From positions 1 through 39,090 of the forward strand of contig CAMDED010000068.1 of the NCBI GenBank assembly GCA_945893365.1: a stretch of DNA of 39,090 bases, given 5' to 3'. Shown here piece by piece: positions 1 through 39,090 of the stretch. Source of the DNA: Candidatus Sulfopaludibacter sp. SbA3 (lineage in GTDB: Bacteria > Acidobacteriota > Terriglobia > Bryobacterales > Bryobacteraceae). The number at the start of each line of letters is the position of its first letter. The first letter of the stretch is position 1. The position numbers and the translations under genes were made by a program. The notes beneath the pieces are model-generated. The model made no database searches, was not told where the DNA came from, and saw only the letters and a list, made by a program, of their open reading frames with translations.

Positions 1-51
1 GAACAGCCCTTCTACATCCTGAACCGCAGCAGCATCGTATTCAAAACGCAT
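1..51 (-). CDS. Possible 5' end of a gene running off the left edge
   Basis: On the minus strand an ATG at 51-49 opens a frame that stays free of stops to the window edge (17 codons, beginning MRFEYDAAAVQDVEGLF). A purine-rich GAAAGAG lies just upstream and could serve as a weak ribosome site. If real, the gene would be transcribed divergently from the receptor at 471. The piece is too short to assign to a family. The plus strand is also open in frame 1 here, so the call is tentative. Confidence 0.25.
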   Translation of the reverse strand, partial: MRFEYDAAAVQDVEGLF

Positions 52-91
52 AGCTCTTTCGTGCCGTTCCGCAGAGGCTTCCTTCAACGCG

Positions 92-164
92 CCGTATCGA
101 AAGCACCGCGGCCCGACCACCCAGCCGCTCAGTATGCTTTCCTGCCGCGGTGCTTCCGATACGG
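92..164. repeat. Long inverted repeat (21-bp stem, 31-nt loop)
   Basis: Positions 92-112 and 144-164 are inverted copies that pair at 20 of 21 positions; the arms begin CCGTATCG and end CGATACGG. The loop is 113-143. The stem is much longer than a usual intrinsic terminator and no T-run follows it on either strand. It lies between a possible divergent start at 51 and the receptor at 471. It could be a REP/MITE-type remnant or an mRNA structure. Confidence 0.8.
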
Positions 165-470
165 TCCTAGGCGTTGCTGTGGCGGTGTCCACCGTTCGTG
201 CCGGGAGCGGCGTGCTTTGATGGCGGCGAGCGGCTTGGTCGCATCGACGCTAGCCCTCAGGGCGGCCGGAAGGGCGCCCTCTTCCGAATCATCAGGCCGG
301 AGCAACCCCCTGGTCGATGGCGCTCGTCGATTCCGGGCCGCCCATTTTCAAGCGCGCCCGGTTGCGCCCGAGCGGCGCCTGTTAGACGCTGCGGCCATTT
401 TTCACACGAGACGCCACACTGCATCATCTGCGCGCCTTGTGTTACAGTTCCAGGAAAGGGAGTTAAGCAA
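165..470. other. Non-coding leader upstream of the first receptor
   Basis: No convincing gene is seen in these roughly 300 bases. The open frames here read as Arg/Pro/Gly/Ser-rich translations typical of GC-rich shadow frames. A strong Shine-Dalgarno run, AGGAAAGGGAG, at 452-462 lies 8 nt before the ATG at 471 and fixes the start of the next gene. No clear promoter or riboswitch was recognised. Confidence 0.6.
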
Positions 471-3400
471 ATGCGATCATTGATTCTGTTTTGCGCGATC
501 GTTCCCGCGAGTCTCTATGCGCAAGGGCGTTCCTCTATTCTCGGCGCTATCACCGATGAGTCCGGCTCGGCGATTCCCGGCGCTGCCGTGACTGTCGTGA
601 ATACCGGAACGCAGCGTACCTGGACCGTGACATCGGGCGACGGCGGCAACTTCGAGGTCCCGGCGCTCGAAGTTGGCGGCTATGAAGTCTCGGCCGAAGC
701 AAGGGGATTCCGAAAGACCACGGTGCGGGCGGTGACTCTTGAAGTCGACCAGCGCGCGCGCGTGGATATCAAGCTGCTAATTGGTGAAGTGACGCAGCAG
801 ATCAGCGTGGACGCTCAGGCGCTGTCGCTTCAGACGGATGATGCGACCCTCAGCACCGTGATCGATTCAGCCAAGATACGCGAACTGCCTCTACCTGGGA
901 ACCGGAATCTGTTCCGCCTGGCGCTGCTCGTGCCGGGCATGAGCCGCGGACCGGCATCGAGCGTAACTACGAGCGGCTTTGGTTCGGGATTTGGGATCGC
1001 GGCGATGGGGCAGAAGGTCCATAACAATGCGATCCTGCTCGATGGGGCCTCGCTCCGCACCTCCATTCACGGCGCGGTTCGCATGCGGCCGTCGGTCGAA
1101 GCCATTCAGGAATTCCGCGTGGAAGCGGGCTGGTATCCGGCTGAGTATGGCACGCAGTCCGGGGCACAGATCGTGGCGACCATACGTCCAGGCACAAACG
1201 AATTCCACGGAGTGCTGTTCCATTTCCTGCGCAACGACGTTCTGGATGCGCGGAATTTTTTCGAGAATCCCGCGATCAAAAAGCAGCCGCTGCGGCGGAA
1301 CACGTTCGGCGGCGTGTTGAGCGGTCCGATCCTGAAAAATCGCACGTTTTTCACGGCTAACGGCGAATTCTTCCGCGAACGGAGAAGCACGCAAGGCTTC
1401 GGCATCTACCCGAGCGATCGAATGAGGCGCGGCGATCTAACCGAGGAATTTTTCCGGCGCGCCGACGGTTCGCTTATTCCGGTCCAGGATCTGGAGTCGC
1501 GCCTGCCGTTTCCCGGCAATCAAATTCCAGCCAGCCGCATCTCACCCATTGCGCAGAAGCTGTTCGGATTCTGGCCGGCGCCGAATCTGGCGGGCGAGTT
1601 CTCCGGGCGCAACAATTTCGGCGGCGCATCGAGCAATAAGGACAACGACGATCAGGTCTTCGTCCGCATCGATCACAATTTCAACGACAAGAACCGGCTA
1701 TTTGGAAGGTATGGAATCCAGGACGTGAACCTGCCGGTGTTCCCGATCAACCCGGATCCAATCTTTGTCACGCGGAGGCCGAGGCGTCAGCAGAACGCGA
1801 CGATGAACTACACGCGAGTCCTAACGCCCACGATGCTGAATACGCTCAAGGTGTCCTACAACCGCGACATTTTCAAGACGGTGGACGATGTCAGCGGAAC
1901 GAGCTTCAACATCCTGAAGGATCTGGGAATTCCGGGACAGACGAACAACCCGCTCGACACGGGGCTGCCCAGCATCGGATTGGGTGGAACCGTGAGCGGT
2001 TTGGGCAACTCCGACATCAATACGATCTGGGACGAGTCGCGCCAAGCCTCCGAACAGATTACTCTGACCCGGGGCAAACACTCGGTCAAGATTGGGTCGG
2101 AGTACTCGCTCTTGCGGCTGGACCGGCGCACGGTTTCGTTTGTTCGGGGCGCGTTCGATTTCTCCGGGATCCACTCCGGCACGGCGGCCGGCGTGACCGG
2201 TGCGGAACGAGGCCGTCTGGCGTGGGCGGACTTCCTGCTCGATCAGCCGCAGCAGGTAAGGCTGGGCTTTACTAGCAACCTGCCGGCCGGCGTTGATCCG
2301 GGGACGTATCCGAAGACACGTTTCTGGCGGTGGCACAACTACGTGACCGACGATTGGAGGGTGACGTCGCGGCTCACGCTGAACATCGGGCTCCGCTACG
2401 AATTCAATTCTGGAATTACGGACAAGGGCGGCCAATCGCGGAATTTCGACTTCACGCGGCTGGAGCTCTACCCGGCCGTGGGACAGGCGGGATCGTTGAA
2501 CAATCCGAGCAAGAAGCTGTTCGCGCCGCGCGTCGGGTTCGCCTTCCGCCCCTTTGGCGGCAACAGCACGGTGGTCAGGGCGGGCTATGGCATCTTTTAC
2601 AACGTGAACATGATGAACATGTTCGTGCCGGCGCTCGCGGCGAATCCTCCGAATAACCTCAACATCAACGAGCTCAACGCGGCTGGGCTGGTGCGCATCC
2701 GGATGCGGACGGCCGATCAGGCCGCCGCGCTCAATATCAACAGCGAAATCAACTCCGCGGATACGAAGCGCGGCGTGGGCGATGTGCAGCAGTGGAACCT
2801 CAACATCCAGAGGATGCTGCCGAAGTCGATTGTGTTCGAGATCGGCTATGTAGGATCGAAGTCGGCGCACTTCGATTCGCCGCGGACCGTGAATCCGTTC
2901 GCGCAGGGGACCACGCAGCGGATCTATCCGGCCTGGGGGCCGATCGAGAATATCTCGCTCGACGCGTCGGGGAATTACCACGGCCTGCTCATGAAAGGCG
3001 AGAAGCGGCTTTCCCGCGGCGTTACGTTCCTGCAGACCTACACATTTTCAAAGACAATGTTCGACTCCTTTGCCTGCTGCGGCGCGCAGCGGCACAACAA
3101 TCCCTACGCATGGGCGCTTGAGCGTGGCCTCGGAGAGAGCGACCAGCGGCACCGGTCGACGACTGTGTTCCTTTATGAATTGCCGTTCTTCAAGGGCAAA
3201 CGCGACCTGCGCGGGCAGGTGCTGGGGGGTTGGCAGTTCAACGGCACGCTCGTGATGGAGACGGGCATGCCGATGCATCCTTCGCAGGCGCTAAAACCGG
3301 TGGATGACGGGTGCCCACGGTGCAACCATCGTCCGGACCGCCTCGCCGACGGACGGCTGGACGGCGACGCGCGCACGCTGCAGCGGTGGTTCGACACGTC

Positions 3401-3668
3401 CGCATTCGTGACGGCTCGAGGCCGCTATGGCAACAGCGGAAGGAATATTCTGAGCGCGCCCGGTTTGGTGAATGTCGATTTTGCGGTATTCAAGAATTTT
3501 CCAATCACCGAACGGAAGGAAATCGAGCTGCGTTGGGAGAGCTATAACTTCACCAACACACCCGCATTCGATCCGCCGACTCTTGAAATCAGCTCGGGTA
3601 ATTTCGGCCGCGTCACATCGGCGGGACTGGGCAGGCAGATGCAGTTCGCGCTACGCTTCCAATTCTGA
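471..3668 (+). CDS. Oar-like TonB-dependent outer-membrane receptor
   Basis: A 1065-residue outer-membrane beta-barrel of the Oar type (carboxypeptidase-regulatory-like domain, plug, barrel). A signal peptide (MRSLILFCAIVPASLYA) is followed by the Ig-like CarboxypepD_reg domain at about residues 22-105 (SILGAITDESGSAIPGAAV). The plug-like part follows (LPLPGNRNLFRLALLVPG, then QEFRVEAGWYPAEYGTQSG). The rest is aromatic-rich barrel strands, ending in the terminal Phe (MQFALRFQF) typical of BAM substrates. The long open frame extends upstream to 174, but the signal peptide and the Shine-Dalgarno at 452-462 support ATG 471. In Acidobacteriota such receptors are thought to import oligosaccharides or other large ligands. 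Here it heads a run of genes for periplasmic processing and oxidation. The substrate cannot be read from sequence. Confidence 0.93.
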   Translation: MRSLILFCAIVPASLYAQGRSSILGAITDESGSAIPGAAVTVVNTGTQRTWTVTSGDGGNFEVPALEVGGYEVSAEARGFRKTTVRAVTLEVDQRARVDIKLLIGEVTQQISVDAQALSLQTDDATLSTVIDSAKIRELPLPGNRNLFRLALLVPGMSRGPASSVTTSGFGSGFGIAAMGQKVHNNAILLDGASLRTSIHGAVRMRPSVEAIQEFRVEAGWYPAEYGTQSGAQIVATIRPGTNEFHGVLFHFLRNDVLDARNFFENPAIKKQPLRRNTFGGVLSGPILKNRTFFTANGEFFRERRSTQGFGIYPSDRMRRGDLTEEFFRRADGSLIPVQDLESRLPFPGNQIPASRISPIAQKLFGFWPAPNLAGEFSGRNNFGGASSNKDNDDQVFVRIDHNFNDKNRLFGRYGIQDVNLPVFPINPDPIFVTRRPRRQQNATMNYTRVLTPTMLNTLKVSYNRDIFKTVDDVSGTSFNILKDLGIPGQTNNPLDTGLPSIGLGGTVSGLGNSDINTIWDESRQASEQITLTRGKHSVKIGSEYSLLRLDRRTVSFVRGAFDFSGIHSGTAAGVTGAERGRLAWADFLLDQPQQVRLGFTSNLPAGVDPGTYPKTRFWRWHNYVTDDWRVTSRLTLNIGLRYEFNSGITDKGGQSRNFDFTRLELYPAVGQAGSLNNPSKKLFAPRVGFAFRPFGGNSTVVRAGYGIFYNVNMMNMFVPALAANPPNNLNINELNAAGLVRIRMRTADQAAALNINSEINSADTKRGVGDVQQWNLNIQRMLPKSIVFEIGYVGSKSAHFDSPRTVNPFAQGTTQRIYPAWGPIENISLDASGNYHGLLMKGEKRLSRGVTFLQTYTFSKTMFDSFACCGAQRHNNPYAWALERGLGESDQRHRSTTVFLYELPFFKGKRDLRGQVLGGWQFNGTLVMETGMPMHPSQALKPVDDGCPRCNHRPDRLADGRLDGDARTLQRWFDTSAFVTARGRYGNSGRNILSAPGLVNVDFAVFKNFPITERKEIELRWESYNFTNTPAFDPPTLEISSGNFGRVTSAGLGRQMQFALRFQF

Positions 3669-3686
3669 GGGGACCGGCTGGCAAAT

Positions 3687-4496
3687 ATGGATCTGGAACT
3701 TCGCGGCCATGTCGCCGTCGTGACGGGCGGTGCGAGCGGCATCGGCTTGGCGTGTGCGCGCGGCTTGGCTGAGGAGGGCTGTCATCTTGCGATTTGGGAC
3801 CTGTCGGCCGGCGTGATGGCGGCCGCGGCCAGGATTTCCGAGGACTTTGGGCGCGCTGCGCTCGGTCTTTCCGTTGACGTCAGCCAGTTTGCGGCGGTTG
3901 AGTCCGCTGTACGGGAAACGGAAATACGGTTGGGCCCGATCGCGCACCTGGTTCATGCGGCGGCAGTGCCATCGGGGAAGTTTGGTTTTCCATTCACGAA
4001 CCTCGAACCTCGCGACTGGTCCCGCGTGCTGGAAGTCAATGTGATGGGCATGGTTCATGTCGCGCACGCCATTGGTCCCGGTATGGTCTCCCGGCGGAAT
4101 GGGACCATGGTGTTTCTGGCGTCGGTTGCGGGGCAGATCGGATCGCAGACGGATCCGCCTTACAGCGCGAGTAAGGCGGCCAACATCAATTTCGCGCAGT
4201 GTCTGGCGAAAGACATGGCGCCTTACGGCGTGCGAGTCAACACCGTGAATCCGGGGATGGTCCAGACGGCGCTCAACAGGCAAGTCTGGCAGGCGTGGCA
4301 TGATCGACAGCCGCCGGACAAGCGGCGTTCCTATGAAGACTGGACGGGTGACAAGATCCGCACCGTAGCGCCTCTTGGCAGGTGGCAGCAGCCGGAGGAC
4401 CTGGCGGACATGGTCGCGTTCCTCTCGTCCGCGCGAGCCGCTCAAGTCACCGGCCAGACCATCAATGTCGATGGCGGCCAAGTCATGCACTGGTAG
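3687..4496 (+). CDS. Short-chain dehydrogenase/reductase (SDR)
   Basis: A 269-residue classical SDR, full length for the family. The Rossmann nucleotide site TGGASGIG is at residues 13-20. The catalytic triad is visible as Ser146 (LASVAG), Tyr159 and Lys163 (YSASK). The C-terminus has the usual PEDLADMVAFLSS and VTGQTINVDGG segments. It has no signal peptide and should be cytoplasmic and NAD(P)-dependent. Asp38 (AIWDLSAG) at the end of beta-2 suggests NAD(H) preference, which is an inference. It starts 18 nt after the receptor stop, so it is probably co-transcribed with it. It may oxidise or reduce a sugar- or alcohol-derived intermediate; the substrate is unknown. Confidence 0.93.
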   Translation: MDLELRGHVAVVTGGASGIGLACARGLAEEGCHLAIWDLSAGVMAAAARISEDFGRAALGLSVDVSQFAAVESAVRETEIRLGPIAHLVHAAAVPSGKFGFPFTNLEPRDWSRVLEVNVMGMVHVAHAIGPGMVSRRNGTMVFLASVAGQIGSQTDPPYSASKAANINFAQCLAKDMAPYGVRVNTVNPGMVQTALNRQVWQAWHDRQPPDKRRSYEDWTGDKIRTVAPLGRWQQPEDLADMVAFLSSARAAQVTGQTINVDGGQVMHW

Positions 4497-4515
4497 TGAT
4501 GACGGCGTCCATCAC

Positions 4516-6294
4516 ATGAATAGGAGCGCTTTATCTTTTATTATCGCGGCCTCGATGCCGGCCGCCCAACCTCCGGCGCCGACGCCGTTGTTGAACGAGC
4601 CGGGGTTGACGCGGGATCCGGCGATCTCCGCGGACGGCCGCCGGCTCGCCTACGCATCCGACCGCGATGGGTCGGCTTTCCTGCAACTCTGGATGCGGCC
4701 GTTTAGCGGCGGCGAAACCCGAAAGCTGACCGAGGGATCGCACGACAATTCCGAGCCCGCGTTCTCGCCGGACGGCAGGACGCTGGCCTATCGCTCCGAG
4801 GCAAGCGGCGGCGGTGTGTACATGATCCCCGTCGAGGGGGGGCGGCCCCGGCTGCTTGCGCAAGACGGACGGAGGCCCCGATTTTCACCTGACGGCAAAC
4901 GCATCGCTTACTCGGTCGCAGCTTCTTGGAACACACCACGGCCCAGCCAAAGGCCCGGTTTGTTCGTCATCGACGCAACCGGAGGCCAGCCACGCGCGAT
5001 TCAGCCCGGTTTTCATTCCGCGCGGGACGCTGTCTGGTCCCCGGATGGCAAGTATCTGCTGTTCGCGGGATGCAGGGATGGTTCCGCCGAAAGCTGCGAC
5101 TGGTGGGTGAGCCCGAGCGAGAGCGGCGAGGCGGTTGCGACAGGCGCGGCGAGGCTCTTCCGCCAGCAGCACCTTAACGCCCAACCATCGCCCGGCCTTT
5201 GGCTGGCCTCCGGAAATGCGATCGTCTTCGCGGCCAAAGCCGGCGAGATGACACGACTCTGGGTCTTGAATCTCACGCCTGATCCGTGGCGTACCGGCGG
5301 TTCGGCGCGGCGCCTGACTTCGGGCGAGACCGACGAGCGCAGTCCGGCACTCGGTCCCGGCGGGCAAGTTGTTTTCGCCGGCCGTTCGGAGAACATTGAC
5401 ATCTGGAGCCTGCCCGTCGACTCCGATCGTGCCAGGCCGAACAGGGAGCTCAGGCGATTGACGAGCGATCCCGGGATCGACCAGCGGCCCAGCCTGTCGC
5501 TCGACGGGCGAAAGATCGCCTGGGAAACCAGCCGTGGCGGCAACTTCGAAGTATGGGTGAAGGATCTGGTGTCGGGGCAGGAAAAAGCGATTACCCACGG
5601 CCCGCTGCGGGAGCACATGCCTGCCCTGTCTCGCGATGGCTCACGGGTTGTCTACGACGCGCACGACGGCGAGAAGGTGACGGTTTTCGAATCGCGATTT
5701 CAAGGCGGAGACCACGTTAAGGTATCGGAAGAGAACATCGGCCAAGGCTCATTTCAGTGGACCGCAAAGGGCGACTCGGTACTTTATTTCCATCGAGCGC
5801 CGCCCGGTACTGTGGGGCTCATCAATCTCTCAAGCGGGAAACGGACGGTGCTGCTGCGGCATCCGAAATTTAATCTTTCGCTAGCCGATGCGCGTCTGTC
5901 GCCCGATGGCCGCTGGATCGCTTTCCCTGTTCCGTTTGCGCCACACCGCTCACGTCTGGCAGTGGCGCGGCTTTCGGGCAAAATAATCGAGGACGAGCGG
6001 GACTGGCAGTATCTGACGCCGGAGAGCTTCAACGCGTCGCAGCCCGAATGGTCCCCGAGTGGGCGCTGGCTGTACTTCCTGTCCGATCAAAGCGGATCGC
6101 TGGCGGTCTGGGCGCTGCCTCTGTCCCGCGAAAAGACGAGCGAGGGCGTGCCGACGCTCATTCTGGATTTCCCCAGCGCGCGGCGGACCATTGCCGAAAT
6201 GCGCCCGCGCGACATCGGCTTGTCGGTGGCCAAAGACAAGCTCGCTCTCGGCGTGACGGAGTACAGCGGCGTCCTCTGGTCGGTGAAGTTCTGA
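4516..6294 (+). CDS. TolB-like PD40 beta-propeller protein, secreted
   Basis: A 592-residue protein made of WD40-like (PD40) blades. At least eight repeats are visible, for example ISADGRRLAYASDRDG, FSPDGRTLAYRS, FSPDGKRIAYS, WSPDGKYLLFAG, LSLDGRKIAWETSRGG, LSPDGRWIAFPVP and WSPSGRWLYFLSDQSG. The N-terminus (MNRSALSFIIAASMPAAQ) is a short export signal. The frame is open upstream inside the SDR gene, but ATG 4516, 19 nt after the SDR stop, gives the signal peptide. There is no peptidase or DPP4-type hydrolase domain after the propeller, so it is a binding or scaffold protein rather than a protease. The neighbours suggest a periplasmic role with the PQQ enzyme or the receptor, but the exact role is unknown. 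Confidence 0.85.
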   Translation: MNRSALSFIIAASMPAAQPPAPTPLLNEPGLTRDPAISADGRRLAYASDRDGSAFLQLWMRPFSGGETRKLTEGSHDNSEPAFSPDGRTLAYRSEASGGGVYMIPVEGGRPRLLAQDGRRPRFSPDGKRIAYSVAASWNTPRPSQRPGLFVIDATGGQPRAIQPGFHSARDAVWSPDGKYLLFAGCRDGSAESCDWWVSPSESGEAVATGAARLFRQQHLNAQPSPGLWLASGNAIVFAAKAGEMTRLWVLNLTPDPWRTGGSARRLTSGETDERSPALGPGGQVVFAGRSENIDIWSLPVDSDRARPNRELRRLTSDPGIDQRPSLSLDGRKIAWETSRGGNFEVWVKDLVSGQEKAITHGPLREHMPALSRDGSRVVYDAHDGEKVTVFESRFQGGDHVKVSEENIGQGSFQWTAKGDSVLYFHRAPPGTVGLINLSSGKRTVLLRHPKFNLSLADARLSPDGRWIAFPVPFAPHRSRLAVARLSGKIIEDERDWQYLTPESFNASQPEWSPSGRWLYFLSDQSGSLAVWALPLSREKTSEGVPTLILDFPSARRTIAEMRPRDIGLSVAKDKLALGVTEYSGVLWSVKF

Positions 6295-6329
6295 GCGCAA
6301 GTTGAGATCGCGTTCTCGTGTGTACAACA

Positions 6330-8168
6330 ATGACCAGTATGTTCATGATGCTGCGCAGCATGTTCCTGGCTATATCGATCACCGCGGCCGCCAGTGCGGC
6401 CGACTGGCCGGTGTACGGCGGAGATCCAGGCACCAGCCGCTATTCGCCCCTGAAGCAGATCAACACCGCAAACGCCGCTACTCTCAAGAAGGCCTGGACA
6501 TTCCACACGGGTGACAAGACCGACCGGCCCGTGACGCAAATTCAGTGCACTCCGATTGTGGTGGACGGAATTATGTACGTCACGAGCGCCCAATTGAAAG
6601 TGATTGCGTTGCGCGCCGCCACGGGCGAGAAACTCTGGACCTACGATCCTTTTGCCGGGATCGACGACGAGCGGCCGCGGGGCGTGAGCCGCGGGGTCTC
6701 CTATTGGACCAACGGAAAGGACAAGCGGATTCTCTTCACGTATCGCGCCCGGCTCGTGTCGCTCGATGCAACCACGGGAAAACCCGCCGCGTCGTTCGGC
6801 GACAACGGGCAAGTGGACCTGACGCGTGGTCTTGACCGCGACATCACCGGCCTTGCCTACTACGTTACGACGCCCGGCGTGGTGTTTCGGGATACCCTCA
6901 TCCTCGGATCGACGACAGGTGAAGGACCGCGCCTGTCCGCTCCCGGCCACGTTCGCGCCTTCGATGTGCGCACCGGGAAGCAGAAGTGGATCTTCCACAC
7001 GATTCCGCATCCGGGAGAGTTCGGCTACGAAACGTGGTCGCCCGATTCCTGGAAGCACTCCGGCGGGACAAATGTGTGGGGAGGCCTCACGGTTGACGTG
7101 AAGCGCGGTCTGGTGTTTCTCGCCACGGGCTCCCCGACGTTCGATTTCTGGGGCGGCGATCGCATCGGCGACAACCTCTTCGGCAACTCGGTGGTGGCCC
7201 TGGATGCCACGACCGGCCGGCGAGTTTGGCATTTCCAGGTGGTTCATCACGACGTTTGGGATTACGACCTGGCGAACGCGCCTTCGCTGGTCACGCTCAA
7301 GCGCGATGGGCGGCCGGTGGATGCGCTTGTTCAGGTGTCGAAAATGGGGCTTGTCTTCGTTTTTGACCGCGCCTCGGGCAAGCCTCTTTTTCCGATTGAG
7401 GAGAGACCGATCCCGGCGTCCGACGTGCCCGGCGAAGTGCTCTCCCGCACGCAGCCGTTTCCCGTGAAACCGCCTCCCATCAGCCGTCAGCGCCTGACCG
7501 AAGAAGACCTCACGGACATCACGCCGGAAAAGCGCGCCTATATCCTGGAGCGTTACCGCAAGCTGCGGGCGGGGAACATTTACACGCCGCCCAGCATTCA
7601 AGGTACCCTCATCTATCCCGGATTCAACGGCGGCGCGAACTGGGGTGGGGCGTCCGTCGACCCCGAGAATGGACTGCTCTTCATCAACTCGAATGAGAGT
7701 GTGAATTGGATGACGCTGAAGAAGGCTGAGGCCGGGGCCGGATACACATTCGATTTTCAGGGCTACACGCAATTGCTCGACGACGAGGACTACCCGTCGA
7801 TGAAACCGCCATGGGGCTGGCTCACGGCGATCGACTTGAATTCCGGCGATTTCCGCTGGCGGATCTCGTTCGGCGAGCACCCGGAATTGACCGCGCGCGG
7901 CATCCCGCCGACGGGGACGACGAACTTCGGAGGATCCATCGCCACCGCCGGCGGCCTGATCTTTATCGGCGCCACTCAGGACTACAAGTTTCGCGCCTTT
8001 CATTCCGCCACCGGCAAAGTAGCGTGGGAAACACAACTGGAGACCGGAGCCTATGCGACGCCTTGCACCTACGAGGTCAAGGGCAAGCAATACGTCGCTG
8101 TCGCCGTGGGCGGAGGGCGGTGGAAGAGTCCGGCGGGGGATTCGTTCGTGGCCTTCGCGCTTCCATGA
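6330..8168 (+). CDS. PQQ-dependent dehydrogenase (membrane glucose dehydrogenase-like quinoprotein)
   Basis: About 612 residues of eight-bladed quinoprotein propeller. The start of the mature protein (DWPVYGGDPGTSRYSPLKQI) and the segments NWGGASVDPENGLLFINSN, GGSIATAGGLIFIGAT and FRAFHSATGKVAWE are typical of the PQQ glucose/alcohol dehydrogenase family. These oxidise a sugar or alcohol in the periplasm and pass electrons to quinone or cytochrome. A signal peptide (SMFLAISITAAASA) precedes the mature part. The frame allows GTG 6318 or ATG 6330/6339; 6330 is chosen, with no clear ribosome site to decide. It lacks the five-helix membrane anchor of E. coli Gcd, so it should be soluble or loosely bound. 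Its stop overlaps the start of a multiheme cytochrome, a probable electron acceptor. Confidence 0.9.
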   Translation: MTSMFMMLRSMFLAISITAAASAADWPVYGGDPGTSRYSPLKQINTANAATLKKAWTFHTGDKTDRPVTQIQCTPIVVDGIMYVTSAQLKVIALRAATGEKLWTYDPFAGIDDERPRGVSRGVSYWTNGKDKRILFTYRARLVSLDATTGKPAASFGDNGQVDLTRGLDRDITGLAYYVTTPGVVFRDTLILGSTTGEGPRLSAPGHVRAFDVRTGKQKWIFHTIPHPGEFGYETWSPDSWKHSGGTNVWGGLTVDVKRGLVFLATGSPTFDFWGGDRIGDNLFGNSVVALDATTGRRVWHFQVVHHDVWDYDLANAPSLVTLKRDGRPVDALVQVSKMGLVFVFDRASGKPLFPIEERPIPASDVPGEVLSRTQPFPVKPPPISRQRLTEEDLTDITPEKRAYILERYRKLRAGNIYTPPSIQGTLIYPGFNGGANWGGASVDPENGLLFINSNESVNWMTLKKAEAGAGYTFDFQGYTQLLDDEDYPSMKPPWGWLTAIDLNSGDFRWRISFGEHPELTARGIPPTGTTNFGGSIATAGGLIFIGATQDYKFRAFHSATGKVAWETQLETGAYATPCTYEVKGKQYVAVAVGGGRWKSPAGDSFVAFALP

Positions 8169-8671
8169 CGGTTCGCGGACTTTTAATTCTTGTGCTCACC
8201 GCGGCCGCTGTGGCGCAGAAGGAGCCGCGGCCTCCGGTCGGCGCCCGGCCGGCGCAACCGCTTCCGTTCAGCCACCTCGTGCACGCGGGTACCGGGCTCA
8301 AGTGTACGGAATGCCACATGACGGCGGCGACTGCGAGCGCGGCGGGAATGCCCGCCGTCGATTTCTGCATGCGCTGTCATGTCGCGATCAAGAAGGACAG
8401 CGCCGCAATCGTCACTCTGGCTCAGCACCGGAAGGATAAGAAGGCTGTCGAGTGGATTCCTCTTTACCGGCTTCCGGCATTTGTATACTTCTCTCACCGG
8501 CGTCACCACGTAAAGGGGCAGATCGCCTGTGAGGCTTGTCACGGAGAGGTTGCCCGGCAGAGTGTATTGTCAAAGGAAAAATCCATCGCCATGTCAGCCT
8601 GCCAGGCGTGTCATGACAAACGCAAGGCGAACAATAACTGCGATGCGTGCCATGACCCGCATCCGGGCTAA
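8165..8671 (+). CDS. Periplasmic five-heme cytochrome c (c7/c3-like)
   Basis: A 168-residue exported protein (signal MTVRGLLILVLTAAAVAQ) with five CXXCH heme sites: CTECH, CMRCH, CEACH, CQACH and CDACH. Histidines in FSHLVHAG, LAQHRK and FSHRRHH are candidate sixth ligands. The pattern of heme sites and FSHxxH motifs fits class III/cytochrome c7-type multiheme proteins. ATG 8165 overlaps the TGA of the quinoprotein gene by 4 nt, so the two are translationally coupled. The natural reading is that it takes electrons from the PQQ enzyme, which is an inference. Its stop also overlaps by 4 nt the stop of the convergent antitoxin gene at 8668. Confidence 0.9.
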   Translation: MTVRGLLILVLTAAAVAQKEPRPPVGARPAQPLPFSHLVHAGTGLKCTECHMTAATASAAGMPAVDFCMRCHVAIKKDSAAIVTLAQHRKDKKAVEWIPLYRLPAFVYFSHRRHHVKGQIACEACHGEVARQSVLSKEKSIAMSACQACHDKRKANNNCDACHDPHPG

Positions 8672-8967
8672 AACACCCGCTTCAGACCATAGCGTATGGC
8701 TTCTTTGAGCACGGTCTGGTAACCGGTCCCGCGCTTCGATGAAATGTTTCTCGCAAGCTCAATATCGGCGACGGACAGGCGAATCGACACTGGGCGGGTT
8801 GCGTTTACTTTAGCTTGTTCCAGCAGCGTTTTGAGAACGCCGGGATCGGTCCGCGGTACGCGTGATCCGGAAGAGTGAACCAGCGTGCCATCCTTCAGCG
8901 CCCGTTCAAATTCGCCCTGCGTTTGCCGGCGTCCTTCCGGGCTTGCGTACCTCGATTTCCTGGACAT
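8668..8967 (-). CDS. CopG/BrnA-like ribbon-helix-helix antitoxin, apparently orphan
   Basis: A 99-residue basic protein. The C-terminal half (PVSIRLSVADIELARNISSK, then a GTGYQTVLKEAIRYGL helix) matches the ribbon-helix-helix antitoxin pattern of the CopG_antitoxin/BrnA type. A good ribosome site (AAGGAGAGAG on the minus strand) precedes ATG 8967. Such antitoxins bind DNA as dimers and neutralise a BrnT-like RNase encoded just upstream. No full toxin gene fits in 8968-9117. A stop-bounded frame overlapping the start reads SGPRAMNQGERRVYVQEI, which resembles the C-terminus of BrnT toxins, so a decayed partner is possible. Confidence 0.72.
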   Translation of the reverse strand: MSRKSRYASPEGRRQTQGEFERALKDGTLVHSSGSRVPRTDPGVLKTLLEQAKVNATRPVSIRLSVADIELARNISSKRGTGYQTVLKEAIRYGLKRVF

Positions 8968-9117
8968 AGACTCTTCTCTCTCCTTGGTTCATGGCGCGAG
9001 GCCCTGACAGCTTCGTGTCGCCCAACACCGCCGTGGACTCCCGCTAACGCGCGGTGGCTCGTTCAACCACGCATCCCTTCCTAAAATGCCATAATCTTAA
9101 ATCGCCGTAACAACGCC

Positions 9118-12090
9118 ATGGACGAAGAACGCCGAGAACGAATCCGCTACTACGCCTTCGCCGCATTCGTAGGCGTCCTGCTACTCCTCAATTTCACCGG
9201 CATCTTCAAAACTATATTCGGCATCGACACCGCCGCGATCATCACGCTGCTCGCCGGCTACAAGACTTTCAACAACGCCATCCAGGCACTCCTCGAAAAG
9301 AAAATCTCCGCGGATCTCGCCCTCTGCATCGCCGTCATCGCCGCGCTCGCGGTGGGCGAATACCTCGCGGCCGCCGAGGCCATGTTCATCATCCTCGTCG
9401 GCGAGGGTCTTGAATCCTACGCCGCTGGCCGCACCGAGGCCGCCATCCAGCGCTTCGTCCAGCAGCTACCCCGCGTTGCCCGCCTGCTCCGCGAGGGCGA
9501 AGAGACCGAGGTCGAAGCCGCGTCGCTCGCTCCCGAAGATATCATCCTCGTGCGCGCCGGGGAGCGCATCGCCGCCGATGGCGTCATCGATACGGGCGCG
9601 TCAAGCATCGACGAAAGCTCCATTACGGGCGAGTCCCTTCCACGCGACAAACAGCCGGGCGACGAAGTCTTCTCCGGAACGCTCAACGGCAACGGACTGC
9701 TTCGCATCCGTGTCAGCCGCGCCGGATCGGACACCACGCTCGCACGCGTCATCGCGCTCGTCCAGGAAGCGAAGCAACGCCAGGCCCCCGTCGAGCGCCG
9801 CGCCGATCGTTACGCCAAGTATTTCCTGCCCGCGCTGCTGCTCTCCGGCGCGCTCACCTTTTATTTCACACGCGACTGGCTGCGCACCGTGGCCGTGCTG
9901 ATCGTCGCCTGCCCATGCGCGCTCATCCTCGCCACGCCCGTCGCAATGGTCGCGGCAATCGGAGGACTCGCGCGGCGCGGAATTCTCGTGCGCGGCGGCA
10001 ACGTCCTCGAGCAAGCCGCGAAGGTCGACACCATCGTCTTCGACAAGACCGGCACCGTCACTGAAGGCCAATTCGAAATCGTGAAAATCATCGCGCACGA
10101 CCGCTCGGACAACGAGTTGATCGCGCTCGCCGCAGCCGCGGAGCGCGGCTCGGATCACGTGCTCGCCCGTGTCATCACCGCCGAAGCCGCTTCGCGCAGG
10201 CTCACCGTGCCCGATACCGAAGAGGCCAGCGTGCTGCCGGGCCGCGGCGCGCAATGCCTTGTGGACGGCCGCACCATTCGCGCCGGGAACGCGGCGTTCC
10301 TAGGGGAGAACGGCGTTCGCCACGCCGAACACCTGCTCGACGAGGCCGATCGCATCGGCGCCACTGCCGTCCTTGTAGCCGAAGACGAACGGCTTTGCGG
10401 CGCGATTCTTCTCCGCGACCGCGTGCGCGAAGGCGTCAAGGAAGCGATCGACGCCTTTGACGGACTTGAGATCTCCCACGTCGTCATGCTGACCGGCGAC
10501 CGCCGCCGCGCCGCTGAAGCGATCGCCCGCGAAATCGGAATGCCGAACGTCGAAGCCGAGATGCTGCCGGAGCAAAAGCTCGACCGCGTGCGTCAACTGT
10601 CGGCTCAGGCTCGCGTCGTCGCAATGGTCGGCGACGGCATTAACGACGCCCCAGCGCTCGCCGCCGCTAGCGTCGGCATCGCGGTCTCGGGCGCGAGCGA
10701 CATCACGGCCGAAGCCGCCGACGTCGTGTATCTCCCACGGTCGCTCGAGAAACTTCCGATCTTCTTCAAGGTCAGCAAAGCCGCGGTTAACACGGCGTGG
10801 CAGAACATTTTCCTGTTCGCGGGACTCGTGAATGCCGTCGCCGTCGTGCTCTGCGCCACCGGAAAGCTCGGCCCCATCGGAGCGGCTTTCACGCATCAGG
10901 TGTCGTCGTTCTGCGTGATGCTGAACTCGCTGCGCCTGCTGCGAATTGAACGTTCCGGCCCCTCACGGTGGGATACACTACTCGCGAAGTCGCGCTTGCC
11001 GGGGCTGTGGGATCGTCTCCGCGAATCCTTCGGCTCGATCGAGTTATCCGGTATTCTCGAAAGCGCCGCCGCGCACCGCCGTCAAATTGCCTACGCCGCG
11101 GCCGCGGTCATCGCGCTCAACGGCATTTACACCATCGGCCCGGACGAAGCCGGCATCATCGTTCGCTTCGGCCGGAAAGTGCCGCCGAACAGCGAACCCG
11201 GTCTGCACTACAAACTGCCTTGGCCCATCGAGCGGCTCGTAAGGGTGCAACCCCACCGCGTTCGCGTCGTCGAGATCGGATTCCGCTCCGTCTCCGCGCG
11301 GGCGGACGCGGAGCCGGCGTCCTATGAATGGAACGTGCAACACCGCTCCGGCCGTTTTCAGCGCCGGCCCGACGAAGCGCTCATGCTCACCGGCGACCAG
11401 AATCTCATCGAGTTGAACGCCGTCATTCATTACCGTCTGGTTCGACCCGAAGATTTTCTCTTTCGCCAGCTCGACGGTGAAAGCACGGTCCGCGCCGCGG
11501 CGGAGTCCGTCGTTCAATCGATCTCGACGTCCACGCCGCTTGACGCCATCCTCACCGTAGGCCGCCAGGCAGTCGAAAATCGCGCGCACACGGAACTGCA
11601 GAAGCGCCTCGACAAGTATCAGGCCGGCATCGGCGTGCTCCGAGTGAAACTCGAAGACGTCCACCCCTCGCTCGAAGTAGTCGACGCATTCCGGGACGTC
11701 TCCGGCGCATTCGAAGAGAAAAACCGCCTGATAAATGAGGCGGAAGGGTATCGCAACGAACAAGTGGCGCTCGCGCGCGGCAACGGGCAGGCGCGCTTAC
11801 AGAACGCGGCCGCTTACACGCTTGGCCGCAAGAACCGCGCGGAGGGCGATGCCGGCCGCTTCGTAGATGCCGAGCAAGCCTACCGCGGCTCGCCTGGTCC
11901 CACCGAGACCCGGCTTTACCTTGAGGCGATCGAGCAAACGCTGCCCGGCAAGCGCAAAATGATCATCGATAGCGGCAAAGGCAGGCGGCATCTGCTGTTG
12001 ATGGAAGATGGCGTCGAAGTCCCACAGCCGGGCCTGCCCGCAATCATTCAAACCCCGGTTCCGCCCCGCCCCCGCGAGGAGCGCGAGTAA
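9118..12090 (+). CDS. Fusion protein: P1B-type metal-transporting ATPase + HflK-like SPFH domain
   Basis: A single 990-residue frame. Residues 1 to about 620 are a heavy-metal P-type ATPase without an N-terminal HMA domain: membrane helices, actuator TGE at 170-172, the CPC metal motif at 265-267, phosphorylation site DKTGT with Asp309, TGD in the P domain, and GDGINDAP at 505-512. The usual nucleotide-site HP is His347-Val348 (SDHVLARV). The last membrane pair carries HQVSSFCVMLNSLRLL. After a linker, a new helix at about 653-672 leads into an SPFH domain of HflK type (DEAGIIVRFGRKV, PGLHYKLPWPIE, LTGDQNLIELNAVIHYRL), followed by a coiled coil and LYLEAIEQTLPGKRKMII. HflK normally pairs with HflC around FtsH. 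The stop overlaps the hflC start (TAATG). The metal and the purpose of the fusion are unknown. Confidence 0.92.
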   Translation: MDEERRERIRYYAFAAFVGVLLLLNFTGIFKTIFGIDTAAIITLLAGYKTFNNAIQALLEKKISADLALCIAVIAALAVGEYLAAAEAMFIILVGEGLESYAAGRTEAAIQRFVQQLPRVARLLREGEETEVEAASLAPEDIILVRAGERIAADGVIDTGASSIDESSITGESLPRDKQPGDEVFSGTLNGNGLLRIRVSRAGSDTTLARVIALVQEAKQRQAPVERRADRYAKYFLPALLLSGALTFYFTRDWLRTVAVLIVACPCALILATPVAMVAAIGGLARRGILVRGGNVLEQAAKVDTIVFDKTGTVTEGQFEIVKIIAHDRSDNELIALAAAAERGSDHVLARVITAEAASRRLTVPDTEEASVLPGRGAQCLVDGRTIRAGNAAFLGENGVRHAEHLLDEADRIGATAVLVAEDERLCGAILLRDRVREGVKEAIDAFDGLEISHVVMLTGDRRRAAEAIAREIGMPNVEAEMLPEQKLDRVRQLSAQARVVAMVGDGINDAPALAAASVGIAVSGASDITAEAADVVYLPRSLEKLPIFFKVSKAAVNTAWQNIFLFAGLVNAVAVVLCATGKLGPIGAAFTHQVSSFCVMLNSLRLLRIERSGPSRWDTLLAKSRLPGLWDRLRESFGSIELSGILESAAAHRRQIAYAAAAVIALNGIYTIGPDEAGIIVRFGRKVPPNSEPGLHYKLPWPIERLVRVQPHRVRVVEIGFRSVSARADAEPASYEWNVQHRSGRFQRRPDEALMLTGDQNLIELNAVIHYRLVRPEDFLFRQLDGESTVRAAAESVVQSISTSTPLDAILTVGRQAVENRAHTELQKRLDKYQAGIGVLRVKLEDVHPSLEVVDAFRDVSGAFEEKNRLINEAEGYRNEQVALARGNGQARLQNAAAYTLGRKNRAEGDAGRFVDAEQAYRGSPGPTETRLYLEAIEQTLPGKRKMIIDSGKGRRHLLLMEDGVEVPQPGLPAIIQTPVPPRPREERE

Positions 12091-12977
12091 TGCAACGCTA
12101 CCGAAAATATTATCCGGCCGCAGCCGTACTCGGCGGTCTTCTGCTCATTTATCTTTCGTTCTTCACCGTGAGTGAAACCGAGTTTGTGCTGGTCACGCAA
12201 TTTGGCCGCCCTCTCTATACGGTCACCGAAGCGGGCCTCAGCGCGAAGTGGCCCTTCCAGACTTCGCTTTATTTCGATAAGCGCCTGCGCGTCTACAACC
12301 CGCGGCCTTCCGAGTTCCTCACGCGCGACAAGAAGAATATCGTCATCGAGAACTACGTCGTGTGGAAGATTCAGGATCCGAATCGCTTCGTCCAGACCGT
12401 GGGCGATGCCACGGCCGGCGAGATGCGCCTGCACGACATCATCTGGAGCGGCCTCTCCGCGGCCCTTGGAACGCACGATCTCGACTTGATCGTTTCGACG
12501 AACCCCGATAAGATTCAGGCCTCGCAAGTGCTCGACAACCTGACCGCCCAAAGCGACCGTGCGGCGCTCGAGCAGTACGGCATCAACGTGGTCGATGTGC
12601 GGGTCAAGAGGCTCAACTTGCCTGAGCAGAACAAGCAAAGCGTCTACGCGCGCATGCGGGCCGAGCGCGAACGGATCGCTCGTCAGTACCGCGCCGAGGG
12701 GGAAGAGCAAGCCCTCAGCATTCGCGCCGACGCCGACCGGCAGAAGGAAGAGATCCTTTCCACAGCCTACAAGCAGGCTGAGAAGACGAAGGGCGAAGGC
12801 GACGCCGAGTCGACGCGTATCTATGGCCAAGCGTACTCGCGCAATCCGCGTCTTTACAAATTTCTGCGTACGCTCGAGTCTTATAAGAAGGTTCTCGACG
12901 ACAAGACTACGGCGATTCTGAGTTCCGATTCCGAGCTACTGAAAATTCTAATGCGGGGGCAGGCCGGCGCGCAATGA
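12090..12977 (+). CDS. hflC: HflC-like SPFH membrane protein
   Basis: A 295-residue protein of usual HflC length. A single N-terminal helix (AAAVLGGLLLIYLSFFTV) is followed by the SPFH core (SETEFVLVTQFGRPLYTVTE, AGLSAKWPFQ, LTRDKKNIVIENYVVWKIQD) and the HflC-typical VKRLNLPEQNKQSVYARMRAER. A charged coiled coil then leads to RNPRLYKFLRTLESYKKVL. In E. coli HflK and HflC form a large periplasmic cage around the FtsH protease and modulate it. Here the partner would be the SPFH half of the preceding ATPase fusion and/or the next gene. The start overlaps the previous stop by one base, which implies coupled translation. No ftsH is in the window. Confidence 0.93.
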   Translation: MQRYRKYYPAAAVLGGLLLIYLSFFTVSETEFVLVTQFGRPLYTVTEAGLSAKWPFQTSLYFDKRLRVYNPRPSEFLTRDKKNIVIENYVVWKIQDPNRFVQTVGDATAGEMRLHDIIWSGLSAALGTHDLDLIVSTNPDKIQASQVLDNLTAQSDRAALEQYGINVVDVRVKRLNLPEQNKQSVYARMRAERERIARQYRAEGEEQALSIRADADRQKEEILSTAYKQAEKTKGEGDAESTRIYGQAYSRNPRLYKFLRTLESYKKVLDDKTTAILSSDSELLKILMRGQAGAQ

Positions 12978-12984
12978 GGGAGTC

Positions 12985-13929
12985 ATGACGAACGAGACCA
13001 AAAGGCGCCGCCTTACGCAGGGCGTCTATGTTGCGGCCGGAATCTGGCTGCTCACGTCCGTCTTCCTGGTGGCCGCCGATCAACAGGCCGTGGTCGCGCG
13101 CTTCGGCAGGGTCGTGGAACCTCGCGTGTTGCCCGGTATTCATCTCGCGCTGCCGTGGCCCATCGATCGCGTCACGAAGCTCAAAGTTCAGCAGCTAAGA
13201 AGGCTCGTTGTCGGCGGCGATCTGCCCGATTCCGTGCTTGGACGCGCGCAGCCCCTCGCCTCGCAATTCCTCACCGGCGATCAGAACATCATCAACCTGC
13301 GCGTGGCGGTGCAGTATTCGGTGGGCGTTCCGGCCGACTATTTGTACCGCGCGCAAGACGCGGAGAAGGCCGCCGGAGCCGCCGTCGAAGCGGAACTCGC
13401 GCGCCGCATCGCCACTCGCAATGTGGACGCCATCCTCACGACCGAAAAAGCCGCCATTCAGGATGAAGTGCGCGCCGCCGCGCAGAAGCGTATCAACGAC
13501 TACCGCGCCGGAGTGCTCCTCTCCACGGTGAATATCGAAAGCGTCACGCCGCCGCCGGAGGCTTCCGACGCGTTCCGCGACGTGGCCAGCGCGCGCGCCG
13601 ATTCCGTGCGCATCGTAAACGAAGCGCAGGGCTACGCGAACGACTTGCTTCCGCGCGCGCGGGGCGAGGCGCAACAGATGCTCGAAGCCGCCTCGGCCTA
13701 CAAGCAGCGCAAAGTGAACGAAGCCGGCGGCGACGCCTCGCGCTTTACGCAGATTGAAGCCGAGTACGCGAAGGCCGCGGCAGTCACAGGCGATCGTCTT
13801 TACGTCGAGGCGATGGAGCAGATTCTGCCCCGCATCAGGAAACTGATTGTCGATAAGAACGGCAACCTCGATCTCACAATCATCCGCAAGTCCGAGGCGG
13901 CGCCGCCGGGGGCTCCCGCAAAGAAATGA
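12985..13929 (+). CDS. hflK: Second HflK-like SPFH protein
   Basis: A 314-residue protein with one N-terminal helix (GVYVAAGIWLLTSVFLVAA) and an HflK-type SPFH domain: DQQAVVARFGRVVEP, PGIHLALPWPIDRV, FLTGDQNIINLRVAVQYSV. The later segments SVTPPPEASDAFRDVASAR, EAQGYANDLLPRARGEA and RLYVEAMEQILPRIRKLIV are characteristic of HflK. It lacks the long Gly-rich N-terminal tail of E. coli HflK. A ribosome site GAGGGA overlaps the hflC stop, 7 nt upstream. With the SPFH part of the ATPase fusion, the locus encodes two HflK-type subunits for one HflC, so mixed rings are possible (inference). Confidence 0.92.
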   Translation: MTNETKRRRLTQGVYVAAGIWLLTSVFLVAADQQAVVARFGRVVEPRVLPGIHLALPWPIDRVTKLKVQQLRRLVVGGDLPDSVLGRAQPLASQFLTGDQNIINLRVAVQYSVGVPADYLYRAQDAEKAAGAAVEAELARRIATRNVDAILTTEKAAIQDEVRAAAQKRINDYRAGVLLSTVNIESVTPPPEASDAFRDVASARADSVRIVNEAQGYANDLLPRARGEAQQMLEAASAYKQRKVNEAGGDASRFTQIEAEYAKAAAVTGDRLYVEAMEQILPRIRKLIVDKNGNLDLTIIRKSEAAPPGAPAKK

Positions 13930-13942
13930 CGAAGTCGCTGAG

Positions 13943-14449
13943 ATGACGAAGGAACGCAGAGCGCGAGCCGTTACACTTGCCGTTCTTGCAGTAGCTCTCG
14001 CCGTGGTTATCGCCCAAAAAACCGGATTGCGGATATCGGAATGGACGCTGCCGTCGCTATCGACCGGAGCGCAGCCGGACGTCCCGACACCGCAGGACGC
14101 CGTCTACAGGATGCTTGACGCGGCGCGCGCGGGCGACGTGAACGCTTATGTCGCTTGCTACTCCGGGCAGATGGAAACCTCGCTGCGGCGGTCGATCGGC
14201 GAGACCACAGAGGCGGGCTTCGCGAAGTATCTCAAGGATTCGAACGCCGCCATTAAGGGCGTCGCAATTGCGGAGCCTCAGCTGCTGTCGGAGCGCGAGG
14301 TGAAGCTCCGCGTCGAGTATGTTTATCAGGACCGCAACGAGGCGCAGACGGTGTATCTGGAGAAAGCCGGTGCGCGCTGGAAGATTGCGCGTGTCGAGGG
14401 CGTCGAGCGAGTGAAAACGCTGGTGCCATACGGGACGCCGGTACAGTAG
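13943..14449 (+). CDS. Membrane-anchored NTF2-like/SnoaL-fold protein of unknown function
   Basis: A 168-residue protein with an N-terminal hydrophobic segment (AVTLAVLAVALAVVIAQ), then a Pro-rich linker (PDVPTPQDAVYRMLDAARAG) and a compact alpha+beta domain. The pattern (helix with AARAGDVNAYVACYSG, then strands with VKLRVEYVYQDRNEAQTVYLEKAGARWKIARVE) resembles NTF2-like or DUF4878-type domains, but this is fold-level resemblance only. The N-in orientation would place the domain outside the cytoplasm, next to the SPFH cage. It starts 13 nt after the hflK stop and looks like the last gene of the cluster. It could be an accessory subunit of the assembly. Confidence 0.7.
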   Translation: MTKERRARAVTLAVLAVALAVVIAQKTGLRISEWTLPSLSTGAQPDVPTPQDAVYRMLDAARAGDVNAYVACYSGQMETSLRRSIGETTEAGFAKYLKDSNAAIKGVAIAEPQLLSEREVKLRVEYVYQDRNEAQTVYLEKAGARWKIARVEGVERVKTLVPYGTPVQ

Positions 14450-14463
14450 AATTTCAATGGAAG

Positions 14464-14730
14464 TCAGACCCCCTTCAGACGCCCCGACACAAACTTATGA
14501 AGCAGGCTCGAGATGAGCGTCTGGTAAGGCAGGCCCTCCTCCAACGCGCGCTTCTGGATTGCCTCGAGATCTTTGCCTGAGATGCGGATGTTGACCCGCC
14601 GATCCTTCCGAAAAGTGGCGGCCGCGTAGCCGCTATAGCCCTTCTGCTCCTGCTTAAGTCCTTGTATGGAGCGCCACTCTCCCCGATCTACGGAATCGGC
14701 AATTTCCTTCTCTTTCGGATCAAGCTTCAT
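14464..14730 (-). CDS. CopG-family antitoxin, apparently orphan
   Basis: An 88-residue protein. Its sequence (DRGEWRSIQG, FRKDRRVNIRISGKDLEAIQ, EEGLPYQTLISSLLHKFVSG) is characteristic of a common ribbon-helix-helix antitoxin family that starts MKLDxxEKE. The start is ATG 14730; the frame stays open upstream to 15093, but the conserved family N-terminus sets the start. No full toxin gene is present upstream before the plus-strand gene at 14933. A short minus-strand frame overlapping the start ends IERYAYLRKETEDNEA and may be all that remains of a partner. Confidence 0.8.
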   Translation of the reverse strand: MKLDPKEKEIADSVDRGEWRSIQGLKQEQKGYSGYAAATFRKDRRVNIRISGKDLEAIQKRALEEGLPYQTLISSLLHKFVSGRLKGV

Positions 14731-14932
14731 TGTCTTCAGTCTCCTTGCGAAGGTACGCATAGCGCTCGATCCGGACCCCTCAAAGGGCACGCCCGTGAGC
14801 CTCAGTTTCTCACGCGCGTGCCTTTCTTGCCAGCAAGCTCCGAGAAGGGTTGCGGACAAGCCGGGTAAGCACACAGTGTCCTTAGCGGCATCTTCGGCCG
14901 CTGTTGTAGACTGGGTATGAACCGAGGTTCCA

Positions 14933-15169
14933 ATGCCACAAGCTTCTATCACGTCCGATCCGAAGATAATGATGGGCAAGCCCACGGTTTTCGGCACCCG
15001 GATAACGGTGGAGTTGATTTTGGAGAAGCTTGCCTGCGGGGAGACCGCTGACCAGATCTTGTCCGAGCATCCACGACTGACGCCTGAAGGCATTCGGGCG
15101 GCGATCGGCTTTGCCGCGGAGGTGCTTCGCTCTGATGTCGTCTACCCGATTGATAGAGTCGAGGGGTGA
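14933..15169 (+). CDS. DUF433 antitoxin
   Basis: A 78-residue DUF433 protein, complete for the family. ITSDPKIMMGKPTVFGTRITVELILEKLACGETADQILSEHP is the diagnostic block (imported winged/HTH-like fold), followed by the helix LTPEGIRAAIGFAAEVL. DUF433 proteins are typically the antitoxin or regulator of a DUF5615 PIN-like toxin. That partner follows here with a GTGA overlap of 4 nt, a typical toxin-antitoxin arrangement. The block above is cited as separate short motifs: ITSDPKIMMGKP, TVFGTRI and LSEHP. Confidence 0.9.
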   Translation: MPQASITSDPKIMMGKPTVFGTRITVELILEKLACGETADQILSEHPRLTPEGIRAAIGFAAEVLRSDVVYPIDRVEG

Positions 15170-15522
15170 AAATCGTTGCGGACGAGAGCGTCGACAAGCA
15201 GATTGTCGACCGGTTCCGCGCTCAGGGTCACGACGTTCTGTTTGTCACGGAACTCGATCCCGGCATCGACGATGAAACCGTCCTCCTCCAGAGTCGCCAA
15301 GCCAACGCGATCCTGCTAACCGCCGACAAGGATTTCGGCGAACTCGTATTCCGTCAACGTCTGCTTCACTCGGGGATCCTGCTGATCAGGTTTGCCGGTC
15401 TGACGCCCGGCGAGAAGGCCGAGTTGGTCGCGGCAATATTCGACATCTACGGCGAAGAGTTGCGCCTGGGATTCGCGGTTCTTTCCAAGCGCGCGCTTCG
15501 ATTGCGCAGGCGTTCCGGATAG
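15166..15522 (+). CDS. DUF5615 PIN-like toxin
   Basis: A 118-residue PIN-like protein. The acidic residues expected of this nuclease fold are visible: ADESVD near the N-terminus, TELDPGIDDETVL in the middle and LLTADKDFGELVF. These match the DUF5615/Mut7-C-like family, which acts as a ribonuclease toxin in DUF433 pairs. The start is GTG 15166, overlapping the DUF433 stop by 4 nt, so production is coupled to the antitoxin. The C-terminus is strongly basic (SKRALRLRRRSG). No later start would keep the first acidic motif. Confidence 0.87.
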   Translation: MKIVADESVDKQIVDRFRAQGHDVLFVTELDPGIDDETVLLQSRQANAILLTADKDFGELVFRQRLLHSGILLIRFAGLTPGEKAELVAAIFDIYGEELRLGFAVLSKRALRLRRRSG

Positions 15523-15574
15523 AGCCGCACCCGCCTGCTATCATGGCCCTTACCACCCGAAAAGGAGCAACCCA

Positions 15575-16444
15575 TTGAAGTGGTTTGACTACGAATGCCC
15601 CCGGACTGTCGAGGCGGCGGTCGGCCTGCTCTCCGCGCCCGGCCGCAAGGTCCGCGCTCTCGCCGGCGGAACCGATCTGCTGGTCCAACTCCGCGCCGGA
15701 CGCCGCGAGGCGGACCTCGTCGTGGACATCAAGGAAATCGGTGAACTCAATGAACTCCGCCTCGATTCGAGCGGGCTCACCATCGGCGCGGCCGTCCCCT
15801 GCTACCGCATCTACAACGATCCGGCGATCTGCCGGGCCTATCCGGGTCTGATCGACGCCGTCTCGCTCATCGGCGGAACGCAGATCCAGGGGCGCGCTTC
15901 ACTCGGCGGTAACCTCGCCAATGCCGCGCCCAGCGCCGACGCCGTGCCAATCCTAATCGCGCTTGGCGCACAGTGCCTGATCGCCGGTCCCGGCGGCCCC
16001 CGAAGCCTTCCGGTCGAGGACTTCTGCGTCGCGCCTGGACGCAACGCCCTCGCGCCAGGCGAATTGCTCGTCTCCATCCATCTCGCGCCTCCCCTGCCGG
16101 GCTCGGGCGCCGCGTACCTTCGCTTCATCCCCCGAAATGAAATGGACATCGCGGTTGTCGGCGCTGGCGCGAGTGTCGTCTTGAAGGGGAATGTTTTCGC
16201 TGCCGCGCGAATCGCCCTAGCCTCGGTCGCTCCAGTACCGCTTTTCGTCGCCGACGCCGGTGATTCGCTGATCGGAAAACCTGTCGATGAGGCCAGTATC
16301 AACGCCGCCGCGGAGATCGCCAGAGCCGCCGCCAAACCAATCACCGACATGCGCGGAACCGCTGAATACAGGCGGCATTTGTGCGGAGTGATGACCCGCC
16401 GCGCGATCGCCCGCGCGATCGCCCGCGGAAAGGAAACGAACTAA
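15575..16444 (+). CDS. Molybdenum hydroxylase FAD-binding subunit (CoxM/CutM-like)
   Basis: A 289-residue FAD_binding_5/CO_deh_flav_C protein. FAD contact motifs are RALAGGTDLLVQLRAG near residues 28-42 and IQGRASLGGNLANAAPSADA around 105-124. The CO_deh_flav_C half follows (FIPRNEMDIAVVGAGASV). The start is TTG 15575, supported by an AAAGGAG ribosome site at 15561-15567, 7 nt upstream. It is the first of three genes for a heterotrimeric xanthine-oxidase-family enzyme and passes electrons from the iron-sulfur subunit to an acceptor. It is followed directly by the 2Fe-2S subunit gene. Confidence 0.93.
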   Translation: MKWFDYECPRTVEAAVGLLSAPGRKVRALAGGTDLLVQLRAGRREADLVVDIKEIGELNELRLDSSGLTIGAAVPCYRIYNDPAICRAYPGLIDAVSLIGGTQIQGRASLGGNLANAAPSADAVPILIALGAQCLIAGPGGPRSLPVEDFCVAPGRNALAPGELLVSIHLAPPLPGSGAAYLRFIPRNEMDIAVVGAGASVVLKGNVFAAARIALASVAPVPLFVADAGDSLIGKPVDEASINAAAEIARAAAKPITDMRGTAEYRRHLCGVMTRRAIARAIARGKETN

Positions 16445-16933
16445 ATGCCCGCACAAACACACGTCACCGCCACCATCAACGGCGAGCCCGTCCAATTCCT
16501 CTGCGAGCCGCGCCAGAGCCTGCTCGAATGCCTGCGCGACATCCTCGGCATGACCGGCACGAAGGAAGGATGCAACGACGGCAACTGCGGCTCCTGCACG
16601 ATCGTCTTCGACGGACGCATCGTCACAAGCTGTCTCGTGCTCGGCGTCGAGGCGCGGGGCAAGGAAATTTCGACCATCGAGGGCATCGCCCGCGGGAACC
16701 GCTTGCATCCGCTGCAGCAGGCCTTTCTCGAAAACGCCGCGTTGCAGTGCGGCATCTGCACTCCGGGATTCATCGTCGCCGCGAAAGCGCTGCTCGACCA
16801 GGAGCCGGAGCCGGACGAGGAGCGCATCCGTTTCTGGCTCGCCAACAATCTCTGCCGCTGCACGGGCTACGACAAGATCGTCCGCGCCGTGGAGCAAGCG
16901 GCCGCAGTCTGCAAACAGGAGGCAGCCCGATGA
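16445..16933 (+). CDS. Molybdenum hydroxylase [2Fe-2S] subunit (CoxS/CutS-like)
   Basis: A 162-residue protein with both iron-sulfur domains. The plant-ferredoxin-type cluster ligands are Cys43, Cys48 and Cys51 (GCNDGNCGSC) with a fourth in VTSCLV. The second, all-helical cluster uses Cys102, Cys105 (QCGICTPGF) and Cys137, Cys139 (CRCTGY). It relays electrons from the molybdenum site to FAD. The start lies immediately after the TAA of the FAD subunit, and the stop overlaps the large subunit ATG (ATGA). Confidence 0.96.
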   Translation: MPAQTHVTATINGEPVQFLCEPRQSLLECLRDILGMTGTKEGCNDGNCGSCTIVFDGRIVTSCLVLGVEARGKEISTIEGIARGNRLHPLQQAFLENAALQCGICTPGFIVAAKALLDQEPEPDEERIRFWLANNLCRCTGYDKIVRAVEQAAAVCKQEAAR

Positions 16934-19143
16934 GTGCGAAAGCTTATTCGGTAATCGGCACGCGTCCCATCCGCCACGACGGGGCGGATAAAGTAACAGG
17001 CCGCGCTCTCTATGGCGCGGATTTCACCGCCGCCGGATTGCTCCACGGCGCGATCGTGCGCAGTCCGCACGCGCACGCCCGCATCAAGAGCATCGACACC
17101 ACGCGGGCGCTCGCCTTTCCAGGTGTCAAGGCGGTCGTCACGTCCGCCGACTTTCCCGAGACCGCGGAGCGCATGGTCGATCTGGGCGAAGGCGACACAC
17201 CGCTCTCCTATGCGAGAGGCAATGTCCTCGCTATCGACAAGGTGCTTTACCGCGGACACGCGGTTGCCGCCGTCGCCGCGGCGAGTCCACATGTGGCCGA
17301 AGAAGCCGCGGCGTTGATCGACGTGGTCTATGAGCGGCTTCCCTGCGTGCTCACCGCGCCCGAGGCCATGCTCGAGAGCGCGCCCCAGTTGCACGACGGC
17401 AAGAGCAATCTCGCTTCGCAGTTCCAGCACGTGTTGGGCGATGCCGCCAAGGGATTCGCCGAAGCCGATGTCGTGGTGGAGAGGGAATTCAACACCGCCA
17501 CCGTCCACCAGGGCTACATCGAACCGCACAACGCCACCGCGCTCTGGAACAACGATGGCCGTGTCCACGTCTGGTGCAGCACGCAGGGCTCGTTCGTTGT
17601 GCGTGATTGCACGGCCCTGATTCTCGACATCCCCGTCTCGCGCGTAAAGGTCACGCCGATGGAAATCGGCGGCGGTTTCGGCGGCAAGATTCCGGTCTAT
17701 CTGGAGCCGGTGGCCGCGTTGCTGTCGAAGAAGTCCGGCCGTCCGGTGAAGATCGTGATGACGCGCAAGGATTGCTTCGAAGCCACCGGACCCACGCCTG
17801 GCTCGTTCATGCGCGTGAAGATCGGCGCGACGAAGGACGGCCGTATCACTGCGGCGCAGGCCTACCTCGCCTTTGAAGCGGGCGCTTATCCCGGCGCCAT
17901 GGTCGGCCCCGCGGGCATGACCGTCTTCGCCCCCTACGACATTCCGAACGCCGTTGTGGACGGCTTCGACGTTGTGGTGAACAAGCCGAGCACGGCCGCC
18001 TACCGCGCGCCGGGAGCTCCGAACGCGGCGTTCGCTACCGAAAGCGTGATCGACGAGCTGGCCCAGAAGCTGGGTATCGATCCGATCGAGTTTCGCCTGA
18101 AGAATGCGGCGAAAGAGGGCACGCGCCGTGTGGATGGTCCGAAATTCCGCCGTATCGGATGCGTGGAAGTGCTCGAAGCGATGAAGAATCACCCGCACTA
18201 CTCCGCGCCTTTGGGCGGACCGAATCGCGGCCGGGGCGTGGCGGTGGGCTTCTGGTTTAACGTCGGGTTGCAGTCGAGCGCGACGCTCAACGTCAACGCC
18301 GATGGCACCGTGAACTTGGTCGAAGGGTCCACCGATATCGGCGGAACGCGTACCTCGATCGCCATGCAGGCGGCCGAAGTGCTCGGCATTCCCGTCGCGG
18401 ACGTGAACCCCTCGGTCGCCGATACCGATTCGGTGGGCTTCACGGCAGTGACGGGCGGAAGCCGCACCACATTCGCCACGGGATGGGCGGCATACGAAGC
18501 AGCGCAGGACGTGGTCCGCCAGATGAAGCAACGCGCGGCGAAGCTGTGGGAGGTTGAGGCCGCCGCGGTTTCGTTCGACTCCGGGGTGTTCACTTCAGGC
18601 GGGCGCAAGCTGACCTTCAAGGAACTGGCCGATCAGCTTCCCGCAACCGGAGGGCCCGTGGTTGGAAGCGCTACGGTGAATCCGCGCGGTGTAGGCGGAT
18701 CGTTCGCCGGGAATATCGTGGATGTTGAAGTGGACCCGGAGACGGGCAAGACGACGATTCTCCGTTTCACCGCCGTGCAGGACGTGGGGAAGGCGATTCA
18801 CCCGAGCTACGTGGAAGGTCAGATGCAAGGCGGCAGCGTGCAGGGTATCGGCTGGGCGCTCAACGAAGAGTATTTCATGGGCGCGGACGGCACGATGATG
18901 AACTCGAGTTTCCTCGACTACCGCATGCCGACGGCGCTCGATCTTCCAATGATCGATACCTGCATCGTCGAGGTGGCCAATCCCGGCCATCCCTTCGGCG
19001 TGCGGGGCGTTGGGGAGGCGAATATTGTGCCGCCGACGCCCGCCATCGCGAATGCGATCGAGCGCGCGACCGGCGTTCGTATGACGCGGCTGCCAATGAG
19101 TCCGCCAACTGTGATGGAGGCGTTGTGGAGCGCCGGCAACTGA
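16930..19143 (+). CDS. Molybdenum hydroxylase large (molybdopterin-binding) subunit
   Basis: A 737-residue xanthine-oxidase-family catalytic subunit. Visible family segments are DGADKVTGRALYGADF at the N-terminus, IGGGFGGK, TAAYRAPGAPNAAFATESVID, and GVRGVGEAN with the catalytic base Glu696. The active-site loop reads AYRAPGAP, not the AYRCSFR of form I CO dehydrogenase nor the AYRGAGR of form II, so this is probably not a CO oxidiser. It is more likely a hydroxylase for an aldehyde, purine or N-heterocycle. The frame is open upstream, but ATG 16930 overlaps the small-subunit stop and begins the conserved domain. There is no Tat signal, so the enzyme is cytoplasmic. No XdhC/CoxF-type maturation gene is nearby. 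Confidence 0.93.
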   Translation: MSAKAYSVIGTRPIRHDGADKVTGRALYGADFTAAGLLHGAIVRSPHAHARIKSIDTTRALAFPGVKAVVTSADFPETAERMVDLGEGDTPLSYARGNVLAIDKVLYRGHAVAAVAAASPHVAEEAAALIDVVYERLPCVLTAPEAMLESAPQLHDGKSNLASQFQHVLGDAAKGFAEADVVVEREFNTATVHQGYIEPHNATALWNNDGRVHVWCSTQGSFVVRDCTALILDIPVSRVKVTPMEIGGGFGGKIPVYLEPVAALLSKKSGRPVKIVMTRKDCFEATGPTPGSFMRVKIGATKDGRITAAQAYLAFEAGAYPGAMVGPAGMTVFAPYDIPNAVVDGFDVVVNKPSTAAYRAPGAPNAAFATESVIDELAQKLGIDPIEFRLKNAAKEGTRRVDGPKFRRIGCVEVLEAMKNHPHYSAPLGGPNRGRGVAVGFWFNVGLQSSATLNVNADGTVNLVEGSTDIGGTRTSIAMQAAEVLGIPVADVNPSVADTDSVGFTAVTGGSRTTFATGWAAYEAAQDVVRQMKQRAAKLWEVEAAAVSFDSGVFTSGGRKLTFKELADQLPATGGPVVGSATVNPRGVGGSFAGNIVDVEVDPETGKTTILRFTAVQDVGKAIHPSYVEGQMQGGSVQGIGWALNEEYFMGADGTMMNSSFLDYRMPTALDLPMIDTCIVEVANPGHPFGVRGVGEANIVPPTPAIANAIERATGVRMTRLPMSPPTVMEALWSAGN

Positions 19144-19148
19144 CGTAG

Positions 19149-19397
19149 ATGGCGCGAGTCTTCATTCCGACGCTCCTGCGGCAACTGACGAATTGCGCTG
19201 AAACCGGGATTGCGGGCGAAACGGTGGGGCAGGTCCTGGACAAGCTGGAGAGCCTCTATCCGGGAATCGGGGAGAGGCTCTCCGGCGCGGCGGTTGCGGT
19301 GGATGGCGAAGTGACCACGCTCGGCCGGCTGGAACCGGTGGGTCCGGAGAGCGAGGTCCACTTCGTTGCGGCGATCAAGGGCGGTCTGAGCTCGTAG
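19149..19397 (+). CDS. MoaD/ThiS-like beta-grasp protein with an internal Gly-Gly
   Basis: An 82-residue ubiquitin-fold protein: FIPTLLRQLTN, ETVGQVLDKLESLYPGIGERL, AVAVDGEVT, then VGPESEVHFVAAIKGGLSS. The fold pattern and length fit small sulfur carriers that serve molybdopterin or thiamin synthesis. The diagnostic C-terminal Gly-Gly is present but followed by Leu-Ser-Ser, so thiocarboxylate activation would need trimming. It starts 5 nt after the large hydroxylase subunit and may supply sulfur for the molybdopterin cofactor, or it may have another role. Its stop abuts the stop of the convergent gene at 19398. Confidence 0.82.
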   Translation: MARVFIPTLLRQLTNCAETGIAGETVGQVLDKLESLYPGIGERLSGAAVAVDGEVTTLGRLEPVGPESEVHFVAAIKGGLSS

Positions 19398-20390
19398 CTA
19401 TCGGCGACGGCCGTAGGAGCCGCGTCCACCGAAGGAGCCCCCGCCGTAGTAACCACGTCCACCGAAGGAGCGCCCGCCGTAATAGCCGCGTCCACCGAAA
19501 TAGCCTCGTCCACCGTAGAAGAAAAAGCTGGGACCGTATGCATACGGCGAGTAGTAATACGGCGAATAATAGGGATAGCCAAAGCCCCCATAGTAGTAAG
19601 GGTCGCGCGATCTGAGAGAAGGCGCGCTAACGCGGCTCTTCAACTCCGTTTGCCGATAGTCCTCCCGTTCCACGGGTTGGAAGGCCTGTTCGGAGCGCTC
19701 CGTGGAAATCGTAATCGGCTCGAGCGTCCGGAAAGTCACCGGAGTCTCCGGATAGACTTCGGTCGCCCGTCCGCGCGTGACCAGGACTCCGATCGTCGAG
19801 GCAGCGGCTCCCGCCAACGCTCCGACGCCTGCGCCGAATCCCCCGTCCGCGACCGCTCCAACGGCTGCGCCGAGGCCTGCGCCCGTGCCGATGGCCGTCG
19901 CGTCTCTACCGTTCGACGTGCCGCCCGCATATTCCATCAACTGCGTCCGCACCGGCATCTGCTGGCCATCGACAAGGCCGATCTCGGTGAGCTCAATGCC
20001 CAGCCGGGAAGTTCCCTTCACGCGGCCCGCTTTCTGGACTTCAGAAATGCGCCCCTCAACGGTCTGTCCGCGCCGCGCGACTACAAAACCGTTCGCGACC
20101 AGGGGTTCCGTCAGCGTGGCCCTGAATACCTGGCCCGGCTGGTTGTGATCGCTCGACAGGGTCTCGTTAACTCTGATCGTGATCCAGGCGCCGGCGGGTA
20201 GAACAATTTGCGGCGCCGGGCGCGCCTCTTGCCGCGGTTCGCCAACCTTGCGCCAACCGCCCGAGGGCTGCTGCTGTTGTTGTTGCTGTTGCTGCGGTTC
20301 ATCCCGCGCAGGTTCCTGAGCGATGAGGGGTAGCGCCGCAGTCAGGCAGCACGCGACCGCCCCCGCTGCGATTGATTTTCGGTAGGTCAT
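19398..20390 (-). CDS. Secreted protein with glycine zipper and Gly/Tyr-rich tail
   Basis: A 330-residue exported protein; signal peptide MTYRKSIAAGAVACCLTAALPLIAQ is recognised at the N-terminus (given here as MTYRKS...PLIAQ, cleavage after about residue 24). A Gln run follows (CAG/CAA tract near 20270-20300), then a beta-rich domain (LPAGAWITIRVNETLSSDHN, PGQVFRATLTEPLV, ARRGQTVEGRISEV). Next is a glycine-rich segment (GAGLGAAVGAVADGG, GAGVGALAGAAAS) and a tail of Tyr/Gly/Arg repeats (GGRGYYGGRSFGGRGYYGG). The start 20390 has GGAG 9 nt upstream; an earlier in-frame start at 20489 lacks a signal peptide. The function is unknown; it may be a cell-surface or outer-membrane-associated protein. 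It is divergent from the second receptor and shares its control region. Confidence 0.8.
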   Translation of the reverse strand: MTYRKSIAAGAVACCLTAALPLIAQEPARDEPQQQQQQQQQPSGGWRKVGEPRQEARPAPQIVLPAGAWITIRVNETLSSDHNQPGQVFRATLTEPLVANGFVVARRGQTVEGRISEVQKAGRVKGTSRLGIELTEIGLVDGQQMPVRTQLMEYAGGTSNGRDATAIGTGAGLGAAVGAVADGGFGAGVGALAGAAASTIGVLVTRGRATEVYPETPVTFRTLEPITISTERSEQAFQPVEREDYRQTELKSRVSAPSLRSRDPYYYGGFGYPYYSPYYYSPYAYGPSFFFYGGRGYFGGRGYYGGRSFGGRGYYGGGSFGGRGSYGRRR

Positions 20391-20615
20391 CTGTTTCACT
20401 CCTTGCAATACGGAGAATGCACGTCCGCTGCCACCGCTAAGTAGCTGAAAAAGAAGCACTATTCTGATTCCTGGGTGGTGGATCGCCACCAGCGCGGTGG
20501 TTTTCGGCCATTATTAGTACTACTAGTACCTATAGTAATACTAAAACATTATTGTGCCGGATTGATAACTCCCTATAGTATTAAAGAGTATTAATGTAAT
20601 TCCCTGAAAAATATC
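20391..20615. promoter_or_regulatory. AT-rich divergent control region with repeated TAGTATTA-type sites
   Basis: This 225-bp gap between divergent genes turns abruptly AT-rich after about 20510. An inverted repeat pairs 20514-20525 (TTAGTACTACTA) with 20533-20544 (TAGTAATACTAA) at 11 of 12 positions across a 7-nt spacer. Downstream, two tandem 10-nt units, AGTATTAAAG and AGTATTAATG, occupy 20577-20596, one helical turn apart. All share a TAGTATTA core, as expected for a cooperative operator. The receptor start at 20616 has no good Shine-Dalgarno, while the minus gene has GGAG. The regulator is unknown. Confidence 0.6.
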
Positions 20616-23600
20616 ATGAATAAAAGAGACAATTTGGGTGCTTTTAGCGCCGTATTGGTGCTGTTTTGTGCGCTATCCGCGCTCCACGGACAATTGACCG
20701 ACGCGACTCTCAAGGGTTCCGTCGCGGACTCCGCTGGAGGTGTGATCGCCGGCTCCGCTGTCACAATTCGGAACGATAATACCGGTTATTCGCGTTCTAC
20801 TTTGACGAACCAATCGGGGACTTTCCTCGCGGCGGGCATCTCCCCAGGTTCCTACACGATCTCCGTAACCGCGGCTGGTTTTAAGAGTTTCGAGCGGCGC
20901 GGCCTGACGCTTAACGTCGGGCAAGCTACCGAGATTGCCATCCGGTTGGATGTCGGCGACATGGTGACGGGCATCGAGGTGAACGGAGGCGACGCGATCA
21001 TACCGGTCGCGACCGAAGCCCGCTTGTCCGACAGCTTCGGGCAGACCGAAATCTCCACGTTGCCCCTGCCTGGACGCGACATCTTCCTGATCACGAAGCT
21101 CAGCGCCGGCGCCACCTTTATCGCCGGCCCGGCCTCGTCCACAAAACTGTTTAACTCACCGGTTGTCACCGTAAACGGGAACCGGTATCGCGGCAACAAC
21201 TACGTGCTCGACGGGTCGATCAACGTCAACCCTAATAACACCGGAGAGCCGGGCATCGTGCCGATGCTCGAATCGGTGGAAGAGGCGCAGATCCAGACGG
21301 ACAATTTTTCGTCGGAGTACGGGCGCGGCAACGGTTCGGTGATCAACCTGCGCACGAAATCGGGCACCAACGGGGTGCACGGAAAACTGTGGGAGTTTCA
21401 CCGCAACGGCAGTTCGAACGCGCGCAACTTCTTCGCCCCTGGGACGACGCCGCAAGTTTTCAATCAGTTTGGGGGAAACGCGGGCGGGCCCATCGTGAAG
21501 AACAAGACTTTCTTCTTCGTGGCATATGAGGCGACGCGCAACGTGGTTGGCCAAGCCTATACGTTTCAGGTGGAGACACCGGAGTTTCGGGACTACGTGG
21601 CGCGAACGGCGCCGTCGGGCGTCGCCAACCGCCTGTTCAAGCAGTTCCCGGCGCCGGCGCCGTTGGCGGGAACCGGCGGAGCGCGCTACGCGGGCCAGAT
21701 CGATCTCCCTACGCCGGGCGGACCGATTCCCGCGATCGGCCGGGCCGCGGTCACGCTGCGCAATTACAGTTTGGCCGACCAATACCTGATCCGGGTCGAC
21801 CACTCACTCCTTAACGGGCGCGGCAAGCTAAGCGCTCGCTGGATTGCGGAGCGCGAGCAGGACCAGGGAAATGCGAGCAGCCAGGCCGCCACGGTAGGCA
21901 AGGCGGTGCGCGGCAGCCGCGGCCCTTACGACGGCCACTTTGGGGATCTCAACGTGGGTTACGTGCATGTCTTCTCCCGCGCGGTAAATGACGCGCGCTT
22001 CTCCGCGCAGCAAAACTACACCGGACGCGGCGATCCGAACGCCTCCGTGCCGGACTTGGCCATCACCGGGATCACGGCGCCCTTTGGCGATGTCTTCGAG
22101 AACAAGACGCGGCTTCGCACCTACGAATGGCGGGATACAATGACGCTAGACCGCGGCCGGCACTCCGTGCGGTTCGGCACGGAAGTGCGCCGCATATTCA
22201 AGGGCATCTCGCTCGGACCGGCTACGGCGGGCAGTTTCAATTTTGCGAGCTTGGCGGATTTCGCGGCCGACCGTCCTTTCCGCCAGACGCTTACCGTGGA
22301 TCCAAGTACGGGACAGCCGACGGGCTACCCCCGTTACTTCCATCTCGGGGAGAGCGGGCTGTTTTTCCAGGACGACTGGAAAATCAATTCGCGGCTGAAC
22401 GTGACGCTGGGCGTCCGGCACGACTACCTGGGCGCGGCGACGGAGCGCGACGGCAGGCTCTCGTCCATCGTTTGGGGCGAGGGAAGCACGTTCCGGGAGC
22501 GACTTGCGAACGCAACCGTAGGACGGGTGGAGCGGTTGTACAGCCCGCAGAAATCGAACTTCTCACCGCGTATCGGGCTCGCTTACGATCCGTTCGGCAA
22601 CGGCAAGACCTCGATTCGCGCCGGTTTCAGCAAGGCTAGCCAGCCGCACCACGGGCAGTCCATTGCCGGCGCCCGCGCCTTGCCGCCGGATGCGCTTCAG
22701 GGCGTGATTCAGCCCGCCAACGGAATCGGCACGAGGATCCTCTACGGAATTCCAGTCCCGTCCAATCCGGAATTCGCGCGAGGTTTGAATGCGCAAGGCG
22801 GAGTGCAGAGCCGCCCGGGCGAGCCGCCACTCCGAATCACGGGATTCGTGATCAATCCCACAATCAAGACGCAATACAGCGCAAGCTGGTTTTTCAACCT
22901 GCAGCGGGAGTTGACCGCCGGCTGGATCGCCGAGGTGGGATACGTGGGGACGCGCGGCGTCAATCTGGAGCGGATCGACGACGTCAACCGCTTCGCCGGC
23001 GATCTGGCGGATGGCAGGGAGGACCGCATCAACCCGAACTTCGGCCAACTCGTCTATGTGACCAATGGCGTGAATTCCAGTTACAACGCGATGACGGCTG
23101 AACTGCGGCATAAGTTCTCCCGCGGCTTCTCGCTCCAGACGAACTACCGCTGGTCGAAATGGCTGGACACGGCTTCGGACACGTCCACGGGCCAGTTCGG
23201 GGATAATTCCGAGCCAGGCAAATCCTCACAGAGCGTCGACTGTCTGCGGTGCGACCGCGGGCCGTCCCTCTTCGACATTCCGCACCGGTTTTCGGCTTTC
23301 TTGCTCTGGACGGCGCCGTTGTCCGGGCGCAGCGGAGGCCTGCTGGCAGCGCTGCGTAGCGGGTGGGAAGTCTCGACCATCCTGACCGCGCAATCCGGCC
23401 GGCCGTTTTCGGTTTGGAACGGCGCGCCCGCGAGGATCGTGAACGGCGTCAACCTGGGAGGCGACTATAATCTGGATGGTGGAGGCGCCGCGCCCAATGC
23501 CGGCTATTACGATCGTCCGGACGCCCCGGCCACGCCTCTCGCGGCATCGTACGCCAGGCAGGATTACATCAACGGCGTGTTCAATCCGGGCGCCTTTCCC

Positions 23601-23897
23601 TTGCCTGCGCTTGGACAAGGCGGGAATCTGGGGAGGAACACGTTTCGAGGCCCGCGGTACAAATCCGTGGATGCCGCGTTGGCGCGCAGCTTTCCGGTGG
23701 GCGGCGAGCGCCGGCGTCTGCAGTTTCGCCTGGAGGCTTTCAACCTGCTTAACAACGTGAACCTCTATCTGCCGAATGCCGACTTGTCCTTGGCGTTGAG
23801 GCCGGACGGCAGTTACTCGAACACCTCGCTTTTCGGGAAATCGACACAGGCATTCGAGGCGCGCTCGCTACAGGGCAGCGTCCGGTTTATATTTTAG
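20616..23897 (+). CDS. Oar-like TonB-dependent outer-membrane receptor
   Basis: A 1093-residue receptor of the same architecture as the one at 471. Signal peptide (AVLVLFCALSALHGQ); CarboxypepD_reg domain (ATLKGSVADSAGGVIAGSAV) at about residues 28-110; plug region (STLPLPGRDIFLITKLSAGA, YVLDGSINVNPNN, QTDNFSSEYGRGNGSVINLR); then barrel strands. The C-terminus ends LQGSVRFIF with terminal Phe. It is only distantly similar in sequence to the first receptor, so it is not a recent duplicate. It lies behind the TAGTATTA-type repeats and is followed 10 nt later by an exported AhpD-like protein, probably in the same transcript. The ligand is unknown. Confidence 0.93.
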   Translation: MNKRDNLGAFSAVLVLFCALSALHGQLTDATLKGSVADSAGGVIAGSAVTIRNDNTGYSRSTLTNQSGTFLAAGISPGSYTISVTAAGFKSFERRGLTLNVGQATEIAIRLDVGDMVTGIEVNGGDAIIPVATEARLSDSFGQTEISTLPLPGRDIFLITKLSAGATFIAGPASSTKLFNSPVVTVNGNRYRGNNYVLDGSINVNPNNTGEPGIVPMLESVEEAQIQTDNFSSEYGRGNGSVINLRTKSGTNGVHGKLWEFHRNGSSNARNFFAPGTTPQVFNQFGGNAGGPIVKNKTFFFVAYEATRNVVGQAYTFQVETPEFRDYVARTAPSGVANRLFKQFPAPAPLAGTGGARYAGQIDLPTPGGPIPAIGRAAVTLRNYSLADQYLIRVDHSLLNGRGKLSARWIAEREQDQGNASSQAATVGKAVRGSRGPYDGHFGDLNVGYVHVFSRAVNDARFSAQQNYTGRGDPNASVPDLAITGITAPFGDVFENKTRLRTYEWRDTMTLDRGRHSVRFGTEVRRIFKGISLGPATAGSFNFASLADFAADRPFRQTLTVDPSTGQPTGYPRYFHLGESGLFFQDDWKINSRLNVTLGVRHDYLGAATERDGRLSSIVWGEGSTFRERLANATVGRVERLYSPQKSNFSPRIGLAYDPFGNGKTSIRAGFSKASQPHHGQSIAGARALPPDALQGVIQPANGIGTRILYGIPVPSNPEFARGLNAQGGVQSRPGEPPLRITGFVINPTIKTQYSASWFFNLQRELTAGWIAEVGYVGTRGVNLERIDDVNRFAGDLADGREDRINPNFGQLVYVTNGVNSSYNAMTAELRHKFSRGFSLQTNYRWSKWLDTASDTSTGQFGDNSEPGKSSQSVDCLRCDRGPSLFDIPHRFSAFLLWTAPLSGRSGGLLAALRSGWEVSTILTAQSGRPFSVWNGAPARIVNGVNLGGDYNLDGGGAAPNAGYYDRPDAPATPLAASYARQDYINGVFNPGAFPLPALGQGGNLGRNTFRGPRYKSVDAALARSFPVGGERRRLQFRLEAFNLLNNVNLYLPNADLSLALRPDGSYSNTSLFGKSTQAFEARSLQGSVRFIF

Positions 23898-23907
23898 GAG
23901 ACTATAG

Positions 23908-25203
23908 ATGAAAAGAACTAGAGGAATTACTTGCAGCCTTCTCACCGCCGGCGCTTTCCTGGGGGTCGCGCTGACGGCCGCGGAGTTGAAAACGGAGCCG
24001 GCCATGACCGCACTGTCCGCGCTCGACGAACAGGCGCGCCAGCGCGTCAGGACGGAGGCGCGCGTGCATTTGCTTCCCGAATCCTCGGAATTGTTCCGGG
24101 GCGTCGAGAGCCTGGAACCGGAGGGCAGCGGCCGCGTTCCTAACTATTTGCGCGCGTTGACGCCGCTGCCGGAGTCCATTAAGTTTCTCGCTCACCTGAT
24201 AAAGACGTTCGTCTACGACGGAACCCTGGCTCCGGAAACCAAGCTCGGCATGGCGCTTCGCGTGGCGCAGATCAACAACAGTCCCTACACGGCGGCGCAC
24301 GTTCAACGCATGCTGCGCGCAAGCGAGCGCGGAAAGTCCGTGCTGGCCGCGATCAAGGCGAGCCGGTTTAGCACTTTGCCGGTTGCCGACGGGGATGCCC
24401 TGCGTTACGCGGAGACGCTGAGCCGGGACGTTCATGGACCGCCTGACGCGGAGTTTCGGAAGATTCGCGGGTCGTTTAACGATTCCCAGATTGTCGAGCT
24501 CGTATTCACGGCCTGCTTCTTCAACTATTTCACGCGCTATGCCGAAGCCCTCCATCTGCCGGTAGAGCCGTGGGTACTCGACTCTGTGCCCGCCGCCGTT
24601 CCTGCCAAGGCGCCGCCGCCGGCGCGTGTCGCACTTGTGTCCGACGAGCAAATGACCATCGCGGGCGAACTGATTGCCGGGGCGAAGGATCCGGCGAGGC
24701 AGGCGGCCATGCTCAATCTGGGCATCGCCAATTCCCTGCGCGCCATGATGCTCGTGCCGGCCTTCTCGCAGGCTTGGCGCAGCGGCTTCAGAAATCCCGA
24801 GAACCCGGCTGTGGACCGCGGGATCAAGCTGCAGATTTCGTTCGCCGTTTCGATGGCGAACGGTTGCCGATACTGCACGCTGCACCAGGTTCAAGGGCTG
24901 CGCCGCCTTGGCGTGACTCCCTCGAAGCTGATCGCGATGAAGAAGGACGACTCGGAGTTGACGCCTCGCGAACTCACGGCGGTGATCTTCGCTCGCAAGG
25001 TAACCGCGCAGCCGGGTGGAATCATGGATGCGGATTATGACCGCGTGCGCAAAGAATTCGGGGAGAAGGGAGCGCTCGAAGTGCTGATGCAGACCTGCAA
25101 CTTCGCGTTCATGAACCGCTTCACCGACGGTTTGCGCCTGCCTTCCGAAGACGAGGCGATTCGCGTCTACCGCGAGACCTACGGCGGGGACTTCCAGCGT
25201 TAG
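23908..25203 (+). CDS. Exported tandem AhpD/carboxymuconolactone decarboxylase-like protein
   Basis: A 431-residue protein with a signal peptide (GITCSLLTAGAFLGVALTAAE) and two AhpD-like helical domains. The C-terminal domain has the redox motif CxxCxxH at Cys320, Cys323 and His326 (NGCRYCTLHQ). The N-terminal domain has the same spacing with Ser125, Thr128 and His131 (NNSPYTAAH), so both cysteines are lost. Active AhpD-fold enzymes use the cysteine pair as a peroxidase or disulfide reductase. Here one catalytic and one degenerate domain are fused and exported. A ribosome site GGAGACTATAG precedes ATG 23908. The gene follows the receptor by 10 nt. A periplasmic peroxide- or thiol-related role is likely, with substrate unknown. 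Confidence 0.85.
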   Translation: MKRTRGITCSLLTAGAFLGVALTAAELKTEPAMTALSALDEQARQRVRTEARVHLLPESSELFRGVESLEPEGSGRVPNYLRALTPLPESIKFLAHLIKTFVYDGTLAPETKLGMALRVAQINNSPYTAAHVQRMLRASERGKSVLAAIKASRFSTLPVADGDALRYAETLSRDVHGPPDAEFRKIRGSFNDSQIVELVFTACFFNYFTRYAEALHLPVEPWVLDSVPAAVPAKAPPPARVALVSDEQMTIAGELIAGAKDPARQAAMLNLGIANSLRAMMLVPAFSQAWRSGFRNPENPAVDRGIKLQISFAVSMANGCRYCTLHQVQGLRRLGVTPSKLIAMKKDDSELTPRELTAVIFARKVTAQPGGIMDADYDRVRKEFGEKGALEVLMQTCNFAFMNRFTDGLRLPSEDEAIRVYRETYGGDFQR

Positions 25204-25234
25204 CGCTCTGTCTTTCAGAGAGGAGTTGACGACG

Positions 25235-26435
25235 GGAGCAAGAAAGCGCCGATAGCCGGAAGGACTGAAAGTTCGCCGCCAGAAGAGGAAATATCGCGGC
25301 CATCGAAAGCAGGAGTCCCGTTCGCAGTCCCCGGAAAGTCTCTTCGAAAACCGGGATCTGCCGCAGGCCGACCGTCATTCCCCGCGGCGACTCGCCAGCG
25401 CGCTTCAGGGCTTCCCGCACCTTTTCCGCAAGTCGGCCGAGAGGCTCTCCATGCACGTTCGCGGTGTAACTCACCACGCGCTGCATGTTGTACCGCTCGA
25501 CCATCCCCGGCGCCGTACCGTTCGCGACGGAGGCGACATCGCCGAGCAGGGGCCGGCTCCGGCCGTCTTTCATGACGGGAATATTGCGCACGTCGTCAGC
25601 CGGCTGGATGCGGTCTTGCGGAATCTCCACCTGGATCTGAAAACCGTTCCGTTCACCGGATCGCGCCAGAAGTTCGGTTCCGTGAAACGGCTGGAGGAGG
25701 TGGCCGCGACTATGGAGCGCGCGACGCCCGCCGCTGTGAGACCGTATTGGCCCGCGCGGTCGCGATCGAATCGTAATGTCGAGAGTCGGATAGTCGAGCG
25801 GCCGCGCGAGCCGCAGGTCTCGCAGCTCCGGAATCTTCGCCAGTTCCCCGCGGATTGTTTGCGCATAGACGCGATTCGCCGCCATGTTGGTGCCTTGGAC
25901 CGCGACCTCGACCGGCGTGGGAGATCCGAAACTCACAACCGGCTCACAATGTCGCCGGCTTCGAAGGTGAACTGGCAGCTTGGAAGGGCTTTGAGGAGCT
26001 CCGTTCGAAGCTGTTCGAAGAGCTCCTCACCGCGAATCGGGGCCGTGGGCTTCAACGCGACTTTCATCACAGTCTCGTGAGGTCCGCTGGTCCACAGATG
26101 GATCAGGTTGATCCTGAATCCCGAAGTTGCGCCACGGGTACCTGCGTTTTCAACCCGAAAAGCAACTTCGGCTAAGCTGGCTTTCGACAATGCAAGTGAC
26201 TAGAAACACAATGGATAGGCAACAATGCTCGGTTTCAACTTCGGGATTCAGGTTGATCGGTTAGGTTGGGGGTTGAACGCCGATGTAGGCGGTGCTGACA
26301 GCCACGTTGCCGGGTCCCGCGACGCGCTTGATCGCATCGAGCATCCGAAGCGCCTCGAGTTCCGTGCGCTCCACTCGCGTTCCAACCGGCGCGCGCATGC
26401 GCTCGGAAGAAGCTCGGCGCCGATACGGGCGCGAC
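25235..26435 (-). pseudogene. Broken partial duplicate of the RND efflux gene
   Basis: This stretch is a near-identical copy of 28085-29160, the middle of the intact RND gene (about residues 540-900). Over 25441-25620 versus 28287-28466, 4 mismatches in 180 bases are counted by eye. The copy has no start or end of the gene and carries lesions: a 1-nt loss near 25945, an extra A near 25775, a 1-nt loss near 25650, a 3-nt loss near 25370, a 25-nt loss near 26403, and a 138-bp insertion at 26114. Left and right boundaries are fuzzy by about 30 nt. It cannot encode a pump. The remaining bases to 26530 show no gene. Confidence 0.93.
26114..26251. mobile_element. MITE-like 138-bp element with terminal inverted repeats and target duplication
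   Basis: The ends are perfect inverted repeats: CTGAATCCCGAAGTTG at 26114-26129 and CAACTTCGGGATTCAG at 26236-26251. GTTGATC at 26107-26113 and 26252-26258 flanks the element and is present once at the matching site of the intact RND gene (28954-28960), which is therefore an empty site. Inside, 26121-26130 pairs perfectly with 26162-26171, enclosing a second 5-bp stem (26135-26139 with 26153-26157). There is no transposase, so movement would depend on an element elsewhere in the genome. Because the flank and end share bases (TCAGGTTGATC occurs on both sides), the exact boundary is uncertain by up to 4 nt. Confidence 0.85.
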
Positions 26436-26530
26436 GGATGAGATTGCTTCCGCGGACTACAACAACGATGCTACTTCGGAATTTCGGCAAACAACAAGGG
26501 GCGCCGCTTCGTCAGAACGCTTCGACGCCC

Positions 26531-27625
26531 TTACTTCGTCTCGATCCGGCTGCCGTTACGGATCTCGTCGGTCGCCCGTTTGACGATCTTGTCGCCCGCC
26601 GCGACGCGTCCCACAATCTCCACGAGCTCGCCCGATACGGCGCCCTTCTTTACATTCACCCATTTCGCCTTACCGCTCGAGACTCGAATCACAAACGTGC
26701 GCTCGGTAGTCGTCGCGACCGCCGTGGTCGGGACGAGCAGCGACCTCGCAGCCCGGCGCAACGGCCAATCAACTTCGGCGTACATCCCGGGGGCGAGTTC
26801 TCCCCCGGTGTTGTTGTAGTCCGCTTCGACCGGCATGCTACGCGTTTTTGAGTCGAGCGACCGCGGAATGCGGGCGATCGCCGCTGTGAACTCGCGCGCC
26901 GGATGAGCGGGAACGCGGAAGGTCAGCCGGCCGCCCACCGTGAGACCCGCGACATCGGTCTCGGGCACGGATACGACCAATCGAAGCCGGGACACCTGTT
27001 CGATCCGGAGCAAGCCCGATTGAGCGGATCCGGGACCTACGAGCGCGCCCGGATGCACCAGGCGTTCCGTGACCACACCGTCAAATGGGGCCTTCACGTT
27101 CACGTAGCTCTCGAGATCGCGGAGGGGGCGCACCGCTGCCGCGGCCGCCAAGGCGGCGCTTTCGATCGATTTCACCACCGCCTCGGCCGCCTGCAGTTGC
27201 TGTTCGGCCAGAACCAGTTCGTTGGCCGCGATCGCGCCGGCGGTCCGTGAAGCTTCCTTGAGTCTCGTGTTCGTGCTTCGGACGGCAGCCAGTTTGGCTT
27301 CGGCCTCCGCTTTTCTCGAAGCCGCGTCCACCACCTTCGCCTCAGCCTCGGCGACTTTCGCGGCGAGCTCTGGAGCGGCGAGGCGCACCAACGTTTGTCC
27401 GGCGGCCACGGCGCTGCCGCGATCCACGCTCACCGTTTCGACGAAGCCGTTCACACGGGCTTCAAGCGTCACCTGGAAAAACGGCAGGAGCTCGCCGGGG
27501 AATCGGCGCCGCGCTTCCACCGCTCCTTCGATGACCGTCGCGGCCTCGATGCTTTGCGCCGGAATGCTTTGGGCGGTTATCGAAATCGTCGCGGCCAGCA
27601 GAACCGCCGATGCCTCTAGTCTCAT
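26531..27625 (-). CDS. RND efflux periplasmic adaptor (membrane fusion protein)
   Basis: A 364-residue adaptor. A signal peptide at residues 1-23 (ASAVLLAATISITAQS) leads to the first lipoyl half (FQVTLEARVNGFVETVSVDRG), a coiled-coil hairpin rich in Ala/Glu/Lys, the second lipoyl half (VNVKAPFDGVVTERLVHPG), and beta-barrel and membrane-proximal domains (LVPTTAVATTTERTFVIRV). There is no lipobox cysteine. The start ATG 27625 overlaps the stop of the RND gene by 4 nt. It links the inner-membrane pump to TolC. It is the last gene of the operon. Confidence 0.93.
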   Translation of the reverse strand: MRLEASAVLLAATISITAQSIPAQSIEAATVIEGAVEARRRFPGELLPFFQVTLEARVNGFVETVSVDRGSAVAAGQTLVRLAAPELAAKVAEAEAKVVDAASRKAEAEAKLAAVRSTNTRLKEASRTAGAIAANELVLAEQQLQAAEAVVKSIESAALAAAAAVRPLRDLESYVNVKAPFDGVVTERLVHPGALVGPGSAQSGLLRIEQVSRLRLVVSVPETDVAGLTVGGRLTFRVPAHPAREFTAAIARIPRSLDSKTRSMPVEADYNNTGGELAPGMYAEVDWPLRRAARSLLVPTTAVATTTERTFVIRVSSGKAKWVNVKKGAVSGELVEIVGRVAAGDKIVKRATDEIRNGSRIETK

Positions 27626-30600
27626 GCCTGGGTACCTTCGTAATGCGAACTCGCGGGATCGTCCGGATCGAGCGAAGGGGACCGCCCGCCCGTCTCCGGC
27701 TGCGTCACCGCGTAGAGCGCCGGCAGCACCGTCAGCGTCGAAATCGTGGCGACGAACAGGCCGCCGATCACGGCAATTCCGAGCGGCGCGGTCTGGCCGC
27801 CGCCGTCGCTTCCGCCGAGGGCGAGAGGCAGCATGCCCGCCATCATGGCCATCGCGGTCATGAGGACCGCGCGGAATCTTCCGCTCGCGCCCACCGCCGC
27901 GGCCGTTCGAAGCGCGTTGCCCTCCCTGCGCGCCCGCTCCGCAAAAGTGACCAGCAGAATCGAGTTCGCGACCGAAATCCCAAGGGCCATGATCGCGCCG
28001 ATAAACGACTGGATATTGAGCGTCCTGCCCGTCAGCCAGAGAGCCAACGCGACGCCCGAGAGGACCGCGGGCATGGTTGCGAGAATCGACGCCGACAGCC
28101 GGAAGGACTGAAAGTTCGCCGCCAGAAGAAGAAATATCGCGGCCATCGAAAGCAGGAGTCCCGTTCGCAGTCCCCGGAAAGTCTCTTCGAAAACCGGGAT
28201 CTGCCCCCGCAGGCCGACCGTCATTCCCCGCGGCGCCTGGCCAGCGCGCTTCAGGGCTTCCCGTACCTTTTCCGCAAGTCGACCGAGAGGCTCTCCATGC
28301 ACGTTCGCGGTGTAACTCACCACGCGCTGCATGTTGTACCGCTCGACCATCCCCGGCGCCGTACCGTTCGCGACGGAGGCGACATCGCCGAGCAGGGGCC
28401 GGCTCCTGCCGTCTTTCATCACGGGAATGTTGCGCACGTCGTCAGCCGACTGGATGCGGTCTTGCGGAATCTCCACCTGGATCTGAAAACCGTTTCCACT
28501 CACCGGATCGCGCCAGAAGTTCGGTTCCGTGAAACGGCTGGAGGAGGTGGCCGCGACCATGGAGCGCGCGACGCCCGCGGCTGTAAGACCGTATTGGCCC
28601 GCGCGGTCGCGATCGATCGTAATGTCGAGTGTCGGATAGTCGAGCGGCTGCGCGAGCTGCAGGTCTCGCAGCTCCGGTATCTTCGCCAGTTCCCGGCGGA
28701 TTTTTTCCGCATAGACGCGATTCGCCGCCATGTTTGTGCCTTGGACCGCGACCTCGACCGGCGTGGGAGATCCGAAACTCATCACCTGGCTCACAATGTC
28801 GCCGGCTTCGAAAGTAAATTGGCAGGTTGGAAGCGCTTTCTGCAACTCCACTCTAAGTTCTTCGAAGAGCTCCTCCCCGCGAATCGGGGCCGTGGGCTTC
28901 AACGCCACTTTCATCACAGTCTCGTGGGGACCGCTGGTCCACAGATGGATCAGGTTGATCGGGTAGCTCGCGGGCTGGACGCCGATGAAGGCGGTGCTGA
29001 CGGCTACGTTGGCGGGTCCCGCGACGCGCTTGATTACATCGAGCATTCGAAGCGCCTCGAGTTCCGTTCGCTCCACGCGCGTTCCAACCGGCGCGCGCAT
29101 GCGCAGTTGAAATTGTCCGGAGTCGACGCTCGGAAGCAGCTCGGCCCCGATGCGAGGCGCGACGAACCACAAGACAGCGCCCGCCCCCAGGGCGTAGCAA
29201 GGAATGACCACCCAGCGGAATTGCACGATGCGTTCCACCAAAAGGCGATAGGCCGCTTGCAGCCGGCTGCCTTCGCGCGCGGCTTCCCCTTTATGCGAGG
29301 CAGGCCCTCCGCGCATGACCCACACGGCGAGGACCGGGACAAGCGTGCTCGACAGGATGTACGACGAAATCATGGCGAAGCCGACGGCGAGCGACAACGG
29401 CACAAACAACTGGCGCGCCACGCCCGTCATGAAGTAGGCCGGCACGAACACGGCGAGCATCGACATCATCGCCAGGAAGCGGGGCGTAGCGGTTCTACGG
29501 CAGGCGTCGAGCACGCTGCGAGGGCGCGCGGCGCCGCCTCCCAGTTGTGAATGAATGTTCTCGATCTCAACCGTCGCCTCGTCCACCAGCACGCCTACCG
29601 CGAGAGCAAGCCCGGAAAGCGTCATGATGTTGATGGTCTGACCGGAGATCCAGAGCCCCACCACGGCGCCGAGCAACGCGAAAGGGATGGTGGTCACGAC
29701 GATAAGAGCGCCGCGCCAATCGCGCAGAAAGACAAGCACCGTCAGCCCCGTAAGCAGCGCGCCCAGCAGTCCCTCGCTCACGAGCGCGCGCAAGGAGCGT
29801 TCGACGATACCGGTCTGGTCGAATTCGATGGTCAGTTTGACGTCCTCCGGCAGCACGTTCCGCATGGCGGGCATCGCGGCGCGGATGCTCCGCATCACGT
29901 CGAGAGTGGAGGCATCGGCGCGTTTCGTGACCGGAATATAGACGGTGCGCTTTCCGTTCACGTGGGCGTAGGCGGTGACGATGTCCGTGCCGTTCTCGAC
30001 CACGCCGATGTCGCGAACGTAAACCGTGGGGCCGCTGCCGGTGCGAACCGGGGCGTCCATCAGTTCCCGCAGGTTGCCCCCGATGACCGCGTTCGTGCTG
30101 GCGATGCGAGCCAGATCCCCAACGCGCACCACGCCGGACGGGTAGATCGCGGATGCCCGGCTTACCGCCGAAATCGCGTCCTCCGGAGAAAGGCGGTATT
30201 CGCGCAGGCGGTCCGGATCGAGCCGGACGACGATCGCCCGTTGATTGCCGCCGAACGGAGGCGGGGCCGAGACGCCAGGTTGCGCCGCAAACAGAGGCCG
30301 CACGCGATTGATGGCGAAATCCTGCATCTCGGCCGGCGTGCGAATGTCGCTTGAAAGGACCAGTTGAGCTACGGCGACGCTACCGGCGTCGAACCTTGTA
30401 ATGAATGGCGGCACCGTCCAGGTTGGCATGAACGCGCGCGCACGATTCACGTAGCCAACCGTTTCCGCCATGGCCTGGTTCATGTCGGCGCCCTCGTGGA
30501 ACACCAGCTTCATCAGCGCCGCGCCCTGAATCGATTTCGACTCCACATGTTCAATTCCCGTGATGTAAAGGAAGTGATACTCGTAGTAATAGGTTAGGAA

Positions 30601-30783
30601 TCCCTCCATCTGTACGGGGTCCATGCCGCCGTAGGGCTGCGCGACGTAGATCGACGGTGAGCCGACCAGTGGAAAGATGTCGACGTGCATTCGCATGACG
30701 GCAACCCACGCCGTCAACGTCAGAGTGAGCGCGGCGACGATCACGGTAATCGGGCGGCGGAGCGCAGTGAGGACGAGCCACAT
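27622..30783 (-). CDS. RND-family efflux transporter, inner-membrane pump
   Basis: A 1053-residue AcrB-type pump with the usual two halves of six membrane helices and two periplasmic loops. The first helix is PITVIVAALTLTLTAWVAV. The central helices show GLALAVGVLVDEATVEIENI, where acidic residues stand at the TM4 proton-relay position, although the common VDDAIVVVEN form is VDEATVEIEN here. The last helices include ALGISVANSILLVTFAERAR. It exports hydrophobic compounds or cations by proton antiport. The start is 6 nt after the tolC stop. Its middle third is duplicated as a pseudogene at 25235-26435. The substrate class (drug or metal) is not decided by sequence. Confidence 0.95.
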   Translation of the reverse strand: MWLVLTALRRPITVIVAALTLTLTAWVAVMRMHVDIFPLVGSPSIYVAQPYGGMDPVQMEGFLTYYYEYHFLYITGIEHVESKSIQGAALMKLVFHEGADMNQAMAETVGYVNRARAFMPTWTVPPFITRFDAGSVAVAQLVLSSDIRTPAEMQDFAINRVRPLFAAQPGVSAPPPFGGNQRAIVVRLDPDRLREYRLSPEDAISAVSRASAIYPSGVVRVGDLARIASTNAVIGGNLRELMDAPVRTGSGPTVYVRDIGVVENGTDIVTAYAHVNGKRTVYIPVTKRADASTLDVMRSIRAAMPAMRNVLPEDVKLTIEFDQTGIVERSLRALVSEGLLGALLTGLTVLVFLRDWRGALIVVTTIPFALLGAVVGLWISGQTINIMTLSGLALAVGVLVDEATVEIENIHSQLGGGAARPRSVLDACRRTATPRFLAMMSMLAVFVPAYFMTGVARQLFVPLSLAVGFAMISSYILSSTLVPVLAVWVMRGGPASHKGEAAREGSRLQAAYRLLVERIVQFRWVVIPCYALGAGAVLWFVAPRIGAELLPSVDSGQFQLRMRAPVGTRVERTELEALRMLDVIKRVAGPANVAVSTAFIGVQPASYPINLIHLWTSGPHETVMKVALKPTAPIRGEELFEELRVELQKALPTCQFTFEAGDIVSQVMSFGSPTPVEVAVQGTNMAANRVYAEKIRRELAKIPELRDLQLAQPLDYPTLDITIDRDRAGQYGLTAAGVARSMVAATSSSRFTEPNFWRDPVSGNGFQIQVEIPQDRIQSADDVRNIPVMKDGRSRPLLGDVASVANGTAPGMVERYNMQRVVSYTANVHGEPLGRLAEKVREALKRAGQAPRGMTVGLRGQIPVFEETFRGLRTGLLLSMAAIFLLLAANFQSFRLSASILATMPAVLSGVALALWLTGRTLNIQSFIGAIMALGISVANSILLVTFAERARREGNALRTAAAVGASGRFRAVLMTAMAMMAGMLPLALGGSDGGGQTAPLGIAVIGGLFVATISTLTVLPALYAVTQPETGGRSPSLDPDDPASSHYEGTQA

Positions 30784-30789
30784 GATCGA

Positions 30790-32157
30790 TTACCGAGCCG
30801 CCTTCAGGAACCCTTCGAGATCGCCTTGCGCGATTGCCATTGCCAGCATTCCCCGCCAGACGCCGAGCCTCGCCAAGGCGTTGTCGATTTCCGCGTTCGT
30901 CAGCAGTCGCTGCGCTTCAGCTACATCGGCCAGCGCGCCGAGACCGGCGCGATAACGCGCGGAGGCCTGCCGCTCGGCCGCGCGCGCCGCTTCCAGCTGC
31001 ACCGGTACGTTCCGCTCGATCAGGCGAGCGCCATCGAGCATCGCTTGCGCCCGTTTGCGTGCGGCATCGAGGCTTTGATTCACTAAGTCCAGCTTGGCCC
31101 GCTCCGCGCGCTCATTCGCCGCCTCGAGCTTTTTTCGTTCCGCCAGGATCTTGGTGTCCGTGAGATTGAACGTCGCCGTGAAACCGAGCCCCCAGTTGTA
31201 GAACGTGGGAGCGAGACCGTGTGCGCCGCCCAATATCGAGAAGTCGGGATGCGCTCCGGTGCCGCGAGCGAAGGTCGTGCCTTCGACCGAAAATTTGGGA
31301 AAGAATGAGCGATCGAGAGCACGTTCACGCGCCTGGATTTCTTCGATGGCCGCGGCTTCTTCCTTGGCGGCGGGATGCGCCGATTGTGCGCCTTCCACTT
31401 CGCCGGGCGCGGCGCTGAGGAGCCGTCCGGAACTCAGAGTCAGCTCGCCACCCGCACCTACTCTCTCGGCGAGGGAAATGTTCGCAATGCGCGCCGCTTG
31501 CGCGGACTGTATCCGTTGATTTTCGGCTACCGCCACTTCCGCGCGGCCGCGCGCTTCATCGGCGCCGGGGCGCAGGCCCGCCTCGGATAAGGCTCTTATC
31601 TCGTCGTAGAGAACTTTAGCCCGGGCCACCCCCGCCTCCGCCGCCAGGAGTTGCTGTTCGGCGGCAAGCACGGTCAAGTAGGCGTCGGCGGCAGAGGCGC
31701 CTGCCTCGAACTTCGTGTTCTGGGTGGCCGCGTCGGCCCGCCGACGCGTCGCGGCGGCCGCGTCCACGCCGGCCTTTCGGAATCCGAAATCGAAAGGCTC
31801 CCAACTCACCAGGAAACCGGCTGCGCTGCCAAATACGTTCGACGCGCGGTTATCGCGTACCGGAGGTCCTGAGATCGGGGAAATCACGGACTGCTGGAGC
31901 AGCATCCCGTAGACATTGTTCGTCGTGGCGCGATTGATTTGTGCGACGGTCGTGACCTGAGGAAGGTATGCCGTGCGGGCGAGGTTGATAGCGGCTGCCG
32001 CGGCATTGGCGCGTTCCGCCGACGCTCGAACCGCCGGATATCGTTCCACCGCCTGCCGCACCGCTTGTTCGAGCGTAAGAGGAAATTGGGCGCCGAGGCC
32101 CGCGACCCAAACGGCGGACAAAGCCGCAGCCAAGACTGGCTGCCGTCCGGTCTTCAC
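30790..32157 (-). CDS. TolC-family outer-membrane efflux protein
   Basis: A 455-residue outer-membrane factor. Signal peptide (VLAAALSAVWVAGLGAQ); the two OEP repeats begin LTLEQAVRQAVERYPAVRAS and, in the second half, AHPAAKEEAAAIEEIQARER. Long Ala/Glu/Arg helices follow, as in the TolC tunnel, with LGFTATFNLTDTKILAERKK in the last part. There is no lipoprotein cysteine. ATG 32157 overlaps the padR stop by 4 nt. It forms the outer-membrane channel for the pump encoded next. Confidence 0.93.
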   Translation of the reverse strand: MKTGRQPVLAAALSAVWVAGLGAQFPLTLEQAVRQAVERYPAVRASAERANAAAAAINLARTAYLPQVTTVAQINRATTNNVYGMLLQQSVISPISGPPVRDNRASNVFGSAAGFLVSWEPFDFGFRKAGVDAAAATRRRADAATQNTKFEAGASAADAYLTVLAAEQQLLAAEAGVARAKVLYDEIRALSEAGLRPGADEARGRAEVAVAENQRIQSAQAARIANISLAERVGAGGELTLSSGRLLSAAPGEVEGAQSAHPAAKEEAAAIEEIQARERALDRSFFPKFSVEGTTFARGTGAHPDFSILGGAHGLAPTFYNWGLGFTATFNLTDTKILAERKKLEAANERAERAKLDLVNQSLDAARKRAQAMLDGARLIERNVPVQLEAARAAERQASARYRAGLGALADVAEAQRLLTNAEIDNALARLGVWRGMLAMAIAQGDLEGFLKAAR

Positions 32158-32489
32158 TGTTGATCGTCCCCTTCCATGAGTTCTCGAAACAACTCGTTGA
32201 CTTTCTGTCGGGCGATGGCCAATGCCTTTCGGCCAAGCGGAGTGGCCCGATAGACCTTTCGCAGAGACTTGCCGTTGCGCTCTTCTCGCGAACGCAAATA
32301 ACCCTTCTTCTCGAGATTGTGAAGGAGCGGGTAGAGGCTTCCGGGACTAATTCGGTAACCGTGGCGGCCCAGCTCTTCGATCATGCCGAGCCCGAAGATG
32401 GGCTCCTGCGCGGCATGATGCAGAACATGAAGGCGAATCAAACCGGAGTAGAGGTCGCGTGCCTGCGCCGTGTAGTCTAACTTCGTCAT
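32154..32489 (-). CDS. PadR-family transcriptional repressor
   Basis: A 111-residue PadR protein with the family winged-helix motif: LHVLHHAAQEPIFGLGMIEEL, YRISPGSLYPLLHNLEKKGYL and VYRATPLGRKALAIAR. PadR regulators typically repress a neighbouring pump gene and respond to a small-molecule ligand. It is the first gene of the efflux operon and its start codon lies inside a perfect palindrome, so autoregulation is likely. The short C-terminus puts it in the PadR-s1 (small) group. The ligand is unknown. Confidence 0.95.
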   Translation of the reverse strand: MTKLDYTAQARDLYSGLIRLHVLHHAAQEPIFGLGMIEELGRHGYRISPGSLYPLLHNLEKKGYLRSREERNGKSLRKVYRATPLGRKALAIARQKVNELFRELMEGDDQQ

Positions 32490-32544
32490 CGGTATTCGTT
32501 AACGAATACCGATAAGTATAAAAAGCATCCTTCCTGAAAGTCAA
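32488..32544 (-). promoter_or_regulatory. padR-efflux operon promoter with a perfect 26-bp palindromic operator
   Basis: On the minus strand a -35 TTGACT (32539-32544) and a -10 TATACT (32515-32520) are separated by 18 nt, close to the sigma70 consensus. Directly downstream, 32488-32513 is a perfect palindrome (half-site ATCGGTATTCGTT) covering the expected transcription start and the padR ATG. Such a site would let PadR block both RNA polymerase and ribosome access. No Shine-Dalgarno is present in the short predicted leader of about 18 nt. Confidence 0.85.
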
Positions 32545-32593
32545 CACGGCATCTCTGCCTGCGAATGCCGCTGCCGTGGCACAATCAAGAAGA

Positions 32594-34042
32594 ATGACGG
32601 GTTCCTTTCGCGTTCATGCCACGCTCGCACTTGCCACGTTCGCCCTTGCCGGTTCGGTTTTGCCGGCCGCCGCTCAAGAGAAGCCGGAGGAGGAAGAGTT
32701 CTTTCAGATGTATACCGAAGCGCCGCGCATTTTTCTGCGGCCGCAGCGTTTACGTCTGCTCAGGAAAGAGCGCGAGCGCCGCTCGACGCGCTGGCAACAG
32801 TTTGAAACTTTCATCCTGGGCAAGGTTCCCATGCCGGAACCTGCATTCGCGCAGGCTCTCTACTACCAAATCTCGGGCGACAAGGCGATCGGACAACTTG
32901 CCGTGCGCTGGGCCGCGGGTCCGGGGACGGATATCCGCCAACTCGCCCTTGTCTACGACTGGTGCCAGGATCTATTCACGGCGGCCGAGTCGAAAGCGGT
33001 CGCAGCCAAGCTTCAGCGAGCCATCGAGAAGCCGCGCCGCAACGAAAGCATACCGGCCATCCGCGACCGGACGCTCGCCGCCGTGGCCGTCGCTGGCTCG
33101 CTGCCTGAGCTTGCCACAAAGCAACTGGAATCGCTTGTGCGTCAATGGTGGCGCGCCGAGATGGCGCCCGCGCTCCTGGCTGGCGGAAGCCTGGCGGGCA
33201 AGAATCCCGTCCCGCGCGACGACGTCTACGCGCTCCACGAAATTCTCCATGTGGTGCGCGACAATCTCCAAATCGACCTGCGCGATCCCGTCCCTGGGTT
33301 TTTCAAAGGATTGCCCATATTCCATCTGCTCAGCTACTATCCGGCCACGTTTCCCGCGCCCGAGGGGGAGTACCGCATACCCCTATCGAAGGGTGGAGGC
33401 GAGCCGGACGTAATGCGCGCCGCCGTGTCGCGCACGGCCGAATTGATCATGGTCGCTTACGACACGAACGCCCCTGAAACTCAGGTGCTCCAGGGATGGC
33501 TCATGCACGACAACTTTATTCTTCGTAGCACCTTCGGCGTGCCGTACGAGTTCCTTTGGGCCAATCCTTATCAACCGGGGCTGAGTTATTACCACGTTCC
33601 GCTGCTGTTCCATGACGATCTTTTCGGACGTCTGTTCATCCGCTCCAGTTGGGATGAGAACGCGCGCTGGCTCGGCTATTTTGAAGGTGAGATGCAGCTC
33701 TTCGAAGACGGCAGAGTCACGATCCTCAACCCGGCCTTGCAGTCTTCCCCCTTGTTGCTCACTGAGGCCGTTGTGTATACCGGAGACCATGCGAAGAAGT
33801 TCGAGGTATTGCATCAGGACTCCGAAGACGTGTTCGTCGTGCACTTGAAACCGAACTACGCCTATGAGATCGAAATGGACGACGAAGAAATGCGCGAGGT
33901 CTATACGGATGCGGGCGGCATTCTCGCGCTCACCGCACCGCCCAAAGTGAAGGTGGGTGTCCGCCTCAAGGAAGCACACCCCGTGGCGGTTCACTACGTG
34001 GCGCCGCCTGCGCCCGGACTTGTTCCGCGCAGGCCTCGCTGA
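32594..34042 (+). CDS. Secreted lyase-like protein (heparinase/alginate-lyase-type helical domain), function uncertain
   Basis: A 482-residue exported protein. The signal peptide (HATLALATFALAGSVLPAAAQ) supports ATG 32594 over the GTG at 32576. The N-terminal segment APRIFLRPQRLRLLRKERER resembles the opening of the alpha-toroid of heparinase II/alginate lyase proteins, and a helical region follows (about residues 40-230). The C-terminal part is beta-rich (GYFEGEMQLFEDGRVTILN). No catalytic residues could be assigned. It may bind or cleave a polysaccharide. The gene is divergent from padR, 104 nt away. Confidence 0.6.
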   Translation: MTGSFRVHATLALATFALAGSVLPAAAQEKPEEEEFFQMYTEAPRIFLRPQRLRLLRKERERRSTRWQQFETFILGKVPMPEPAFAQALYYQISGDKAIGQLAVRWAAGPGTDIRQLALVYDWCQDLFTAAESKAVAAKLQRAIEKPRRNESIPAIRDRTLAAVAVAGSLPELATKQLESLVRQWWRAEMAPALLAGGSLAGKNPVPRDDVYALHEILHVVRDNLQIDLRDPVPGFFKGLPIFHLLSYYPATFPAPEGEYRIPLSKGGGEPDVMRAAVSRTAELIMVAYDTNAPETQVLQGWLMHDNFILRSTFGVPYEFLWANPYQPGLSYYHVPLLFHDDLFGRLFIRSSWDENARWLGYFEGEMQLFEDGRVTILNPALQSSPLLLTEAVVYTGDHAKKFEVLHQDSEDVFVVHLKPNYAYEIEMDDEEMREVYTDAGGILALTAPPKVKVGVRLKEAHPVAVHYVAPPAPGLVPRRPR

Positions 34043-34117
34043 ATTGCCAAGGACAACAGTTCGGACGGGCAAAGGGCGCGCTGGCGCGTTCTCCGGTAGG
34101 TGGAGGGATGAGTAGAT

Positions 34118-34237
34118 ATGGAAAGACGGACCGAACCAAGAACGGTAAAGCAATGGATCAGCTACATCGTGACGGCGCTAATAGCGATATGGTTGATTAT
34201 TTGGATGTTGAAGTTATCAGGTATCGATGTTCTATGA
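34118..34237 (+). CDS. 39-residue single-pass membrane microprotein
   Basis: The frame ATG 34118 to TGA 34235-34237 encodes 39 residues: a charged N-terminus (MERRTEPRTVKQ), one hydrophobic helix (residues 13-32, with WISYIVTALIAIW then LIIWML), and a short tail (KLSGIDVL). A strong ribosome site GGAGGG at 34102-34107 lies 10 nt upstream, better placed for this start than for the overlapping ATG at 34108. By the positive-inside rule the N-terminus should be cytoplasmic. Nothing else in the 34043-34363 gap looks coding. The function is unknown. Confidence 0.6.
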   Translation: MERRTEPRTVKQWISYIVTALIAIWLIIWMLKLSGIDVL

Positions 34238-34363
34238 GTGAGGCCTTCGTAGAGCCGCGGAAGGATGAGCGGCGGGCGATTTTGTGCGCAAGCTGGAGAT
34301 GTTACGTCTCGATAATGGCGTCAGGTTCTATCGTCTGATGTAAACTGAAGATCCCGGCATCAA

Positions 34364-37417
<3,054 letters not shown>

Positions 37418-37429
37418 CCGCTCAAGAAA

Positions 37430-38869
37430 ATGACCATGGACCCGCGCAAAGAGTACATGACGATGATGACGCGCCGCCATTTTTTTGGGCGCGCCGCGAC
37501 GGGAATTGGAACAGCCGCGCTCGCTCACGCGGAATCCGGGACCGGCGCGGAGAGCGGCCTGCCGGGGCTCCCCCATTTCGCGCCGAAGGCCAAGCGCGTC
37601 ATCTATCTTTTTCAATCGGGCGGCCCGTCCCAAATGGAATTGTTCGATTTCAAGCCGAAATTGAACGAGCTCCAAGGCTCCGAATTGCCGGATTCCATCC
37701 GCCGCGGCCAGCGGCTCACCGGAATGTCATCCACGCAAACGACGTTTCCGGTCGTCGCTTCCCGCTTCGGCTTTGCGCAATATGGGCAGTCCGGTGCGTG
37801 GCTGAGCGAGCTGCTGCCGCACACGGCGCGTATCGCGGACCGGCTGACCTTCGTGAAATCGATGCACACCGAGGCGATCAATCACGATCCGGCGGTAACT
37901 TTTTTGCAAACGGGCGCGCAGATCGCCGGCCGCCCGAGCATCGGGTCGTGGCTCGTTTACGGACTCGGTTCGGTAACGCGCGATCTGCCGGGCTTCGTCG
38001 TGATGATTTCGCCGGGCGGCGGCGGGGGTGGCCAGCCGCTCTACGACCGTCTGTGGGGCAGCGGCTTCCTGCCCACCCGTTTTCAGGGCGTGAAGTTTCG
38101 CTCCGTCGGAGATCCGGTACTCTATTTGTCGAACCCCGCGGGTTTCCCGGAGAGTAACCGCCGCATTTTTCTCGACGCGCTCGGCGAGCTCAACCGGATG
38201 AAGCTCGAAGAGTTCGCCGATCCCGAAATCGCGACGCGGATTTCGCAATACGAAATGGCGTTCCGGATGCAAAGCTCCGTTCCGGAATTGACGGACCTCT
38301 CAAGAGAGCCCGGTCGCACGTTCAAGCTTTACGGTGAAGACGCCCGAAAACCCGGAACGTTCGCGGCGAATTGCCTCCTCGCCCGGCGCCTGGCGGAGCG
38401 CGGCGTGCGATTCATTCAACTTTTCCACCGCGATTGGGATCAGCACGGCAAGATGCAGCAAGACCTGCCGAAACGATGCAAGGACACCGACCAGGCGTCG
38501 GCGGCGTTGGTTGAGGACTTGGCGGAGCGGGGGATGCTCGACGAGACGCTGGTGGTTTGGGGCGGCGAGTTCGGGCGTACCGTGTATTGCCAGGGCCGCC
38601 TGACGCCCGAGGAATACGGCCGCGATCATCACCCTCGCTGTTTCACGGTCTGGATGGCCGGCGGCGGCATCAAACCCGGCGTCACATGGGGCGAAACGGA
38701 CGACTACGGGTACAACATCGCGCGCGATCCGGTCCACGTGCACGATTTGCAGGCGACCATCCTGCATTGCCTGGGCATCGACCACACCCGCCTCACTTTC
38801 AAGTATCAAGGCCGGCATTTTCGGCTGACCGACGTGCACGGGGAAGTTGTGAGACCCCTCCTGGCGTAG
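37430..38869 (+). CDS. DUF1501 protein with Tat signal
   Basis: A 479-residue DUF1501 protein (alkaline-phosphatase/sulfatase-like fold). The twin-arginine signal [18 protein letters not shown] is near residues 14-31; in-frame ATGs at 37430 to about 37466 make the true start uncertain. Conserved blocks are [60 protein letters not shown] and [21 protein letters not shown]. Asp and His residues in [13 protein letters not shown] and GRDHH are candidate metal ligands. It pairs with the PSD1 cytochrome upstream and is probably in the same transcript. Confidence 0.93.
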
Positions 38870-38872
38870 CGC

Positions 38873-39058
38873 CTTGCTCTGCGACCCGCGAACGCAAGAA
38901 GCCGTGACGTGGCCGAGACAACCCAGGTGGGGCCGACCGGTAGCTTAGCTACTTTCCGGCGCAAAATTCCTGACATAAGTTTCTTGTTTTCATAAGGCGT
39001 CGATCTGGCGGCGTGCTTGGTTGAACAGAATCGCTTTGTGCGACCCGCGAGGACAAAG
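38873..39058. repeat. Two related hairpins sharing the core GCGACCCGCGA
   Basis: Hairpin 1 (38873-38898) has outer stem CTTGC/GCAAG; hairpin 2 (39034-39058) has outer stem CTTTGT/ACAAAG. Both enclose GCGACCCGCGA, which can fold as GCG-ACC-CGC. The stems differ in sequence but keep pairing, which looks like covariation. They lie about 140 nt apart in the non-coding region after the DUF1501 gene. No gene is recognised in 38870-39090. They may be repeats of a REP-type family or structured RNA; two copies are too few to decide. Confidence 0.55.
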
Positions 39059-39090
39059 ATGCATTTCTGCGCTTTCCCTTTGGCACAGCG

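Follow-up and report, generated by a model that had tools for sequence, protein, structure and literature searches.

A stretch of 39,090 nt from the soil bacterium Candidatus Sulfopaludibacter sp. SbA3 (Acidobacteriota), hereafter the window, encodes a metal pump and an HflK as one protein, with HflC, a second HflK (HflK2) and, nearly always in operons of this P1B type, a small gene encoded alongside. In relatives, unrelated metal transporters stand in the place of the pump. We slightly favor the view that the operon specifies a dedicated SPFH assembly, the wall of which carries a Zn-class metal pump. An earlier reading of the sequence alone had proposed a cage around a transporter; an SPFH assembly around a transporter is supported by the anatomy of the protein, by synteny and by repeated unrelated fusions, while the cage, the metal and the direction of transport are what we infer.

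All four genes lie on the forward strand. The fusion (990 aa, 9118..12090) was recognized as an ORF, by Pfam and NCBIfam and in an alignment of 32 fusions. The start codon of hflC (295 aa, 12090..12977) lies inside the stop codon of the fusion (TAATG), HflK2 (314 aa, unfused, 12985..13929) is separated from hflC by 7 nt, and a gap of 13 nt precedes the small gene (168 aa, 13943..14449), in agreement with the earlier description of neighbors that overlap or follow within 13 nt. At E 0.001, neither Pfam nor NCBIfam matched the small protein. Its model (pLDDT 84.0) opens with a membrane-type helix (residues 3–26), and the best Foldseek matches were ketosteroid isomerases and NTF2-like proteins, with a top E-value of 6.3e-5 for a ketosteroid isomerase and low TM values (0.25–0.44 by query length among the 50 matches listed). 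On this model, the protein is probably NTF2-like. An extended -10-like promoter element, TGCCATAAT, is located at 9087..9095 (forward strand), 22 nt 5' of the start codon of the fusion. A one-letter variant of it, TGGCATAAT, was present in 8 of 30 upstream regions; in 20 shuffles, no 9-mer exceeded a count of 5. The upstream regions shared no dyad that could serve as a regulator site, only this -10-like word. Among 51 P1B-type loci, no neighbor cluster occurred at more than 10, the operon itself and overlapping frames excepted, and the neighbors gave no metal signal. The cluster found at 10 loci consists of a large protein that has relatives in three families.

The ATPase half (residues 1–610, 9118..10947) was delimited by Pfam, NCBIfam, the alignment of 32 fusions, the structural model and Foldseek. 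In the 990-aa frame, Pfam assigned E1-E2_ATPase to residues 117–287, Hydrolase to 303–517 and Band_7 to 672–877. The protein belongs to the P1B-type heavy-metal ATPases, with 553.8 bits against TIGR01525 (cut-off 346.25) and with the TGE, CPx, DKTGT and GDGxND motifs. The motif calls of the sequence-only reading were borne out by the 32 aligned fusions, in which TGE (170–172), CPC (265–267) and D309 are invariant, as are G505, G507, N509, D510 and P512 of GDGINDAP (505–512). Eight candidate membrane helices and an A domain were identified, with H593-Q594 in the last helix, where the aligned fusions have HQ and usually also SS. A His-Pro dipeptide in the N domain is a feature of P1B-type ATPases; at this position H347 is invariant in the 32 fusions and the following residue is variable, being V in the window. 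The best structures found by Foldseek were CopA (4bbj) and ZntA (4umw). The catalytic motifs and CPC are common to the window protein and to ZntA and CopA (Cd/Zn- and Cu-type P1B ATPases), but the window protein has no Pfam match for an HMA domain, carries HQ in its last helix, ends in an HflK tail and stays far under the ZntA and CopA equivalog cut-offs (NF033775, 356.6 vs. 1240; NF007952, 334.2 vs. 1316). In NCBIfam it clears the cut-off of the Cd type as well as that of the Cu type, and the profiles alone assign no metal to the pump.

The HflK half starts with a membrane helix behind a basic linker (residues 654–667 of the model, 11077..11118, from alignment and model) and continues with an HflK-type SPFH domain and a long helix (residues 670–961, 11125..12000, from TIGR01933 and phmmer). 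Against the TIGR01933 cut-off of 159.4 bits, the fused half scored 189.0 and HflK2 222.1; the phmmer match of the fused HflK to E. coli HflK (7vhp) had an E-value of 2.3e-32 across residues 754–960. An insertion in this first HflK contains WNVQH (W738–H742, 11329..11343), a WxxxH motif of which W738 and H742 are invariant in 32 of 32 aligned fusions. The full-length model shows, in order, the pump helices, one more helix, the SPFH domain and the long helix (852–924); it is a modest model (pLDDT 75.2, pTM 0.52), with values below 50 in the WxxxH region (726–762).

The single uninterrupted frame posited earlier is present, with both halves above their profile cut-offs, and it is not peculiar to the window. 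Of 150 genomes examined in the order, 41 carry the fusion, and exactly these 41 have an HflC above cut-off. Homologues in related genomes are mostly unbroken: 37 of the 41 carriers have the fusion as one match, and the four broken ones end at contig ends (G143, G103) or at N runs (G126, G044). In G117, a flagged TAG leaves a 1015-aa frame intact. Distant carriers of the order have the fusion at 57–69% identity. Fusion, HflC and HflK2 follow one another at all 48 loci of the order with a detected HflK2, and at 45 of these the small gene comes directly behind them, some genomes having entered this count as both a named and an unnamed copy. Beyond the order, all four genes occur together at 11 loci that belong to three distant families of the phylum; in two of these families a canonical HflKC is present as well. 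Although all 31 named relatives are metagenome-assembled, as their titles state, we reject an assembly artefact or chance read-through as practically out of the question, because the frame is intact across carriers, other families included, the breaks are explained by contig ends or N runs, and the window contains no N. A Fusobacteriota plasmid (CP102407.1) was rejected as a candidate fusion, since its ATPase and SPFH genes adjoin but are separate; its ATPase groups with L002, the other P1B ATPase of the window's genome.

In other Acidobacteriota, the first HflK of an HflK-HflC-HflK triad is fused to a CDF transporter (seven triads) or to an SO_0444/ArsP-type exporter (eight triads). All of these fusions that were tested pass Pfam (Cation_efflux in 7/7, ArsP_1 in 8/8) and some miss the NCBIfam cut-offs; the SO_0444 profile NF033936 exceeded its cut-off of 300 in L118, L123, L131, and L132. 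In most of those tested, the HflK half stays below the TIGR01933 cut-off, and Band_7 passes in all. The permease of L126 is spread over two frames, and for two long SO_0444 frames (G179, G157) no HflK or HflC was found within the fetched stretch. In a fourth form, also present on proteobacterial plasmids, the ATPase is not fused but encoded by its own gene next to the triad, and the first HflK of this form has an N-terminal membrane region with no assigned domain. The domains recognized on the first HflK are metal transporters only (P1B, CDF, ArsP_1). In sister triads, CDF and SO_0444 Cu/Zn exporter domains stand where the window has its P1B domain, and the families are unrelated; therefore, the partner is exchangeable. 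WxxxH is present in every first HflK of the P1B, CDF and fourth-form types (68 of 68) and in 0 of 175 other SPFH proteins, although the motif was picked after looking at the sequences and the P1B rows in the count are close kin. The SO_0444-type first HflKs lack it (0/8), and five of the eight have WH. Zinc-linked genes neighbor several triads, namely ZnuA and ABC-3 at L133, ZIP at L123 and L126, CobW at L134, ABC-3 at L124 and zinc ABC genes at L153. As the P1B neighbors give no metal signal and both the Cd- and the Cu-type cut-offs are passed, the link to zinc rests on these relatives. SO_0444 itself is needed under Zn or Cu stress according to fitness data (PMC3219624).

The sequence-only reading knew of no characterized example. 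For the fusion, no paper describing an HflK joined to a metal transporter in its title or abstract was found in a search of mainly open-access literature, but the hmtA locus of P. aeruginosa is a related, zinc-linked unit, and the earlier statement should be softened. PA2439-PA2434 encode an HflK family protein, HflC, an HflC family protein and HmtA, and the fourth form matches them by published gene order and names only. Their layout is also found on plasmids of Klebsiella aerogenes, Paraburkholderia sprentiae and Rhizobium tumorigenes. Like the window, these loci have three SPFH genes and a P-type ATPase per unit, and the first HflK of the plasmid triads likewise has a long membrane N-terminus and WxxxH. 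In contrast to the window, the separate-gene type has the ATPase as its own gene and an HflK N-terminus with no assigned domain. In the ATPase tree, with HmtA itself outside it, the fused ATPases form one clade (100/99) and the separate-gene ATPases another (100/100), and the two are not sisters, the parting branch having modest support (82/88). With its ATPase fused at the front and of another clade than the separate-gene ATPases, the window operon does not fit the HmtA type. A search of the phylum for a split pre-fusion homologue of the pump found no triad at eight loci bearing the nearest unfused ATPases (L097-L103, L106); L102 has a weak 41-residue HflC-like match (33 bits).

In a P. aeruginosa znuA mutant, PA2434-PA2439 are reported to be up 5.6–14.4-fold (PMC4542158), and the promoter of PA2439 is bound by Zur (PMC8531726). 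On the other hand, the level of hmtA mRNA stayed low and added zinc did not repress it (PMC8531726), and deletion of paFlo5-7 left growth intact (PMC13086221); both findings weigh against the assembly that we favor. The passages on PA2434-PA2439 in such papers do not describe the pump and the SPFH proteins as a complex. The induction in the znuA mutant and the binding of Zur, together with the uptake genes adjoining some triads (L133, L123, L124, L153), would fit acquisition or redistribution of metal under starvation, as proposed for HmtA, in place of export. We regard this as possible but unlikely for the window, the type of which has no uptake-gene neighbors and ATPases of another clade than the separate-gene ones. 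P1B and CDF transporters are, moreover, mostly exporters. SO_0444 is an exporter by its fitness data (PMC3219624), and a review states that metal import by HmtA needs confirmation (PMC10393844).

Among the bacterial clients of HflK/HflC, FtsH is known best. The window shares the HflK and HflC families with the FtsH-HflK-HflC system of E. coli, but has a second HflK, a fused pump and an unlinked FtsH, and lacks the hfq-hflX context. Its HflC scored 218.4 bits against TIGR01932 (cut-off 134.4); in a tree of 45 rows, canonical HflC fell on one side (99/96), a support that dropped to 81/62 when plasmid rows were added. Given that HflK and HflC are FtsH partners in E. coli (PMC12048511), the triad might act as an adaptor, holding the pump next to FtsH for degradation when the metal state changes, the assembly then serving turnover and not metal. 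The genome of the window has, besides the operon, no HflC or HflK above cut-off, and G336 of family f31 has a single HflC, which fits such an adaptor. However, the 14 fusion-bearing genomes of family f50, as well as f23, have an extra canonical HflC in addition to the operon, those read being plain HflK-HflC pairs, and the recognized first-HflK domains are all metal transporters, though the fourth form has its unassigned membrane region. We consider the adaptor improbable. The FtsH-contact arginine published for E. coli HflK was given up as a criterion because its number falls on no Arg in the numbering used here.

We also give little credence to a lipid-microdomain scaffold in which pumps are clustered with no enclosed space. 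SPFH proteins are tied to membrane microdomains in published titles and abstracts, and E. coli HflK/C purified without overproduction formed an open shell, a closed cage not being seen (PMC12048511), which also counts against the assembly favored here. Still, HflK and HflC form an alternating wall of 24 subunits in E. coli (PMC12048511), and the fusion keeps the long helix in the model.

In the assembly that we prefer, fused HflK, HflC and HflK2 would co-assemble, like E. coli HflK/HflC, on the cytoplasmic membrane at its outer face. With the end of the ATPase in the cytoplasm, a single crossing by the HflK helix would place the SPFH domain outside, and the exit of the pump would therefore open inside the dome or next to it. 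HflK2, being unfused, may dilute the pumps around the wall, and the WxxxH insertion could present a ligand or a contact to the metal, most likely Zn2+ (or Zn/Cu), or to the pump. The gain might be local control of the released metal, or of the pump, within a confined patch. More tentatively, and with odds that we place somewhat below even, the triad could be the constant part of a modular "transporter in a cage" that has taken up unrelated Zn/Cu transporters (P1B, CDF, SO_0444 type) by gene fusion. Metal would then leave the pump for a space walled by protein, outside the cytoplasmic membrane, to be retained or passed on, and the WxxxH loop would face the metal or the pump.

The covalent fusion names the client of an SPFH assembly outright, a metal transporter that was swapped among unrelated families while the triad stayed. 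If the proposed assembly is true, SPFH proteins would have a second role that is defined, and cryo-EM would gain a clean system in which a single chain comprises pump and wall. It could then also explain why SPFH genes linked to zinc adjoin hmtA in P. aeruginosa.

The ATPase-HflK fusion occupies 9118-12090 as a single frame of 990 amino acids, as the sequence-only reading had proposed, and both halves score above their NCBIfam cut-offs: the heavy-metal ATPase model TIGR01525 matches residues 66-607 (553.8 bits, cut-off 346.25) and the HflK model TIGR01933 residues 670-961 (189.0 bits, cut-off 159.4). Pfam places E1-E2_ATPase at residues 117-287, Hydrolase at 303-517 and Band_7 at 672-877, and the ATPase motif positions named in the same reading were correct when checked in an alignment of fusions. 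The start of HflC (218.4 bits vs. a cut-off of 134.4, NCBIfam) overlaps the stop codon of the fusion, the second HflK (HflK2; 222.1 bits, NCBIfam) begins 7 nt past HflC, and a 168-aa protein, 13 nt after HflK2, ends the operon. The operon holds the sole HflK and HflC above cut-off in this genome, and FtsH is unlinked to it. A PQQ-dependent dehydrogenase and then a cytochrome c7/c3-type protein are encoded at 6318-8671; past the operon lie a protein resembling CopG-type antitoxins (14464-15093; below cut-off) and, next to it, a DUF5615 protein (15166-15522).

Full-length fusions were found in 37 of 150 sampled genomes of the order and fragmented ones in 4 more. When the relatives were checked for a stop, a frameshift or a split into separate genes, the 37 frames proved intact, and the four breaks were explained by contig ends (G143 and G103) or N runs (G126 and G044); a TAG flagged in G117 leaves the frame unbroken. 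HflC scored above cut-off in exactly these 41 carriers, in G126 on a different contig from the fusion; a weak HflC was seen in one other genome, G086. The small gene directly follows HflK2 in 45 of the 48 order loci having HflK2, a count that includes duplicate copies of some genomes from two collections; it is displaced 6 kb upstream at L045 and was not found at the P1B operons L046 and L061. In a phylum-wide sample of 396 genomes, 17 fusions appeared as one match and locus reading added G173, G199 and G445, giving 20: 14 in one genus of family f50, 4 in f23, 1 in f31 (G336) and that of the window. The G445 locus (L096) stops within HflC; the four genes stand in order in the 11 other loci read (f50, of which 7 of 14 loci were read, f23 and f31). 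All 31 relatives from an exact-peptide scan, which was built from window peptides and reaches close kin only, are Acidobacteriota by title. In plasmids, through which other phyla were covered, the one place found to cover 80% of the window protein is a Fusobacteriota ATPase and SPFH protein in separate genes. In this unfused pair, on plasmid pZRK30-2 (L087, 2296-5697), the P1B ATPase bears an HMA domain, and a metal-sensitive regulator lies beside the two. No neighbour is common to more than 10 of 51 P1B-operon loci; a protein of ~1000 aa (L045:3963-7058 and kin) lies near 10 of the 51, in three families, and may simply be abundant.

The transporter partner of the first HflK is exchangeable. 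By following triad-type HflC, that is, HflC of HflK-HflC-HflK sets, other fusions were reached. Seven triads carry a CDF-HflK fusion (L116, L117, L125, L128, L129, L130 and L135), all with Cation_efflux above the Pfam cut-off; TIGR01297 is above cut-off in the first four and below it in the last three. Two HxxxD motifs, which we take to correspond to the metal-binding sites found in CDF proteins of the zinc type, are readable in these frames. Eight triads carry an SO_0444-HflK fusion (L118, L123, L126, L131, L132, L133, L136 and L137), with ArsP_1 above the Pfam cut-off in 8/8, the permease of L126 being split across two frames. NF033936 (cut-off 300), run on six, is exceeded in L118, L123, L131 and L132, with L136 (217.5) and L137 (229.2) below. 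In a fourth form, a membrane region without family assignment precedes HflK and the P1B ATPase is a separate gene, in the order HflK, HflC, HflK, ATPase at L134 and on plasmids of Klebsiella aerogenes, Paraburkholderia sprentiae and Rhizobium tumorigenes, and HflC, HflK, ATPase, ABC ATPase, ABC-3 permease, long HflK at L124. Some 250-345 aa of membrane-type sequence lie ahead of the SPFH domain of the first HflK in L124, L134 and the plasmid loci L152-L154. This stretch has no Pfam match and might be another transporter type. In the plasmids searched, no place was found to cover 80% of the first HflK of the CDF, SO_0444 or fourth form.

In the 396-genome sample, triads number at least 34, spread over 33 genomes: 20 P1B, 7 CDF, 6 SO_0444 and 1 fourth form. 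For this count, 7 of the 14 f50 triads were read and HflC matches were followed down to 1e-25; G247 and two genomes with cut contigs, G355 and G464, stand outside the classes. G427 has a plain pair. SO_0444 is mostly unfused: among 31 genomes with a match, only 5 have frames above 550 aa, three of them HflK fusions (G161, G208 and G325), and no HflK was found in the stretch examined for the other two. An additional HflC occurs in eight f3 genomes, and both loci read (L123 and L126) are SO_0444 triads.

The SPFH proteins of the P1B operons would appear, from their sequences, to form a set distinct from the canonical pairs. A second, high-scoring HflC lies elsewhere in all 14 fusion-bearing f50 and 4 f23 genomes; G336 has no further high-scoring HflC. 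The canonical sets read are plain HflK-HflC pairs (L119, L121, L122, L127 and L140-L149). A tree built from 45 HflC proteins puts the canonical members on one side (support 99/96), and those of P1B operons form a clade (99/99). With proteobacterial plasmid sequences added, support for the first split drops to 81/62, and the separation is therefore not claimed at that breadth.

In most triads, the first HflK has an insertion ahead of a conserved LTGD stretch. WxxxH occurs there in 56/56 distinct P1B fusions (many of them close kin), 7/7 CDF fusions and 5/5 of the fourth form, and in 0/8 SO_0444 fusions, 5 of which have WH and three (L118, L123 and L126) neither. It was found in 0/72 second HflKs, 0/15 canonical HflKs and 0/88 HflCs. 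The motif was picked by inspection, so these counts are descriptive; WH alone is unspecific, being present in 11/55 second HflKs of the P1B type.

In the pump half, the catalytic residues are unchanged and H593-Q594 in the last helix is invariant across 32 aligned fusions, and five separate-gene ATPases have HN there. Fused (100/99) and separate-gene (100/100) ATPases form clades that are not sisters in the ATPase tree, with a dividing branch at 82/88. One f50 relative has a His-rich start. A model of the fusion (pLDDT 75.2, pTM 0.52) comprises the P1B helices, an extra helix at 654-667, SPFH strands and a helix at 852-924, with the SPFH insertion below pLDDT 50; Foldseek groups the modelled pump with CopA and ZntA.

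Genes of zinc-uptake or zinc-chaperone type adjoin several triads: ZnuA and ABC-3 at L133, CobW at L134, ABC-3 at L124, zinc ABC genes at L153 and a ZIP transporter near L123 and L126. A CusB/HlyD-type protein lies near L123, and a loose pattern picked out a Zur-box-like palindrome (L152:5884) ~630 nt ahead of the plasmid triad. SO_0444 is described as required under Zn or Cu stress (PMC3219624). In Pseudomonas aeruginosa, PA2434-PA2439, encoding the P-type ATPase HmtA and HflC/HflK-type proteins, is given as 5.6-14.4-fold up in a znuA mutant (PMC4542158), and PA2438 and PA2439 proteins are reported as elevated under zinc depletion (PMC11761036). A shift of the PA2439 promoter by Zur is reported, together with hmtA mRNA that is low throughout, without repression by added zinc (PMC8531726); a review sets hmtA apart from Zur targets and states that import needs confirmation (PMC10393844). 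Deletion of three SPFH proteins, PaFlo5-7, which we equate with PA2437-PA2439 by operon description rather than sequence, is reported to leave growth normal, reduce biofilm and attenuate virulence in larvae (PMC13086221). The terms 'ATPase', 'transporter' and 'Solibacter' were absent from a 2009 SPFH survey on term search (PMC2636767).

We infer the function of the operon and of the triads throughout. The C-terminus of P1B pumps is cytoplasmic. Since the pump ends in the cytoplasm and one helix is added, the SPFH domain is expected outside; the HflK part of the fusion would cross the membrane once, with its SPFH domain on the outer side. For E. coli, a wall of 24 alternating HflK and HflC subunits is described on the periplasmic face, with a shell that is open if not overproduced (PMC12048511). 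With two HflK kinds per HflC, pumps would not be required at every place in the wall, and metal released by the pump would reach the SPFH wall first.
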